NCBI GenBank assembly: GCA_016794925.1
Contig: JAEUIW010000001.1
Coordinates: 354,999-418,998, forward strand
From: Phycisphaerae bacterium
GTDB taxonomy: Bacteria; Planctomycetota; Phycisphaerae; Phycisphaerales; UBA1924
Direction of reading: 5' to 3'
DNA: 64,000 nt
A program made the position numbers and the translations under genes. Positions 1-64,000 of this stretch are shown piece by piece (the stretch's first letter is position 1; every line of letters begins with the position of its first letter). The notes under the pieces were generated by a model. It did no database searches. It was given only the letters and a program-made list of their open reading frames with translations, and had not been told where the DNA came from.

Positions 1-429
1 CCCGTTGCTGTCAGGGTTGCCCGAGCCGTTCGTTCCACATGTGCCTATGCCTTTAATGCCGCAACTCACGAAATTGCCTCCGACGTTGCATTCATCGCCG
101 GGCGACTTGGTGCAGATTTGTATGTCCATAGTGCCGGAACCCGAGCACGCCGTACACGAGCCGGCGCATCCGGATCCGCATCCGACATAATTCCCGTCTC
201 CATTGATAATCGTGGTGCCCGCGGGGCAGCCCGTGGACCAGACGCACTTCCAGTTCGGCGCGTTCGTGCCGGTGTCCTCCGAGAACAGGGCGTAGGTGGT
301 GTCGCCGTCGGCGGTGCGGAGCACGGTCGCTGCCGCGCCCACTCCGCGTGGGGACACCCATGTGACGGGCTCAGGGTTCCGCGCCGGGGCGACGGAGAGC
401 AACGTTCCGATTGCGAGCATGGCGAGCAT
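1..429 (-). CDS. Cys-rich exported small protein, partial (runs off left edge)
   Basis: Reading leftward from ATG at 429, the frame stays open for all 143 codons to the window edge, so the 3' end is missing. The first residues (MLAMLAIGTLLSVAPA) form a short hydrophobic export signal. The rest is Gly/Thr/Asn-rich with ten cysteines, many in short CxxC or CxxxC-like spacings (GCGSGC, SCTACSG), as expected for a disulfide-stabilised extracellular protein. AAGGAG lies 7 nt before the ATG and fixes the start; a second ATG at 420 is possible. I do not recognise a family. It is the last visible gene of a minus-strand cluster with a MauE-pseudopilin fusion and another Cys-rich protein, but it has its own promoter with a 16-G spacer tract. 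A role as a switchable surface or secreted protein is inference. Confidence 0.6.
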   Translation of the reverse strand, partial: MLAMLAIGTLLSVAPARNPEPVTWVSPRGVGAAATVLRTADGDTTYALFSEDTGTNAPNWKCVWSTGCPAGTTIINGDGNYVGCGSGCAGSCTACSGSGTMDIQICTKSPGDECNVGGNFVSCGIKGIGTCGTNGSGNPDSNG

Positions 430-475
430 CGTGTGGCTCCTTAATTGTTTGAGTAACATATCAGGACGGAGAGCG

Positions 476-508
476 AATATACCCCCCCCCCCCCCCCATG
501 ATTGTCAA
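476..508 (-). promoter_or_regulatory. Promoter with 16-G homopolymer in the -35/-10 spacer (candidate phase-variable promoter)
   Basis: On the minus strand a perfect -35 TTGACA (508-503) is followed by ATCAT, then 16 consecutive G (497-482), then TATATT (481-476), one base from the consensus -10. The spacer is 21 nt, longer than the optimal 17, so loss of about four G would give ideal spacing. The box pair sits about 47 nt upstream of the ATG at 429, with a good ribosome site between. Poly-G or poly-C spacers of this kind are known to switch promoters by slipped-strand mispairing, as in Neisseria porA and opc. That it switches here is inference. The tract length may also vary in the read data. 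Confidence 0.6.
482..497. repeat. Homopolymer C16 (G16 on the minus strand)
   Basis: Sixteen uninterrupted C on the plus strand. It is the longest homopolymer I saw in the window. It lies outside any reading frame and exactly between a -35 and a -10 box on the minus strand. Confidence 0.95.
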
Positions 509-616
509 GTAATGACCAACGGCGGATAAAAAAATCGGCTCGACTGGCCGAAACCACCCGTTTTGAGATTGTGAAATAGATGACATAAATAGTGCACGGG
601 GGACAACACCCCGGCG

Positions 617-1834
617 TCAGCGCACGTCGATGCCGCGCACGCCGTTAGGGGTGTGCATGAGCGCGGGTCTGTTTCGCGCTGGAGCGTCGTGGCCGCCGTA
701 GCGGTGGTCCGCATACTCCCACCCATCACTCCGTTCCGACGGCACGACCGCGCGAAACTCGAACACCTGCGCGTGCCCATCGACGAAGGCGGCGTGAACC
801 GGCATGTTCGGGTCTTCCCAAACCACCGGCTCATGCGGGAGATAGGCCGAGAGCAGGCTCTTCTGTGCCGGGAAGCGCACCTCCGCGGGTCGCGTGAGCC
901 GGAGCTGGCGGGGCGGCACCTCGCGCGTCTCCCCGTTCCAGTAGGTCGGGTCCGCGAGGAAGGAGCAGCTCCAGTAATATGACGAGGCGACGCCGCACTC
1001 GTCGCACGGGCCGCCGGGGTCCCACGGGGAGCGGAACGAGGTGTCGCGGACGTTTCCGTTGTAGTACATGTCCGCGAGGCCGACGTTCCAGAGTGCGTTC
1101 ACATGGAAGTAACGGGACGTGATCGCGAACCCGCCGGTCTCGCAGCGGATGACCGAGAATTCCGCCTCCGGAAAGGTGAGCGCGGGAAAGGAGTCATGGA
1201 AATCCTGCTGGTACAGCGCGAAGACGCGGGCATGCCCCGAGAGCTTCGCCGCGGACTGCGCGTTCATGGCGCTGGTCTTCGCCCGGCCCATCACCGGCAG
1301 GGTGAACGCGACGATGATGCCGATGATGGCGATGCACGCGAGCACCTCGGTCAGTGTGAACGCGCGGGCGTGCCGCGCCGCGGCCGGCGCGGCCGCGTGG
1401 GGGCCCGGGGCGGCCGGCGCGGCAAGGGCGAACGCCAGGGCCGCGCCCAGCGCCGCGTTGCGGATCATGGTCCATTCCCAATCGTCGAGGCGGGAAGCGT
1501 GCGCGGCCAGGACGCCGAGGCATCCGCAGGGAGCGCGGCCGCCCGTCGCTCGCTCCACGGCCAGCATCGCGGTCGCGACGACCACGAACCCGAGCGCGAG
1601 CTGGGTCGTGCGGCGGCGCCGCCAACCGATGAGCCACAGGCCGGCGAGGAGCACCTCGATCGTCGGCACGCCGACGGCGATCGGCATGATCGCCGATCGG
1701 GGGATGGTGTTCCACAGCGCGAGGGAATGGGCGAAGGCCGCGAGCCCCGTCAGTTTGGCAGCGCCGGCCGCCCCGATGACCAGGATCGCGGCGCCCCCGA
1801 GGGCCCGAGACAAGCTGTGCCGATCCGCGGCCAT
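617..1834 (-). CDS. MauE/DoxX-like redox membrane domain fused to a type II secretion-type pseudopilin
   Basis: 405 aa. Residues 1-145 form four hydrophobic helices with a Cys-x-Cys pair (APCGCLG, Cys103/Cys105), the pattern of MauE/DoxX-like proteins that serve periplasmic disulfide chemistry. From about residue 155 a type IV pilin-like leader appears: basic residues, then AFTLTEVLACIAIIGIIVAF, with the Glu at position +5 of the processed Phe. A pseudopilin body follows, containing several Cys and, near the end, HAAFVDGHAQVFEF, resembling planctomycete H/DG-type prepilins. Prepilin peptidase cutting before Phe159 would split the polypeptide into a membrane redox protein and a pilin. The start at 1834 is 11 nt after the preceding Cys-rich frame, with AGAGGA upstream. 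Both domain calls are from motif reading; the exact substrate is unknown. Confidence 0.7.
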   Translation of the reverse strand: MAADRHSLSRALGGAAILVIGAAGAAKLTGLAAFAHSLALWNTIPRSAIMPIAVGVPTIEVLLAGLWLIGWRRRRTTQLALGFVVVATAMLAVERATGGRAPCGCLGVLAAHASRLDDWEWTMIRNAALGAALAFALAAPAAPGPHAAAPAAARHARAFTLTEVLACIAIIGIIVAFTLPVMGRAKTSAMNAQSAAKLSGHARVFALYQQDFHDSFPALTFPEAEFSVIRCETGGFAITSRYFHVNALWNVGLADMYYNGNVRDTSFRSPWDPGGPCDECGVASSYYWSCSFLADPTYWNGETREVPPRQLRLTRPAEVRFPAQKSLLSAYLPHEPVVWEDPNMPVHAAFVDGHAQVFEFRAVVPSERSDGWEYADHRYGGHDAPARNRPALMHTPNGVRGIDVR

Positions 1835-1845
1835 CCCGGGTCCTC

Positions 1846-2265
1846 TCAATGGATCCCGTCGTTCCCCAGGCAGGGCTTCCCAGACGGGGCGCTCGGCGTG
1901 GCAAAGTTGGTCGTGCTGAACTGGTACACGCAGTACCCGGCGACGCTGCATCCGTACACATCCCACCCGCACTCGCACGGCGACCCGGGTGTTATCGACT
2001 CCTTGCCCGCTTCGCCATCCGGCGCGACTTGATAGTGACTCGCGGACGGGTTTCCGGTGATCTGATCGTCGCAGGGGTCCTGCCGCGAGCCGGGCCTGGA
2101 TCCCGGATGACTGGTGCCGGCGGTGAGCAATCAACAGCATGGTGCGCTCATCGCTTGATAGCATGTCGCCGCGTAGACGACGGATGTGAGCAGGCCCGCC
2201 GCGACGAAGCCGGTGACCATGCCGGATGTTCGCGCCGGACCGTTGTGGGTTGCGTCGCGGTTCAT
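1846..2265 (-). CDS. Small Cys-rich exported protein with an in-frame TGA at 2131-2133
   Basis: ATG at 2265 has a strong site (AAGGAG, 6 nt spacing). It encodes a 44-residue N-terminus with a hydrophobic export segment (GMVTGFVAAGLLTSVVYAA), ending ...SAPCC before TGA (2133-2131). The same frame then continues for 94 codons to TGA at 1848-1846. That second part has six Cys (PCECGW, YGCSVAGYC) and the same composition as the Cys-rich protein at the left edge. The part after the TGA begins with TTG but has no ribosome site of its own. Possibilities are a selenocysteine codon, a nonsense mutation making a pseudogene, termination-reinitiation, or a base-call error. It is 37 nt downstream of the 376-aa gene and 11 nt upstream of the MauE-pseudopilin gene, so probably one operon. 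No family recognised. Confidence 0.5.
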
Positions 2266-2302
2266 GCTTGACTCCTTGGAATGGCGGTCAGGCTCGGGCG
2301 CG

Positions 2303-3433
2303 TCACCCGGGTGTCTTCCGCCTGTGATTGAGCCAGATCGCGATCAGCAGCGCGACGCTGAGGCCGCCGATCACCCAGCCGATTCGGTCCAGATCGGCAT
2401 CCTGTTTGATGCGTGATTCCCCGGGCGATTGCCACGGGACCGCTTTGCGGTCCGGGGTAACCTCGGAGTAACGAGCCGGCCCGGTGCGCGCGTCGTTGAG
2501 CTGAACGAACGTCACGCGCCCGCGGAAGGCGTCCGTGCCGGTCAGGCCGGGCACGCGGACGAGCTGCTCGAACTCCGCGGGTTCGAACCGGGCGGTGTCG
2601 AGCACGCGGAGCCGCTGGTTCGGCGCGTCGTCGGTGAAGGTCCGCACGTCGTGCGCGAGCGCGAGCGACAGCGTGGGCTCGTACCGCCACTCGGCCGCCT
2701 GAACCACGGCCCGCTCGACGGCGCCGGACAGCATACGGACCACGAACGTGCTCGTGGAGACCGCGCCCCAACCCGCGGCGGCATCGAACGTCCCGCCGCA
2801 GGTGAACACGATCTCGGCGCCGTCCTTACGCGTGGCCGCGCCGCGGGCGGCCCAGCGTTCGCCGTCAAGCTCGGGCCGGAGGCGAACGCCGTTAGCGAGC
2901 GCCCCCGAGACGCCCGCGTTCACGAGCAACTGCCAGCAGTACGACATCGTGCTGGACACGCTCTTGAGGCTCTGCGCCGCCCGGTGGTCCGCGTTCCCCG
3001 GCGCGAGCGCGAGCGCCTTCGGGGTGAGCGTCCAGGCGACACCGTCGCCCCACACGTTGTCCACGTACGAGCCGTCCTCGGTCGTCCGGCTGCAACGCCA
3101 GCGGTCGCCCGACTTCCAGACCGTGAACTCGTCGTACTCCGGAGTCGGGCGGGCGCGGCGTCGCTGGTACGCCGCCAGACGGATGAGCAACGGATGCTCC
3201 GGGTGGCCCTTGACGGCCTCGCGCATCCGGTCGAGCTCCTCCTCGGGTGGAACGAAGAGCTGCTCGACGCGGTAGGACACCTTCAGCCCGTCGTGGGTGG
3301 GGCCGGCGGCTCCGCCTTGTGTGATCCGATCGAACCAGGCGTCGAACGCGGGCGGGTTCGCCGCGCACGAGCGTCCCGCCGCGAGCAGGACGAGGCCGCT
3401 CATGAGCACGCGCTGGACGGCGGCGTCATGCAT
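2303..3433 (-). CDS. Exported protein with C-terminal membrane anchor, unknown function
   Basis: 376 aa. An N-terminal signal sequence (VLMSGLVLLAAGRSCAA) leads into a largely soluble domain of about 310 residues. One hydrophobic helix near the end (IGWVIGGLSVALLIAIW) is followed by NHRRK, the topology of an extracytoplasmic protein anchored by its C-terminus. I recognise no domain. It is the first gene of the minus-strand cluster with the Cys-rich protein and the MauE-pseudopilin fusion, which suggests a shared role in export or surface display. Start at ATG 3433; the ATG at 3403 would also leave a signal peptide. A TTGACA promoter lies so close upstream that the transcript could be leaderless. 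Confidence 0.65.
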   Translation of the reverse strand: MHDAAVQRVLMSGLVLLAAGRSCAANPPAFDAWFDRITQGGAAGPTHDGLKVSYRVEQLFVPPEEELDRMREAVKGHPEHPLLIRLAAYQRRRARPTPEYDEFTVWKSGDRWRCSRTTEDGSYVDNVWGDGVAWTLTPKALALAPGNADHRAAQSLKSVSSTMSYCWQLLVNAGVSGALANGVRLRPELDGERWAARGAATRKDGAEIVFTCGGTFDAAAGWGAVSTSTFVVRMLSGAVERAVVQAAEWRYEPTLSLALAHDVRTFTDDAPNQRLRVLDTARFEPAEFEQLVRVPGLTGTDAFRGRVTFVQLNDARTGPARYSEVTPDRKAVPWQSPGESRIKQDADLDRIGWVIGGLSVALLIAIWLNHRRKTPG

Positions 3434-3442
3434 GGTTGCGTC

Positions 3443-3472
3443 AGACTACCTCCCACTCCCCCGGCTTGTCAA
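3443..3472 (-). promoter_or_regulatory. Promoter of the 376-aa gene, probably giving a leaderless transcript
   Basis: TTGACA at 3472-3467, an 18-nt spacer and TAGTCT at 3448-3443. Only nine bases separate the -10 from the ATG at 3433, leaving little or no 5' UTR. The -35 is perfect; the -10 matches three of six positions. The 190-bp gap to RNase R (3434-3623) otherwise holds an AT-rich patch around 3490-3545. Confidence 0.45.
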
Positions 3473-3623
3473 GCAGGCATCGCGACAACATATAAATAAC
3501 TTGCGTGAGCTGAGTTCGCGCCGGGTCGTATTTCTTATTTTATTCTCTGCGCCGACACGCATCATCGATCTGACATCCGGGTTCGTGTGTACGCGAACGG
3601 ATGCCGATCTGCCGGGCGAAGGA

Positions 3624-6056
3624 TCAGTCTTTCTTGCGGCGGTGCTCGGTCTTCGATTTGTCACGTTGCTTGGAACGCTGCGACCGGCGTTCGGAGCCGG
3701 TTTTGCCGAACTTGATCGCGTTCCAGTCCGGCTTGCCGCCGACGCTCAGGCCGCCGAGGCCGCCCCCGGGCCCGCCCGCGCCGCCCAGCCGGATCTTCTT
3801 GCCGACCTCGCGGCTGGCCTCGTCGGTGATGACAAGGTCCATGCGGCGGGCCGACAGGTCCACGTTCGCGATGGTGACCTTCACGCGGTGACCGAGCGAG
3901 AAACTCCGCCCCGAGGCCTGGTTGGCCAGCGCCCCGGTGCGGGGATCGAGCTTCCACACGCCGAAGCGGCCGTCCTTGCCCGCGGGCAGGTCCGCGGTCT
4001 TGATGAGGCCCTCGGCGAGGTACTTCTCGATGCGGATGAACACGCCCGCGTGCGTCACCCCGGTGACGATCCCGTCGAACGACTCGCCCAGGTGCTCGGC
4101 CATGAGCTGGAGCACGAGGAACTGCCGAAGGTCGCGCTCGGCGCTCTCGGCGTTCTCCTCGGTCGAGGTGCAGTGCCGGCCGATCTCGACCAGGTCGTCC
4201 TCCGACGGGCACCGCTCGGACTCCATCAGCTTCCGCCCCAGCGCGTGCTGGTCGTGCGTGCTGATGGGCGGACGTTTTCCGTTCTCGGTGTGCGCGAGGT
4301 ACTCGGCCAGCGCGCGGTGCACGGTGAGGTCCGGGTACCGGCGGATGGGGCTGGTGAAGTGCGCGTAGGCCTCCGACGCGAGCGCGAAGTGCCCGATCAG
4401 CGCGGGCGAGTACTCCGCCTTCGTCAGCGTGCGCAGCACCGCCATGTGCACCGCGGCGGCGGCGGGCGTGCCCGCGGTCGCGTCCAGCAGCTGCTGCATC
4501 TCCTGACGGGTGGGGCTCTTGGGGATGGCGTACCCGGCCACGCGGGCCACGGTCCGGAGCGGGTCGGCGTCGCCGGGGGTGGGCTCGGGATGCACGCGCC
4601 GCAGGAGCGGCACCCGCAGCTTCTCGAACAGGCGGGCCAGGCACTCGTTGGCCTCGACCATCAGCATCTCGATGATGGTGTGCGTGAACGCGTCGTCCTC
4701 GCGCTCCGCGTCCACCACCCGTCCGTGCTCGTCGAAGAGCAGCACCACGTCCGGCAGCTCGAGGTGGATCATCCCCGCCTCCCGCCGTCGCTGGCGGATC
4801 GCGCGGGCCAGCGCGTCCATCTCCTTCAGCGCCGCCCTCAGCTCGGGCGTGTAGTTCGGTTCGGTCTTGGCGTGCGTGCGCGCCAGGCCGTCGTCCCCGT
4901 CGATCAGCGCCTGCGCCTCCAGGTAGGTCAGCCGCTTGGCCGACTTGATCGCCGTCGACGCGACCCCCGATCGCGTCACCCGCCCGTGCCGGTCGTAGTG
5001 CATGAACGCGGACTTGCAGTACCGGACCACGCCCTCCTGCAGGGAGCAGATGCCGTTCGAGAGCACCTCCGGCAGCATCGGGATCACCAGCCGCGGCAGG
5101 TACACCGAGTTGCCCCGCTCCTTCGCCTCCACGTCCAGCGGCGAACCGGGCTCGATGAAGTGCGCCACGTCCGCGATGTGCACGCCCAGCGCCCACCCCT
5201 CGCCGGTGCGGCGGATCGAGATCGCGTCGTCGTAGTCTTTCGCGTCGGGGGGGTCGATCGTGATGATGAAGTCGCCCGTCAGGTCCTCGCGCTCCGACCC
5301 GGGCCAGCCCGCCTTCGCCGCTCGGGCCACCTCCTCGTGGAACCGCTCCGATTCGTGCCGCGCCTGATCCACGCACGACTCGGGAAACTCGCCGGGCAGG
5401 TTGTACGCGGCGATCACCGCCTGCGTCTCCACGTCCGGCCGGCCCGCCTCGCCCAGCACCTCGACCACCACCCCCTCGGCCAGCATCCCGCCCTCCGGGA
5501 AGTGGGTGATCTCGACGACCACCTTGTCCCCCGCGTGCGCGTTCTTTGACGATGCGTCCTGCACCGAGATCGGCTCGGTGAGCAGCTTGCCGTCGGGCTG
5601 CACGATCCACTTGCCGCCGCGCTGCATCAGCTCGCCGGTGAACCGGGCACGCTTGCGTTTCACGATCTGCACGATCTCGCCCACGAACCCCTCGCCGCGG
5701 CGGTCCGGCTCGATCCGTGCTCGCACCACGTCGCCGGTGAGCGCGTCGGCCACGGCGTGGGCGGGCACGAACACGTCCCCGCCCACCGACGCACGCTCGG
5801 GCACGATGAACCCGAACCCGCGGGCATTCTTCTTGAACACGCCCGTGACCTCGCTGCCCAGGCGCGGCAGTCGGACCATGCCCTGCGGGTCGAGCATCAG
5901 CTCGCCCCGGTCCTTCAGCTCGCGCACGGCCCCTTCGAAATCAGCGAATTCGTCCTCCGGCACGCGCAGGTCCGCGGCCAGGGTTTTCACACTCGCGGGC
6001 TCGTATCCCTCATGCTGGAGGTGCCCGAGCAGACGGCGGCGGTACTTGAGTGGCAT
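3624..6056 (-). CDS. rnr: Ribonuclease R (RNB-family 3'-5' exoribonuclease)
   Basis: 810 aa, normal length for RNase R, which degrades structured RNA processively from the 3' end. The N-terminus looks like the winged-helix region (LKYRRRLLGHLQHEGYEP). Cold-shock domains follow (ARGFGFIVPER, GGDVFVPAHA), then the RNB catalytic core with the acidic cluster IDPPDAKDYDDAIS that binds magnesium, then FTSPIRRYPDLTVHR and a C-terminal S1 domain (FDGIVTGVTHAGVFIRIEKY), ending in a Lys/Arg-rich tail. I chose ATG 6056 over an upstream GTG at 6071 because AAGGA sits 5 nt before it. Its neighbours on the same strand are unrelated; a 69-bp gap separates it from the upstream epimerase-like gene. Confidence 0.93.
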   Translation of the reverse strand: MPLKYRRRLLGHLQHEGYEPASVKTLAADLRVPEDEFADFEGAVRELKDRGELMLDPQGMVRLPRLGSEVTGVFKKNARGFGFIVPERASVGGDVFVPAHAVADALTGDVVRARIEPDRRGEGFVGEIVQIVKRKRARFTGELMQRGGKWIVQPDGKLLTEPISVQDASSKNAHAGDKVVVEITHFPEGGMLAEGVVVEVLGEAGRPDVETQAVIAAYNLPGEFPESCVDQARHESERFHEEVARAAKAGWPGSEREDLTGDFIITIDPPDAKDYDDAISIRRTGEGWALGVHIADVAHFIEPGSPLDVEAKERGNSVYLPRLVIPMLPEVLSNGICSLQEGVVRYCKSAFMHYDRHGRVTRSGVASTAIKSAKRLTYLEAQALIDGDDGLARTHAKTEPNYTPELRAALKEMDALARAIRQRRREAGMIHLELPDVVLLFDEHGRVVDAEREDDAFTHTIIEMLMVEANECLARLFEKLRVPLLRRVHPEPTPGDADPLRTVARVAGYAIPKSPTRQEMQQLLDATAGTPAAAAVHMAVLRTLTKAEYSPALIGHFALASEAYAHFTSPIRRYPDLTVHRALAEYLAHTENGKRPPISTHDQHALGRKLMESERCPSEDDLVEIGRHCTSTEENAESAERDLRQFLVLQLMAEHLGESFDGIVTGVTHAGVFIRIEKYLAEGLIKTADLPAGKDGRFGVWKLDPRTGALANQASGRSFSLGHRVKVTIANVDLSARRMDLVITDEASREVGKKIRLGGAGGPGGGLGGLSVGGKPDWNAIKFGKTGSERRSQRSKQRDKSKTEHRRKKD

Positions 6057-6125
6057 GGTGGTCCTTGGCACGGCGGACGGAACGCGGACGCGCCCGATCC
6101 CCGCCCCGTCGGCTCCGCGCGGGTC

Positions 6126-7121
6126 TTACCGGATCGCCGATGCGTACGCACGCAGCGTCGGCCGGAACGCCCGGCGCGGCTCAACCCCGAGGTGCTCGCG
6201 CGCTTTGGCGCACGAGGCGGTCGCGTCCAGCGCGGCCATCCGCGCCATCCCTTCGTTGAACGGCAGCAACCCTTCCAGTCCGACCGCCGCGGCCGCCCGC
6301 GCCGCCGCCGCGGCCAGTTCCGCGGGGATGGGCACGATCCATTGCGACGCCTCCGCCCGCGGCACCTCGTCGCGCAGCAACTCCATCATCTCGCGCCAGT
6401 CGAGCGTCTCCGGCCCCACCAGCGGGTAGACCTCGCCCACGGCACGCGGGGAATCCAGCGCCGCGCCCACCGCGTCGGCGACGTCTTCAACGGCGACGGG
6501 CGCGAGGCGCGCCGGCTCGCGCCGCTGGCGCCCCAGCGGCACGCCCTCGTCCTCGTCGACCGTGCGCACGAAATACGGCATGAACCAGTACGGCGCCCGC
6601 TCACCCCGCGCCCAGCCGGCCGCCATCCGGATGAACTCCCCTTCCGCTCCGTGGATCATCCCCGGTCGCAGGATCGTCCAGTCCAGCCCCGAGCGCCGGA
6701 CGAGTGTCTCGCCCTCGAACTTGGTCCGCTGGTACGCGCTGGGACCGTCCGGGTGCACGCCCAGGGCGGAGATCAGCACGAAGCGTCGCGCGGCGCCGCT
6801 CGCCGCGGCGGCCGACAGGACCCGCCGCGTGAACTCCACGTGCACGCGTGCGAACGTGTTCCGCCCTTCTTCACGGATGATCCCAACGGTGTGAACGCAC
6901 GCGGACGCGCCCGCCAGCAGCGAGCGCACGGCCGCGTCGTCGTCCAGGTCCCCACGCACGAGCGTCAGCCGCGTGTCCGACGCGGGGAGCACCGCCCGAG
7001 CCTTGGCCGCGTCACGCACCAGCCCCCGCACCGAGCGGCCCCGCGCCAGCAGCGCCCGGACCACGTGCCGCCCCACGAATCCCGTCGCTCCCGTCACGGC
7101 GATTGCGCCTGCCTCGCTCAT
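6126..7121 (-). CDS. NAD(P)-binding epimerase/dehydratase-like protein (NDUFA9/NmrA-like)
   Basis: 331 aa. It opens with the Rossmann nucleotide-binding motif ITVTGATGFVGRHV-like sequence (here VTGATGFVGRHV), then LVRGDLDD and a downstream VLISALGVHPDGPSAYQRTK segment, placing it in the extended or atypical short-chain dehydrogenase superfamily. The overall pattern resembles the NDUFA9-like/complex I-associated NAD(P)H-binding group, which commonly has lost catalysis; the YxxxK pair here is Y-QRTK. Substrate cannot be told. Start at ATG 7121. It lies 57 bp downstream of the MATE gene on the same strand and may be co-transcribed with it. Confidence 0.75.
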   Translation of the reverse strand: MSEAGAIAVTGATGFVGRHVVRALLARGRSVRGLVRDAAKARAVLPASDTRLTLVRGDLDDDAAVRSLLAGASACVHTVGIIREEGRNTFARVHVEFTRRVLSAAAASGAARRFVLISALGVHPDGPSAYQRTKFEGETLVRRSGLDWTILRPGMIHGAEGEFIRMAAGWARGERAPYWFMPYFVRTVDEDEGVPLGRQRREPARLAPVAVEDVADAVGAALDSPRAVGEVYPLVGPETLDWREMMELLRDEVPRAEASQWIVPIPAELAAAAARAAAAVGLEGLLPFNEGMARMAALDATASCAKAREHLGVEPRRAFRPTLRAYASAIR

Positions 7122-7178
7122 GTGCGGAGTGTACGCGCCGCTCGCGCCCGCCGCGAAGCCGTCCGGCGCGTCACGCCG

Positions 7179-8696
7179 TCACTGCCCCGCCGAACCCGCG
7201 CTCGCCACGCCCTCCGCGCGTGTGTCCACGACCCGCATCGATTTCCAGCGTCCGCCCAGGAAACGGCCCAGCACCGCGAGCCCGAGCAGGATGATGTACG
7301 CCGCCGCAGCCGACCACGGGCCGATCGATTCCCATTGCGGCGCCACCCGGATCACCGCCGTGCCCAGCCCGATCAGGCACGACCACGCCAGCACCAGCGT
7401 CGCCACACCCGGCCACACCGTGTCCCCCGCCCCGCGGAGGGCGCCGATCATCGTCAGCCCCAGCGCATCGAAAATCTGGAACACCGCCGCGGCGATCATC
7501 ACCCTCGACCCGATCTCGATGAGCTCGCGGGCCCGCTCGGGGTCCATCGCCGGGTCCACGAACAGGCCGATGGCCCGGGCGCGGAACATCACGAACCCGA
7601 CCGCGCACAGGCCCATGTACGACATGGTGATCGAAAGCCCCAGCCAAGCGCGGCGGGCCGCCAGGTCCGGCCGCCCCATCCCCATGCACTTGCCGACCTG
7701 CGCGGTCACCGCCGTCGAGAGCCCGATGGCGGGCATGAACGCCAGATGCATGTAACGCAACGCGATCCAGCCGGCCGTGTTGTGGAGCTCACCGAAGTGC
7801 CCGATCAGCACCGCCATCAGGTACGCCCAGCACAACAGCTCGTTCCCGAACATCAGCGCCCCCGGCCAGCCCAGGCGCGCGATGTCCCGCGCGTGCGCCC
7901 CGCTGAAACGCCACGCCGCCCGTGTCCGGTACAGCCGGTTGAACCCCGGGCTCAGAAACACCAGCAGCGGGATCGACAGTTCCACGCCCGTCCCGATCAC
8001 CGTCGCCAATGCCGCGCCCTCGACCCCCAGCGCGGGCACGCCCGCCCACGCCGCGAAGCCCGCGATGCCCGTCAGCGCCCCGTCGATCACGCCGATCCCC
8101 ACCGGCTGCGGCGCGGTCGGGCCGTAAATGAGAAGGGCGTTCAGCACCACGTTCGTGGCATTCCCCGCCAGCGCGGCCACCAGGACCGTCACCGGGCGGT
8201 GCATCCCGAAGAAGTACTGCGACAGGCACCGCGTTCCCATCGTCAGCAGCGAGCCGTACACCAGGATCCGGCCGTACGCGACCTCCAGCTCCGTCAGACG
8301 CGTGGAGTGGTCCGCGAGCGACTCGAACATCACCCGCAGGCCCAGCCCGTACGGCATCATGAACACCAGAAACGCCCCCAGCGCCAGCCACAGTCCGGTC
8401 CACGCGTACGCGGCGCCGCGCTCCGGCCGTCCCGCGCCCAGATTCTGGGACACGAACGTGTTCACCACCGTCATGAGGCCCATCATCACCGCCACCGGCA
8501 CGAACGCCGCGACCCCGCCGTTGCCCTGCGCCGCCACGTACACCGGGTCGGGCCCGATCCGCGACACCATCAGGCCGTCGACGAACTGCATCGCGGTGTA
8601 CGACGTCATCGTCGCCACGATCGGCAACGCCACCATCAGCATTTCGAGGAGCGGCGAGCGCTCCGCACGCACGGGTTGAACCGGGGAGTTGGTCAC
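7179..8696 (-). CDS. MATE-family efflux transporter
   Basis: 505 aa from GTG 8696, with about twelve hydrophobic segments in two similar halves. The first half has the family pattern of a helix ending in FVDGLMVSRIGPDPVYVAAQ and a loop with FVSQNLGAGRPERG; the second repeats it with TAVTAQVGKCMGMGRPDLA and LRGAGDTVWPG. MATE proteins export drugs, metabolites or lipid-linked intermediates using Na+ or H+. No substrate clue comes from the neighbours. The frame is open upstream to 8888, but that extension is Pro/Arg-rich and crosses a G-rich repeat, so the start close to the first helix is preferred. No clear ribosome site precedes 8696. Confidence 0.85.
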   Translation of the reverse strand: MTNSPVQPVRAERSPLLEMLMVALPIVATMTSYTAMQFVDGLMVSRIGPDPVYVAAQGNGGVAAFVPVAVMMGLMTVVNTFVSQNLGAGRPERGAAYAWTGLWLALGAFLVFMMPYGLGLRVMFESLADHSTRLTELEVAYGRILVYGSLLTMGTRCLSQYFFGMHRPVTVLVAALAGNATNVVLNALLIYGPTAPQPVGIGVIDGALTGIAGFAAWAGVPALGVEGAALATVIGTGVELSIPLLVFLSPGFNRLYRTRAAWRFSGAHARDIARLGWPGALMFGNELLCWAYLMAVLIGHFGELHNTAGWIALRYMHLAFMPAIGLSTAVTAQVGKCMGMGRPDLAARRAWLGLSITMSYMGLCAVGFVMFRARAIGLFVDPAMDPERARELIEIGSRVMIAAAVFQIFDALGLTMIGALRGAGDTVWPGVATLVLAWSCLIGLGTAVIRVAPQWESIGPWSAAAAYIILLGLAVLGRFLGGRWKSMRVVDTRAEGVASAGSAGQ

Positions 8697-8758
8697 GAGA
8701 TGGTGCGTGCGGAAACAGGGACAGTCGCAGCCGATGACGTCAGGATGGGCGAGGGCGA

Positions 8759-8786
8759 GGGTGGGGGTGGGGGTGGGGGGGGCGGG
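8759..8786 (+). repeat. G-run repeat, G-quadruplex-like
   Basis: Four or more G runs separated by single T or C (G3-T-G5-T-G5-T-G8-C-G3), in the gap between pdxA and the MATE gene. Transcripts of those minus-strand genes would carry the C-rich complement. Confidence 0.7.
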
Positions 8787-8903
8787 ATTGGACGACCGGG
8801 ACGGGGGCCCGCACCTGTTCCGCCCGACTGCACGTGCGTGTGGGCCGTCACGATACGTCCGCCGCGCGTCCCGCGTCCGGGCCGGCATGCGCGTGCAACG
8901 CCC

Positions 8904-9962
8904 TCAGACCTGTCGCGCCCCCGCCATCCGGATCGCGGTCTCGACGGCCGCGGTCATGCTCTCGGCGCTGGCCCGGTTACGTCCGGCGATGTCGAACGCG
9001 GTGCCGTGCGCCGGGCTGGTCCGCACCACCGGCAGCCCCACCGTGACGTTCACGGTCTTGCCCCGGTCCAGCAGCTTCGCCGGGATCAACCCCTGGTCGT
9101 GGTACATCGCGACCACGAGATCAAATCTCCCCGCCGCCGCGTCCACGAACACCGCGTCCCCCGGGAACGGCCCCCGCGCATCGATTCCCTGCTCCTGCGC
9201 CACCCGGATCGCCGGCGCGATCACCCGCGCCTCCTCGTCGCCGAGCAGGCCGTTCTCTCCCGCGTGCGGATTCAGCCCGCACACCGCGATCCGCGGCCGC
9301 GCCACGCCCAGCGACTTCAGACCCTCGTTCCCGAGGTCGATGGCGTCGAACACGCGGCCGATCGTCAGCACGTTCCGCACGTCCATGAGCGGCAGGTGGA
9401 TCGTGGCCAGGATCACGTTCAGCGTGGGCCCCGTGAACAACATCCCGCAGCGCTTCGCGTTCACTTTCGTCGCCAGCAGCTCCGTGTGCCCCGGGAACTG
9501 ACCGCGACCCGCGAGGCTCCACGCCTCCTTGGAGATCGGCGCCGTGACCAGCGCGTCGCACCGCCGCTCATCCCGCGCCACGCGCAGGCACTCGGCCAGC
9601 GCGTCCTCCACCCACAGGAAGGACGCGGCGCCCGACGCCCGCGTCGGTCCCCGCCGACCCGTTCGCGCCGTGCCCCCGCCCCGCGTCCCCACGGCCCCCG
9701 CGTTCAGTTCGGGATAGTCCAGCACCAGCACCCGGTGGGCCAGCGCCGTGCCAACCAGCGTCGAATCGTGCGCCACGTTCCACCAGTACGGCGCGACTCC
9801 CGAGGCCTCGGCCGCCTCCTCCAGCGCCCGGGCGCTGCCGAAGACCCGAAATCGTGCCCGCGTTCGCAGCCCGGGATCGGCCAGCGCCTTGACGATGATC
9901 TCGGGCCCGATCCCGCCGGGATCGCCCATCGAGATCGCGATGCGCGGGACCGATTCCATCAT
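8904..9962 (-). CDS. pdxA: 4-hydroxythreonine-4-phosphate dehydrogenase
   Basis: 352 aa. PdxA oxidises 4-phosphohydroxy-L-threonine in the DXP-dependent pyridoxal phosphate pathway. The sequence begins [16 protein letters not shown], the family's signature, and contains the metal-binding histidine regions [20 protein letters not shown] and [14 protein letters not shown], plus [14 protein letters not shown] Gly/Arg-rich insertion of roughly 15-20 residues lies after YPELNAGAV, where other PdxA proteins have a short loop. Tandem ATGs at 9962 and 9959 are the plausible starts; the frame is open further upstream but reads as low-complexity. PLP made here is also the cofactor of the alanine racemase at 25.5 kb, though the two genes are not linked. 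Confidence 0.92.
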
Positions 9963-9983
9963 CGATGGTACGAGCGGGAGGTC

Positions 9984-9999
9984 GGGGGGGGGAGGGGGG
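9984..9999 (+). repeat. G9-A-G6 tract in the pdxA/queC divergent gap
   Basis: Nine G, one A, six G, with further short G runs on both sides (GGGAGG before, GGAGG after). It lies in the 137-bp space between the divergent pdxA and queC starts, where the promoters of both genes must be. Confidence 0.7.
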
Positions 10000-10099
10000 A
10001 CGGAGGTTCGGCAACACAACTTCGCCGCGTGCGTTCGCGCGGGTTTCCGCCGCACGCGCGTTGCGCCACGCGTCGCGCCGTCCCGATCTACCCTTCCCG

Positions 10100-10843
10100 G
10101 TGCCCGCGCCCATCCGAGCCGTCGTGCTCCTCTCAGGGGGTCTTGATTCCGCCGTCACGCTCGCGTGCGCCCGCGCCGATCCCGACGGCCCGCGCGCGTG
10201 CCACGCCCTCAGTTTCGACTACGGCCAGCGCCACCGCTCCGAGCTCCGCGCCGCCGCCCGCGTCGCGGAACATCTCGGCGCCGCCGAGCACCGGGTTGTC
10301 GCGATCGACCTCCGCGCCATCGGCGGCTCCGCCCTGACCGGCGAGCTCGCCGTGCCCAAGCGCCGCGCCGACGAGCCCGATCCCTCCGGCCCCGCCCGCA
10401 TCCCCGTGACGTACGTCCCCGCGCGCAACCTGACATTCCTGAGCATCGCCGCCGGCTGGGCCGAGGTCCTCGGCGCGCCCGAGATCTGGCTCGGCGTCAA
10501 CGCCGTGGACTACTCCGGATACCCCGACTGTCGCCCGGACTTCATCCACGCCTTCGAGCGGGTCCTCGCCGTCGGCACCCGGGCCGGGGTCGAGGGGCGT
10601 GCGCTCCGCGTCCGCACCCCGCTCCTCCATTGGTCCAAAGCCCGCATCATCCGCGAGGGGGCCGCCCGGGGCGTCGATTTCTCCCTCACCCGCTCCTGCT
10701 ACGACCCCGACGAAGCCGGACGCGCCTGCGGCGCCTGCGAGAGCTGCGTGCTCCGCGCGCGCGGATTCGACGAGGCGGGCGTCATCGACCCCACCCCTTA
10801 TTCCGCGGACGCGACGCGGCCCGCCCGCAGGGGTGCGCCATGA
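10100..10843 (+). CDS. queC: 7-cyano-7-deazaguanine synthase (preQ0 synthase)
   Basis: 247 aa. QueC converts 7-carboxy-7-deazaguanine to preQ0 with ATP and ammonia, for queuosine in tRNA. The ATP-pyrophosphatase P-loop [14 protein letters not shown] is at residues 7-20, and [11 protein letters not shown] follows. Near the C-terminus are the zinc-binding cysteines: [17 protein letters not shown] shows the family's C-x(n)-CxxCxxC pattern. The GTG at 10100 is chosen because QueC proteins begin just before the P-loop. It overlaps the next gene, queE, by ATGA, which indicates translational coupling and fits consecutive pathway steps. queD and queF are not in the window. Confidence 0.93.
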
Positions 10844-11595
10844 CCTCGCGCACCGTCACCATGCGCCCACTCGACGAGGCGCCCGCTCCCGTCGGAAGAG
10901 CCGACACCCTCCCCGTCGCCGAGACCTTTGTCAGCGTGCAAGGCGAGGGCGGGCTCGCCGGCGTGCCGAGCTGGTTCGTTCGCCTCAGCGGCTGCAACCT
11001 GCGCTGCGCATGGTGCGACACGCCCTACGCCAGTTGGGCCCCCGAAGGGACCTGGCGCACGGTCGAGGAGCTGATCGCCGAGGCCCGCGCGGCCGCGCCC
11101 GTCCGCCACGCCGTCGTCACCGGGGGCGAGCCCTTCATCTTCCCGCGACTGTCCGATCTGGTTGGCGGGCTCCGCGCCGCCGGCGTCCATGTCACCATCG
11201 AGACCGCCGGAACGGCCGACCGCGACGTCCGCGCCGACCTCATCAGCGTCAGCCCCAAGCTCGCCAACTCCACCCCGCCCGCGTCCGCGGGGCCCTGGCG
11301 CGACCGTCACGAGGCCCGCCGATCCAATCCCGAGGCGCTCCGCGCCGTGCTCGGCCGTGGCGCGGCACGCCAACTCAAGTTTGTTGTCACGGGGCCCGAC
11401 GACCTGCCCGAGATCGACCGAGTCCTTTCGCATCTGGAGGCGGTCCGGCCCGATGAGATTTTCCTGATGCCCGAGGGCGTGACCGCCCCGCCCCCGCCCC
11501 TCCGTCAGTGGTGCCTCGAGACCTGCCTCGCCCGGGGCTGGCGCTACGGGCACCGATTGCACATCGAACTCTTCGGCAACCGTCGCGGCACCTAG
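10840..11595 (+). CDS. queE: 7-carboxy-7-deazaguanine synthase (radical SAM)
   Basis: 251 aa. QueE rearranges 6-carboxytetrahydropterin to 7-carboxy-7-deazaguanine. The sequence has [20 protein letters not shown] then [17 protein letters not shown], with the CxxxCxxC 4Fe-4S radical-SAM motif, and [11 protein letters not shown] for SAM and metal contacts. [10 protein letters not shown] and FVVTGPDD complete the QueE pattern. ATG 10840 overlaps the queC stop by four bases. A second Met at residue 8 is possible. The pair QueC-QueE feeds the same route to preQ0 and queuosine. Confidence 0.93.
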
Positions 11596-11611
11596 CCCCG
11601 AGTGAGACCCC

Positions 11612-12130
11612 ATGCCCCCCGACCCCGCCTTGGTTCCGGTCCACATCCTCCGGCACGGCAAGGCCGAGCGACAGTCCGCGACCGGGCGGGACGAGGACCG
11701 CCTGCTCACGCACCGCGGCGTGCTCCAGGCCGCGCACGTCGGCCGCGTGCTCGCCGGCGAATACCCCGAGTCCCCAGGCGTGATCGCCTCCAGCCCGCTG
11801 GCCCGCGCCCTGGCCACCGCCGCCGTGGTGCGCCTCGAGCTCCGCTGGCCCATCACGGTCGAAGAGTCGCTCGCGACGGACCGTTCGCTCCACGAGATGA
11901 CCGAGGCCGCTCTCCGTCTCATCGCGCGCGCCGCCGATTCCCGCGCCGCGCTCGTGCTCGTCGGCCACAACCCCCAACTCTCGGCCCTGTTGGCCCGATT
12001 GTGCGGCGGGGACGAGCACGCGTTCACCCTCCGCACCGGCCACCTCGCCGCGCTCCGCGCGCCCGCGCGGAGCCCGCTGGGGCGGTCGGAGTTGTTTGCC
12101 TCGCATCGGCTTGAGGGTGATGATGAGTAG
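11612..12130 (+). CDS. sixA: SixA-type phosphohistidine phosphatase (histidine phosphatase superfamily)
   Basis: 172 aa, the usual size for SixA. HILRHGKAER near the start holds the RHG motif whose His is phosphorylated during catalysis. SSPLARALATA supplies the second Arg, a conserved Glu follows (SLHEM), and VLVGHNPQLS holds the second catalytic His. SixA proteins dephosphorylate phosphohistidine domains such as HPt or PTSNtr proteins; the partner here is unknown. It starts 16 bp after queE on the same strand and is followed 21 bp later by the RlmJ-like gene, so these may share a transcript. Confidence 0.85.
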   Translation: MPPDPALVPVHILRHGKAERQSATGRDEDRLLTHRGVLQAAHVGRVLAGEYPESPGVIASSPLARALATAAVVRLELRWPITVEESLATDRSLHEMTEAALRLIARAADSRAALVLVGHNPQLSALLARLCGGDEHAFTLRTGHLAALRAPARSPLGRSELFASHRLEGDDE

Positions 12131-12151
12131 CCCGAAACGGAAGGACCGAGC

Positions 12152-13069
12152 GTGGGGTACGACCACCGCACCAAGGCCGGCAACCAGGCGGACGTCGCCA
12201 AGCACGCGGCCCTGATTGTCCTGATCGCGCGAAGACTGAGCGCCGGAACGGGATCAGGCCCGATCCGGTACGCCGACGTGTGCGCCGGGCCCGCGCGGTC
12301 CCCGGCCGCACATTCCCCGGGCCTGCCGGACGGCGCGGGTCATCTCGCCTCGGCCCTCGCGCTCTGGCCCCGACTCATGCGCGGCAGCATCCCCAGGGAA
12401 CTCCGCTGGTTCGTGGACCGCTACGCCCCGCCCCGCCGCGCCGCGTGGAAGACCTACCCCGGCTCCAGCACCATCGTTGCCGACCTCTGCGCCGACTCCC
12501 GCGCCCCGCTCGCCCTCACCGCCTGGGATATCGCGCCCGATGCCGCGGCCTCGCTCCGCGAGGCGCTCGGTCGCAACCCGGGCGTGACCGTCCACGCTCG
12601 CGCCGCGACCCCCGCCGACGAGGGCGTCACCCGCGCCGACGTGCTCCTGCTGGACCCGCCGGGCATCGGTGAACGATTCGGGCTCCGCCTCGCGGACCTC
12701 GCCGACATCGCTCGCGCCGCGCCCCCCGCCGCGTGGACCCTGATCTGGCTCCCCATCCTGGAAGGCGCCGAAGGCGACGACGCGGCCGCCCGCGCCTGGA
12801 TCGGCTCGCTCGCCGACCCCTCGCTCCCTCCCCCTCGCGCCCTCGGCGTCCGCTGGCCGTCGCGGCCCTCTCACGGGAAAATGGTCGGCTGCCTGCTTGT
12901 GCTCCGCGCCGTTCCGGACGGCCCCGCCATCGCCGTACGATCGCTCCTCTCTTGGCTGGCGCGGCATGTCTTCACCGGAGCCCACGCGTGGTCCATCGAA
13001 TCCATCGGCTCCTGGCCCGCCGACACCCGTCCCGGCGGCACACGCTTTGGCATGTCGGCGGAGCGATAG
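12152..13069 (+). CDS. RlmJ-like nucleic acid adenine-N6 methyltransferase homologue
   Basis: 305 aa from GTG 12152, with GGAAGGA 6 nt upstream. The N-terminus YDHRTKAGNQADVAKHAALI closely matches the YRHSFHAGNHADVLKH opening of RlmJ, which methylates A2030 of 23S rRNA. The middle keeps the overall RlmJ layout (KTYPGSSTIV near a substrate helix; VLLLDPPGIGERF as motif IV). In RlmJ and other N6-adenine methylases motif IV is DPP(Y/F); here the aromatic is Gly, so base specificity or activity may differ. The C-terminus (SHGKMVGCLLVLRA) also resembles RlmJ. Its last 82 bases overlap the start chosen for the next gene. The family assignment is fairly firm; function is less so. Confidence 0.7.
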   Translation: MGYDHRTKAGNQADVAKHAALIVLIARRLSAGTGSGPIRYADVCAGPARSPAAHSPGLPDGAGHLASALALWPRLMRGSIPRELRWFVDRYAPPRRAAWKTYPGSSTIVADLCADSRAPLALTAWDIAPDAAASLREALGRNPGVTVHARAATPADEGVTRADVLLLDPPGIGERFGLRLADLADIARAAPPAAWTLIWLPILEGAEGDDAAARAWIGSLADPSLPPPRALGVRWPSRPSHGKMVGCLLVLRAVPDGPAIAVRSLLSWLARHVFTGAHAWSIESIGSWPADTRPGGTRFGMSAER

Positions 13070-14607
13070 TCGCGCTGCTCGCCGCCGCGCCCGGACCCGC
13101 GGCGGCGTACCTCCCGCCGCCGACCGATCGCCCCCCGCCGCTGGACTCCCGCCCGGCGCCCACGGACGCAATTCCCGTCGGACGCGCCGAACTCGCCCGC
13201 GCGTACCTCGACTTCGAGCGCGCCTGGCGCGATCACCCGCCCCCTCCCGCGCGCGCCGCCGACATGAACCGGGCCTTCGACCGCGCGTCCATCGGCTTCT
13301 TTTCCGGACAGTACGGGCAGGTGATCCGCGACCTCCACGCGCTCACCGGCGATCTCGAATCCCCCGGCTCGCCCCCGGGCTCGTCCGCCCGGCTGGCCCG
13401 CTCGCTGAAGGCGACGCTCGTCCCGCCGATCGCCGTCGCGGGGCCGCGCCTCGACATCCGTGTTGACTGCGCGCCCATGTACGCCCTCGATGCGCCCGCG
13501 GGTCGGCCGACCATCCTCGCTCGCCTCGATCCCGCCGCCGGCCCCGGGGCCCAGGCCGAGCACCCGTGGGATCCCGCCGCGCAGGTCCAGTCCCTCACGC
13601 TCGCCCTCGATCATGCCGCCCCGGGATCATGGCGGCTGCGGATCGCGATCCGCGACGGCGCCGAGCAGTCCCCCTGGGTCGATGCGGGTCAGGTGTGCGT
13701 CCTGGCCCGGCCGCTCGAGGACGAGCGCCGTGCCCTCGCCGCGCGCCTCGAGTCGCTCGCCCGGTCCGACGCCATCGCGCCCGCCCGCGCCACCGCCCGG
13801 GCCCGGCTCGACCTCCTCGCCGATGATGCCGGCGCCGCCTCCAGCGCCCGCTTCCTCGCCGATACCCACGAGCTGCTCGCCTCCGTCACCGCAGAGGTCG
13901 TGGCCCTCGAGTCGGGCGTGAATCCCTACGCCGGCCGCGCCGGCGACCATTGGCGCGTCGTCTCCATCGATGCCGCCACCATGCCCGTCCGCGTCTTCGC
14001 GCCCGACCGTTCCGACCCCCGGCCCGATGCGCCCGACGAGCCACTCCCCCTGCTCATCGCCCTCCACGGCGCCGGCGGCGACGAGAACATGTTCTTCGAG
14101 GGCTACGGCGCCGGCGCCATCAAGGACCTCGCCCGTCAGCGCCGCGTCCTGGTCGCCGCGCCCCTCACCTACACCATCATGGGCAGCCCCGCGATGTTCG
14201 ACCGCCTCGTCGAGGACCTCGCCCGCGACTACCCCGTCGATCGCGCACGCGTCTACGTCATCGGGCACTCGCTCGGCGGCGGAGCCGCCTCGGGACTGGC
14301 CCGCCTCCGGGCGTCCGCGCTCGCGGCCGTCTGCTGCATCGCCGGAGGTTCGTTCCCGGCCGTCGGCAAGGGCGGCGACCCCATTCCCTTCGCCCCCACG
14401 CTCGTCATCGGCGGCGCCCTCGATCCCATCGTCCCGGCGGCCCGCCTCCGCGCCGGCGCCGAGCGGGCCCGCGCCGCCGGCCTTCGCGTCGAGTACCGCG
14501 AGAAAAAGGACTTCGGGCACACGCTCCTCGTCGGCGCCACCCTCGCCGAGGCGATCGACTGGCTCCTGGCACGCAAACTCGAGGGCGAGGTCAGGCCAAC
14601 GCCCTGA
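12988..14607 (+). CDS. Exported alpha/beta-hydrolase (PHB depolymerase/esterase-like)
   Basis: 539 aa from GTG 12988, which puts a basic stretch before the hydrophobic segment HVGGAIVALLAAAPGPAAA, a signal peptide. A helical N-terminal region of about 300 residues precedes the hydrolase domain: PLLIALHGAGGDENMFFEG (oxyanion region), VYVIGHSLGGGAAS (nucleophile Ser in GHSLGG), LVIGGALDPIVP (acid) and KKDFGHTLL (catalytic His). This is the layout of secreted polyester or phospholipase/carboxylesterase-type enzymes; the true substrate is unknown. The start overlaps the RlmJ-like gene by 82 bases and has no obvious ribosome site, so it could be a little further downstream. Confidence 0.72.
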   Translation: MVHRIHRLLARRHPSRRHTLWHVGGAIVALLAAAPGPAAAYLPPPTDRPPPLDSRPAPTDAIPVGRAELARAYLDFERAWRDHPPPPARAADMNRAFDRASIGFFSGQYGQVIRDLHALTGDLESPGSPPGSSARLARSLKATLVPPIAVAGPRLDIRVDCAPMYALDAPAGRPTILARLDPAAGPGAQAEHPWDPAAQVQSLTLALDHAAPGSWRLRIAIRDGAEQSPWVDAGQVCVLARPLEDERRALAARLESLARSDAIAPARATARARLDLLADDAGAASSARFLADTHELLASVTAEVVALESGVNPYAGRAGDHWRVVSIDAATMPVRVFAPDRSDPRPDAPDEPLPLLIALHGAGGDENMFFEGYGAGAIKDLARQRRVLVAAPLTYTIMGSPAMFDRLVEDLARDYPVDRARVYVIGHSLGGGAASGLARLRASALAAVCCIAGGSFPAVGKGGDPIPFAPTLVIGGALDPIVPAARLRAGAERARAAGLRVEYREKKDFGHTLLVGATLAEAIDWLLARKLEGEVRPTP

Positions 14608-14646
14608 TCCCGTTCCATCCCCGATCACCCTTCTCCCGAACCACAC

Positions 14647-16419
14647 TCACGCCGCCGGTCCCGCCCCCGCCGAGGGCTGGTCCGAGATCAGGCACGCCAG
14701 GTCGATCGCCTGGTCCATGCTCCGTCGCAACGCCAGCTTCGCGTCGTGCTCCACCCACCCCGCGCGCGACAGCGCCTCGAACGGCTGCTCCCGCAGGCCG
14801 CCCAGGATCACGAACACCCGCATCGCGTGCAGCCGATCCACCGCCGACTCCAGGTTCACCATCCCCGTCGCGTCGATGAACGGAACCGACCGCATGTCCA
14901 GCACCACCGCGTCCACGCCGCTCGAAACCGTGCGCAGCGCCGCCATCGCCCGCGACGCCGCGCCGAAGAACAGCGGGCCCGCGATCTCGTACAGCAGCAC
15001 CCCGCGCGGCAGCCGCCGCGCCACGTCCGGGTGCGGCTCGGCAACCAGCCGCGACGCCGCCTCGGCCCGCATCCGCTCGATGAACAGCGCCGCCGCCAGC
15101 ACCACCCCCACGCCCACCGCCACCACCATGTCGAACACCACCGTCAGCACGAAGCACGTCAGCAGCACCACCGAGTCCGAACGCGGCGCCCGCCGCAGCA
15201 CGAACGCGAAGTGCTTCATGTCCGCCATGTTGCGCGCCACCACCAGCAGCAGCGCCGCCATCGAAGCCATCGGCAGCCGCCCCAGCGCCGGCGCCAGCGC
15301 CACCACCGTCCCCAGCACCGTCACCGCGTGAACCATGCTCGCCACCGGCGACACCGCCCCGGATCGGATGTTCGTCGCCGTCCGCGCCAGCGCCCCCGTC
15401 GCCGCGAAGCCCCCGAAGAACGGCGCCGCCACGTTCCCCACGCCCTGCGCCAGCAACTCCGAATCCGGATTGTGCTTCCGCCCCGTCATCCCGTCCGCCA
15501 CCACCGCCGAGAGCAGCGACTCGATCGCGCCCAGCATCGCGATCGCCAGCGCCGAGGTGAACAGGGCCTGGAACGTCGCGAAGTCCAGGACCAGCCGCCC
15601 GTGCGCCCCGTCCTGCACCAGCCACGGCAGGATCGGCCGTGGCGCCGCCGACGGGATCCCCGACGGCATCGCAGCCGAACCGAACCGGTTCCGGATCGTG
15701 CTCACCTCCAGCTCCGGCCACCACCGCGCCAGCGCCGCCGCGACCGCCGCCGCCAGCGGCAACGCCAGCAGCGGCGCCGGGATCCGCCGCGTCAGCCGCG
15801 GCAGCACCAGCAGCAGCGCCAGCGTGAACAACCCGATCCCCGCGTCCGACCATCGCGTTGTCGGCAGCGCCCGCCACAACGCCGCCGCCTTCTCGACGAA
15901 GTGCTCCGGCATCGTCTCCACGCGCAGGCCCAGGAAGTCCCTCACCTGCAGCGTCGCGATCACCACCGCGATCCCCGCCGTGAACCCCGTCGTCACCGGG
16001 TGCGGGATGAACTCGATCAACCGCCCCAGCCGGAACAGCCCCATCAGGATCAGGATGCCCCCGGCCATCATCGTCGCGAGCATCAGCCCCTCGAGGCCGA
16101 AACGCGACGTGATCGGCGCCAGGATCACCACGAACGCCGCCGTCGGCCCCGACACCTGCACCCGCGAGCCCCCCAGCGCCGCGATCACGAACCCCGCCAC
16201 GATCGCGGTGTACAGGCCGTGCTGCGGCTGCACCCCCGACGCGATCGCCAGCGCCATCGACAGCGGCAGCGCCACCACGCCCACCACCAGCCCCGCCAGC
16301 ACGTCCGCGCGCAGCGAACGCGCCGTGTAGCCCTCGCGCAGCGCCTCCCGCAGCGCCGACGCCGGCCACGGCGCCAACTCCGGCAGACTCCGCATCACGA
16401 CCCGCGAGCGACGTGTCAT
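14647..16419 (-). CDS. SulP-family anion transporter with C-terminal STAS domain
   Basis: 590 aa from ATG 16419. The first 450 residues hold the 10-14 membrane segments of SulP carriers, with ADVLAGLVVGVVALPLSMAL and GLYTAIVAGFV at the N-terminal end and LGAIESLLSAVVADGMTG in the middle. Residues from about 470 to 560 form a STAS domain (VLLYEIAGPLFFGAA, VVLDMRSVPFIDATGMVNLE) that regulates transport. Substrates in the family include sulfate, bicarbonate and dicarboxylates; none can be chosen here. It is divergently transcribed from the ABC ATPase gene, with 140 bp between starts, and converges on the hydrolase gene with a 39-bp gap. Confidence 0.9.
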   Translation of the reverse strand: MTRRSRVVMRSLPELAPWPASALREALREGYTARSLRADVLAGLVVGVVALPLSMALAIASGVQPQHGLYTAIVAGFVIAALGGSRVQVSGPTAAFVVILAPITSRFGLEGLMLATMMAGGILILMGLFRLGRLIEFIPHPVTTGFTAGIAVVIATLQVRDFLGLRVETMPEHFVEKAAALWRALPTTRWSDAGIGLFTLALLLVLPRLTRRIPAPLLALPLAAAVAAALARWWPELEVSTIRNRFGSAAMPSGIPSAAPRPILPWLVQDGAHGRLVLDFATFQALFTSALAIAMLGAIESLLSAVVADGMTGRKHNPDSELLAQGVGNVAAPFFGGFAATGALARTATNIRSGAVSPVASMVHAVTVLGTVVALAPALGRLPMASMAALLLVVARNMADMKHFAFVLRRAPRSDSVVLLTCFVLTVVFDMVVAVGVGVVLAAALFIERMRAEAASRLVAEPHPDVARRLPRGVLLYEIAGPLFFGAASRAMAALRTVSSGVDAVVLDMRSVPFIDATGMVNLESAVDRLHAMRVFVILGGLREQPFEALSRAGWVEHDAKLALRRSMDQAIDLACLISDQPSAGAGPAA

Positions 16420-16559
16420 CGTGCGCCGAACTCGTTCGTGTGCGCGCCCCACCGCCGCGGACGCTCCGCGCCCCGCGCCCACGCGAACGCGCCATTATTA
16501 CCCCGGCCGCCACGACCGCGGGCCGTCCACGCCGCGACCGTGCGAGTACACTGCCGCCG

Positions 16560-17324
16560 ATGACGCAACCGCACGCGCCGCCGGCCCTCGAGGTCGCCGA
16601 CTTCCACAAGGCCTACGGCCCCACGGTCGCCGTCGCCGGTCTCTCCTTCGCGCTCCCGCCCGGCGAGGTCCTCGGGCTCGTCGGGCCCAACGGAGCCGGA
16701 AAGACCACCACCATGCGCGCCCTGGCGGGCATCATCCCGCCCACCCGCGGCACGCTCCGCGTCTGCGGCTTCGACGTCGCCGCGGACCCCGTTCGCGCCA
16801 AGGGCCGTCTCGCCTACGTCCCCGACGATCCCCGCCTGTTCGAGTCGCTCACCGTGTGGGAGCACCTCCGCTTCGTCGCCGCCGCGTACCGCGTCGCCGC
16901 GTTCGAGGCCGAGGGCGAGCGCCTGCTGGCCCGATTCGAACTCGCGCCCAAACGCGATGCGCTCGCCGGCGAACTCTCGCGCGGCATGCGTCAGAAGGTC
17001 GCCATCTGCTGCGCCTACCTCCACCGTCCCGCCGCCATGATGTTCGACGAGCCCCTCACCGGCCTCGACCCCATGGGCATCCGCACCATCAAGGAGACCA
17101 TCCGCGCGCGCGCCGCCGAGGGCGTCGGCTTCATCATCAGCTCGCACCTCCTCTCGCTCGTCGAGGACCTGTGCACACGCTTGCTCATCCTCAACCAGGG
17201 GCGGGCCGTGTTCCACGGCGGGCTCGACGAGGCCCGCGCCGCCTTCGCCGACGGCCTCGCCGATGCCTCGCTCGAAGAGGTCTTCTTCCGCGCCACCGCC
17301 CCGGCCGCGGAGCCGGGACCGTGA
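16560..17324 (+). CDS. ABC transporter ATP-binding protein
   Basis: 254 aa. Canonical ABC ATPase: Walker A GLVGPNGAGKTTT, Q-loop region YVPDDPRLFESLTVWEHL, signature ELSRGMRQKVAI, Walker B AAMMFDEPLTGLDP and H-loop IISSHLLSLVE. The signature reads LSRGM rather than LSGGQ, which is common in exporter-type ATPases of the CcmA/NatA class. ATG at 16560. Its stop overlaps the GTG of the downstream permease gene (GTGA), so the two form one exporter. The SulP gene upstream runs the other way. Confidence 0.93.
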   Translation: MTQPHAPPALEVADFHKAYGPTVAVAGLSFALPPGEVLGLVGPNGAGKTTTMRALAGIIPPTRGTLRVCGFDVAADPVRAKGRLAYVPDDPRLFESLTVWEHLRFVAAAYRVAAFEAEGERLLARFELAPKRDALAGELSRGMRQKVAICCAYLHRPAAMMFDEPLTGLDPMGIRTIKETIRARAAEGVGFIISSHLLSLVEDLCTRLLILNQGRAVFHGGLDEARAAFADGLADASLEEVFFRATAPAAEPGP

Positions 17325-18958
17325 GTTCCGCGCTCGCGCTCCTGTTCCGCCTCCGTCTCCGGGGCTACCTCCGCCGCCTCGTGCGCGGCGGCTCGTACAA
17401 GCGTCTCGTCGGCGCCGCGCTCGGGCTCGTCATGGTGTGCGTCTGGGTGCTCCCGGGGATCGTCGCGTCCGTCAGCGGCGTCCGCGCCGATCCCGAGCGC
17501 GTGCGCCTCGTGCTCCCCCTGATGCTGCTGGCCTTCGCCCTGTTGCCACTCATCATCACCGGCGGCGCGCGCCCGATCGTGTTCATGCCCGCGGAGGTCG
17601 ATTTCCTCTTCCCCGCTCCCTTCACCCGCCGTCAGCTTCTCCTCTACAAGGTCGGTGTCTCGCTCACCGCGGCCCTCATCACCGGCTTCTTCTTCTCGCT
17701 CTGGCTCCTCCGCTACTCCTCGTTCTGGCTCGCCTCGTACGCGTCCTGCGTGCTGATGCTCATGCTCACGCAGATGCTCAACATGCTCGTCGGCATGCTC
17801 CGTCTGCGCGTGGAGGAGGGCTCGTCCCCACGGGTGCGGCGCCTGATCACCGGCGCCCTGCTCGTCGCGGCCGCGGCGGTGGTCTGGACGGCCTGGGGCC
17901 GCTACCAGGCCAGCGAGGCCTCCCTCACGCTCGTGTCCGTCGCCCGGGACCTGCGCGCCATCCCCGGCGCCGCCTGGTTGCTCGCGCCCCTCGAGCCCTT
18001 CGCCAGGGCGTTCACCGCCGAGAGCCTCCCGGAACTGGCCCGCTGGGGCGGCGCCGCGCTCGCCATCGTCCTCGCGCTCCTCCTGCTCGCGCTCGGGCTC
18101 GACACCAACTACCTCGAAGCCGCCTCCGTCCAGAGCCGGAAGATCTACGACAACATCCGACGCGCCCGGCGCGGGCAGTACTGGACCGCCGCCACCTCCG
18201 CGCGCTTCGGGCTCCCCGCGCTCCCCTGGCTCCTGGGGTGCGGGCCGTTCATGTGGCGACAGTTCACCGGACTGGTTCGCGGGCTCCGCGGCCTTCTCGT
18301 GATGACCGTGGTCTCGGGGTTCTTCGTCGCGATGATGCTCCTGAGCGCGCGTCCCGAGGCCGCCGAAGGCCCCCGCGCGATGGCTGGCCTCTCGCTCGCC
18401 GTCTCCGCCGGCGTCTGGCTCTCCATCATGCTCGCCATGAGCCTCCGCTACGATTTCCGGGGCGACCTCGATCAGATGGACTGGATCAAGAGCCTGCCGG
18501 TCCCGCCCTGGGCGATCTTCGTCGGCCAGCTCGCCGCGCCCGTGCTGACGATCTCCGCGCTGCAGCTGGTGATCCTGGGCGTGACCGGGTGGCACGTCGG
18601 ATGGCATCCGACAATGTGCTGGGTCGCCGTCGCGATCCCGCCCGTCAATTTCGTCATGCTCGCGCTCGAGAACGTGGTCTTCCTGCTCTACCCCAACCGC
18701 ACCGGCCAGGCGGGCGCGGCGGACCTGCAGCACCTCGGCCGTCAGGCCATGCTCCTCTTCGGGCGGCTGCTCGTGATGCTCGTCTTCGCCGTCGGGATCG
18801 CGGTCGTCGCCGTGCCCGTCTATTTCCTCAGCGGCAGGAGCGCGGAGTGGACCATCGCCGCCGGCTGGCTGGTGCTCTGCGCGATCGGCGCGGCGATGGT
18901 GCGGGCGGGCGTCTGGGCGCTCCGGTCGTTCGACGTCTCGCGTGACATGCCCGACTGA
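17321..18958 (+). CDS. ABC exporter permease (putative ABC exporter family)
   Basis: 545 aa from GTG 17321, overlapping the ATPase stop by four bases. It has about twelve hydrophobic helices in two blocks, with segments such as VMVCVWVLPGIVASVSGV and WLSIMLAMSLRYDFRG. A conserved-looking phrase PAEVDFLFPAPFTRRQLLLYK follows the third helix and is typical of large exporter permeases paired with a single-domain ATPase. The cargo cannot be predicted. The gene ends 9 bp before the convergent methyltransferase gene. Confidence 0.82.
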   Translation: MSSALALLFRLRLRGYLRRLVRGGSYKRLVGAALGLVMVCVWVLPGIVASVSGVRADPERVRLVLPLMLLAFALLPLIITGGARPIVFMPAEVDFLFPAPFTRRQLLLYKVGVSLTAALITGFFFSLWLLRYSSFWLASYASCVLMLMLTQMLNMLVGMLRLRVEEGSSPRVRRLITGALLVAAAAVVWTAWGRYQASEASLTLVSVARDLRAIPGAAWLLAPLEPFARAFTAESLPELARWGGAALAIVLALLLLALGLDTNYLEAASVQSRKIYDNIRRARRGQYWTAATSARFGLPALPWLLGCGPFMWRQFTGLVRGLRGLLVMTVVSGFFVAMMLLSARPEAAEGPRAMAGLSLAVSAGVWLSIMLAMSLRYDFRGDLDQMDWIKSLPVPPWAIFVGQLAAPVLTISALQLVILGVTGWHVGWHPTMCWVAVAIPPVNFVMLALENVVFLLYPNRTGQAGAADLQHLGRQAMLLFGRLLVMLVFAVGIAVVAVPVYFLSGRSAEWTIAAGWLVLCAIGAAMVRAGVWALRSFDVSRDMPD

Positions 18959-18966
18959 TCGCCCCG

Positions 18967-19965
18967 TCACGCCGGCCCGGGCCGGCCCGCCCGCCGCCGA
19001 GGCGTCACCACCCGCGCGGCGGCGTCCAGTTCCTTCGCCGCGAACCGGGCCTTGGTCTTCGCGCCCGCGGGGCGGGGCCGGAAGATGGCGCTCGAGGTCG
19101 GGCCCTCGTCCTCGCGCGGGACGGGGCCGCGTCCGATCCGCTCGAAGGCGAGGCGGGCGTTCTCCGCGCTGAACTCCGTGCCGATGAAGCGCCGGCCCAG
19201 GTGCCGCGCCATCACGCCCGTCGTGCCGGAGCCGAGGAACGGGTCCATCACCAGGTCGCCGGCGTTGCTGGTGGAGAGGATCACGCGGCGCAGGTACGCC
19301 TCGGGCAGCTGGTTGTCGTGGTAGCCGCGGCGTTCCGCGTTGTTGCCCTGCACCCGTCCCAGGTACTTGCCGTACCAGACGTCCATGGGCACGCGCCGGC
19401 CCGCGGGCATGCCGTCGTTCTTGTTCATGGTGCGCGCGTCGAAGTAGGTCGAGGCGCGGTCCGAGAGCTCGAGCACCGGCCCGGGGTTCCAGGTGTGCGC
19501 GCCGGGCTTGATGAAGTACAGCACGTGGACCTTCGAGTTGATGAAGCGGCTGCGCGTGTTCTGCCCGAAGCGGTAGTGCCAGACGCACCAGTTCACCATG
19601 AGCAGGCCGCGCTGCTTCAGGTGCACGACCACCTCCGCGGCCCAGTCGTCCGGGATATTGATCCAGCACGCCCCGCCGGGGCGCAGCGCGCCCACGCACA
19701 GGTCGATCCAGGCGTAGGTGAATTCCAGGTACGCGCGCTCGGGCATCGCGTCGTTCCACCTGTCGTAGGCGCGGTTCCAGTTGAACGGCGGGTCCGCGAA
19801 CACCAGGTCCACGGCGCCGGCCCGGACCTCGGGGATGCGCGGCAGCAGGCCGCGGCAGTCGCCCACGTACACGCGCGTGTCGGGCGCATCGAGCCGGTGC
19901 GACGGCGCCGCGTCTCCGCCGTCGGGCGCCGCGGGGAGGTCGGCTTTTCGCGACGGATGGGCCAT
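18967..19965 (-). CDS. Site-specific DNA methyltransferase (N6-adenine/N4-cytosine, beta-type), apparently orphan
   Basis: 332 aa. Motif IV DLVFADPPFNWNRAYDRW lies near the N-terminus and motif I DPFLGSGTTGVMARHLG near the C-terminus, the order of beta-group amino-methyltransferases such as CcrM. Intervening segments VYVGDCRGLLPRIPEV and VLYFIKPGAHTWNP fit the family. No restriction endonuclease gene is nearby, so it looks like an orphan enzyme with a possible role in replication timing or gene regulation; that is inference. Its recognition sequence is unknown. The upstream gene (Kdo/WaaP-like kinase) ends 14 bp before its ATG, on the same strand. Confidence 0.9.
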   Translation of the reverse strand: MAHPSRKADLPAAPDGGDAAPSHRLDAPDTRVYVGDCRGLLPRIPEVRAGAVDLVFADPPFNWNRAYDRWNDAMPERAYLEFTYAWIDLCVGALRPGGACWINIPDDWAAEVVVHLKQRGLLMVNWCVWHYRFGQNTRSRFINSKVHVLYFIKPGAHTWNPGPVLELSDRASTYFDARTMNKNDGMPAGRRVPMDVWYGKYLGRVQGNNAERRGYHDNQLPEAYLRRVILSTSNAGDLVMDPFLGSGTTGVMARHLGRRFIGTEFSAENARLAFERIGRGPVPREDEGPTSSAIFRPRPAGAKTKARFAAKELDAAARVVTPRRRAGRPGPA

Positions 19966-19979
19966 GGTGCGGATGGTAC

Positions 19980-20840
19980 TCAGCGGGGGGGCGGGAGGTG
20001 GGGGGCGAGCGGGTTGACGCGCGGCGTGGGGTCGCCGTGCGCGCGCACGAGCCGGGAGACGCGGTCGATGATCGGTCCGACGTGCGGCCGCCATTCGGCA
20101 TCGTCCACCGGGCGCCCGGCCTCGCGCGCGAAGAGCACGCGGAGGTACTCGTGGACCACGCGGACGATGAGGGTGCGCGGCGGGGGCAGGCCCACGCCGG
20201 TCGGCTCGATGACCAGCGACGCGAGCGTGCGCAGGGGCCGCCAGACCTGGTGCCGCGGCAGGCGGCGGATGGCAACCGTGTCGATGACCGCGGCGTCGAG
20301 GGTTCCGGCGCGGGTCGTGAGGATGAGGTTGGAGGGTTTGTGGTCGCGGTTGAAGAGACCCGCGTGGACGAGGGCGGCGGTGGTGCGGGCGACGGCGCGG
20401 GCGGCGTCGTGGCGGGCGCGGGGTCCGCGGGCGCGGTCGGCGAGCGCTTCGAGCGCGGTGGGGCCTGAGAGGTGCTCCATAACCAGGGCCATGCGGGGCG
20501 GGGAGCCGGGCGCGGCGTCGCGGAGCAGCGCGATCGGGCGCGCGGTGGGGATGCCGGCGGCGAGCAGGCACGCGCCGCCGCGCCAGTGCCGGTGGGCGCG
20601 CGACGCGCCGAGCATGGCCTTGAGCCGGTCGGGGAGGGAGCGGAGGGTCCAGAGCTTGACGACGACGGGCCGGCCGAGCATGTCGGCGCACACGACGCGA
20701 ACATCGCCGTCGTTCTTGAGGGTGCGGGCCAAGGCGAGGTCGAGACGGGCCAAGGCGGCGGGCCACTGCGCGGCGCGGGGGGTCTCGTCCGGCGCAATCC
20801 GGAGCAGGGCGGGCACGTTTCGGAGCGGGTCGGGGCGCAC
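19980..20840 (-). CDS. Kdo/WaaP-like lipopolysaccharide kinase family protein
   Basis: 286 aa with the fold signature of the small protein-kinase-like LPS core kinases. VVVKLWTL carries a candidate ATP-binding Lys, MALVMEHLSGPTALEAL a hinge, and GLFNRDHKPSNLIL the catalytic-loop motif (HxDhKxxN-like, here RDHKPSN). A DFG-equivalent would be VIDTVAI, where the Asp is kept. Such kinases phosphorylate sugars of the LPS inner core. It is divergent from a glycosyltransferase gene whose best match is an LPS core enzyme, with 74 bp between them, which supports an outer-membrane glycolipid role. Start at ATG 20840. Substrate is unproven. Confidence 0.72.
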   Translation of the reverse strand: MRPDPLRNVPALLRIAPDETPRAAQWPAALARLDLALARTLKNDGDVRVVCADMLGRPVVVKLWTLRSLPDRLKAMLGASRAHRHWRGGACLLAAGIPTARPIALLRDAAPGSPPRMALVMEHLSGPTALEALADRARGPRARHDAARAVARTTAALVHAGLFNRDHKPSNLILTTRAGTLDAAVIDTVAIRRLPRHQVWRPLRTLASLVIEPTGVGLPPPRTLIVRVVHEYLRVLFAREAGRPVDDAEWRPHVGPIIDRVSRLVRAHGDPTPRVNPLAPHLPPPR

Positions 20841-20883
20841 GCGGCGGAATATAGCGCCGGGCGGGGTCGGGCCCGGCGGGGCG

Positions 20884-20912
20884 TTGACACGCGGCCGGCG
20901 CTGCGGGACGAT
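20884..20912 (+). promoter_or_regulatory. Candidate promoter of the LPS-type glycosyltransferase gene
   Basis: TTGACA at 20884-20889, a 17-nt spacer and GACGAT at 20907-20912. The -10 matches only three of six bases. The ATG at 20915 lies just 2 nt further on, so the transcript would be leaderless or the true start may be the GTG at 20918 or TTG at 20924. Confidence 0.35.
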
Positions 20913-20914
20913 GC

Positions 20915-21748
20915 ATGGTGCGATTGAGCGTGGCCATCGTCTGCAGGGACAACGAGCGGACTCTCGGGCGGACGCTCGATTCGGTGCGGGGACTGGCGGA
21001 CGAGATCGTGGCGGTGGATTCGGGCTCGACGGACGGGACGATCGGGCTTCTGGAGCGGGCCGGGGCGCGGGTGATCCGGTCGGCGTGGCTGGGGTACGTG
21101 CGGACGAAGCAGTTGGCGCTGGACGCGTGCCGCGGCGACTGGGTGTTGTGCCTGGACAGTGACGAGAGCGTGGAGGCGGACCTGGCGGGGGCGGTGCGGG
21201 GGGCGCTGGCGCGCACGGATGCCGTGACCGGCGTGAGCGGGTTCGCGGTCAACCGCGTGATCTGGTACCGCGGGCGGTTCCTGCGGCACGCGTGGCAGCC
21301 GGAATGGCGGCTGCGGTTGGTGCGCCGGGGCGCGGCGCGGTGGACGGGCGAGGACCCGCACGACCGGTTAGAGCTGGTCGTGGGCGGCGGGGGAGTGGAC
21401 GGGCGGGGCCCGGGCCGCGTGGAGCGGTTGAGGGGCACGCTGCGGCATGATTCGTTCGAGACGTTCGCGGAGCACCTGGTGAAGCAGCTCGGTCATGCGC
21501 GGACGCACGCCGCGGCGCTGCACGGGGCGGGTGAGCGGGGCTCGCTGGTGAGCCTGGTGGTGTCGCCGCCGGCGGCGTTCGTGAAGCAGGTGCTGCTGCG
21601 GCGGGCGTTCCTGGATGGTTGGCCGGGGTGGCTGGCGGCGGCATCGAGCGCGGCGGGCGCACTCATGAAGCACGCGGCGCTGATCGAGCGCGGGCGTGGG
21701 GGTGATGGGGTGGGTGGGAGCGGGGACGGGAGAGATGGGAGGTCGTGA
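20915..21748 (+). CDS. Glycosyltransferase family 2, LPS core type (WaaE/KdtX-like)
   Basis: 277 aa. The GT-A fold is clear: LSVAIVCRDNERTLGRTLDS at the start, EIVAVDSGSTDGTIGL as nucleotide-sugar binding, and DWVLCLDSDESVEADL with the DxD metal motif. WQPEWRLRLVRRGAARWTG in the middle is typical of the WaaE-like beta-1,4-glucosyltransferases of the LPS inner core. The C-terminus (LVSLVVSPPAAFVKQVLLRR) contains an amphipathic membrane-associating segment. Divergent from the Kdo/WaaP-like kinase gene. The last third is overlapped on the opposite strand by a possible small gene. Confidence 0.87.
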   Translation: MVRLSVAIVCRDNERTLGRTLDSVRGLADEIVAVDSGSTDGTIGLLERAGARVIRSAWLGYVRTKQLALDACRGDWVLCLDSDESVEADLAGAVRGALARTDAVTGVSGFAVNRVIWYRGRFLRHAWQPEWRLRLVRRGAARWTGEDPHDRLELVVGGGGVDGRGPGRVERLRGTLRHDSFETFAEHLVKQLGHARTHAAALHGAGERGSLVSLVVSPPAAFVKQVLLRRAFLDGWPGWLAAASSAAGALMKHAALIERGRGGDGVGGSGDGRDGRS

Positions 21749-22123
21749 GCGCGCGTGCCGGGGAGCGGTCGCGGCGGGCGCGGGGATGTGAAGGGGAGCC
21801 GGTGCGGCGGCGAAAGTGGTGACGGCGGGCGTGGCGGGTCGGGTTCGCCCGACGCGGGCGGAGTGGGCGCGGGACGAGCGGCGGGCGCGGGGTTGAGGAG
21901 GGGAAAGGGGGCGGAGGTCGCCGCGGAGGATGCGCTGGGCAATTCGACGGATGCGGACGGGATTGGTCTCGGCGTGGAGCTGCGCGAGCAGGGAATCGAG
22001 GGCCGCGGAGCGCGCGAGCGCCGCGTGGATGGCGGCGAGCGAGCGAAGGACTGACGCGCGCGCGGCGGGGGCGGGCAGGGCGTCCGCGCGCGCGGCGGTG
22101 GGGGCGTCGTCCGAAGCGAGCAT
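21368..22123 (-). CDS. Possible hypothetical protein, antisense-overlapping the glycosyltransferase gene
   Basis: 251 codons from ATG 22123. Only the first 75 residues look like a normal protein (helical SLAAIHAALARSAALDSLLA then ETNPVRIRRIAQRILRGDL). The rest is Pro/Arg/His-rich and, from 21748 leftward, is simply the antisense of the glycosyltransferase gene, so the true C-terminus may be wrong or the gene may be decayed. What supports it is a good promoter (TTGACA-16-TACACT) ending 6 nt before the ATG, which would give a leaderless transcript. No family recognised. Confidence 0.35.
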   Translation of the reverse strand: MLASDDAPTAARADALPAPAARASVLRSLAAIHAALARSAALDSLLAQLHAETNPVRIRRIAQRILRGDLRPLSPPQPRARRSSRAHSARVGRTRPATPAVTTFAAAPAPLHIPAPAATAPRHARSRPPISPVPAPTHPITPTPALDQRRVLHECARRARCRRQPPRPTIQERPPQQHLLHERRRRRHHQAHQRAPLTRPVQRRGVRPRMTELLHQVLRERLERIMPQRAPQPLHAARAPPVHSPAAHDQL

Positions 22124-22129
22124 GGAGGG

Positions 22130-22157
22130 AGTGTACGGATTTTGAGTGGGTTGTCAA
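22130..22157 (-). promoter_or_regulatory. Promoter firing leftward at 22123, leaderless geometry
   Basis: Perfect TTGACA at 22157-22152, a 16-nt spacer and TACACT at 22135-22130. The ATG at 22123 is about where transcription would begin. It lies in an AT-rich island (22140-22215) that stands out from the surrounding GC-rich DNA. Confidence 0.5.
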
Positions 22158-22566
22158 GGGAATTGTTAGGTATGTGGAGAAATTTGTTGTAAAATGTGTA
22201 ATAGCAATGGTTTACGGAGCGAAATCTGAGGCGAATGTGGTTGGACGTGTCAGACTGCGCGGCCGGAACACTTCGAGCGGGGCCCAGCACACGCCGCCGT
22301 GTCCATCCATCAGGACCGCGTCGGGCTTTGCGGCGCCGGCTAAAACTCCTGCTGGAAGAGCACGCCGGGTGGCGGGGAGTCGTGGATGAAGGGGGTTGGA
22401 CGCTGAATAGGGGACAGGATTCAGGTAGTCTGGCCTGGCCGGTCGGGGTGAGCGGCGGGTGCGGAAATCGGGGCGATGGGGAGCGATTGCCGCGCGGAAC
22501 GGCGGGCGGGGCAAGGGATCGGGGCGTCGGGTGATGGGTAGCGGGGACAACGAAGGAGTGCGTGCG
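22158..22566. other. Non-coding gap upstream of the NHL-repeat gene
   Basis: The left part (to about 22215) is AT-rich and carries the leftward promoter just described. The remainder is GC-rich with no convincing gene on either strand. A GAAGGAG ribosome site lies at its right end, 8 nt before ATG 22567. I could not identify a strong rightward promoter. Confidence 0.5.
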
Positions 22567-24735
22567 ATGGTCTGGTGGAGGAACTTCGTGGGCGCGACGT
22601 TCGGTGCGAGCGGGCGTGGGGGCGGCGTGCTGGTGCGGCTGGCGGTGGCGGCGGGCGCGCTGGGCTTCGGGTCCTCGGCGGCGCGGGCGCAGGTGAGCTT
22701 CAAGCCGCCGGTGTCGCTGGGGGTTTCGAATGCTCCGGCGCTGGGGCAGGGAGGGATCACGGTCGCGCGGGCGGCGAACGGGCGTCTGCTGGCGGTGTGG
22801 TCGGACAACCGCTCCGGCGACCATGATGTGTACGGCGTGCTGATCGGCCCCGCGGGGAACGTGATCGGCACCCCGGCCGGGTTCAAGATCGCGGGGGTGA
22901 GCGGGACGAACGAGGGCGATCCGCGGGTGGCGGCGTGCGGCAACCGCTTCCTGGTGGTGTGGGGGAACGGGGTGGGCGATGGGAGCACGACGGATATTTT
23001 CGCGACGCGGGTGAATACGAGCGGCACGGTGCTGGACGCGGCGCCGATCGTGATCTCGAACGCGGCGGGCGTGCAGCACAATCAGCGTCAGCCGGCGTCG
23101 GACGGGGTGGACACGTTCCTGGTGGCGTTCCGTACGGCGTCGGAATCGGTCTATGGGGGGATCCGCACGATGCGGGTGCGGGCCTCGACGGGCGCGACGC
23201 TGGACCCGGCGGGGGGCGTGGCGTTGGCGCCGGGCGTGGATGGGGAAGGGCTGAAGAAGAACGCGTCGGTCTCGTTCGGTGCGGGGCGGTTCCTGGTGAC
23301 GTGGGACGACGAGCGTGATCGGGCGGGCTATCCGGGCGAGGGGATCGATATTTTCGGGGCGTTCGTGGCCCCGGCGACGGGGAGCGTGGTGGGCGTGCCG
23401 TTCGCGACGACGCGGGCGTCGTCGTGCCAGGAGGGGAGCCGGAGCGCGTTCGACGGGAGCAATTTCATCGTGACGCACAACGATGAGCGGGCCACGGGGT
23501 GCGTGACGGGCGACGTGTACGGCGAGCGGGTGTCGCCAGCGGGGCAGGTGCTGGATCCGGTGGACCCGACGGGGATGATCGGGGGCCTGCTGGTGGCGTC
23601 GGACCCGGCCGGGTATCCGGGTTCGAATCAGGCGAGCACGTCCGTGACCGCGGGCGACTGCGCGCGGGTGGTGACGTACGCGGACGCGGCCACGCCCGCG
23701 CCGAACGTCGCGCTGCGGATGAAGCGGATGAATGAGGACGGGTCGCTCGAAGCGGGGCAGCTCGCGGCGCTGCCGGGGGACCTGATCGCGTCGGGCGTGC
23801 CGAGCCCGGGCGTGAGCACGCGCGCCGAGATCGCCCCGCTGGCGCCGAACACGTACCTGCTGGCGTACGCGTTGAACAACCGCCCGACGCTGCGCGTGGC
23901 GCAGTACGCGTCACCGATCGTGTCCGTGATCGCGCAGGACGTGCTGAACCACCCCCGGGGGGTGGCGAGCGACGCGGCGGGGAACATCTACGTCGCCGAC
24001 ACCAACAACCACCGGGTCCGCGTGTACGACCGGGCGGGGGCGTTCCTTTTCGGGTTCGGCGGGCGCGGCGCGGGGAACGGGCAGCTCAACGGTCCGTTCG
24101 GGATCGCGGTGGACGCGCAGGGCAACATCGTGGTCGCGGACACGGGCAACAACCGCGTGCAGGTGTTCAGCGGCGCGGGCGTGTACAAGTTCAAGTTCGG
24201 GAGCACCGGAACGGGGAACGGGCAGTTCCGCTTTCCGGCGGGGATCGCGGTCGGGCCGACGGGCGACATCTACGTCGCCGACACGGACAACGACCGCGTG
24301 CAGGTGTTCAGCGGGGGCGGTTCGTTCAAGTCCAAGTTCGGCACGCGCGGGGGCGCGCTCGGGCAGTTCCGGGCGCCGCGGGGCGTCGCGTTCGACGGTT
24401 CGGGCACGATCTTCGTGATCGAGCGTGACGGCGACCGTGTGCAGGTGTTCTCGGCGCCTGGGGTGCCGGTGTCGTTGATCACCGCGCCGAATGTCATGCG
24501 TTACGCGAGGGGCATCGCGGTGGATCGAGCGGGGCGCGTCATCGTCGCCAATTCGATGTCGAACCGCGTGCTGGTGTTCAGCCCGCGGGGCCAGCTGAGT
24601 TCAACGTTCGGCGACCTCGGCGCCAACCCGGGACTGTTCAATGACGCCGCGTCCGTGGCGGTGGATCGGCAGGGCCGGGTGCTGGTCGTCGATAACCTCA
24701 ACAATCGCGTGCAGGTGTTCGATTGCGTGCCGTAG
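22567..24735 (+). CDS. Exported NHL-repeat beta-propeller protein
   Basis: 722 aa from ATG 22567, chosen for its GAAGGAG site and signal peptide (VLVRLAVAAGALGFGSSAAR, cleavage near AQ-VS at residue 41). Residues 45-450 form an all-beta region with repeated phrases of the type LLAVWSDNRSGDHDVYG and FLVVWGNGVGDGSTTDIF, probably another propeller. From about residue 457 come five to six NHL repeats: NIYVADTNNHRVRVYD, NIVVADTGNNRVQVFS, DIYVADTDNDRVQVFS, IFVIERDGDRVQVFS, VIVANSMSNRVLVFS and VLVVDNLNNRVQVFD. Such proteins act outside the cytoplasm as binding scaffolds or, less often, enzymes. No partner is evident; it stands alone between a non-coding gap and a convergent gene. Confidence 0.85.
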   Translation: MVWWRNFVGATFGASGRGGGVLVRLAVAAGALGFGSSAARAQVSFKPPVSLGVSNAPALGQGGITVARAANGRLLAVWSDNRSGDHDVYGVLIGPAGNVIGTPAGFKIAGVSGTNEGDPRVAACGNRFLVVWGNGVGDGSTTDIFATRVNTSGTVLDAAPIVISNAAGVQHNQRQPASDGVDTFLVAFRTASESVYGGIRTMRVRASTGATLDPAGGVALAPGVDGEGLKKNASVSFGAGRFLVTWDDERDRAGYPGEGIDIFGAFVAPATGSVVGVPFATTRASSCQEGSRSAFDGSNFIVTHNDERATGCVTGDVYGERVSPAGQVLDPVDPTGMIGGLLVASDPAGYPGSNQASTSVTAGDCARVVTYADAATPAPNVALRMKRMNEDGSLEAGQLAALPGDLIASGVPSPGVSTRAEIAPLAPNTYLLAYALNNRPTLRVAQYASPIVSVIAQDVLNHPRGVASDAAGNIYVADTNNHRVRVYDRAGAFLFGFGGRGAGNGQLNGPFGIAVDAQGNIVVADTGNNRVQVFSGAGVYKFKFGSTGTGNGQFRFPAGIAVGPTGDIYVADTDNDRVQVFSGGGSFKSKFGTRGGALGQFRAPRGVAFDGSGTIFVIERDGDRVQVFSAPGVPVSLITAPNVMRYARGIAVDRAGRVIVANSMSNRVLVFSPRGQLSSTFGDLGANPGLFNDAASVAVDRQGRVLVVDNLNNRVQVFDCVP

Positions 24736-24853
24736 GCGATGGTCGCGGCGCCCTTGGTGCTTTTGCGCGTCCCTCATGGTTGCGTGGCACGGTTTGGGCG
24801 CGGCTGACGGCGGGGCGATGGGCCGAAGCGGGGGACGCCGCCGGGCTCGCTGG

Positions 24854-25432
24854 CTACATGGTCGGTTTCCAATCCCCCGCGTAGTCGGCGGGTTGAACGA
24901 AGGTCCAGTGTCGCGATCGGTACCGGCGATACGCGAGCACGCTGGTCGATGCGCGCGCGCTCGGGGCGCGCAAGACGGTCTGAACCGGGGGCAGCATCTG
25001 GGAGATGTCCGGCGCGTATAAATAATCGAAGGTGATTCCGCTGGCGTATCTTGCGTTCCAATGATGGCCGACGCCACATTCCAGCAGGGCGGACACGATT
25101 CCGGAGCGCCACACCATCGCTGTCACGAGTGCCCTGTTTCCTTCAGCGCTGTCGGAGATGTCCGTCCGCACGGCGAGCGTGTCGCGGGCCCATCGGCGGT
25201 CTCGTGTGAAACCTCTCTCTTCGGCTTGCAGGATCGCGTTCCTCGCCGCGTCGTAGGCGCGGCGCGGGGACGCGAACTCCTTGACGGTGGTCTTGCCCGG
25301 GTGACCAACAACGCCGGTTGAGATCACGCAGCGACTGGTTTCGCGGCCGGCTTCCAACGCGCTCAGGCCAGAAACGGCACGGAACGCAACGGTTCCGCTG
25401 GAGAGGCGACGGTACAACAACCGCTGGATCAT
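24854..25432 (-). CDS. Hypothetical protein with a WGR-like segment
   Basis: 192 aa from ATG 25432. Residues 33-75 (CVISTGVVGHPGKTT, then KEFASPRRAYDAARNAI and ERGF) follow the pattern of WGR domains, which bind nucleic acid in PARPs and in small bacterial proteins, but without the WGR triplet itself. The C-terminal half has no recognisable domain. It is downstream of alanine racemase on the same strand, with 58 bp between them, and ends convergently with the NHL gene. The reading frame is open further upstream inside the racemase gene, but that part is antisense-like low complexity. The WGR link is a pattern impression only. Confidence 0.5.
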   Translation of the reverse strand: MIQRLLYRRLSSGTVAFRAVSGLSALEAGRETSRCVISTGVVGHPGKTTVKEFASPRRAYDAARNAILQAEERGFTRDRRWARDTLAVRTDISDSAEGNRALVTAMVWRSGIVSALLECGVGHHWNARYASGITFDYLYAPDISQMLPPVQTVLRAPSARASTSVLAYRRYRSRHWTFVQPADYAGDWKPTM

Positions 25433-25490
25433 GGGGCCGGTTTCCCTGGCGGGACGGTCCTGCGCGGCCGGGGTGGGGTCCGGCGGTCGC

Positions 25491-26903
25491 TCACCCGGCT
25501 TCGACGATGCGAGCGGCGGGGGCGGCGGGGGACTTGGCGACGGAGCGGAGGACGGGGGTGCTCGTCGCCGCGGGTGAGAGGGGTGATTCGTCGGCGAGGT
25601 TCGAGGAGAGGTAGAGACGCTCGACGTGGGGGTGGATGCGACAGAGGAACTCGTGTTTGATGGTGCCGGCGGCCTGCGCAAGAGCGGCAAGGTGATTGGG
25701 CGCGTGGGGGTCGGCGCCGATGAGCTCGACCTCGTGGCCGAGGCGCCAGGCCCATTCGGGCAGGTCGGTGACGTCGAGTGTGATCTGGTCCATGGAGACG
25801 CGGCCGACGACCGGCGCGTAGAGGGCGCCGATGCGTCCGGCGGGTGATTCGGTGGTCTTGGTGCGGTCGAAAGGGCGGCCGGTGAGGCCGACCATGCCGC
25901 GTCCGGGCGCGCCCAGGCCGAGGGGGTAACCGTCGGCGTAGCCGGTGGGGACGAGCGCGATGCGAGAGGGATGGGGGGCGCGCCATTCGCAGCCGTACCC
26001 AACGCCCCAGCCGGCGGGGACCTCGGTGACGTGAACGACGCGGCTGACCCAGCGCACGGCGGGCTGGAGGAGCGACGAGGCGTCGCGGAACTCGAAGTTC
26101 TCGGGATCGGCGACGCCGTCGGCGCCGAGGCCGAAGAGGGAGAGGCCGACGCGGACCATGGTGCCGTGCAGGCGGTGGGACCGGAGCATGGCCGTGGTGT
26201 TGGACGCGTGGACGAGGCATCCGGGCGGGATCAGAGGCCGGACGCGGTCGATCCAGGCGCGGAAGACGCGGGCCTGCTCGAGCGTGGCCTGGTGATCGGA
26301 GGGCGCGGAGGCGAAATGGGTCATGACTCCGGCGAGGCGGACGCGGCCGGGGAATTCCGCGATCGCCTGGACGATGCGTGCGGCCTCGTCGGCGGAGCAC
26401 CCGCCGCGGGACATGCCTGAATCCACCTGGACGTGGATGGGGAGGCGGATGCCGAGCCACCCGGCCATTGCGATGAGGCCCTTGGCCTGTTCGAGGTCGT
26501 GCGCGACGACGTGGAGGCGGCCGCGAACGGCGAGGCGGTAGAGGGCGTCGGCGCGGGGGACCTCGTGCATGGGCATGAGGACGAGGATGGGGGTGTCGAT
26601 GGGGGCCTCGGCGAGGGCGCGGGCCTCGTCCGGGGAGTAGACTGCGAGCATCTCGACGCCGCAGGCGCTGAGGCGTCTGGCGACGCGGACGGCGCCCATG
26701 CCGTAGGCGTCCTGCTTGATGACGGCGCCGATGGCGATGGCGTGGCGTTTGGGGTCGCGTTGCGCGGGACGTGCCGGGGTGAGGGGGGGGGCCGGGTTGG
26801 CGAGGTCGGCGGGGTCGTGCTTGCCGTGCGCGAGGACGCGGCGGATGACGCCGACGTTGCGTTCGACAGCGCCGAGGTCGATTTCGAGACGGCTGTTGGA
26901 CAC
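25491..26903 (-). CDS. alr: Alanine racemase
   Basis: 470 aa from GTG 26903 (GGAG about 9 nt upstream). Converts L- to D-alanine for peptidoglycan. The N-terminal segment SRLEIDLGAVERNVGVIRRV opens the PLP barrel. GAVIKQDAYGMGAVRVAR holds the PLP-binding Lys (the usual motif is KADAYGHG). HVQVDSGMSRGG, VHASNTTAML and VRVGLSLFGLG follow, and the C-terminal domain carries GWGVGYGCEW with the catalytic Tyr, VPTGYADGY and GRVSMDQITLDV. An insertion of about 25 residues before the PLP Lys (PADLANPAPPLTPARP) contains a run of nine C in the gene. A variable C-terminal tail follows the catalytic domain. Confidence 0.92.
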   Translation of the reverse strand: MSNSRLEIDLGAVERNVGVIRRVLAHGKHDPADLANPAPPLTPARPAQRDPKRHAIAIGAVIKQDAYGMGAVRVARRLSACGVEMLAVYSPDEARALAEAPIDTPILVLMPMHEVPRADALYRLAVRGRLHVVAHDLEQAKGLIAMAGWLGIRLPIHVQVDSGMSRGGCSADEAARIVQAIAEFPGRVRLAGVMTHFASAPSDHQATLEQARVFRAWIDRVRPLIPPGCLVHASNTTAMLRSHRLHGTMVRVGLSLFGLGADGVADPENFEFRDASSLLQPAVRWVSRVVHVTEVPAGWGVGYGCEWRAPHPSRIALVPTGYADGYPLGLGAPGRGMVGLTGRPFDRTKTTESPAGRIGALYAPVVGRVSMDQITLDVTDLPEWAWRLGHEVELIGADPHAPNHLAALAQAAGTIKHEFLCRIHPHVERLYLSSNLADESPLSPAATSTPVLRSVAKSPAAPAARIVEAG

Positions 26904-27130
26904 GCCCAGGCTCCGCGCGGGTGGAGCGGCGCGATCGGGACGCCGGCTCCCCGGTCGGGGATGTGGGCGGACGCGCTCGCCGGATGTGGTATCGACGCGC
27001 ACGCGATCCTAGCATCAAGTTGTTGGCGGGGTGCGTTCGTCGGCATCGCGGCGGGGTTGGGGTCCGGCGGCGGCGGCGCCCGTTTTTCCTTTGCTGCGGC
27101 CCCTCCGGGCCGCCCCTTGCAGTTGCATTC

Positions 27131-28720
27131 ATGAATACCGAAACGACGCGTTCTGAAGCTCAGGAGCCGGTGGAAGTTCAGGGGAGCGAGGGGGGCCTCC
27201 CGGGGGCGATGCCGCCGGGCGTGACGACCGATCCGGTGGATCCGCACGTGCACTACCTGCCGGACGAGATCTTCTTCCAGGGGAAGACGTTCGCGGACCT
27301 GGGGCTGCGGAACAGTGTCCTGAAAGGTCTGGCGGCGTGCGGGTTCACGCGGCCGACGGTGATCCAGGGGTTGCTGATCCCGGCGATCCTGCGTGGCAAG
27401 GACGTGCTGGGGCAGGCGAAGACGGGGACGGGCAAGACGGCGGCGTTCGGCCTGCCGCTTCTGCACATGTGCGACAAGGACGTGCCGTTCCAGTCGCTGG
27501 TGATGGTGCCGACGCGGGAACTTGCGTCGCAGGTGGCGGCGGAGATCCAGCAACTGGCGCAGGGGACGCCGATCAAGGTATCGAGCGTGGTGGGCGGGGA
27601 GCGGATCGCGCAGCAGGCCGGCCGGTTGGCGCGCGGCCCGGAGATCCTGGTGGCGACGCCGGGGCGGATGCTGGACATGCTGGAGCGGAAGCTGGTGCAT
27701 CTGCGGAACCTGCGGTTCGCGGTGCTGGACGAGGTTGACCGGATGCTGGACATCGGATTCCGTGACGACATCCGGCGGCTGCTGAAGCAGTGCCCTCCGA
27801 ACCGCCAGACGATCTTCGTGTCGGCGACGATCGACGCGGAGATCGAGGGATTGTGCCGGACGTTCTCGCACGAAGCAGAGAAGTTCATCGCGCACAACAC
27901 GACGGGCCCGCTGACGGCGTCGGTGGTGAAACAGTTCTATCTGGCGGTGCAGCCGTGGGACAAGAAGCGGCTGCTGCTGCACCTGCTCAAGCACGAGGAT
28001 CCGGACCTGACGGTCGTGTTCTGCCGCACGAAGCGGACGGTGGACGGCGTGTCGGAGTACCTGCGGGACAAGGGGATCGACGCGCACCCGATCCACGGGG
28101 ACCTGGCGCAGGGCCGTCGCAACAGCGTGATGGACAAGCTGCGGAAGGGCCAGTTGTCGGTGATGGTGGCTTCGGACGTGGCGGCGCGGGGCATCGACGT
28201 GACGAACATTTCGCACGTGGTCAATTACGACATGCCCGACGATCCGGAGGCGTACGTGCATCGCATCGGTCGGACGGCGCGGCTGGGTCGCGACGGCGTG
28301 GCGTGGGCGTTCGTGACGCCCGAGCAGGGGCCGCTGCTGACGCAGATCGAGAAGCTGATCAACGCCGAGGTGCCGAAGCTGGATTACCCGGATTTCAAGG
28401 CGAGCGACCCGCCGCGGGGGCAGCAGGCGTTCCGCGGGCCCCCGGCCGCGGCGGACCCGGCGAAGGCGGCGATGTACAACCGGTACGCGGCCACGGTGGC
28501 GCCGCCCAAGGCCGCGACGAAGGCGGCGGTGGACACGAACAAGTTCCCGGGCGGGATCGTGCCGACCAAGGCGCCGCCGAAGCGGATGTTCGGCAAGGTG
28601 AAGACGACGCGGGGGATGCGGGAGTCGATCGACAAGAGCGTGAAGTCGCCTGACGCGGCGCCCGGCCAGGTGCCGCGCCCGCAGGGGGACGGGGGCGAGG
28701 TCGCCGCGGCAGAGGCTTGA
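27131..28720 (+). CDS. DEAD-box-type ATP-dependent RNA helicase (DEVD variant)
   Basis: 529 aa from ATG 27131. The order of motifs is complete: Q-motif region FADLGLRNSVLKGLAACGF with TVIQ, motif I GQAKTGTGKTAAFG (about residue 96), Ia VPTRELASQ, Ib ATPGRMLD, II VLDEVDRMLDIGF (about 198), III FVSATID, then the second RecA domain with VVFCRTKRTVDGVSEYL, VASDVAARGIDV and VHRIGRTARLGR (about 377). Motif II reads DEVD where most have DEAD; this conservative change is seen in some family members. A basic, Pro/Ala/Lys-rich C-terminal tail of about 110 residues probably binds RNA. Divergent from alanine racemase with 227 bp between starts. Confidence 0.92.
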   Translation: MNTETTRSEAQEPVEVQGSEGGLPGAMPPGVTTDPVDPHVHYLPDEIFFQGKTFADLGLRNSVLKGLAACGFTRPTVIQGLLIPAILRGKDVLGQAKTGTGKTAAFGLPLLHMCDKDVPFQSLVMVPTRELASQVAAEIQQLAQGTPIKVSSVVGGERIAQQAGRLARGPEILVATPGRMLDMLERKLVHLRNLRFAVLDEVDRMLDIGFRDDIRRLLKQCPPNRQTIFVSATIDAEIEGLCRTFSHEAEKFIAHNTTGPLTASVVKQFYLAVQPWDKKRLLLHLLKHEDPDLTVVFCRTKRTVDGVSEYLRDKGIDAHPIHGDLAQGRRNSVMDKLRKGQLSVMVASDVAARGIDVTNISHVVNYDMPDDPEAYVHRIGRTARLGRDGVAWAFVTPEQGPLLTQIEKLINAEVPKLDYPDFKASDPPRGQQAFRGPPAAADPAKAAMYNRYAATVAPPKAATKAAVDTNKFPGGIVPTKAPPKRMFGKVKTTRGMRESIDKSVKSPDAAPGQVPRPQGDGGEVAAAEA

Positions 28721-28840
28721 GATCGTCGATGGCGCGGGATCGGGGCGGGAGCGCCCGCCCGGGCGTATGCTGTTTCCGCGCCCGTGCCGCGAGCGTGCGG
28801 CCGACTCCCATTCCCGGGGCCGGGGGCGGAAGGGTTGGTG

Positions 28841-30133
28841 ATGGGTACGCAACCTTCTCCGAGCACGAACCGTGACGAAGCGGGTTCCGGCGTTTCATCG
28901 GGGATCGCGACGATCGCGGCGCGCCGGCGTGACGAGCACCTCGGCTGGCTGAAGACGGTGACGCAGATCCCGACGGCTGCGGGGCACGAGTGGCGTGTGA
29001 TCGACTGGGTGAAGCGGTGGGCGGCGGAACGTCCCGAGCTGGTGGTGACGGCGGACGGGGCCGGGAATCTGGTGGTCGCACCGGAGGAGCCGTGGAGGAG
29101 TCCCAACCCGCCGGTGTATTTCACGGCGCACATGGACCACCCGGCGTTCGTGGTGGAGCGGATCGTGGGGCCGGGGACGGTGGAGTTGAGTTTCCGCGGC
29201 GGTGTGATGGACGTGTTCTTCGACGATGCCCCGGTGCTGATCCATCCTCGGGAAGGGCCGCCGTTGGCCGCGCACCTGACGGCGCACTCGCCGAGCGGGC
29301 ACCGGATTTTCAAGTGTTACCTCGCGGAACTTGATGACACGAGCGGGCGGGCGAGCACGCGTGAGATCCGTCCTGACGACGTGGGCACGTGGTTGCTGCT
29401 GCCGAGCGAGATCGACGCGAAAGGGCTGCTCCACGCGCCGGCGTGCGACGACCTGGCGGCGCTGGCGGCGGCGCTGGGTGCGTTCGACACGCTGCGGTTG
29501 CTGAAGGCGGGCGGCCACGCGACGGAGGACGTGCGTTTGCTGTTCACGCGGGCGGAGGAGGTCGGCTTTGTCGGTGCGATCGCGGCGTGCAAGCGGGGGA
29601 CGCTGCCGCGTCTGGCACGGGTGGTGGCGTTGGAGAACTCGCGGGCGTTCCCGGATTCTCCGATCGGCGGGGGCCCGATCGTGCGGGTGGGGGATCGGCT
29701 GAGCACCTTCACGCCGTGGCTGACGAGCGCGTGTGCGAAGCGTGCGGAGGACGTCTTCGCGGGCCCCGCGCAGCCAACGGCGCAGCAGACAAAGGCGGCG
29801 GCTGCGAAGCGTCCGTGGCAGCGGAAGCTGATGGCGGGCGGGGCGTGCGAGGCGTCGGTGTTCTGCGCATCGGGGTACGACGCGACGTGCCTGTGCCTGC
29901 CGCTGGGGAATTATCACAACATGGCGCACCTTTCAGAGATCCAGGGCCACGCGTACGACCGTGAGGCGTACGGCCCGCCGCGGGCGGCACGGGAGTTCAT
30001 CTCCGTGACGGATTTTGTGGGGCTTGTGGACCTGCTGGTGTCGATCGGGCTGCATCTGCCGCCGGTGGACCCGGTGCTGGAGCAGATGGACAAGTTGTAC
30101 GCTGAGCGTTCGTTCGTGCTGGGGGAGCGATAG
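28841..30133 (+). CDS. M42-family-like metallopeptidase
   Basis: 430 aa from ATG 28841 (GGAAGG 7 nt upstream). It has the co-catalytic zinc peptidase pattern of family M42: YFTAHMDHPAFVV (first metal ligand His and Asp, near residue 96), APACDDLAALAAAL (bridging Asp, near 200), FTRAEEVGFVGAIAA (catalytic Glu pair, near 238), VVALENSRAF (near 262) and a final GNYHNM His. A substrate domain is inserted between the first and second ligands. M42 enzymes are cytoplasmic aminopeptidases forming large complexes; no signal peptide is present. Its neighbours are a helicase upstream and a UvrD-nuclease gene 94 bp downstream, all on the plus strand. Confidence 0.78.
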   Translation: MGTQPSPSTNRDEAGSGVSSGIATIAARRRDEHLGWLKTVTQIPTAAGHEWRVIDWVKRWAAERPELVVTADGAGNLVVAPEEPWRSPNPPVYFTAHMDHPAFVVERIVGPGTVELSFRGGVMDVFFDDAPVLIHPREGPPLAAHLTAHSPSGHRIFKCYLAELDDTSGRASTREIRPDDVGTWLLLPSEIDAKGLLHAPACDDLAALAAALGAFDTLRLLKAGGHATEDVRLLFTRAEEVGFVGAIAACKRGTLPRLARVVALENSRAFPDSPIGGGPIVRVGDRLSTFTPWLTSACAKRAEDVFAGPAQPTAQQTKAAAAKRPWQRKLMAGGACEASVFCASGYDATCLCLPLGNYHNMAHLSEIQGHAYDREAYGPPRAAREFISVTDFVGLVDLLVSIGLHLPPVDPVLEQMDKLYAERSFVLGER

Positions 30134-30227
30134 TGAGGGGCGCGAGGCCGAGCGCGCGGACTTCCGGCCGCGGGCGACGGGCGAATCGGACGGACGGTGC
30201 TGGGAGACGGGGCGCGGGGAGGGCCGG

Positions 30228-33200
30228 GTGAGCGGCGTGGTGAGGTCGTACGCGCAGGGCCTGAACGCGGCGCAGCTCCGGGCGGTCGAGCACGCGGGAG
30301 GACCGCTGATCGTTCTGGCGGGCCCGGGCACCGGCAAGACGCGGGTGATCACGCACCGGATGGCGCGGCTGCTGGAAGCCGGGGACGGACGGGGAGGGAG
30401 CGGGGTGGCGCCCGAGTCGCTGCTGGCGCTCACGTTCTCGGTGAAGGCCGCGGCGCAGATGCGGGCCCGGCTGTCGGATCTGGTGGGCACGGACGCGGCC
30501 GAGTGCGTGGCGATCCACACGTTCCACGGGTTCGGTCGCAGGCTGGCTCGACGGTTCGCGGACGTGCTTGGGATGCCGCTGGATCAGACGCTGATGGATG
30601 GGGCGCAGCGGCGTCGGATGCTGCGGGCGTTGACCGTCGAGCATGATCTGTTCCGGGGCCTGATTGGCGCGGGGCGTTGGTCGGCTGTCGACATGGCGTC
30701 GAGGCTGATCGAAGAGATGAGCCACGCGGCGGTGAGCGCGGCGGACCTGACGCGGTTCGTCGGGGAGTGGGTCGAGGGACGCGCGGGGGGGAGCGCGGAC
30801 GAGGCGGAGCGGGCGGCCCGCCGGGAGCGGGCGGGGCTGCTGCTCGACACGGCGCGGCTGGCGGGGTTCGCCGCGGCCCGGCGCCGCGAGGCCGGGCTGG
30901 TGACAATGGAGGATTACATCGATATGGCGGCGTGGTTGCTGCGTGAGCACCCGGGCGCGGCGGCGGTGGCGCGGAGCGAGTACCGGCATGTGGTGGTGGA
31001 CGAGTTTCAGGATGTGAACGCGGGGCAGGTGCGGCTGCTGGAAGGGTTGTGCCCGCCCGCGTCCGGACCGGACTTGTGCGTGGTGGGGGACGACGATCAG
31101 GCGATCTACATGTTCCGCGGCGCGGACGACCTGGCGTTCGAGCGGTTCGCGCGAGCGTGGCCGGGCGCGTCGACGGTGACGCTGGGCGTGAACTATCGGA
31201 GCGCGCCCGAGGTGGTGCGGGCGGCGGCGGCGGTGATCGGTCGCGCGACGCGACGCTTCCGCCCGGACAAGGAGATCCGGGCCGCGCGACCGGAGGAAGG
31301 GGGCACCGGCGTCGCGGGCGTGGTGGAGTGCGTCGAACTCGAGGACGATCGGGATGACGGCGATGCGATCGCGGCCATGATCCTGGCGGATCGAGCAGCC
31401 GCTCCGGGCGCGGAGCAGCGTGACGGGTTGGGTCCGCAGACATGGTCGCGGTACGCGGTCATCGCGCGGGTTCATCGCGAGCTCGAGCGGGTGGGCGCGG
31501 CGCTGGAGCTGGAGGGGATTCCGTGCGTGCGTTTGCGATCGGAATCGATGTGGCAGGACCGCGCCGTGCGGGACGTGCTGGCGTGGGCCGAGTTGCTGCT
31601 GGAGCCGAACGCGACTTGGGCGGTGTCGCGTGCGCTCACGCGGCCGCCGCTGGGGGTGGGCGCGGCCCGCGCGGCGTCGTGGGAACGCGCGTACCGGGCG
31701 TGGGTCTCGCGCTGCGCGGCCGGGGTGGAGCCCACGTCGGGCGCGAGCACGTACCTGGACTGGCTGCGTGACCTGCGCGGCGAGGAGCCGGAGGTGGCAC
31801 GGCTGTGGGAGCTGGTTGCGGAATTTCGAGAGGTCATGGGGTCGAGTTCGGGTCCGGAGGTGCTGTGGAGGATCGCGACACGGATCGGCGCGGCCCATTC
31901 CGATCTGCTTCCGGCCCGGGCGCGCGCGGTGCGCGTGCGTTCGCTCGTCGCGCTTCTGCGGTTGGCGCAGGAGCGCGAGGGCCGGCTCGAGCAGCCGGGC
32001 GACCTGCGGGCGCTGCATGGGTACTTGCGTGATCTGGAAGAGGCGGGCGAGGAACCCGGGGGAACCGGAGCATCGCTCGGCGAGGTGCCGGAGGATCGGG
32101 TCGATGTTTCCGCCGGGGACGGCGCGGAATCGGGTGAGGGTGTGATGCTGCTGACGGCGCACGCCGCGAAGGGGCTGGAGTTCGACACGGTTTTCGTGGC
32201 GCGCGTGGCGCCGGGACCGGGATTTCCCAAGAGCGGCCAGGAGGACGGGCCGCTGCTGCCGGAGGGCGTGTCGGATCGGCTGGGTGACCCGCGGGCGATC
32301 AAGGAGCGTCGGCGGGCCGAGGAGCGGCGTCTGTTCTACGTGGCGTGCACGCGTGCCGCGCGGCGCTTGGTGCTGCTCGCGAAGAAGAACAAGTCGCCGA
32401 GCAAGAGTGAGCATTTCTTCGAGGAGCTGGTGCTTGGGGAAAGAGGCGTGGTGCGGGTGCGTTCGGGCGCCGACGTGCTGGCGTCGCCGGGCGGCGTCGG
32501 GAGGGTTGGCCCGGAGCGGGAGATGTCGCTGCTGGCGCGGGGTGCGCGGGCGCGGGAAGTCATCACCGCGGCGAGGGCGCGCGTGCGGGCGCGGGCCGCG
32601 GCGGAACTCGACCGCGTGGAGCGGGCGGGCGGCGGGTCCGACGGCGATGTTGACGAGGGTGCGGGGGTGCTGCGGCTGTGCGCGGCGGAACTGGCCATGC
32701 TCAGGCATCTGGAGCGGACCGGTCGCGTTCCCGAATGGGCCGAGAGGGAAGGGCTGACCGAAGCCGGGGAACGCATTCGGTCCCGGCTCGCGGGAGAAGA
32801 ACCGGCCGGCGTCGGTAGCGTGATCCGGCCGCCGCGACCGCCCTTGGAATTGGCGTACACGAAGATCAAGGACTATCAGCGTTGCCCGAGATGTTTCGCG
32901 GCCAAGCATCTGCTGGGGCTTGCTGAGGCGGCGCGGGTGGAGTCGAGCGTTGGGACGATTGTGCATGAAGCGTTGCGGCGATTCGTCGAGCGTTGGCGAC
33001 GGGGTGACGCGGAGGGTTGGGAGCGCCCGGGGCTCGAACGGCTGCTGGCGGATGGTCGGGAGGTGATGGGCCGCGTGCTGCGGGGCGTGGACGGCGGTGC
33101 GGCAGAACTGCCGCTCGAACTGGTGGAGCGGGTACGAGCCCAGCTACGGACGTATTGGGAGCGGTTCCATCGTCCCGAGGCGCAGGTCTTGGAAGTGGAG

Positions 33201-33599
33201 CGGGAGGTGCGTTTCGCTTACACGTGCGAGGGGATCACGCACGCGTTCGTCGCGAAAATGGACCGGGTGGACCTGGACGCGGCGGGCGACGGCGGCCACG
33301 TGATCATCGACTACAAAACGGGTCAGGAAGGGAAGCTGGCGGCACCCGAGGCCGACGATCTGCAGTTGGGAGTGTACGCGATGGCGCTGGAGGCGCTGTA
33401 CGGCGCGGCGGCGCTGGAGCGCGCGCGTGGTGAGTACTGGTTGCTGGCAACGGGAAAAGTGGGCCGCCTGCCGTTCGCGGGAATGAAGATGGCGCGGGTG
33501 CGGAAGGAGATCGACGGCGTGATCGGGGGCATTCTGGCGGGGGAGTTTCCGCGCCGCGAACGGACCTGCTCGGGTGTGTGCGAGCCGCTGGGTGAGTGA
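30228..33599 (+). CDS. UvrD/Rep-family helicase fused to RecB/Cas4-like nuclease with Cys cluster
   Basis: 1123 aa from GTG 30228 (GGGGAGGG upstream). The helicase part shows Walker A LIVLAGPGTGKTRVITHR (residues 28-45), motif II VVVDEFQDVNAGQVRL (about 253), motif III VVGDDDQAIYMFRGA (about 285), motif IV TLGVNYRSAPEVV, motif V LLTAHAAKGLEFDTVFVA and motif VI YVACTRAARRLV. From about residue 870 a PD-(D/E)XK nuclease follows: KDYQRCPRCFAAKHLL, VAKMDRVDLD (Asp) and VIIDYKTG (Asp-x-Lys). CPRC near its start and CSGVC at its end form the cysteine set that in AddB and Cas4 holds a 4Fe-4S cluster. The arrangement matches subunits of AdnAB/AddAB end-resection enzymes. Whether it acts alone is unknown; no partner gene is adjacent. 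Confidence 0.88.
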   Translation: MSGVVRSYAQGLNAAQLRAVEHAGGPLIVLAGPGTGKTRVITHRMARLLEAGDGRGGSGVAPESLLALTFSVKAAAQMRARLSDLVGTDAAECVAIHTFHGFGRRLARRFADVLGMPLDQTLMDGAQRRRMLRALTVEHDLFRGLIGAGRWSAVDMASRLIEEMSHAAVSAADLTRFVGEWVEGRAGGSADEAERAARRERAGLLLDTARLAGFAAARRREAGLVTMEDYIDMAAWLLREHPGAAAVARSEYRHVVVDEFQDVNAGQVRLLEGLCPPASGPDLCVVGDDDQAIYMFRGADDLAFERFARAWPGASTVTLGVNYRSAPEVVRAAAAVIGRATRRFRPDKEIRAARPEEGGTGVAGVVECVELEDDRDDGDAIAAMILADRAAAPGAEQRDGLGPQTWSRYAVIARVHRELERVGAALELEGIPCVRLRSESMWQDRAVRDVLAWAELLLEPNATWAVSRALTRPPLGVGAARAASWERAYRAWVSRCAAGVEPTSGASTYLDWLRDLRGEEPEVARLWELVAEFREVMGSSSGPEVLWRIATRIGAAHSDLLPARARAVRVRSLVALLRLAQEREGRLEQPGDLRALHGYLRDLEEAGEEPGGTGASLGEVPEDRVDVSAGDGAESGEGVMLLTAHAAKGLEFDTVFVARVAPGPGFPKSGQEDGPLLPEGVSDRLGDPRAIKERRRAEERRLFYVACTRAARRLVLLAKKNKSPSKSEHFFEELVLGERGVVRVRSGADVLASPGGVGRVGPEREMSLLARGARAREVITAARARVRARAAAELDRVERAGGGSDGDVDEGAGVLRLCAAELAMLRHLERTGRVPEWAEREGLTEAGERIRSRLAGEEPAGVGSVIRPPRPPLELAYTKIKDYQRCPRCFAAKHLLGLAEAARVESSVGTIVHEALRRFVERWRRGDAEGWERPGLERLLADGREVMGRVLRGVDGGAAELPLELVERVRAQLRTYWERFHRPEAQVLEVEREVRFAYTCEGITHAFVAKMDRVDLDAAGDGGHVIIDYKTGQEGKLAAPEADDLQLGVYAMALEALYGAAALERARGEYWLLATGKVGRLPFAGMKMARVRKEIDGVIGGILAGEFPRRERTCSGVCEPLGE

Positions 33600-33623
33600 T
33601 TCCGGGTCGTGCGGGATCAGCGA

Positions 33624-36056
33624 TCACGGGGCGATGGAGAACGACGGGGGCAGTGATTCCTTCCCGGTCAGGGCCCGTTCGAATCGCATTTCGGTGCGGC
33701 CGGTCATGTCGCTGCGGACCGTGATGGAGAAAGGCACGTTCACGCCGCCGACGGGGCGATAGTCCGCGTACTCCACCGTCTGCGGGAGCGAGCCGAAGTC
33801 CTCGACGAGGGTGGCGGATTCCTCACGCAGGATGGTGCCGTCGGCGGCGGAGAGGTAGCGGATGGCGGGGGGAAGCCCCTTGACGGCCATGCGGAGCACG
33901 ATGGCGTCCTTTCCGTCGATGGTCTGGCGGCGGACAACCGTGACCTCGTCGTACGAGCGCCGGAAGTCGCCGAGCAGAACGGCGGGATTGGCCAGCCTGA
34001 GCTGAACGAGTTGCTCACCCTTCGGCTGTTCAAGGGGTTCGCCCACGGACTCGGCCCAGCCCACGCCGTTGTCGAACGATCCCCGGTTGCGGCCGAAGAC
34101 CCCGAAATCGAGCGTGATAAGGTACCGATCGAGGCCGGCGAATCGCACATCTGCGGTGCCGTTGACGCCCTGGTTCGGCAGGTTGACGGATCCGATGAGT
34201 CGGACGCCGCCGAGCGCCTCGAGCGTGGCGTACGCGCGATCGCGGCCGCCGAGCGCCATGACCTCATCGAGCGTGGGGAGCGAGCCGTCGTTCCCACTTC
34301 CGACGTCTCCGACCCGGGGCATGTCGATCGCTTGCCCGGCTTGGAATAGCGTCATGGAGGCCACCTTGCCCTCGTCGGGCGTGAAGGCGACTTCGATGCC
34401 CTTGACACCTTCGAAGGCGAAGCGACCCTCGGGTTGAACGGGGCGGAGCTTGAAGGTGGGTTGACCGGGGGCCTTGAGCACGAGGCGGCCCTCCGCACTC
34501 TCGACGCGCCAGTCCTGCTGGGCCGGGGCGAAGCGATAGATTCCGGCGAGCCTGGCGATCTGTTCCGCGGGGAGCACTCCGGGCGCATCGGCGGCGGCGG
34601 GCTGGGGGGCGCCCGCCTTGGGAAGGACCATCTCCGCGCCGGCCTGGAAGAAGGTGAGCGAGAGGACGTCTCCGGTCTCGTTCTTGTTGAACGCGATCTT
34701 GATGGAGTCGGTGAGGGCGAAGGCCCAGCGTCCGTCCGTGTCGGGCCAGCGGAGCGTGTACACGGTCTGGCCGGGGACATCGACCGCGAGTTGCCCATCG
34801 CGGATGAGCACGGTGACGTCGGCGTCGAGCAGGTCGAAGCGGTACTTGCCCAGGTAGGCGCTGAGCTGCTCGCGCGTGGGCGCGTCCGCGGGCATGGGCG
34901 GCACGGCGCCCGGGAGCATGGCCTGCCAGACCATGTCCTTGACTTCCTCCTGGAGCGGCGAGGCGGTGACGTTCTGGAACATGCAGAACCCGATCTTCTC
35001 ATCGGGCAGGAGCGCGACCGTCGACGCGAAGCCGTCGATGTTCCCGCCGTGGTCGACCACGCGTTTGCCGTTCCATGTGCCGAGCATCCAACCCAGCCCG
35101 TACCGCAGTCCGGAGCCACGGACCACCTCGATCTGGGGCGTCCACATTTCGTCGAGGCGTGCTTTCGAGAGGACGCGACGGCCCTCGAAAGAACCCTCGT
35201 TGAGGAGCGCGATGAGCCAGTGCGTCATGTCGAGGATGTTGGAATTGACGGCGCCCGCGGGCGCGATGGCGTTGAGGTTGCGCATGGGAAGGACGCGGTG
35301 GGTGTTCTCGTGCTTGAGCCAGCGATAGCCGCGTGAGAGCCGGGCATCACGCTCCACCTCCGCGATCGAGAGCGATGTGCTGGTCATGCGGAGCGGCTGG
35401 AAGAAACGGGTTCGGATGAGGGTGTCGTAGTCGCTGCCCGAGGCGGCGCCGGCGGCCAGCCCCGCGGCGAGGAACGCTTCGTTGCAATAATTGAATGATG
35501 ACCGGAACGGGGTCACGGCCTCGGCGCGCGCCAGCCCCGACAGGACGTCGAGGCGATTGGATTTTCCGGCCGCCCAGAGCGCGCCGAGGCGAACGAGCCC
35601 GGTGCGGTGCGTGAGCAGGTCGCGGAGCGTGCACGCCTCCCCGGCCGGCGCGTCGTGCAGCGCGAAGGTCGGGAGGTGCGTGCGCACGGGATCGTCCCAG
35701 GCGACCTTGCCTTCTTCGACAAGCGTGGCGAGCAATGCCGCGGTGAAGGACTTTGTCGATGATCCGATCGCGAAGATGGTGTCCGCCTCGACGGGCTTGG
35801 CGGCCTCGATGTCGCGCACGCCCATGCCGCGTGCCAGGACCACGCGATCGCCCTTGACGATCGCGATGGCCAAGCCCGGGACGTGCAGCTCGGCGCGACG
35901 GGCGTCGAGCCGTTCGAGCATGGCGTCGAGGCGGGAGAGGATTTCCTCGGAGACCGCGGGCTGCCGCGGCGTCGGCGCCGCGTGTGCGCGGGAGTGGGAA
36001 CATACGAGCGCGAGGGCGAATGCCATCAGCAGGCGGAATGGCGGCCTTGGGCGCAT
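33624..36056 (-). CDS. Exported serine beta-lactamase-like hydrolase with large C-terminal extension
   Basis: 810 aa from ATG 36056 (AGGAG 8 nt upstream). Signal peptide FRLLMAFALALVCSHSRAHA. The class C/D-alanyl-D-alanine carboxypeptidase fold follows with SxxK at IGSSTKSFTA (Ser99, Lys102), YxN at FNYCNEAFLA and the third motif at VDHGGNIDGFAS. From about residue 390, after the hydrolase domain, come two similar beta-rich units (LSAYLGKYRFDLLDADV and IARLAGIYRFAPAQQDW), then a third region of about 220 residues without recognised fold. Family members hydrolyse peptides, esters or beta-lactams at the cell surface; no substrate evidence exists here. Its 3' end faces the UvrD-nuclease gene with a 24-bp gap. 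Confidence 0.82.
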   Translation of the reverse strand: MRPRPPFRLLMAFALALVCSHSRAHAAPTPRQPAVSEEILSRLDAMLERLDARRAELHVPGLAIAIVKGDRVVLARGMGVRDIEAAKPVEADTIFAIGSSTKSFTAALLATLVEEGKVAWDDPVRTHLPTFALHDAPAGEACTLRDLLTHRTGLVRLGALWAAGKSNRLDVLSGLARAEAVTPFRSSFNYCNEAFLAAGLAAGAASGSDYDTLIRTRFFQPLRMTSTSLSIAEVERDARLSRGYRWLKHENTHRVLPMRNLNAIAPAGAVNSNILDMTHWLIALLNEGSFEGRRVLSKARLDEMWTPQIEVVRGSGLRYGLGWMLGTWNGKRVVDHGGNIDGFASTVALLPDEKIGFCMFQNVTASPLQEEVKDMVWQAMLPGAVPPMPADAPTREQLSAYLGKYRFDLLDADVTVLIRDGQLAVDVPGQTVYTLRWPDTDGRWAFALTDSIKIAFNKNETGDVLSLTFFQAGAEMVLPKAGAPQPAAADAPGVLPAEQIARLAGIYRFAPAQQDWRVESAEGRLVLKAPGQPTFKLRPVQPEGRFAFEGVKGIEVAFTPDEGKVASMTLFQAGQAIDMPRVGDVGSGNDGSLPTLDEVMALGGRDRAYATLEALGGVRLIGSVNLPNQGVNGTADVRFAGLDRYLITLDFGVFGRNRGSFDNGVGWAESVGEPLEQPKGEQLVQLRLANPAVLLGDFRRSYDEVTVVRRQTIDGKDAIVLRMAVKGLPPAIRYLSAADGTILREESATLVEDFGSLPQTVEYADYRPVGGVNVPFSITVRSDMTGRTEMRFERALTGKESLPPSFSIAP

Positions 36057-36230
36057 GCGGAGCACTCCTTAGCATCGGCAAAGGTCGGAGCCGGGAACCG
36101 GTCCGGCCATCAAGCGTAGTAACCGAGCGGCCCGAAGCGGCGAGGAAGTCGTTCGGTATCGGGAGGGTCCGGGCGGTGCCGATCTACCATGCGCGGTGCC
36201 GGGATGGGTGGCTTTGGCGAGGAGCATGCC

Positions 36231-39110
36231 ATGGATTGGATTCGATCGGTGGTGGTCACGGTGTCGGTGCTGGTCTCCGCGATGAGCGGTCTGAGATCGG
36301 CGCGGGCCGGCGAGCCACCGGCGGCGTCCCCCGCCCTGCCGTCACACGAGCGGGTCGTGTCGGGCGAACTCCCCAACGGCCTGGGGTACATGGTGTTGCG
36401 GCACCCGAATCCCGCCGGGCACGCCACGGCGTGGCTGCTGGTGCGATCGGGCTCGCTCAACGAAACGGACCGGCAACGCGGCGTGGCGCACTTCATCGAG
36501 CATCTGGCGTTCAACGGCTCGGAACATTTTCCGCCCGGGAGCGTGATCCCGCTGTTCCAGTCGCTGGGGCTGACGTTCGGGCGGCATCAGAACGCATCGA
36601 CCGGCTTCGACCGCACGCTGTACACGCTGGAGATGCCGGAGACGAAACCGGAGACGATCGAGAAGGGGCTGCTGTTCCTGTCGGACGTCGCGTTCGGGCT
36701 GACGTTCCCCCCCGACGAGATCGAGAAAGAGCGGCCGATTATCCTGGAAGAGAAGCGCGCGCGGCTGAGCCTGCAGCAGCGAGGAGCGGAGGCCCAACTG
36801 GGTGTGATGGCGGCGGGCTCGCGCGTGCCGGCGCGCATCCCCATCGGGGTCGATACGACCATCATGGGCATGACGCGGGATGATTTTGTGGCGTACTACC
36901 GCGCGTGGTACGTTCCCTCGAACATGACGCTGCTGATCGCGGTGGACGGCGAGACGGCCCCGGTGCTGGAGCTCGTCAGGAAGCACTTTTCGAAGGGCGA
37001 GCGGGTCGCACGCCCGACGCCGATGGACCCCGCGGTCAAGGCCACGGACGCGGTGTCCGCGCGCGTGCTCACGGACGCGGAGCGCACGCGCGCCAACGTG
37101 AGCCTGACGCGGGTGACGCCGGTTGCCCCCCCGACGCTGACGGAGGCCGATCTGCGGCGCGAGCTGGTCGAGCGCATGGCAACGGCGGCGTTCGCACGCA
37201 GAGTTCAGGTCAAGGTCAATCGGGGCGGGATGTCGCTCCTGAACGCCTCCGCGACGGCGGCCGACCTGTACGGCGCGATGCGGACCGAGCGGGTGAGCGG
37301 GGACTTCGAGCAGAAAGCGTGGAAGCCGGCCCTGATGGAGTTGACGTTTGAGTTGCGCCGGGCCCAGATGCACGGGTTCACCGAGCGTGAGATCGAGGAC
37401 ATGCGCAAGGACCTGCTTTCCGCCGCGGACGACTCCGCGGAGAAAGAGGCCACGATCCCGGCGGCGGCGGTGTTGATGTCCCTGGCGGCATCGGTTGTCG
37501 GGGGTGACGCGGTGATGTCGGCATCGGGACGAGCGGCGGTTGTGCGCCGGCTGGCGCCGACAATCACGACCGAGGAGGTCAACTCGGTGTTCGCGGGCAT
37601 GTTCGACCCGTCGAAATTGGTGACGATCCTGGAGGTCTCGGACAAGGAGCCGAAAATCTCAGAAAAGGAACTCGCGGCCGCGGTCGCGGACGCCATGCGA
37701 GTCTCGCCCGATCGGGAAGAGGAGCGCCCGCGGGCGCTGACACTGTTGCCGACATTACCCACGCCGGGAGAAGTCGCGGAATCTTCCGAACACCCCGCGT
37801 CCGGCGTCTGGTCGGGCTGGCTGTCGAACGGGGTTCGGGTGCATCACAAGAAAGTGGACACGCGAAAGTCGGACGTGACGGTCTTGTTCACGTTCCCGGG
37901 TGGCGCGTTGCTGGAGACGGCCGCGAACCGGGGCGTCGCGGACGCGGCCGTGCTGGCGTGGTCCGTGCCGGAGACGCGAGAGCTGACGAACGCGGATATC
38001 CGGGGGCTGCTCGCGGGCATGAAGGGGACGGCTCGTGCGAACGCGGGCGTGGACTCCGTGACGCTCAACCTCTCGGGGAACCCGGCGGACATCGAGAAGG
38101 GACTGCAGCTTGTGCATCTGCTCTTCACGCAGCCGAAGTTGACGGACGCGTCCCTGGAGCGTTGGAAGAAGAACCAGGCCATGGGAATCGAGCGCCGCGA
38201 GAAGGACCCCCAGGGCTCGTTCATCTCGGCCGTGTACCGCGCGCTCTACCCCGAAGGCGACGTGCGCCCGCAGCCGTTGACCAGGGCGCAGGTGGATGCC
38301 GTCACGGTGGACGCGGCCCAGGCGTACCTCGACCGCCTGATCCGGGAGTCCCCGCTCGAGGTCGCGGTCGTGGGGGACATCGAACGCGCCCCGGCGGTGG
38401 ACCTGATCCGAACGTACATCGGCTCGCTGCCCAAGCGGGAACGCATCTCCAGCCAGACGCTGGCCGCGGTGCGTCGCGCCCCCGCGCCGAGCGGTGATCG
38501 GAACGCGCGGGCGGAGCTCGCCACGGCCACGCCGCAGGCGTACGTCATGTGCGGTTTCTATGCCGCGGACGCGGACGATCTCGAGGCCGTGCGCGCGCTC
38601 GAACTCGCGCAGACGATCCTCACGACGCGCCTGGTTGAGCGCGTGCGCGAGAAGGAGGGGCTGGTCTACTCCATTCAGGCCCGCTCGGCGCCGGGGAGGT
38701 TGTTCCCCGGGTACGGTCTTTTCGAGGCCCGCGTGCCCACGGACCCGGCCAAGGTCGAGCGGCTGATCGCCGTGATCGAGGAGGAGTTCGGACGTTTCGC
38801 GAAGGACGGTCCGACGGACGCGGAAATGGACACCGCCCGGAAGCAACTCGTCACGCAGTTCACGGAGAGCATGGAACGGCCCGAGTTCTGGGCCGGCCAA
38901 CTCGCGGCGCTCGAGTTCCGCGGCGTGAAGCTCGACGACCTGCTGTCGGCCGAGAGCCGGATGGCGTCGGTCACGGCGACGACCGCGCGCGAGACTTTCG
39001 CGAGGTTCCATTCCAAGGGTCCGAGGCTCCGCGTTGTTCAGGTGCCCGTGCCGTCCCCGCAGGGCTCGGAGGGGCCGCCCGTGGGTGGGGCCGCCCCGAA
39101 GGGGAAGTGA
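36231..39110 (+). CDS. Exported M16-family zinc peptidase
   Basis: 959 aa from ATG 36231 (GAGGAG 6 nt upstream). Signal peptide VVVTVSVLVSAMSGLRSARA. The first M16 domain has the inverted zinc motif GVAHFIEHLAFNG (His87, Glu90, His91) and the third ligand in ILEEKRARL about 80 residues later. A second, inactive M16 domain follows in the C-terminal half (RLVERVREKEGLVYSIQA supplies the substrate-contacting Arg/Tyr pattern). This two-domain form is like pitrilysin and processing peptidases. It probably degrades peptides in the periplasm. Divergent from the beta-lactamase-like gene (174 bp between starts); the shared gap may hold both promoters. The next gene converges 15 bp downstream. Confidence 0.88.
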   Translation: MDWIRSVVVTVSVLVSAMSGLRSARAGEPPAASPALPSHERVVSGELPNGLGYMVLRHPNPAGHATAWLLVRSGSLNETDRQRGVAHFIEHLAFNGSEHFPPGSVIPLFQSLGLTFGRHQNASTGFDRTLYTLEMPETKPETIEKGLLFLSDVAFGLTFPPDEIEKERPIILEEKRARLSLQQRGAEAQLGVMAAGSRVPARIPIGVDTTIMGMTRDDFVAYYRAWYVPSNMTLLIAVDGETAPVLELVRKHFSKGERVARPTPMDPAVKATDAVSARVLTDAERTRANVSLTRVTPVAPPTLTEADLRRELVERMATAAFARRVQVKVNRGGMSLLNASATAADLYGAMRTERVSGDFEQKAWKPALMELTFELRRAQMHGFTEREIEDMRKDLLSAADDSAEKEATIPAAAVLMSLAASVVGGDAVMSASGRAAVVRRLAPTITTEEVNSVFAGMFDPSKLVTILEVSDKEPKISEKELAAAVADAMRVSPDREEERPRALTLLPTLPTPGEVAESSEHPASGVWSGWLSNGVRVHHKKVDTRKSDVTVLFTFPGGALLETAANRGVADAAVLAWSVPETRELTNADIRGLLAGMKGTARANAGVDSVTLNLSGNPADIEKGLQLVHLLFTQPKLTDASLERWKKNQAMGIERREKDPQGSFISAVYRALYPEGDVRPQPLTRAQVDAVTVDAAQAYLDRLIRESPLEVAVVGDIERAPAVDLIRTYIGSLPKRERISSQTLAAVRRAPAPSGDRNARAELATATPQAYVMCGFYAADADDLEAVRALELAQTILTTRLVERVREKEGLVYSIQARSAPGRLFPGYGLFEARVPTDPAKVERLIAVIEEEFGRFAKDGPTDAEMDTARKQLVTQFTESMERPEFWAGQLAALEFRGVKLDDLLSAESRMASVTATTARETFARFHSKGPRLRVVQVPVPSPQGSEGPPVGGAAPKGK

Positions 39111-39125
39111 CGCGCCGGGCACGGG

Positions 39126-39947
39126 TCATTCGGGGATTTCCGGCCCCAGCGTGAGTCCGTCGTAGGCAAGTCGCATGCCCTCGGGGAGGGACGCGTCCGT
39201 CTCGGCGTGAGCGAGATCGTGCGCCATGTGCACGAAAAGGGTGCGGCGGGCGCCGACACGATCGGCGATGTTGACGGCCTCGTCGAGGGTGAGGTGGGTG
39301 GGATGCTTGCGGCGGCGGAGTGCATCGAGGACCAGCGTGCGCAAGCCGCGGAGCCGTGGCCAGCTCTCGGGCGGGATGGCCGAGACATCGGTGCAGTAGG
39401 CGAGCGGAAAATGCGGGTGCGGCTCGGGCGCATCAAAGCGGAAGCCGAGCACCGGCAGCCGGCCGTGCAGCAGGCGGACCGGCGTGACACGCAGGCCGAA
39501 CAGGTCGAAGGGCGAGTCCGGATCGAGCGGGTGCGGGATGAGCGTGGCGACGAACGAGTCGTTCACGTTGGCCTCGTGATCGAAGATGTGCGTGTACACG
39601 CGTCGAAGGTGGGCGAGGGTGCTGGGCTCGGCGAAGACGTCAACCGGGCTGCGCTGCACGACGTTGAATCGCCGCACCTCGTCGAGGCCGAAGGTGTGGT
39701 CCACGTGGTTGTGGGTGAAGAGAATCGCGTCGCAGCGCCGGAGCCCGGCCCGGATCGCCTGCTGCCGAAGGTCGGGCGTGGCGTCGATCAGGACGGTGCG
39801 GTCATGACCGTGCGGGTCGACGAACCGGATCGCGGCGCCCGTTCGCAGACGGTGGTCGCGCGGGTCCGCTGAGGCGCACACCGCGCAGTCGCAGGCGATG
39901 GCGGGGACGCCCGAGCTCGTGCCGGTGCCGAGGAACGTGAAGCGCAC
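39126..39947 (-). CDS. Metallo-beta-lactamase fold hydrolase, PhnP-like
   Basis: 273 aa from GTG 39947, giving the usual opening RFTFLGTGTSSGVPAI; upstream TTG codons at 39950 and 39953 are alternatives. Cys residues in CDCAVCASADPRD match the structural zinc site of PhnP-type proteins. LFTHNHVDHTFGLDEVR holds the HxHxDH metal motif, and LAYCTDVSAIP, VLDAL and VHMAHDLAH supply later ligands. Relatives cleave phosphoribosyl cyclic phosphates or other phosphodiesters; the real substrate here is unknown, and no phn gene is nearby. It lies 42 bp downstream of gpsA on the same strand. Confidence 0.82.
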   Translation of the reverse strand: MRFTFLGTGTSSGVPAIACDCAVCASADPRDHRLRTGAAIRFVDPHGHDRTVLIDATPDLRQQAIRAGLRRCDAILFTHNHVDHTFGLDEVRRFNVVQRSPVDVFAEPSTLAHLRRVYTHIFDHEANVNDSFVATLIPHPLDPDSPFDLFGLRVTPVRLLHGRLPVLGFRFDAPEPHPHFPLAYCTDVSAIPPESWPRLRGLRTLVLDALRRRKHPTHLTLDEAVNIADRVGARRTLFVHMAHDLAHAETDASLPEGMRLAYDGLTLGPEIPE

Positions 39948-39989
39948 CAACAAGCCTACGCGGGGACCGGGGCGGCGCGAGCCCCGGAC

Positions 39990-41111
39990 TCAGCCCACGC
40001 GCTCGGCCTTGAGCTCACGCGACATGAGCAGGCCGATGGCGTCCATGGGGTCCAGCCCGTCAAAGAGAACCGCGTGCACGGCCTGCGTGATCGGCATGTC
40101 CACGCGGTAGCGGCGGGCGAGGTCCATCACGCTGCGCGTGGTGGCGACGCCCTCGACCACGAACGGGGTCGAGGCGAGGTGCTCGGCCAGGGGCCGCCCG
40201 CGTCCCAGCGCCTCCCCGCACGACCGGTTGCGACCCTCGGGGGAGAAGCAGCTGGTCGCCAGGTCGCCCACGCCCGCGACGCCGAAAAACGTTTCCGGCG
40301 GAGCGCCCATGGCCCCGCCCAGTCGCGCGATCTCGGCCAGCCCCCGCGCCAGGAGCGCGCTCTTGGCGTTGTACCCCGCCCCCAGGCCGTCGATGATGCC
40401 CGCGGCGATGGCGATGACGTTCTTCATCGCGCCCGCGAGCTCCACGCCCAGCACGTCCCCGTGCGTGTACACCCGCAGCCAGCGGGTGCTGAACAGGTCT
40501 TGCACCCGCCGGGAGAATTGCTCGTCGTCCGCCGCGGCGATCATCGTGGCGGGTCGGCAGCGGGCGAGTTCTGGGGCGATGGTCGGGCCGCTGAGCACGC
40601 CGAACGGCCGGGGAATCCCGTCGGGATTGTCCGCGAGGGATTCGGCGATGACCTGCGTGGGTCGCAGGAGCGTGACGTTCTCGATCCCCTTGGACACGCT
40701 GAGCACGGCCGCGCGGGCGGGCACGAATGCACGCACGCGGTCCCATACCCCACGGGCGTGCTGCACGGGCACGGCGGAGACGATCAGGTCCGCTCGGTTC
40801 AGCGCCTCGCCAGCGTCGCAGGTGATGAGGACAGACTGGGGCAGGATGAGCCCGGGGAGGCGCGGGCTCTCGCGCGAGACCGCGACCGTTCGCGCCGCGT
40901 CTTCATCGTGGCCCCAAAGGGAGATCGAGCCGGCGCCCGGCTCGGAGTGGTTTCGGGCCGCCGCGGCGCGTTCGGCCAGAATGGCCGCGCTCACCAGGCC
41001 CATCTGGCCCATGCCCAGTACCGCCACCCTCGGTCCCGACGAGGGTGCGGCGCGGAGGGGCGAGCTCGGATGGTTGTCTGGGTCTCCGGCATGACCTCGG
41101 GAATGGCTCAT
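39990..41111 (-). CDS. gpsA: NAD(P)-dependent glycerol-3-phosphate dehydrogenase
   Basis: 373 aa. Makes sn-glycerol-3-phosphate for phospholipids. The dinucleotide-binding motif VAVLGMGQMGLVSAAIL is preceded by about 28 extra residues. VSAVPVQHARGVW and LSVSKGIENVTLL belong to the coenzyme domain, SGPTIAPELA to the linker, and VELAGAMKNVIAIAAGIIDGLGAGYNAKSALLARGLAEIARLG is the substrate region with the catalytic Lys (only its start and end are quoted as landmarks: VELAGAMKNV and AEIARLG). FFGVAGVGDLATSCFS and GRNRSCGEALGRG follow. Start ATG 41111. The MBL hydrolase follows on the same strand. Confidence 0.93.
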   Translation of the reverse strand: MSHSRGHAGDPDNHPSSPLRAAPSSGPRVAVLGMGQMGLVSAAILAERAAAARNHSEPGAGSISLWGHDEDAARTVAVSRESPRLPGLILPQSVLITCDAGEALNRADLIVSAVPVQHARGVWDRVRAFVPARAAVLSVSKGIENVTLLRPTQVIAESLADNPDGIPRPFGVLSGPTIAPELARCRPATMIAAADDEQFSRRVQDLFSTRWLRVYTHGDVLGVELAGAMKNVIAIAAGIIDGLGAGYNAKSALLARGLAEIARLGGAMGAPPETFFGVAGVGDLATSCFSPEGRNRSCGEALGRGRPLAEHLASTPFVVEGVATTRSVMDLARRYRVDMPITQAVHAVLFDGLDPMDAIGLLMSRELKAERVG

Positions 41112-41335
41112 GCGATCTTTCAGAGGCTGACAAGGGCGGAACGACGTTCGAACCGCGCGGGGTCTCGATTCGTATGCGGTTCGGCGGTTGATGGGTAGCT
41201 TCGAATTGCCGGGGCTACGATAGACGCGAACGAAGGGGGGTCGAGCGCTCCGCGATTCCGTTCTGGAATCCCGGCGCGATCAGGCGGGTTGGTTTCAGTG
41301 TTTGTTTGGCTCACCGAATGGCCTCGGAGACCTGC

Positions 41336-43384
41336 ATGAGCACGCACGAGCACGCGCACGAGCACCATTCCCACGACCGCGCCATCGGGTCGGAGCCCGG
41401 CGTGGCGCAGTGCTGCTCCCACCACGAGATCGAGATCGAACGGTACATTCTCGTGTACCTGATCGGCGGCACGCTGGTCCTCACGACCAAGCTCGTCAAG
41501 CTGCTCTGGCCGGGCGTGATCGACACGCAGGTCGCCGAGTTGCCCGCGCTGGTGGGCGCCCTGATGCTCTCGGCGCCGCTGTTCTACGCCGCGTTCAACG
41601 AGATCCGGAGCAACCGGGCATCGTCATCGACGCTCGCGGCGCTGGCGATTCTCGCGGCCCTGGCGCTGGGCAAGGACGGCAACTACGAGACTGCGGGCCT
41701 GCTCGCGTTCATTCTCCTGGTCGCGGACCAGGTCGTGCGCCGGACGGCCTGGGGCGCGCAGCGGGCCATCGAGCAACTCGTGCGGCTGACGCCCGATGCG
41801 GCGCGCCTCGTGGACAACGGGCAGGAGCGCGACGTCCGCCTGGCGGAAGTCCGGCCGGGGATGGTCGTGCGCGTGCGGCCCGGTGAGAACCTGCCGGTGG
41901 ATGGCGTGATCACAGCCGGCCGCTCGACGGTGGACCAGGCTTCGCTCACGGGCGAGGCGATGCCGCACGAGGTGCAGCCCGGCGATGCGGTCTACGCGGG
42001 CACGACCAACCTCTCGGGCAACATCGATCTCCGGGTCACGCAGGTGGGCGAGGACACGACCATCGGCAAGGTGAGCCAGTTGATCCGCGAGGCGGAGCGG
42101 TCAAAGACACCGCGCCAGCAACTCATCGAGCAGGCGTCGCGGTTCTTCGTGCCGGTGGCGTTGGGCGTGGCCTTCCTTGTGTGGTTCATCACCGGCAAAG
42201 CGGAGACAGCCATCACGGTGCTGGTGGTGACGTGCCCGAGCGCGCTGCTGCTGGCGAGCCCGAGCGCCATGGTCGCCGCGTTCGCCGCCGCGGCTCGCCT
42301 CGGCATCCTCGTGAAGCAGACCAGCTACCTCGAGGCCGCGGCGAACGTGGACACCGTGGTGCTTGACAAGACCGGCACGCTCACGACCGGTCGCTTCGCG
42401 GTGTCACGCCTGGTGCCCGCCACGGGTGTGGAGGGCGCCGAGCTTCTCCTGGCCGCCGCCAACGGCGAGCAGCATTCCAACCACCCGCTGGCGAGGTCCA
42501 TTCTGGCGACCGCCGAGCAGGCCCGGATCCGGCCCGACGGCACCAACGACTTCGAGGAAATCCATGGTCGCGGCGTGCGGGCCCGCACCGGCATGGGCGA
42601 GCTTCACGTGGGACGCTCGTCGTGGCTGCTCGAGCTCTTTCCCGGCGCGCGGACCGATGTCGAACTGGTCGAGTCGCGCATCGAGGGCATGACGGGCGTG
42701 CACGTGGCGCGGGACGGACGTTATCTCGGCGCCGTCGGCCTGGAGGACAAGGTGCGGCCCAACGCCAAGGGCGTGATCGACCGCCTGCGCGACCTGGGTG
42801 TGCGCTCCATCGCGATCTTCACGGGCGATCGTCTCAGCGTGGCGGAACGGGTCGGTCGGGGCGTCGGGGTTGATGCCATCGAGGCCGAGTGCCACCCTGA
42901 GGAGAAGCACGCCGAGATCCTCGCCCTGACGAAGTCCGGCCGGCGGGTCCTGATGGTGGGCGACGGCATCAACGACGGCCCTTCGCTCGCCGCCGCGGAC
43001 GTCGGCGTGGCCATGGGCCTCTCCGGTTCCGACATCGCAACCAACAGCGCGGGCGTGGCGCTGATGAACGACGATCTGTCCCGCGTGCCGTTTCTCATCG
43101 AGCTGGCTCGCCGCACCCGCGCCATCATCGCCCAGAACATCGCGGCCGCGATCGTCATCTCGCTCATCGGACTGGCGCTGGCCGCCACCGACAACCTCAA
43201 TGTCCCGCTCGCGGCGGCGTACCACTTCGTCGGAGATGTTTTCGTCATCGGCAACAGCTTCCGCTTGTTCCGATTTGGCGAGGCCTTCAGCGCCGCGGAA
43301 CCCGAGCCTTCCGCCGTCGGCGGGTCGGGTCCGGGACGTCGCGCCAGCCTCCGCGGCCTGGCTTCACAGACACAGCCCGCCTGA
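41336..43384 (+). CDS. P1B-type heavy-metal ATPase (CPS motif) with His-rich N-terminus
   Basis: 682 aa from ATG 41336 (GGAGA 8 nt upstream). The start is a metal-binding-looking stretch (STHEHAHEHHSHDRA, then CCSHHE) instead of an HMA domain. Pump motifs follow: LTGEAMPHEV (actuator, about 204), VVTCPSALLLASPSA in the channel helix (about 300), VLDKTGTLTTG (phosphorylated Asp, about 343), HSNHPLARSIL (the HP loop of P1B pumps) and VGDGINDGPSLAAADVGVA (about 541). The channel motif CPS, with no second Cys, differs from CPC (Cu) and SPC (Co). Zn, Cd, Co or Ni export is plausible; the metal cannot be decided. Divergent from gpsA with 224 bp between. Confidence 0.88.
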   Translation: MSTHEHAHEHHSHDRAIGSEPGVAQCCSHHEIEIERYILVYLIGGTLVLTTKLVKLLWPGVIDTQVAELPALVGALMLSAPLFYAAFNEIRSNRASSSTLAALAILAALALGKDGNYETAGLLAFILLVADQVVRRTAWGAQRAIEQLVRLTPDAARLVDNGQERDVRLAEVRPGMVVRVRPGENLPVDGVITAGRSTVDQASLTGEAMPHEVQPGDAVYAGTTNLSGNIDLRVTQVGEDTTIGKVSQLIREAERSKTPRQQLIEQASRFFVPVALGVAFLVWFITGKAETAITVLVVTCPSALLLASPSAMVAAFAAAARLGILVKQTSYLEAAANVDTVVLDKTGTLTTGRFAVSRLVPATGVEGAELLLAAANGEQHSNHPLARSILATAEQARIRPDGTNDFEEIHGRGVRARTGMGELHVGRSSWLLELFPGARTDVELVESRIEGMTGVHVARDGRYLGAVGLEDKVRPNAKGVIDRLRDLGVRSIAIFTGDRLSVAERVGRGVGVDAIEAECHPEEKHAEILALTKSGRRVLMVGDGINDGPSLAAADVGVAMGLSGSDIATNSAGVALMNDDLSRVPFLIELARRTRAIIAQNIAAAIVISLIGLALAATDNLNVPLAAAYHFVGDVFVIGNSFRLFRFGEAFSAAEPEPSAVGGSGPGRRASLRGLASQTQPA

Positions 43385-43563
43385 TTGAGATCGGGTGTCG
43401 CTCGCGCGTAGGATCGGACCAGCTCCGTCCGCGGCCTCACCCATCGGGCCGGGCGGCCGGTTCGCCGCGATGGTCCGGCGGAATCGAACGCGGCTGTTCA
43501 TGACGCGTCCGCCGGACGCGCGGCGTGAGATCAGGCGGGCGGGCTGTCGGGGCACTCACCACC

Positions 43564-45042
43564 ATGACCAGCAGCGGTCCGAGCCGGCGCATCGCCGACA
43601 TGCACGAGCCGGCCCGCCGCCTCCGACGCGGGCTCGCGCTCGTCTCGGTCTGGGCGCTCGTGCCGACGCTCGTGGGCGTGCTGCTGTACTACCCCGGGCT
43701 GACGATGAACGACACGGCCATGCGATCGGTGATGGCCGTGGCGATGTCGCGCGACGTGGCGTGGCGGCCGGGGTTCCTGAGCGACTGGTTCCCGCACGGC
43801 ATGACGGTCCTGCTCGCGGCGTCGCTCCGGCTGTTCGGATCGACCGGTCCGCTGCTGCCGGTGATGCTCTTCTGGTTCTACGCGTCCGTGGGCTGGCTCA
43901 TGGTGGGTCTGCGGGCGCCGCGAGCGGCGCTGGCGGCGCAGACCGTCATGGCGATGTTCCCGCCCATCTTCACCCACGCCGCGTGTCAACTCCCCGATCC
44001 ATGGACGAGCGCCGCGCTCTGCACGCTCGGCGCCGCACTGGCCATCTTGGGTGATCGCGGGCGCGAGGGTCCGCTCCCCGATTGGCTGACCGCCGCGGCT
44101 TCGGGGCTCGCGGTGATCGCGCTCGCGGTGCTCTTCACGTTCAGGGCCAACAGCATCGTCCTTCTGCCGCTGGTGCTCCTGCTGATCGTCTGGTTGGTGC
44201 GCCCCCGGCTCCGTGCCGGCGTGCTGGCGGCCTGCGCGTTGGCCTTCGGCGCCTTGTTCGTCAAGCTGCCGGGGTGGGTCGGCTGGGAGCACCGCAACAC
44301 CGCCGCGGCGTCGCTGGTGTGGGAGCACATCGGGATGCTCGGGATGGCGAAGGATCCCGAGCTGACGAAGCGTCACGCGATCGACGACCTGTGTTCAACG
44401 CCCGATGGCACCGCCGCCCTGATCGCGCGCCACAACTGGTTCACGCACGATTCCGTCATGTGGGCCCAGCCGCAGATCCTCGATCACGGCAAGCTGCTCA
44501 GCCCGGATTCTCCCATGCGCCGCCGCATCGGCGGCTTGATCGGGGAACATCCCAAGCTCTACTTGCGGGCGAAATGGGAGATATGGAAGACGCTGCTGGG
44601 CCTGCGCGACTGGATGCCGCTTTCCTGGATCCCCATACACGAGACCAAGTGGGAGCGTGAATGGGGCCTCGACCTCCGGCTGCACGCTCCGCTCCAGAGC
44701 ACCACCGAGGCGCTCAACGAGCGGCTCCGGTCCGTCGAGGCCTATTACAACGCGTCCACCGCGCCGTGGATCTATCTGTCACTCGCCGGCCTGCTCGCGG
44801 CGGTCACCACGGCGTGCCGCCGTATCGAGCGATCGACCGGCGCCGTGCTGCTGCTGGCCGTCGGCTACTACGCGACCTTCTTTATCCTCACACCGGGACT
44901 CAACTACCGCTATTTCCTTCCCTCGCACGTGCTGCTCATCGCCGCCATCGGGGCGATGTTGGCGGCGTTGCTGCGTCGCTCCGGGACGCCCGCCGGGCCG
45001 GCGCTCAGGCCGGACGACGAAACTCCCGCCACAGGTACTTGA
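43564..45042 (+). CDS. Polytopic membrane protein, probable lipid-linked glycosyltransferase-like
   Basis: 492 aa from ATG 43564, with about ten hydrophobic helices, for example LVPTLVGVLLYYPGLTMND, VIALAVLFTFRANSIVLLPL and VLLLAVGYYATFFILTPGLN. The Asp in the first extracytoplasmic loop (YYPGLTMNDTAM) and a late soluble loop between helices are reminiscent of GT-C type glycosyltransferases, but I cannot name the family. It overlaps the convergent GT2 gene by 38 bp at the 3' ends. The two glycosyltransferase genes to the right suggest a shared glycan pathway, which is inference. Confidence 0.6.
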   Translation: MTSSGPSRRIADMHEPARRLRRGLALVSVWALVPTLVGVLLYYPGLTMNDTAMRSVMAVAMSRDVAWRPGFLSDWFPHGMTVLLAASLRLFGSTGPLLPVMLFWFYASVGWLMVGLRAPRAALAAQTVMAMFPPIFTHAACQLPDPWTSAALCTLGAALAILGDRGREGPLPDWLTAAASGLAVIALAVLFTFRANSIVLLPLVLLLIVWLVRPRLRAGVLAACALAFGALFVKLPGWVGWEHRNTAAASLVWEHIGMLGMAKDPELTKRHAIDDLCSTPDGTAALIARHNWFTHDSVMWAQPQILDHGKLLSPDSPMRRRIGGLIGEHPKLYLRAKWEIWKTLLGLRDWMPLSWIPIHETKWEREWGLDLRLHAPLQSTTEALNERLRSVEAYYNASTAPWIYLSLAGLLAAVTTACRRIERSTGAVLLLAVGYYATFFILTPGLNYRYFLPSHVLLIAAIGAMLAALLRRSGTPAGPALRPDDETPATGT

Positions 45043-45814
45043 GCAATTTCTTGCCCGTCGGCCACGCCTTGAAGTGCGTCGCCCCGTGCGCGCGGGGCTT
45101 CTCCCTGGACGGGAATTCCGCCACGCGGTACCCCTTGCGGTACGCCCGGGCGACCATCTCAAGGTCCATCGACAGGCCCTCGCGGATCGGATCGATGCCG
45201 AAGAACTTGTCGCGTCGCATCCCGCGGAAACCGTGCAGCACGTCCATGGCCATCGGCTGACGCACGCCGCGCCGTCGGTCCCGCTTCCAGAGCAGCGCCG
45301 TCGTCAGCCCGAGCCCGACGACGAACCACTTCCGCGGCTTGAGCAGCCTGCCGTCCTCCTCGTTCGCGCCGCCCTTCATGATCCGGCTCGCGATCGAGAG
45401 GTCGTTCCCCTCGAGCAGCTGCTGTTTGCACAGGAGCGTCTCGGCCGGGTCGATGCTGCCCTTCGGGTGGTACACCACCGCGGCATCGGTCGTGCAGCGC
45501 TCGAACGCCTCGATCATCGCGCCGTTATAACCCCGGATCTTCTGGCGATGCACGGGGATGCCCAGCGAGCTCAGATACTCGACGGTCCCGTCGGTGCTTC
45601 CCCCGTCCACGGCGTAGACCTCATCGAACTGGTCCATCGGCGCACGCGGCACGTCGAGCGTGCATCCGCCCAGCTCGTTCCACACCAGGAAGCACAGCGA
45701 CACGCGCATCGGCGGCGCCGCGGGCGAGCCCGCCTCGACCCGCACGGGCGCGCCCGGCATCAGCGACGAGGGGATCGTCCCCGGGCGCGGCATGGGGGAG
45801 GACGATGCGCTCAC
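45005..45814 (-). CDS. Glycosyltransferase family 2
   Basis: 269 aa. MRVSLCFLVWNELGG opens the GT-A fold. EVYAVDGGSTDGTVEYL binds the nucleotide sugar. The usual DxD is replaced by VVYHPKGSIDPAETLL. MAMDVLHGFRGMRRDKFFGI and GLSMDLEMVARAYRKGYRV, with the Glu-Met region after DLE, resemble dolichol- or undecaprenyl-phosphate sugar transferases. GTG 45814 overlaps the stop of the upstream STELLO-like gene (GTGA), so the two are translated together. Its 3' end overlaps the convergent membrane protein gene. Confidence 0.82.
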   Translation of the reverse strand: MSASSSPMPRPGTIPSSLMPGAPVRVEAGSPAAPPMRVSLCFLVWNELGGCTLDVPRAPMDQFDEVYAVDGGSTDGTVEYLSSLGIPVHRQKIRGYNGAMIEAFERCTTDAAVVYHPKGSIDPAETLLCKQQLLEGNDLSIASRIMKGGANEEDGRLLKPRKWFVVGLGLTTALLWKRDRRRGVRQPMAMDVLHGFRGMRRDKFFGIDPIREGLSMDLEMVARAYRKGYRVAEFPSREKPRAHGATHFKAWPTGKKLLKYLWREFRRPA

Positions 45815-46896
45815 GCGCGCGGCCCCCCGCCCGTAGCGGACGATGCGGCGGGCGCGCGCGAGCCGGTGACAACCACGGGCGCCGATGATTGCAGGCCGGC
45901 GAGATCGCTCAAGAACGCATCGAGCAGCGGCAGCTCGCCCTCGGGCAGGAACTTGCCCGCGACCAGGGCGCGGTAGCAGGCCCGAACGTTGTCGGCGACA
46001 CGGCCCGTCCCCGCGGCAAGATCCAGGCCGTCCAGGCAGCGAGCGATCGCGGCGTTGTGCAGATACCCGGGCACCTCATCCTCGAAATCGCGCATGAGGT
46101 TGTGCTCGTTGCGCTCCTGCCGGACCGTCGCGTCGTGGAACAGCACGCTCCAACCGTTGGCCCACGCCACCCGCTGCGCCACGAAGCTGCGCCAGATGTC
46201 CGTCATTCGGAAACTGCACAGCGCCGGAAGGTACAGCAGCGGGTATGCATCGGGATAGAACGTCGTGTTCTGGCTGTTGAACGGGCACCACGCCCCCGGC
46301 CCGAGCGCCACGGGCGTGCCCCGCCGGCGGAACGTGATCGGCAGCGGCCGCACCAGGCGGTACACGGCGTCCACGTCGGGATTGTCGTCCGCGAGCCCCT
46401 GCTGGATCGGACAGTCCGCCATCGCTGCCGGCCCGAGCGTCGGTGGGTCGGTCCGCACCCGGTCGAGCGGCAGCCCCCGCGGCCACACGTCCGAGTCGCC
46501 GAAGTACCGGTACACATTCACCCATCCGCAGCCGGCGAGCCGCTCGGCGCGCGCCTCGCGCCGCCGCGGCCCGAAGAACTCCGCCCGGGGGATGTTGTCG
46601 TCGTCGGTCTCGACGATGAACGGTGCGCCGCCGCGGACCGCCTCGAGGTACCCGATGTTCTTGCGGCAGTAGTGCCGTGTGGGGCACGCGCGCGCATACG
46701 CGAAAGGCCGCTCCAATTGAGCCGCGACCGAGTAGAACTCGGCGCCGTCGAGCTCGAAGACGGCCGGGCTCTTGGTGTCACCGATCACCACGAACCGCCA
46801 GCCCGCGGCCCGGGCGCCCTCGGACAGGGTTCGCAGCACAGCATTCACGAGAGAAATCGTGGTGACAACCAACGCGGGGGGCGGTGTCGACGTCAA
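45811..46896 (-). CDS. STELLO/DUF288-like glycosyltransferase
   Basis: 361 aa from a TTG at 46896. The fold starts LVVTTISLVNAVLRTLSEG, then WRFVVIGDTKSP, CRKNIGYLEAVRGG and FIVETDDDNIPRAEFFGPR. This last segment, a DDD before Asn/Ile/Pro, matches the STELLO (DUF288) family known mainly from plants and animals and scattered in bacteria. Later the sequence ends in a helical C-terminus. Function in bacteria is unknown; a role in surface glycan synthesis is inferred from the coupled GT2 gene downstream. A GGAG lies about 9 nt before the TTG. Confidence 0.65.
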   Translation of the reverse strand: MTSTPPPALVVTTISLVNAVLRTLSEGARAAGWRFVVIGDTKSPAVFELDGAEFYSVAAQLERPFAYARACPTRHYCRKNIGYLEAVRGGAPFIVETDDDNIPRAEFFGPRRREARAERLAGCGWVNVYRYFGDSDVWPRGLPLDRVRTDPPTLGPAAMADCPIQQGLADDNPDVDAVYRLVRPLPITFRRRGTPVALGPGAWCPFNSQNTTFYPDAYPLLYLPALCSFRMTDIWRSFVAQRVAWANGWSVLFHDATVRQERNEHNLMRDFEDEVPGYLHNAAIARCLDGLDLAAGTGRVADNVRACYRALVAGKFLPEGELPLLDAFLSDLAGLQSSAPVVVTGSRAPAASSATGGGPRA

Positions 46897-47016
46897 GGCG
46901 TAGCTCCGATGCTCGCAGTCCCCCGGGTGCTCCGGATCACGCGCGGCGAACGCGTGGCTTCACGCCCGGATCCGGAAGACGTGATATTAGCGGCGAAACG
47001 CCCCCGCCTCAACGTC

Positions 47017-47050
47017 CGCATACGTGCGGGGCGGCCAGCCCCGGGCCGCC
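47017..47050 (-). terminator. Tandem hairpins after mgtE
   Basis: Directly after the mgtE stop (47055-47053) the minus-strand transcript can fold GGCGGCC (47050-47044) against GGCCGCC (47036-47030) with a 7-nt loop, then a second short CCGCA/TGCGG hairpin around 47017-47030. There is no U-run, so a rho-independent stop is only plausible. Confidence 0.35.
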
Positions 47051-47052
47051 GC

Positions 47053-48708
47053 TCAGCCCGGGCGGAGCGGCTCGACCGCCGTGGCGCGATCCACGTCGAA
47101 GGTCACGCGTACCCGCGAGCCCGGGTCCGGCGCACGCCCCCCGATGAGCGCCGAGACCGGTACTCGGACCTTGCTCACGCCCCCTCGCTCCTCCTGCCCC
47201 GCGGTCTGCACCGACAGCGTGACGTAGGGATCCCCGTCAGGATCGGGCGCCGAGCCGATCACGAGCACGTCGGCCGCGGACCGCAACGGGCCCTGCGTGG
47301 CAACGTCCGGCCGCAGCAGCGTCGCCCGCAGCACGAAGATCGCGCACGTGAAGTAGATCACGATCCCCGTGACGTCCACGAGCGTGGCCACGAACGGGGT
47401 CGAGCTCGCCGCCGGATCGAGCCGGCATTTCTTGAGTGCGAACGGCAGCATGGCCCCCATCACGCTGCCCCACAGCACCACGCCCAGGAGCGTCAAGCCC
47501 ATGGTGACCGACAAAATGCCGTAATGGCGTTGCACGTCCGCGTCGCTGAACCAGCCCATCCAGCCGAACAGGTTGATGCGCAGCACGCCGATCGCGCCGA
47601 TCAACCCGCCCAGGATGGCCCCGACCAGCAGCTCGCGCCGCAGCACCCGGAGCCAGTCCGACACCTCGATCTCGCGCAGCCCCAGCGCCCGGATGACCAG
47701 GGTGCTCGCCTGCGAACCCGAATTGCCCCCGGACGAGATGATCGCCGGGATGAACGCGGCCAGGATCGCCGCCCGCTTGATCTCGTCCTCGAAGAACGCG
47801 ATCGCGTTGCTCGTCAGCAGCTCGCTCATGAACAGCAGGGCCAGCCACGGCGCCCGCTTCTTGAACAGCGAGAACACGCTCGCGGACATGAACGGCTCCT
47901 CCAGCGCGTTCACGCCGCCCATCTTCTGCATGTCCTCCGTCGCCTCTTCCTGGGCCACGTCCGCCACGTCGTCGTGCGTGACGATTCCCAGCAGCGCCCC
48001 GCGCGAGTCCACCACCGGCAGGGCCACGCGGTCGTACCGGGTCAGCTGGCGCACCGCCTCTTCCTGCGGGTCCTCCGCCCGCAGGGCCACGAAGTCGCGG
48101 TTCATGATCGATTCGATCGTCTGGTCCGGCTCCGACAACAGCACCTGACGCAGCCGGAGGTCGTCCACCAGCACGCCCCGCTCGTCCACCACGTACACCA
48201 CGTTGATCGTCTCGGCGTCGCGGCCGAACTTCCGAACGTGCTCCATCGCCCGCGCGATCGTCCACTCCGGACGCAGCGAGATGTAGTCCGGCGTCATCAG
48301 GCGGCCCACGCTCTTGGGCGGGTAGCCGAGGATCGCCTGCGTCGCCCGCCGCTCCTCCGGCGCCAGCGAACCGATGATCCGCTGCGCCACCTCCGTCGGC
48401 AGCTCGTCCAGAAGGCGCGCGCGATCGTCGATGTCCATCGCCTCGACGACCCGCACCGCCCCCTTGTCCCCCAAACGCCCGATCAGCTCCTCCTGCTTCT
48501 CCGCCGACAGGTACGCGAACGTCTCGCCCGCGTCGTCGCGCGGCAGGAAACGGAACGCGATCGCCGCGTCCGTCGGGCTCAGGTCCGCGATGATGTCCGC
48601 CACGTCCGCGTTCGGGATCGCGTGCAGGACCTCGCGGAGCTCGTCGTACCGCTCCTCGCGGATCAGCTCCAGCACCTCCGGCTCGATCAACTGCGCCGTC
48701 AGGTTCAC
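47053..48708 (-). CDS. mgtE: Magnesium transporter MgtE with C-terminal extension
   Basis: 551 aa from GTG 48708. The N-domain of MgtE (EVLHAIPNADVADIIADLSP, RLLDELPTEVAQRIIGSL) is followed by two CBS domains (GRLMTPDYISLRPEWTIARA; ESIMNRDFVALRAEDPQEEA; LPVVDSRGALLGIVTHDDV) and then the five-helix channel, with SSGGNSGSQASTLVIRAL and SSTPFVATLVDVTGIVIYF, where Asp and Asn line the Mg2+ pore. Family members usually end about 450-470 residues; here about 85 extra cytoplasmic residues follow (VTLSVQTAGQEERGG, then VPVSALIGG). Their role is unknown. It precedes, on the same strand, the STELLO-like gene by 156 bp. Confidence 0.92.
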   Translation of the reverse strand: MNLTAQLIEPEVLELIREERYDELREVLHAIPNADVADIIADLSPTDAAIAFRFLPRDDAGETFAYLSAEKQEELIGRLGDKGAVRVVEAMDIDDRARLLDELPTEVAQRIIGSLAPEERRATQAILGYPPKSVGRLMTPDYISLRPEWTIARAMEHVRKFGRDAETINVVYVVDERGVLVDDLRLRQVLLSEPDQTIESIMNRDFVALRAEDPQEEAVRQLTRYDRVALPVVDSRGALLGIVTHDDVADVAQEEATEDMQKMGGVNALEEPFMSASVFSLFKKRAPWLALLFMSELLTSNAIAFFEDEIKRAAILAAFIPAIISSGGNSGSQASTLVIRALGLREIEVSDWLRVLRRELLVGAILGGLIGAIGVLRINLFGWMGWFSDADVQRHYGILSVTMGLTLLGVVLWGSVMGAMLPFALKKCRLDPAASSTPFVATLVDVTGIVIYFTCAIFVLRATLLRPDVATQGPLRSAADVLVIGSAPDPDGDPYVTLSVQTAGQEERGGVSKVRVPVSALIGGRAPDPGSRVRVTFDVDRATAVEPLRPG

Positions 48709-48776
48709 GCTCGCGGCTCCCGGCGCCCCCCTCCCCTCCCGGGCGGCACCCTAGTTTCGCCGCGTGCACGCGGCGG

Positions 48777-49499
48777 TCAAACCCGGCCCGGCATCACCAG
48801 CCCGGACAAACCCGCCAGTCCCAGCGGCTCGCGGGCGAAGAAACACTCGCCCGCGCCGCGCCCGATCCTGGACCCGAAGTACCGATCCGCCGCCGAGACC
48901 CACTCGGGCACCGCGCGATTGGCCGGGTTGTCCACGAACTGGCTTCGGTACGCGAGAATCGCCTCGCGCTTCACCCCCTCGAAGCCGGTCGTGTCCACGA
49001 TGAAGCTGGGGCTGGGCACGACCCGCAGGTGCGTGCAGTAGTAATGAAACAGCCATGGCGCGTGCACCGGGGGCGAGCCGCCATCCCCGGGCATCGTTGC
49101 CCCGGTCAGTTTCGCGTCGAACCGGGCATCCTCCGCGATCCGGGTCACGGCCCGGTGGTCCGGGTGCGCATCTTCGGGATGCGGCACGAACAGCACATCC
49201 GCTCCCGCGGCGCGGATCACCCCCGCCACGGCGTGGCGGGCATGGATCCCGTGCTCAACGACGCGGTTGCGCAGCCCCAACTGGATCCGCGTCACGGGGT
49301 TCCCCGGAGCGGAGAGCAACCCCGCCGCGCGCGCCGCCTCGGCTGCCCGGGTCTCCCGATTCCCGAACGGAGTCGGCTCGCCGTCGGTCATGTCCAGCAG
49401 CGTGACGCGGTGCCCGTCCGCCGCCAGGCGCGCGATCGTGCCGCCCATTCCCAGTTCCTGATCGTCGGGATGGGGTCCGATCACCAGCACGCGGGCCAT
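48777..49499 (-). CDS. PIG-L family deacetylase (BshB-like)
   Basis: 240 aa. VLVIGPHPDDQELGMGGTIA at the start carries the AHPDDE-like zinc site (here PHPDDQE), and VLFVPHPEDAHPDHRAVTRI the second. These enzymes deacetylate GlcNAc-type conjugates, as in bacillithiol synthesis (BshB) or GPI and antibiotic pathways. The Gln at the Glu position of PHPDDQELG is common in BshB1-like proteins. No bacillithiol partner is in the window, so the substrate remains open. ATG 49499; a lipoprotein gene ends 3 bp upstream on the same strand. Confidence 0.87.
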   Translation of the reverse strand: MARVLVIGPHPDDQELGMGGTIARLAADGHRVTLLDMTDGEPTPFGNRETRAAEAARAAGLLSAPGNPVTRIQLGLRNRVVEHGIHARHAVAGVIRAAGADVLFVPHPEDAHPDHRAVTRIAEDARFDAKLTGATMPGDGGSPPVHAPWLFHYYCTHLRVVPSPSFIVDTTGFEGVKREAILAYRSQFVDNPANRAVPEWVSAADRYFGSRIGRGAGECFFAREPLGLAGLSGLVMPGRV

Positions 49500-49502
49500 G
49501 GT

Positions 49503-49961
49503 TCACTCCGCCTGGCCGATCACGATCAGCCCAAGGAGTTCGTTGCCCACTTCCAGTTGAGCTTGCGCAAGCGTGTCGGCCCGTTCCGTGGCGAAGAACC
49601 CACCGGCGCGAAAACTCGTCCCGTAGCGATCCGTGAATTCGTTCAACGGCAGCTCCAGCGTCTCGCCCACTCCGAAGCCATTCAGTTCGCGCGCATACCA
49701 GCCGTTGATCCACATCCGGCACGCCCCGAACGACCGCCCGGTCGTGTTCGTCATCCGGACGACCGTCTCCTCCCGGGCCACCTGCACGTCGAGCGTGGTC
49801 GCCTGCTTGAGCGTCTCAGGGTAACGGGGCAGGTCATCGCGCACCGTGCTCCCGGCCGTGCCGCAGCCCGCCAGCGCCAGCGCGACGAGCACGCCGGCGC
49901 TCATCCGCGCGCGCGCCGGGGTGCGTTCCGACCGATTCCGCGTCCGTGGGTTGTTGCTCAC
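49503..49961 (-). CDS. Hypothetical lipoprotein
   Basis: 152 aa from GTG 49961. The N-terminus has Arg-rich residues, then VLVALALAGCGTAG, where LALAGC is a lipobox, so the mature protein would be acylated at the Cys and held in a membrane. The body is a beta-rich domain with a single further Cys. I know no family. An internal Met at residue 20 (MSAGVLVALALAGC) is a possible start. Directly precedes the PIG-L gene with 3 bp between, suggesting one operon. Its start is almost back to back with the Dus gene on the other strand. Confidence 0.7.
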   Translation of the reverse strand: MSNNPRTRNRSERTPARARMSAGVLVALALAGCGTAGSTVRDDLPRYPETLKQATTLDVQVAREETVVRMTNTTGRSFGACRMWINGWYARELNGFGVGETLELPLNEFTDRYGTSFRAGGFFATERADTLAQAQLEVGNELLGLIVIGQAE

Positions 49962-49979
49962 GCCCCTATGATCCCACAG

Positions 49980-51329
49980 ATGAGTTGCCAGAGCAACAAC
50001 GCCACGCCCCCCGGCCCTCCGGTCGCGCCGGGCTTGGAGCGCGTGGACGCCGCCGAGGCAGCCCGCTGGGTCGCGGCCCGATTCGGACGCGACGGATCCG
50101 TTCCGCCGCGCCTCCGGGAGCTCCTGCCCTCGTTCGACGCTCCCTTTTTTCAGGCCGGACTCGCGGGATACTCAGATGCCGCGATGCGCCTGATCGCCCG
50201 CCGCCACGGCTGCCCGTACTGTGTCACCGAGGCTCTTCTCGACCGCACCCTGCTCGCGGGAGGACGGGGCTTCGCCAAGGCAGACCTCGGCGAAATCGAG
50301 GACAACGTCCCGGGTGGCGCCGATGACCGCCCCCTCGCGGGGCAGGTCATGGGCTCGGACCCGCGCGAGATGGCCGCCGCGGCCATCAAGATGGTCGAAC
50401 AGGGTGCTCGCCGCGACGGCGCATACCGATCGCTCGCGTACGAACGGCCCGGGTGCTTTCCATCCGGCCCCGGCGCTCCCGATCGTCCCGGCTCGCCTCT
50501 CCCCGAGCCCGCCGCGTCGCCGCCGACCGCTTCGAGCTTCGACGTCATCGACGTCAATCTCGCCTGCCCGGTGAAGAAGATCGATCGCAAGGCCCGCGGC
50601 GGACACTGGCTGGCCCAGCCGGCGGGCGCGATCGCCATTCTCGAGGCCGTGCGTGCCGCCGTTCCTTCCGCGATCGCGTGCTCCGTCAAGCTGCGGCGCT
50701 CGTACGACGACACGCCCGAGATGGCCGACGCCTTCGAGCGCATCTTCGACGCCGCGTACGCGCTCGGCTACGCATGGACGACCGTCCATGCCCGCACCGT
50801 CGAGCAGAAGTACGTCGGTCCGTCGCGCTGGACCTTCCTCCGCGACCTCGTCGCGAGCCGGCCCGATCGGATCATCTTCGGCTCGGGCGATGTCTGGGAG
50901 GCCGCCGACATTTTCCGCATGCTGCGTTACACCGGCGTGTCCGCCGTGTCCGTGGCCCGCGGCTGCATCGGCAACCCATGGATCTTCCGCCAGGCCCGCG
51001 ATCTGCTCGCGGGGCGTCCCGCGCGGCCGCCCACGCTGGAGCAGCAGCGCGACGTGCTGCGCGAGCACTTCGATCTCGCGCTGCGCGTCAACGCCGCGCA
51101 CGGGGTCCGGCGCGTGGAGGCCTTCACCGGGCGCACCATGCGCAAATTCGCCATCCGCTTCGCGGCCTTCCACCCCCGCGCCGACGAGGTTCGGGCCCGC
51201 TTCATCGCGGTCGAAACCGCAGAGGAATGGGACGCCGTGGTCGCGGAGTTCTACCCCGCCGCGGACGCCCGGACCTCCCGCGCGCGCGTCTCCGGTTGCG
51301 CCGCTCCCCTCGTTCCCAGCGCCGGCTGA
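49980..51329 (+). CDS. tRNA-dihydrouridine synthase (DusB-like) with Pro-rich insertion
   Basis: 449 aa from ATG 49980 (an upstream ATG at 49968 is possible). Dus enzymes reduce uridines in tRNA with FMN and NADPH. FFQAGLAGYSDAAMRLIARRHG binds FMN, VIDVNLACPVKKIDRKARGG holds the catalytic Cys, ACSVKLRRSYDD and VHARTVEQKYVG continue the TIM barrel, and FGSGDVWEAADIFRML and SVARGCIGNPWIF bind the phosphate. An insertion of about 35 residues rich in Pro, Ser and Ala (FPSGPGAPDRPG and beyond) separates the VEQGARRDG strand from the catalytic Cys strand; the family normally has none. The fold motifs on either side are intact, so it is probably active. It is followed by the convergent PgpH-type gene. 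Confidence 0.88.
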   Translation: MSCQSNNATPPGPPVAPGLERVDAAEAARWVAARFGRDGSVPPRLRELLPSFDAPFFQAGLAGYSDAAMRLIARRHGCPYCVTEALLDRTLLAGGRGFAKADLGEIEDNVPGGADDRPLAGQVMGSDPREMAAAAIKMVEQGARRDGAYRSLAYERPGCFPSGPGAPDRPGSPLPEPAASPPTASSFDVIDVNLACPVKKIDRKARGGHWLAQPAGAIAILEAVRAAVPSAIACSVKLRRSYDDTPEMADAFERIFDAAYALGYAWTTVHARTVEQKYVGPSRWTFLRDLVASRPDRIIFGSGDVWEAADIFRMLRYTGVSAVSVARGCIGNPWIFRQARDLLAGRPARPPTLEQQRDVLREHFDLALRVNAAHGVRRVEAFTGRTMRKFAIRFAAFHPRADEVRARFIAVETAEEWDAVVAEFYPAADARTSRARVSGCAAPLVPSAG

Positions 51330-51364
51330 GGCGGGCCCGGCCCCGCCGCGCACGACCCCGTCGA

Positions 51365-53731
51365 TCAAGTCCCGGTGGGTGATTCGAGCGACTCGTTTTC
51401 CGCGCTGCCCGACTCGGGGTACGCCACCCGCGCATGGTGCAGCGCGGCCAAGGACCGGGACACGGCGTCGCAGATCCGGCTCAGGTCGCGAAGCGTCAGG
51501 TCGCACTCATCGAACTGGCCGTCCATCAGCCGCTTGTGGGCGATCGTGCGCACCAGCGACTCCAGCCGCGAGGGCGTCGGGTCCGACAGCGCCCGTGCCG
51601 CGCTCTCCGCCGCGTCGCACACCATCACCACCGCCACTTCCCGGTGTCGGGGCTTCGGGCCCGGATAGCGGTACTCGATCTCGGTGGGCGCGGCGGGGGG
51701 CAGGGCCTCACCGAGCGGCACGTCCTTCTGCGCCTCCGCGCGCCGGCGCGCCTCGCGAAAAAAGTACTCCACCAGCGTTGTCCCATGGTGGGCCTCGATG
51801 AAGTGCAGCACCGGGCGCGGCAGGTCGAACTCCCGTGCCAGCTCCACCCCGTCCTTCACGTGCCCGACGATGACCAGCAGCGATAGCGCGGGGGTCAGCT
51901 TGTCGTGCCGGTTGAACCCGTGCGTCTGGTTCTCCACGAAGTACTCGGGCTTGTTCATCTTGCCAACGTCGTGGTACAGCGATCCGACGTACGCCAGCAG
52001 GCCGTTGGCGCCGATGCTCTCGGCGGCCGCCTCCGAAAGGCTCGCGACGTTCAGCGAGTGGTTGTACGTGCCGGGCGCGCGACGCTGCAGCTCACGCAGC
52101 AACGGGTGGCTCGGGTCCCGAAGCTCGATGAGCGTCATCCCGGTCGTGATCCCGAATGTCCGCTCGACCGTTGGCAGCACCCCAAGCGTCACGAACCCGA
52201 CCATCAGCGCCGAGAGACCCGTTGAGCCCGCGTCCCACAGCAACGGCCGGAGCGCCGAAGCCACCATCGGGCGGTCCAGCATCCCGGCGATCAGCGTCCC
52301 CAGCGCCAGCAGCGCGCCCGTGACCAGCCCCATGCGGATCAGCCGGTCGCGCTGCCGAAGGTCCTTCAGCTGCCACACCGCGAGGCACGTCCCCGCCACG
52401 CTCAGCGTGTAAACCGCGGCGCTCTGCTCCAGCGCCAGGCACGCCAGCAGCGCGTGGATCGATCCGATCGCCAGCGCCGTCCGCCGCTCGTACGCCACCG
52501 CCAGGATCACGCTCACGAACAGGCTCGGAACGATCGCCGAAGAATGCACCAACCACGGCTCGATCGAACTCGCCCAGCACGCCACCAGCAGCGCCCCAGC
52601 CATTAGCCCGTGCAGCGCCCACACCCGCCACGGGTTCCGCGCGATCTTCGGGCAGAACGACGACAGGTACGCCCCCAGCCCGATCGTCACCACGGCCACG
52701 AGCCCAGCCAGGCCCAGCCGCGGCGCCCAGCGCTCCCACCCCGTCGCCGTCGCGAGGTGCCCGCGTTCCTCCGCCACGATCAACTCCAGTTGCCCCGCGC
52801 TGAGCGTGTCGCCCCGCGCGCCGATGATCTGGCCCTTCGCGTACGTGTTGGTGCGGCTCGACTCACGCGCCGCCGCGGCTTCCTGTGAGACCTGCGTCGT
52901 CGCCGGATCGTGCAGAAATGTCGGACGCGCGCCCAGCGTCAGCCGCGCCGTCACCACGTTCAACAGGTCGCCGTCGAAACCCGCGCTCAGCGCCAGGCCC
53001 CGCATCACCTCCGCGAGCTGCTGCCCCTCCGCGTTCACCACCGCCCCGCGACGCACCTGAACCCCCGGCCCGCCCGTGTCCGCCCTCAACTCCAGTCGCT
53101 CCGATGCCGCTTGGCTCTCCACCTGAAACGTGGCCGCGTCCAGCACCGGCGTCTTCCGCAGCGCCTCGTCCAGTCGAACCACCCTCGATCTCCACGCCTC
53201 GTCCGCGACCCCGTTCGCCGCGATCTCCTGCACGGCCCGCAGGCCCTCCTCCGTCAACGCGAACTGCTCCCGGATCCCCGACTCAACGCCCTCCAGCCCC
53301 GGCGCGTCCGCCAGTGCCCGAGGCAGGCCTTCCAGCGATGCCCGGAGTTCCCCCAGCACCACACTGTTCGCGACGTACACACGTGGCGTTCGCTGCCGGG
53401 CGCCCTCCTTTGCCAGCCGCGTTGCCGCTTCATCCACGACCTCGAACGGGGTGCGAACGGCCCGGGTCTCCGTCAGCACACGCCCCACCGCCAGCAACGG
53501 CTGCTCGCGCGTCCAGATGACCGCGGCGGCGACCACCACCACGAACAGAAGCCCCTGCACAACCGCGATCGTGACGCTCGGCGATCGCGCCGCCCGACGC
53601 CAATCAAAAAAACCACTCCCGGCGCGGATGATCCGGCTCAGCCCCGCCGCCTCCGCGCGCGTCACCGCCGCCCGACCCGGGCCCCCTCCGTCTCCCCACG
53701 TCTGGCCGCGCTGTCGTTCGTCACGTGCCAT
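51365..53731 (-). CDS. PgpH-type 7TM-HD phosphohydrolase (c-di-AMP phosphodiesterase family)
   Basis: 788 aa from ATG 53731 (GTG 53737 also possible). One N-terminal helix (VTIAVVQGLLFVVVVAAAVI) leads to an extracellular domain of about 290 residues, then seven helices, then a cytoplasmic HD domain: GTYNHSLNVASLSEAAAESIG (about 552), LYHDVGKMNKPEYFVENQ (His-Asp, about 584), FIEAHHGTTLVEYFF and a final Asp in VVMVCDAAESAARAL. The order matches PgpH/YqfF, which hydrolyses c-di-AMP to pApA. The His/Asp residues are all present. No diadenylate cyclase gene is in the window. Confidence 0.87.
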   Translation of the reverse strand: MARDERQRGQTWGDGGGPGRAAVTRAEAAGLSRIIRAGSGFFDWRRAARSPSVTIAVVQGLLFVVVVAAAVIWTREQPLLAVGRVLTETRAVRTPFEVVDEAATRLAKEGARQRTPRVYVANSVVLGELRASLEGLPRALADAPGLEGVESGIREQFALTEEGLRAVQEIAANGVADEAWRSRVVRLDEALRKTPVLDAATFQVESQAASERLELRADTGGPGVQVRRGAVVNAEGQQLAEVMRGLALSAGFDGDLLNVVTARLTLGARPTFLHDPATTQVSQEAAAARESSRTNTYAKGQIIGARGDTLSAGQLELIVAEERGHLATATGWERWAPRLGLAGLVAVVTIGLGAYLSSFCPKIARNPWRVWALHGLMAGALLVACWASSIEPWLVHSSAIVPSLFVSVILAVAYERRTALAIGSIHALLACLALEQSAAVYTLSVAGTCLAVWQLKDLRQRDRLIRMGLVTGALLALGTLIAGMLDRPMVASALRPLLWDAGSTGLSALMVGFVTLGVLPTVERTFGITTGMTLIELRDPSHPLLRELQRRAPGTYNHSLNVASLSEAAAESIGANGLLAYVGSLYHDVGKMNKPEYFVENQTHGFNRHDKLTPALSLLVIVGHVKDGVELAREFDLPRPVLHFIEAHHGTTLVEYFFREARRRAEAQKDVPLGEALPPAAPTEIEYRYPGPKPRHREVAVVMVCDAAESAARALSDPTPSRLESLVRTIAHKRLMDGQFDECDLTLRDLSRICDAVSRSLAALHHARVAYPESGSAENESLESPTGT

Positions 53732-53983
53732 ATGCACCCGACCGGTCGGACCCTGGGTAATTCACTGGTTCACCCAGCGGGATAGCCTATCCACAGACCA
53801 TCGGTCCGCATGTCTCCACGCTTGAGTTAGCGGACCTGCCGGAACGAACCACTCCGTGACTTCCGATGCAATCCAATTCCCCTGAACAGGCTGGATTCCT
53901 CTGGGCGTTGCCTGTCCTCGCGTCGGTGGTGCCAATGGAATCACCCTGCTGCGACTTCGGTGGGGTCGGGCATACCCTCTCGC

Positions 53984-55345
53984 ATGGGCGAACAACAGTC
54001 TTTGGGCGGTGCGGGTTCGGGTGCTCGATTTGATCCAGAATTGCCTCACCAGGCCCGCCCGAAGCTACGGCCGGTGCGTGGTTTTCCGGTGCAGGCCACC
54101 AGCCCCGACGGCAAGCAGCAGACCATGCTCGGCGTCGCCGACGCCCGCCAGATTTCGGACAAGATCGTTGTGACCGCGCCCGCCGCGCAGTTCGTGCTGC
54201 CGCTCATGGACGGCACCCGCGGATTGGACCAGATTGTCGCCGAAGTCGGTCGGGGGCTGAACCGCCAGATCCTCGAGCCGCTCGTGGCCCAGCTTGACGA
54301 CGCCGGTCTGCTGGAGGGACCGGTCTTCGAAGCCCTCGCCCAGAAGTTGCGTTCCGCCTTCGACGCGTCCCCCGTGCTCCCCCCGGCCAGCAGCGCCGCG
54401 TTCGCGGACGCCATCGGTACCGGCGAAGAAAAAGAGGGCGAGGCCCCCAAGGGCCCGGCCTCGGCCGCGCGCCTCCGTACCGTGCTCGATTCCTGGATCA
54501 AGCAGGCCCTCGACGATGCCTCGGACCCGAGCTTCGATGCCCTCCCCAAGGCCATCGTCGTTCCCCACCTCGACTATTTCCGTGGGGCCGGCAACTACGC
54601 CTCCGCCTACGGCCGCTTGAGGGTCGTCGATCGCCCCGACCGAATCGTCATCCTCGGCACCAACCACTTCGGCTCCTCCACCGGCGTGTGCGGCTGCGAC
54701 AAGGGGTACGAGACTCCCCTGGGCGTCTCGCCGCTCGATTCCGATATGGAGCAGCGCCTCCGCCGCGCCCTGGGTGATGTCCTCTTCGAGCACCGCTTCG
54801 ATCACGAACGCGAGCATTCCATCGAGCTCCAGATCATGTGGCTCCAGCACGTGTTCGGGCTCGATGAGCGCGGCGGGCACGTCCCCGTCTTCGGCGCGCT
54901 CGTGCACGACCCGGCCGTTCGCAACGGCGACAGCTACGACGGCAAGGGCGTGGCCATCCGCCCGTTCGTCGATGCCCTCCGCGCGGCCATCGCCGAGCTC
55001 CCCGGAAAAACCCTGGTCATCAGCTCCGCCGACCTCAGCCACGTCGGGCCGTCGTTCGGCGACGAGAAGCCGCTGGCGGGCGACGACCCCGAGACCGCCG
55101 AGCGTCGCAACCGCGTCTTCAATCACGACCGCGAGATGCTCCAGCACGTCCTGCAGAACAACCCCGAGGCGCTCATCGCGTCCATGGCCTGGCAGCAGAA
55201 CCCCACCCGCTGGTGCTCCACGGGCAACCTCGTCGCCACGCTCCTCACCGTCCAGCCCACCGATGTCAAGCTCCTCAACTACGCCGCGGCGATGGACCAG
55301 CAGGGCACCGCCATGGTGAGCAGCGTCGCGATGGTGATGAACTGA
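53984..55345 (+). CDS. Memo-family (AmmeMemoRadiSam system B) protein with N-terminal extension
   Basis: 453 aa from ATG 53984. Residues 190-445 are the Memo fold: VPHLDYFRGAGNYASAYG, ILGTNHFGSSTG, HEREHSIELQIMWLQHVFG and VISSADLSHVGPSFG supply the metal-binding His/Asp/Cys set known from human MEMO1 and its bacterial homologues. Before it, about 150 residues contain a small helical unit (FVLPLMDGTRGLDQIVAEVG) that looks PqqD- or winged-helix-like, then an acidic linker. The other AmmeMemoRadiSam components (AMMECR1, radical SAM) are not in the window, so this copy is isolated. Substrate unknown. Confidence 0.82.
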   Translation: MGEQQSLGGAGSGARFDPELPHQARPKLRPVRGFPVQATSPDGKQQTMLGVADARQISDKIVVTAPAAQFVLPLMDGTRGLDQIVAEVGRGLNRQILEPLVAQLDDAGLLEGPVFEALAQKLRSAFDASPVLPPASSAAFADAIGTGEEKEGEAPKGPASAARLRTVLDSWIKQALDDASDPSFDALPKAIVVPHLDYFRGAGNYASAYGRLRVVDRPDRIVILGTNHFGSSTGVCGCDKGYETPLGVSPLDSDMEQRLRRALGDVLFEHRFDHEREHSIELQIMWLQHVFGLDERGGHVPVFGALVHDPAVRNGDSYDGKGVAIRPFVDALRAAIAELPGKTLVISSADLSHVGPSFGDEKPLAGDDPETAERRNRVFNHDREMLQHVLQNNPEALIASMAWQQNPTRWCSTGNLVATLLTVQPTDVKLLNYAAAMDQQGTAMVSSVAMVMN

Positions 55346-55706
55346 TTGTGGGCTGCCCCCGTTCCGACCTCGCGCGTGCGTCCAACCGGCCCATCGGCGC
55401 CCCAAGGTCCGGCGCCGATTTGGGGGGACCCGGTCTCCGGTTGACGCGGCACGCGCCCTGTGGTCGAATGGAGCGCCCGTCGATCGTGGCGGCAACCCCG
55501 AGTGGGCACGGCCCGTAGGTTGTAGTGCAATGCACAAACAGCAGAGATTTATCCCCTAAACAGGCTATTATCCACGAAATTTGTTTGTATTGTGATTGGT
55601 ATATCGTCCGAATCGCGGAACTTCTGAGCATCCCGAGCGTCTAACGATCGGGCCCGAGGTGCGAACGCGTGGCGCTCCACCGACCGGCCGCAGAGAGGAA
55701 TCAGTC
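55346..55706. promoter_or_regulatory. Upstream region of the pilM operon, with inverted repeat
   Basis: This 361-bp gap has a GC-rich left half and an AT-rich right part (about 55510-55600). The latter holds the inverted repeat GTGCA-A-TGCAC (55525-55535), flanked by TTGTA and AAAC, which could be an operator, and TATTAT (55566-55571) as a possible -10; I see no matching -35. GAGAGGA lies before ATG 55707. No gene is supported here. Confidence 0.35.
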
Positions 55707-57839
55707 ATGGCGTCGAACGTGTGCTGGGGCATCGAGCTCGGTGCGTGCGAGATCAAGGCCATCAAGCTCGAACGCTCGGGCGAGGGTGTGACCGTTCTCG
55801 AATACGTCGTGATCCCGCACAAGCTCGTGCTCTCGAGCCCGGAGGTGGACGCGAAGGAGGCCATGCGCGTCGCGCTGGGCGAGCTGGTGGCGCAGCACAA
55901 CCTGACCGGTTCCGCGGTCGCCGTGAGCGTTCCCGGTCACTCGGCCTTCGCGCGCTTCGCCAAACTGCCCCCGGTGGAGCCCAAGAAGGTTCCCGACATC
56001 GTCAAATTCGAGGCCGTGCAGCAGATCCCTTTTCCGATCGATGACGTGGAGTGGGATTACCAGACGTTCGCCAACCCGGATTCGCCCGAGGTCGAGGTGG
56101 GCATCTTCGCCATCACGCGCGAACGCGTCATGGAAAAACTGGCGCTGTGGTCCGATGTCGGCATCACCCCGGACCACCTCACCATCAGCCCGCTCGCGGC
56201 GTACAACGCCATCGCCTTCGACCTCGCGTTCACCGAGAAAACGCCCGGAACCGTGATCGTGGACGTGGGCACGACCAGCACCGACCTCATCGTCGCCGAG
56301 GCCGGACGGGTGTGGATCCGCACGTTCCCCATCGGCGGCCACCAATTCACCGAAGCCCTGGTCGGCGCCTTCAAGCTCACCTACCCCAAGGCCGAGCGAC
56401 TCAAGCGGGAGGCCGAGCAGAGCAAGCACGCGCGCCACGTGCTCCAGGCCATGCGGCCGGTCTTCGGCGACCTTTGCCAGGACATCCAACGCTCCATCGG
56501 CTACTACCAGTCGCTCCACCGGGACGCCAAGCTCACCCGTCTGATCGGCCTGGGTTCGACCTTCCAGCTCCCCGGCCTGCGCAAGTTCCTCAGCCAGCAG
56601 TTGCAGATGGAGGTCATGCGGCCCGAGCAATTCCAGCGTGCCACGGTCGACGATGCGCGGGCCGAGGATTTCAAGGCCCGGGCCGTGAACCTCTGCGTCG
56701 CCTACGGCCTGGCCCTCCAGGGCTTGGACCTCCAGACCGTCAGCGCCAACCTCATGCCCGTGAGCGTCGTCCGCGAGGCCGTGTGGTCGAGGAAGACCAA
56801 GTGGTTCGCCGCCGCGGCCGGGATTGCGCTCGCCGCCGGCGCGGTGAGCTTCATCAAGCCGATGGCCGACCGCTCGGCCCTGGCCGGGTTGGTCAAGCCC
56901 ACGGTGATCGACCAGGCCAAGAACGAGCTCAAACGCCTCCGGGGCGAATGGACCAAGGTCGAGGGCGAGTACAAGCCCGATCCCCGCGCCGGCGCGATCG
57001 GCCTGCTGCTGGAGCGGCGCGACATCTACCCGCACCTGGTCTCCGACCTCAGTGGCATGCTCGAGGACGCCCGCGTCAAGCTCGGCGACACCGCCGGCGA
57101 GGGCAAGAGCTTCGTCTTCGGCAAGTGGGACACCCGCTACGTCCGCCCCGCGGGCGCTTCCGCCGGCGAGGAGCAGCCCCAGGAGGGCGGCGAGCAGAAC
57201 AACGCGGCGCCCCCCAAGGGACCGAAATTCGAGTTCGGAAAGGTGCAGCTCACGCTCGAGGTGCAGACCACGGCCGCGAACGCGGAAAAAGCCGTGGCCG
57301 AGACCATCCAGAAGTGGCTCTTCGATCACGCCGACCGCAAGGGTGTGCCGTACACCATCCACCAGGACTCGGTCCTGTTCAAGGTCAAGAACAAGACCCT
57401 CGTGGCCGACAAGGGCGGGCCCGGCGCCGCGGGCGCGACGGCGTCCGCCGCTTCGGCCACTCCCCCCGAGATCACGCCCGCGGGAACCGGCGAGCCCGGC
57501 CGCCGCCGCGGCGGCAGGCCGACCCAGGGCGGCGGCGAGCACGGGCGTCCCAGCAACGTTTTCGGGGAGAACGATCCCGGCGGCGAAGTGAGCGATCGTC
57601 CCCACGGCGAGTTGATCGTCGTGAACATCGGCGACGGCCCGTCGGGCGGCCCCGGTGTGCCGGTGACCAACGCGAAGCTCGAGGAGCTCGCCCCGCTCCC
57701 CGCCCCGCCCACGCTGGGCAAGCCCGGCGAGACCGTGACCGTGATCGAGGTGACGTGGGAGGCGATCCTGCGCGGCCCGGCCGGCGATGACAAGAAGGCC
57801 GACGGCGGCGAAAAGAAGACGGACAAGAAGAACGGCTGA
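55707..57839 (+). CDS. pilM: PilM-like type IV pilus/secretion assembly ATPase with large C-terminal extension
   Basis: 710 aa from ATG 55707. Residues 1-350 are the actin-like PilM/FtsA fold: CWGIELGACEIKAIKLERSG (phosphate 1), VIVDVGTTSTDLIVAEAG (residues 183-200) and LIGLGSTFQLPGLRKFLS (phosphate 2/adenosine). A single helix follows (WFAAAAGIALAAGAVSFI, 366-383), where normal PilM ends, and then a 330-residue extracytoplasmic tail with two beta-alpha units (FGKVQLTLEVQTTAANAEKAV and TVTVIEVTWEAILRG) split by a Gly/Pro/Ala linker. The tail may replace PilN. The two genes downstream (25 and 49 bp) continue the operon. It precedes the 23S gene. Confidence 0.85.
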   Translation: MASNVCWGIELGACEIKAIKLERSGEGVTVLEYVVIPHKLVLSSPEVDAKEAMRVALGELVAQHNLTGSAVAVSVPGHSAFARFAKLPPVEPKKVPDIVKFEAVQQIPFPIDDVEWDYQTFANPDSPEVEVGIFAITRERVMEKLALWSDVGITPDHLTISPLAAYNAIAFDLAFTEKTPGTVIVDVGTTSTDLIVAEAGRVWIRTFPIGGHQFTEALVGAFKLTYPKAERLKREAEQSKHARHVLQAMRPVFGDLCQDIQRSIGYYQSLHRDAKLTRLIGLGSTFQLPGLRKFLSQQLQMEVMRPEQFQRATVDDARAEDFKARAVNLCVAYGLALQGLDLQTVSANLMPVSVVREAVWSRKTKWFAAAAGIALAAGAVSFIKPMADRSALAGLVKPTVIDQAKNELKRLRGEWTKVEGEYKPDPRAGAIGLLLERRDIYPHLVSDLSGMLEDARVKLGDTAGEGKSFVFGKWDTRYVRPAGASAGEEQPQEGGEQNNAAPPKGPKFEFGKVQLTLEVQTTAANAEKAVAETIQKWLFDHADRKGVPYTIHQDSVLFKVKNKTLVADKGGPGAAGATASAASATPPEITPAGTGEPGRRRGGRPTQGGGEHGRPSNVFGENDPGGEVSDRPHGELIVVNIGDGPSGGPGVPVTNAKLEELAPLPAPPTLGKPGETVTVIEVTWEAILRGPAGDDKKADGGEKKTDKKNG

Positions 57840-57863
57840 TCCGATCGTGCAAGGAGCGACGCG

Positions 57864-59180
57864 GTGAAGAAAGTTCTGGCGATACTCAAACGGCACTGGA
57901 TGGTGCTCTCCATGGCCGTGATCGTGCTGGCCGCGGTACCCGCCATGATGTGGTTCAGCGGCTCGATGGGGGCCAAGCAACTGACCGACATCCAGTCGAA
58001 GGTCGATGCCGACCTGAAGGACATGGCCAACGGCTCGCCCAGGGTCAGCTACGCGCTGCCCGGCGCGACCCCCGGCTCCCCCGCCGCGGTGGAGCTCTCG
58101 GCCCCGCCCAACACCGTGCTCACCAACTGGTTCAAGGAGCGGCGCGAGAAGCAGCAGGCCCAGCTCAACGGCCTGGTGGGTCGGGCCCTGGAGTTCAACC
58201 GCGGGGCACGCAAGCCGCTGGTGGACGGACTCTTCCCGGAGCCCTCCCGGGCCGAGAAGCAGACCAAGCCGCTGGAGTTCGCGCGGGCGTACACGGAGGT
58301 CGCGACCGCCGACTTGCTCAAGCGCATCAACGCCGGCGCGCCGCCCGAGCCCACGGCCCTGGCCATGCAGGTCAGCGAGAGCAACGACCAGAAGCGCGTC
58401 GCCAGCGGCGCGGCCCAGCTGCCCCCCGACGAGGAGGCCAAACTCCGCGAGGAGCTGGTCAAGCTCCGCAAGTCCAAGGTCCAGGCTCGCGCATCGGAGA
58501 TCGCGGTCTACGCCGAGCCGTCCGTGTTCGTCAACGTCCCCAAGCTCAAGCCCGAGGATCCGCCCCGCAGCCTGCGCGAGTGCTGGGACTGGCAGCAGCA
58601 GCACTGGGCCCACGAGTCGCTCATCGAGGCGGTTCGCCTGGCGAACGAACAAACCGCCGGCGAGGGCACCGGGGTCCTCGGCGCGGCGGTCAAGCGCCTG
58701 GTCTCGATCGTGGTGGACAAGCCGATGGGCGCGCGCCAGACCGAAGAAGACAGCGGCGAGGCCCGCGCCGCCCCGGCCGGAGGCGGCGGGGGAGAGGGCG
58801 CCATGAAGCCCAACTACCGCGCCTCGATCACCGGGCGCGTGGCCGGCCCCCGCACCAGCAACGACATGTACGACATCCGCACCGCACGCGTGGAGGCCAT
58901 CGTCTCCGCCAAGCACCTGCCCGCCGTGATCGACGCGATCAGCAAGTCCAATTTCATGACCGTCACCAAGCTGGATCTTGAGAAGGTCGAGCCGCTCGAC
59001 GAGATGAAGAACGGGTTCTACTACGGCGACGAGGCGGTCGTGAAGGCCCGCTTCCAGATCGAGACGGTCTGGATGCGCGAGTGGATGAAGCCTTGGATGC
59101 CCGCCGAGGTCAAGAAGTCCCTCGGCATCAAGGACGAGCCCAAGCCCGAGGACGACAAGAGCGGCAAGGGCGGGGGCTGA
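57864..59180 (+). CDS. Membrane-anchored pilus-alignment protein (PilO-like role inferred)
   Basis: 438 aa. The N-terminus has KKVLAILKRHW then one helix (MVLSMAVIVLAAVPAMMWF), as in PilN and PilO. A long, partly coiled-coil soluble region follows (NWFKERREKQQAQLNGLV; EEAKLREELVKLRKSKVQA), then a ferredoxin-like C-terminal unit (YRASITGRVAGPRTSND, then RTARVEAIVSAKHLPAVIDA) and a Lys/Asp/Gly tail. The size and layout fit the periplasmic alignment complex that links PilM to the secretin, but I cannot claim a sequence match. It follows pilM by 24 bp and leads the third gene by 48 bp. Confidence 0.6.
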   Translation: MKKVLAILKRHWMVLSMAVIVLAAVPAMMWFSGSMGAKQLTDIQSKVDADLKDMANGSPRVSYALPGATPGSPAAVELSAPPNTVLTNWFKERREKQQAQLNGLVGRALEFNRGARKPLVDGLFPEPSRAEKQTKPLEFARAYTEVATADLLKRINAGAPPEPTALAMQVSESNDQKRVASGAAQLPPDEEAKLREELVKLRKSKVQARASEIAVYAEPSVFVNVPKLKPEDPPRSLRECWDWQQQHWAHESLIEAVRLANEQTAGEGTGVLGAAVKRLVSIVVDKPMGARQTEEDSGEARAAPAGGGGGEGAMKPNYRASITGRVAGPRTSNDMYDIRTARVEAIVSAKHLPAVIDAISKSNFMTVTKLDLEKVEPLDEMKNGFYYGDEAVVKARFQIETVWMREWMKPWMPAEVKKSLGIKDEPKPEDDKSGKGGG

Positions 59181-59228
59181 TCCGCGTTCGAACGAGGTAG
59201 ACCCGGTCGCGCACCACGAGGAACACAC

Positions 59229-61325
59229 ATGCCGGTCAATCGCATCAAGCCGCTCGAGCAGCACTTCGAAAAGATCATCGTCGGGGTCGCGGGCGCCGCC
59301 CTCCTCGGCGTGCTCGCGTGGCAGTTCGTCGGGCAGGGATCCAAGGTCAAGGTGGGCAAGGACGAGGTCGATCTCTCCGGCGCGTACAAACCGCTCGAGG
59401 CGACCGCCACCCGCGTCCTGGCCGACCTGAAGAACGAGAATCCCGCGCTCCCCGACGTGCCCGCCGAAAAAATCAAGGACGTGCGGGCGGACTTCGACGC
59501 CCGCTACCGCGGCCCGGTCGCCCCCGCGCCGCAGATCGCCGGGGCCGTCTTCGGCCGCGGCCTCGAAACCACCGCGCCGGAGGCGATCAAGGCCGGCGCG
59601 ACCTATGCCGCGGTGCTCCTCCCCGCGCCCCGGGACCCGGTCGGGCACGCGTACATCTCCACCCTCGATCCGAACGAGCTGAAGCGGGTGCCCGAGCTCG
59701 CGGCCTTCGTCCCCAAGGCCGCGCCCTTCGACAAGGTCTTCGTCTCGGTGCAGGCCAGCGTGGACGGGCGGGCGATCAAGGAGGCGATCGGCAAGGACCC
59801 CGACGGCGAGGGCCCCATGAGCCCCATTCCCTCCAAATGGTGGGAACGGGCCACGCAGGTGCTCCGTGTTGACCTGCTCCGGCAGGAGTTGCTCCCCGAC
59901 GGGAAGTGGGGCGAGGAGAAGGCAATCCCGACGCTGCCGGGGAACTATGGTCTGACCGCGGAAATCGAGAAGTCCATCCGCACCACCGCGGACATGCAGG
60001 CGGTTGTCCAGCAGGCCGCCAAGGCCCAGGAGCTCATCCTGCGGCCGGAGTATTACGCCACCATCTCGGGTGAGGAATGGCGCGAGCCGGCTCTGCTCGC
60101 CGCGGACGTCGACCCCGCGCAGATCGAACGGTTGAAGAACGACCTGGCGCGCCTGGACGTCGAGATCGCGGCGATCGAGGACAAGATCAACAAGGCCGGC
60201 GGTTCCAAGCCGCCGGGCGGCGGTCGCAACGAGCGCGACACGGGTTCCGGTGGCGGCGGTGGGGGAGGTGGCGGCGGAAAGGGCGGACCGCAGGACAGCC
60301 AGCCGTCCGTGCCCACGACCACGCCCTCGGGGCCGAATATCGCGGCGCTGCAGTCCTCGCTCAATCGCAACAAGGCGCTCCGCGTGAAGGCGATCGAGGA
60401 GCTGGCCAAGCTCGGCGTGCAGATCGAGGAGAAACCGACATCCGTCGGGGCGCGCGAGACCGTTCGCCCGCTCGCCAAGCCGTTCCTTGAGGACGAGGCG
60501 GTCAAGCTCTGGGCCCACGACATCACCGTGCAGCGCGGCAAGACCTATCGCTATCGCCTCCGCTACGAGATCACGAACCCGTTCTTCGCGCGCCAGGCCG
60601 TTCTCTCGCCCGAGCAGGCCAAGCTGGCCGAGCGCCCCCTGGTGGCCAGCCCACCGAGCGAGTGGGCCACGCCCGTCCCGGTCTGGGATGACGCGTACTA
60701 CTTCATCACCAGCGCGCAGGAGCGAGACTCGCTCGGGCGCGGCGGGAAGGCGATGGCCGAGTTGTACCAGGTGCACTGGGGATACTGGCGCAAGGCCAGC
60801 GCCGAGGTCGCCCCCGGTGATGCGCTGACGGCTCAGGCGCAGGTGCCGGACATGGAGAAGATCGTCGCCGCGCTGGCGGTGAAGCCGACGGACGAGACGC
60901 CCGGTGAACGCGGCGGACGCCCGGGTTCAGCGCCGCCGGATTCATCCCCGTCGCCGCCCGGGGAGCCCGGGAAGACCGGCGAGAAATCGGAGAAGACTCC
61001 GATGAAGCGGCTCACGCTCGCGGCGGACGCGATCGTGCTCGACGTCAACGCCATCCCGGGTTCGGACGCGGGCTCCGGCAACGCGAAGGCGTCATCGCAG
61101 GTGTACTTGCGGGACGCGTCCGGTCGGATCGTCCGTCGCACGCCCGAGGGCGATCGCGGAAGCGATATCTTCAAGTCGATCTCGCGCAACGCGCAGATGG
61201 GCGAGGCGGCGTTCGCGCCCAAGGAGCCCAAGAAGCCGGCGCCCAAGCCCAACCTCGACACGCCGCGCCCACCCCCGGTCGATGATCACGGCGGCGGAGG
61301 TGGCGGCGGGGGCGGGGGCGGTTGA
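59229..61325 (+). CDS. Membrane-anchored protein of the pilM operon, unknown family
   Basis: 698 aa. PVNRIKPLEQHFEKIIVG leads into one helix (IIVGVAGAALLGVLAWQFVG), then an extracytoplasmic domain of several hundred residues. It has coiled-coil-like helices at about residues 295-325 (ERLKNDLARLDVEIAAIED) and 370-400, two Gly-rich linkers (one GGGGGGGGGG-like stretch), and ends Pro-rich then Gly-rich (KPAPKPNLDTPRPPPVDD). Between linkers lies YRYRLRYEITNPFF, possibly a beta-rich domain. I do not recognise it; its position suggests the third partner of the PilM-like complex. A strong hairpin follows the stop by 37 bp. Confidence 0.6.
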   Translation: MPVNRIKPLEQHFEKIIVGVAGAALLGVLAWQFVGQGSKVKVGKDEVDLSGAYKPLEATATRVLADLKNENPALPDVPAEKIKDVRADFDARYRGPVAPAPQIAGAVFGRGLETTAPEAIKAGATYAAVLLPAPRDPVGHAYISTLDPNELKRVPELAAFVPKAAPFDKVFVSVQASVDGRAIKEAIGKDPDGEGPMSPIPSKWWERATQVLRVDLLRQELLPDGKWGEEKAIPTLPGNYGLTAEIEKSIRTTADMQAVVQQAAKAQELILRPEYYATISGEEWREPALLAADVDPAQIERLKNDLARLDVEIAAIEDKINKAGGSKPPGGGRNERDTGSGGGGGGGGGGKGGPQDSQPSVPTTTPSGPNIAALQSSLNRNKALRVKAIEELAKLGVQIEEKPTSVGARETVRPLAKPFLEDEAVKLWAHDITVQRGKTYRYRLRYEITNPFFARQAVLSPEQAKLAERPLVASPPSEWATPVPVWDDAYYFITSAQERDSLGRGGKAMAELYQVHWGYWRKASAEVAPGDALTAQAQVPDMEKIVAALAVKPTDETPGERGGRPGSAPPDSSPSPPGEPGKTGEKSEKTPMKRLTLAADAIVLDVNAIPGSDAGSGNAKASSQVYLRDASGRIVRRTPEGDRGSDIFKSISRNAQMGEAAFAPKEPKKPAPKPNLDTPRPPPVDDHGGGGGGGGGGG

Positions 61326-61361
61326 GCCGGCCTCGGCCGACGGACCCGCACTGTGGTTTTC

Positions 61362-61390
61362 AATGGGCCCGCACTGTTTGCGGGCCCATT
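61362..61390 (+). terminator. Terminator hairpin of the pilM operon
   Basis: AATGGGCCCGCA (61362-61373) pairs perfectly over 12 bp with TGCGGGCCCATT (61379-61390), with a 5-nt loop CTGTT. Only TTTCC follows on the plus strand, so the U-run is weak. It also works in the other direction. Confidence 0.75.
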
Positions 61391-61565
61391 TCCTGCGCGG
61401 CGCGTCGTTCATGAGACGTGTGGACTGCCCTGTTTGAGTGTGCTCTGCCAATGACAAATTGGCCGCACCTGATTGGGCCCCGAGCGGCTCTTGAGTACGA
61501 AAGAGGAGGTGTTTGGAGTTGGTGTGGGTGGGCTGTGGAGAAGGCGGGAAAAGAAGAAGATGGCC

Positions 61566-61593
61566 TTGACAGGTTCTTTGAGTTGTCTACAGT
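61566..61593 (+). promoter_or_regulatory. Probable 23S rRNA promoter
   Basis: TTGACA (61566-61571), 16-nt spacer, TACAGT (61588-61593). The -35 is perfect and the -10 matches four of six bases; the same 16-nt geometry and TACA(C/G)T box occur at the leftward promoter at 22130-22157. Transcription would begin near 61600 and leave a leader of about 335 nt. Confidence 0.6.
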
Positions 61594-61624
61594 CTTGACC
61601 CACCTCGGAGCGATCCGGGGTGGG

Positions 61625-61645
61625 TCGGTCCGTATGACGGACCGA
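61625..61645 (+). repeat. Perfect 9-bp inverted repeat in rRNA leader
   Basis: TCGGTCCGT and ACGGACCGA flank ATG. In the leader RNA it forms a 9-bp stem with a 3-nt loop. Confidence 0.6.
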
Positions 61646-61676
61646 ACGCCCGGGCGCGGTTCGCCGCGGATCGGGC

Positions 61677-61688
61677 GGCTCTTTGGCA
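61677..61688 (+). promoter_or_regulatory. Possible boxA antitermination site
   Basis: GGCTCTTTGGCA resembles the TGCTCTTTAACA boxA of rRNA leaders and lies between the promoter and the 23S gene, where such sites act. The match is partial. Confidence 0.3.
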
Positions 61689-61821
61689 ATCGGATATGGA
61701 AGAACGACGCGTCCGGCGTGATCGGAGGCCGCTTGTGGGCCGATGGTGACGTACCGGACGGAAGACACCGAAGATTTCGAGCGAAATGAGAAAGAAAGAT
61801 GGTGAATTTGGCTCTGGCCGT

Positions 61822-61838
61822 CCCGCCTCCCAGGCGGG
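61822..61838 (+). other. GC-rich hairpin in the rRNA leader
   Basis: CCCGCCT and AGGCGGG with a CCC loop form a 7-bp stem about 100 nt before the 23S start. It may be part of a processing stem. Confidence 0.4.
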
Positions 61839-61934
61839 GCGTCCCCGGGTCGCCGCGGCGAATAGGGCCACGGCGGGGTCGGGGAATGCGAGCCAGTCAC
61901 TCGGGAGCGGCCCCGCAAGGGGAGCGCGGCGTGT

Positions 61935-64000
<2,066 letters not shown>

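Follow-up and report, generated by a model that had tools for sequence, protein, structure and literature searches.

The window, the whole stretch of 64,000 nucleotides that was analysed, corresponds to positions 354999-418998 of a contig in a 3.66-Mb assembly of 344 contigs. At its left end, it carries a group of genes on the minus strand together with a promoter containing a long homopolymer; the features are, in the order of transcription:

2303 to 3433, minus strand: PEHP-family protein of 376 aa, identified by alignment A1 and the family search
1846 to 2130, minus strand: second small Cys-rich protein, open frame of 94 aa, no Pfam match
617 to 1840, minus strand: MauE domain and prepilin-like N-methylation motif in one fused protein, immediately upstream of the promoter, Pfam matches over the cut-off
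503 to 508, minus strand: -35 hexamer TTGACA, read off the sequence; TTGAC recurs at homologous promoters
482 to 502, minus strand: spacer of 21 bp, ATCAT followed by G16, read off the sequence
482 to 497, minus strand: G16 homopolymer, C16 on the plus strand, the proposed slippage site
476 to 481, minus strand: -10 hexamer TATATT, read off the sequence
437 to 442, minus strand: AAGGAG, resembling a ribosome-binding site in sequence, 7 nt 5' of the ATG at 429
1 to 429, minus strand: Cys-rich protein, predicted to be exported, 168 aa if counted from the ATG at 429; the gene ends beyond the window, at contig position 354921

The 168-aa Cys-rich protein has a signal-like N-terminus, judged by eye without a predictor, and no match in Pfam; an alternative start at 459 is possible and would yield a protein of 178 aa. 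The MauE-prepilin open frame starts at 2164, and the ORF 617-2164 matches MauE (PF07291; 1.9e-15, 57.7 bits against a cut-off of 27) and PF07963 (1.4e-4, over the cut-off); the true start of this gene is probably located near 1840, after the small Cys-rich gene. The PEHP protein belongs to a family that we named after its P-[E/D]-H-P motif and possesses a signal-like N-terminus and a C-terminal helix resembling a membrane anchor. The PEHP gene of the window lacks a homopolymer promoter, as a scan of the window found no run of at least 8 Gs or Cs upstream of it. The gene order PEHP, Cys-rich, MauE-prepilin was found in the window and at one other locus, L304.

According to the earlier note, TTGACA and TATATT are separated on the minus strand by 21 nt, of which 16 are consecutive Gs, and re-reading of the sequence shows that this is exact. 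Both boxes had been described as perfect, which applies to the -35 hexamer, whereas TATATT differs by one base from the consensus TATAAT. A homopolymer is thus found between recognisable -35 and -10 hexamers, as in promoters of the porA/opc kind. Good sigma-70-type promoters have a spacing of 16-18 bp, and other spacings are weak. The assembled 21-bp state of the promoter at 476-508 is therefore predicted to be weak or off; a tract of G12, which would yield a spacer of 17 bp, should be optimal. Elsewhere in the window, G or C runs reach 9 bases at most. In an own-genome control of 264 kb, made up of the window plus ten stretches of 20 kb each and with gene calls from a crude script, runs of at least 8 were found 3 times in 46,377 bases of intergenic sequence, the G16 tract among them, and 11 times in 217,623 bases of coding sequence.

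As consensus values, the tract lengths read from metagenome assemblies may be wrong by one base or more. The own genome contains 24 starts of runs of at least 11 Gs; several of these runs, found in low-complexity blocks, next to N gaps or at the ends of contigs, are possible artefacts, and others sit between -35-like and -10-like hexamers. At L014-L017, L028-L029 and L031-L032, blocks of G15 to G56, runs next to N gaps, and G and C runs facing each other close to contig ends were observed; such blocks and runs possibly stem from two-colour sequencing. The artificial look of these runs raises the question of whether the G16 tract, too, is false poly-G produced by two-colour Illumina chemistry or by the assembly. 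We consider this extremely improbable. The flanks of the tract are coherent: the -35 hexamer lies on one side, and the -10 hexamer, the ribosome-binding site and the gene follow on the other. In addition, homologous runs are present in many assemblies made independently, one of them a genome in a single contig, and in some homologs the promoter strand carries a run of C or T instead. The artefact explanation was therefore dropped for the tract at 476-508 and kept for other G runs of the assembly.

The promoter at 476-508 is part of a set and not isolated. The pattern TTGA-N2-9-G7-N0-20-TANNNT gave 9 rows in the own genome, corresponding to 8 distinct sites, versus 2 when the pattern was reversed. 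Seven of the 8 sites precede genes for predicted exported proteins of two kinds, namely Cys-rich proteins (3 sites; 168, 88 and 93 aa) and PEHP proteins (4 sites; L038, L040, L041 and L043), and the eighth precedes another exported-looking protein of at least 491 aa. The spacings at these sites are 16, 16, 16, 17, 18, 20, 21 and 21 bp. The C-run form of the pattern matched twice in the own genome, its reverse not at all.

Two of the 8 sites, the one at 476-508 and L040, have an ATG abutting the run, which could point to a switch in translation: the ATG would open a frame into the Cys-rich gene at certain tract lengths only, and G15 or G18 would indeed join it to the 178-aa frame, while with G16 it runs into a stop after 12 residues. 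However, none of 22 G runs in relatives has an abutting ATG, so that a translational switch is not general, and an ATG between the -35 hexamer and the run is present in only 2 of 39 tract promoters. Moreover, many runs consist of C and that of one homolog of T, the Cys-rich gene is provided with an AAGGAG and an ATG of its own further downstream, and a start within the spacer would sit upstream of the expected transcript start. Taking both sides together, we give this mechanism almost no weight.

MauE domains over the cut-off are also encoded downstream of homopolymer promoters of the own genome, at five loci:

L304, 862-2157: MauE ORF, prepilin-like N-methylation motif below the cut-off in its frame
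L306, 4101-5429: MauE ORF, motif below the cut-off
L307, 4752-6020: MauE ORF, motif not found
L308, 1681-2967: MauE ORF, motif over the cut-off
L309, 2088-3407: MauE ORF, motif over the cut-off

A sixth locus, L305, carries an ORF with the prepilin motif and without MauE. Several of the MauE ORFs end in a GxxGRD motif and lie near small Cys-rich proteins, and MauE may help to form the disulfides of these neighbours.

Matches to the Cys-rich protein of the window were found in 8 of the 163 genomes of the bacterial family, the own genome included; two of them were weak (L344, L345) and were dropped as they did not look homologous on reading, leaving six homolog loci. A homopolymer is present upstream of the gene in five of the six:

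L339: G11, spacing of 16 bp
L340: T11, spacing of 18 bp
L342: G11, spacing of 19 bp
L346: C10, spacing of 12 bp
L341: C13 following TTGACAG, no clean TANNNT
L343: no run, ordinary 16-bp spacer

Judged from these promoters, it is the length of the tract that is kept and not its base. If the base itself mattered, one would hardly expect G, C and T runs to stand in for each other at homologous promoters, whereas a role of length agrees with such exchanges. This bears on the idea that the tract is a fixed structural element, a G-quadruplex or a protein-binding site, which is read by its sequence or shape. G16 could fold into a quadruplex, and three species (L083-L085) share an identical G7 spacer; such invariance is, however, expected for runs that are too short for frequent slipping. 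Since C runs or T11 replace G in homologous spacers, a T run cannot form a quadruplex and tract lengths vary among relatives (see below), a fixed G element was rejected and a structural role in general appears very unlikely.

Alignment A1, which consists of 9 PEHP proteins with 17-30% identity to the first, detected the PEHP family at 134 places in 66 of the 163 genomes. Ninety places, 30 and 60 further ones, picked for a complete N-terminus, were examined; L040, L041, L043, L092 and the window are among the 134 and outside the 90. Of 87 PEHP genes (three loci with less than 100 bases upstream were dropped), 41 have a G or C run of at least 8 in the 150 bases that precede the profile match; this value is slightly low, as L214, mis-anchored at a contig end, was counted as tract-free in spite of its G11. 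The longest run consists of G in 21 of the 41 genes and of C in 20. With the same criterion, 4 of 170 control genes, the gene for the 168-aa Cys-rich protein included, have a run (Fisher P 1e-18), the controls being taken from the own genome alone and their upstream regions measured from predicted start codons, those of the PEHP genes from the profile match. The 46 PEHP genes without such a run are about as common as the tract-bearing ones. Across the 90 loci, run density amounts to 45 per 13,144 upstream bases versus 13 per 178,203 bases elsewhere, and no run was found within the first 400 bases of the profile match. A run of at least 7 between TTG... and TANNNT within 250 bases was detected at 39 of 88 loci (two with less than 60 bases upstream were dropped), 22 times with G and 17 times with C and with spacings from 10 to 27.

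Among about 8,000 candidates scored in each case, a protein search with A1 returned two proteins, both apparently from the own genome, and a search with one PEHP relative returned four. An AlphaFold2 model built from 7 sequences reached a pLDDT of 55.8, and its top structural matches, mostly LolA, LolB, RseB and LprG, are too weak for a claim about the fold. The PEHP orthologs of three congeners (L080, 383-1495; L081, 1493-2617; L215) are mosaic: the first 450 columns show 86-98% DNA identity per 90 columns, and beyond them, identity is 49-61% between G056 and G117 and 78-90% between G056 and G203, which suggests an exchange of the distal half of the gene.

The earlier note had named a tract length that is invariant among relatives as an argument against phase variation. 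No same-genus genome was present among the relatives searched, and the comparison of lengths hence covers homologous promoters and not the exact locus; at these, the length differs between relatives within conserved flanks, which speaks against invariance, and equal lengths were seen as well:

G117 and G056: G9 and G11, 89% identity
G032 and G084: G9 and G6, 91% identity
G075 and G104: G11 and G9, 94% identity
G089 and G046: C18 and C7AC11, 76% identity
G075 and G005: G12 versus an A-interrupted G4/G10, 82% identity
Two paralogs in G032: G5 and G9, 88% identity
Two neighbouring copies in G035: G6 and G8, similarity stops at the tract
G117 and G203: G9 and G9, equal length
G075 and G104 (L074/L075): G12 and G12, equal length

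At L077 of G104, the Cys-rich gene differs from L076 by one base about 25 bases past the start codon and is thereby put out of frame; this is either a real frameshift or an assembly error.

Spacings were determined by taking the -10 hexamer just before the start codon nearest to the profile match and, in the case of ties, the nearest TTGAC; this rule yielded a usable promoter at 37 of the 90 PEHP loci, and 53 were dropped. A spacing of 16-18 bp is found in 13 of 14 promoters with runs of up to 5, compared to 10 of 20 with tracts of at least 8 (Fisher P 0.011). The remaining tract promoters have spacings of 10, 13, 19-21, 23 and 26 bp, so that tract promoters as a whole range from 10 to 26, and three loci with runs of 6-7 have spacings of 8, 13 and 19 bp. 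The tract promoters thus depart from the 16-18 bp at which the spacing of ordinary promoters is fixed, as expected of the porA/opc kind. Many start codons are preceded by TANNNT at a distance of about 6 bases, suggesting that the transcripts may be leaderless.

All this could also arise passively, that is, by slippage in a GC-rich genome, with runs that sit in a tolerant spacer and drift in length as species diverge, neither switching fast nor serving any use. Some homolog pairs are indeed equal in length and about half of the PEHP genes lack a run, as drift would allow. On the other hand, runs upstream of control genes are rare in comparison with those upstream of PEHP genes, runs of different bases arose at one place in homologs, and most runs of the own genome are associated with one gene class. 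We therefore regard passive drift as unlikely, though less so than the other alternatives. That the tract lies between the -35 and -10 hexamers at many homologous genes, where its base changes, its place is kept and its length varies, favours the proposal of the earlier note, a slipped-strand promoter of the porA/opc type in front of a gene for a Cys-rich protein with predicted export.

Promoters of this type can also be found outside the own genome. A loose G7 pattern matched 208 times in 119 genomes of the family versus 84 times when reversed (83 versus 53 genomes), which is a noisy signal; in G035, a single contig of 3.6 Mb, it matched 13 times versus once. The strict pattern TTGAC-N1-9-G9-N0-8-TANNNT gave 57 matches, a few of them overlapping, versus 3 for its reverse in 392 genomes of the phylum; in this even sample, the matches are spread over 33 genomes, with the own genome having the most (7), and among nine other sampled genomes of the same family only one has a match, a single one. 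In G129 (L316-L318), a genome from a different family of the order, promoters with a poly-G spacer and spacings of 11-19 bp were observed, so the set would reach beyond one bacterial family; several of the G129 promoters precede Cys-rich, exported-looking proteins. In named genomes, at least 118 stretches match TTGACA-N1-8-G11-N0-4-TANNNT, and among the matches listed are Clostridia, Bacilli, Helicobacter, Microcystis, planctomycetes and others. At L094-L173, many sites with a G11 spacer lie in front of ORFs resembling signal-peptide-bearing proteins, lipoproteins or prepilins in many phyla, for instance in Candidatus Ancillula, in MAGs of Clostridia and Bacilli and in Microcystis.

Promoters with a homopolymer in their spacer are a known and widespread kind. 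Homopolymers near the promoters of surface-protein genes occur in the fim genes of Bordetella and in outer-membrane protein genes of Helicobacter, and, to our knowledge, phase variation by homopolymers in promoters has been studied mainly in animal-associated pathogens. The porA promoter of Neisseria meningitidis has a poly-G stretch between -10 and -35 with variants of 9, 10 and 11 Gs (PMC3639595). Like the promoter described here, it has a spacer with a G run and precedes a gene for an exported protein, here a predicted one, and tracts of 9-11 Gs are also found in several of the promoters studied here; unlike porA, however, these occur several times per genome, in a presumed free-living planctomycete, mostly with good TTGAC boxes and upstream of unrelated genes. 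In 5 of 17 clones, the poly-C tract of opc, also of N. meningitidis, had changed its length from 11C to either 12C or 14C (PMC6389960). The length of this tract tunes transcription, and among the 41 tract-bearing PEHP genes, C likewise forms the longest run in 20; whereas opc is a single gene with poly-C, homologs of one gene carry G, C or T runs here. For planctomycetes, over-represented G patterns have been described in Isosphaera pallida (PMC4060949). The statement of the earlier note that no such promoter is known to be described in planctomycetes agrees with our search of the literature on phase variation or slippage in planctomycetes and Phycisphaerae, which yielded none in the accessible parts of the papers, mostly without those behind subscription and with PMC2831843, PMC3639595, PMC6389960, PMC4060949 and PMC3711429 included. 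New here seem to be the lineage, the set of several operons, the swapping of bases and the downstream gene families.

On the basis of this comparative evidence, we consider it very probable that the G16 spacer makes the promoter at 476-508 a phase-variable, slipped-strand promoter of the porA/opc type and one of a set. Slippage of the polymerase would change the number of Gs within populations, and each G gained or lost would bring the spacing into the optimal 16-18 bp or take it out of that range, thereby switching or tuning the gene for the predicted exported Cys-rich protein. This presupposes rapid length changes within populations, transcription levels that depend on spacing, and products that are exported from the cytoplasm to the cell surface, all of which are inferences. 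Absence of mutS as the cause of slippage was rejected: a MutS_I domain is encoded in 20 of 21 genomes, including the own, and slippage would therefore run with MutS present. If about eight promoters switch independently, a clonal population would contain many combinations of exported proteins.

The broader picture, which appears probable on balance though clearly less so than the phase-variable promoter itself, is that of a switching repertoire of many promoters in the Phycisphaerales family: homopolymers of any base would be kept for their length alone in the spacers of paralogous operons encoding PEHP proteins, Cys-rich peptides and MauE-prepilin fusions, the promoters would flip independently, and the mosaic distal half of PEHP would alter what is displayed. 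It would represent the first promoter-based phase variation in Planctomycetota and a bet-hedging variation of the surface in bacteria that are not known as pathogens. The question of length can be addressed with long-read metagenomes. The swap of G, C and T at homologous promoters provides unusually clean evidence that selection keeps the length of a spacer, and the multi-locus set draws attention to a little-known planctomycete lineage and to a gene family without a Pfam name. If true, random switching of the surface would serve environmental bacteria as well, perhaps, as we speculate, against phages or protist grazers.
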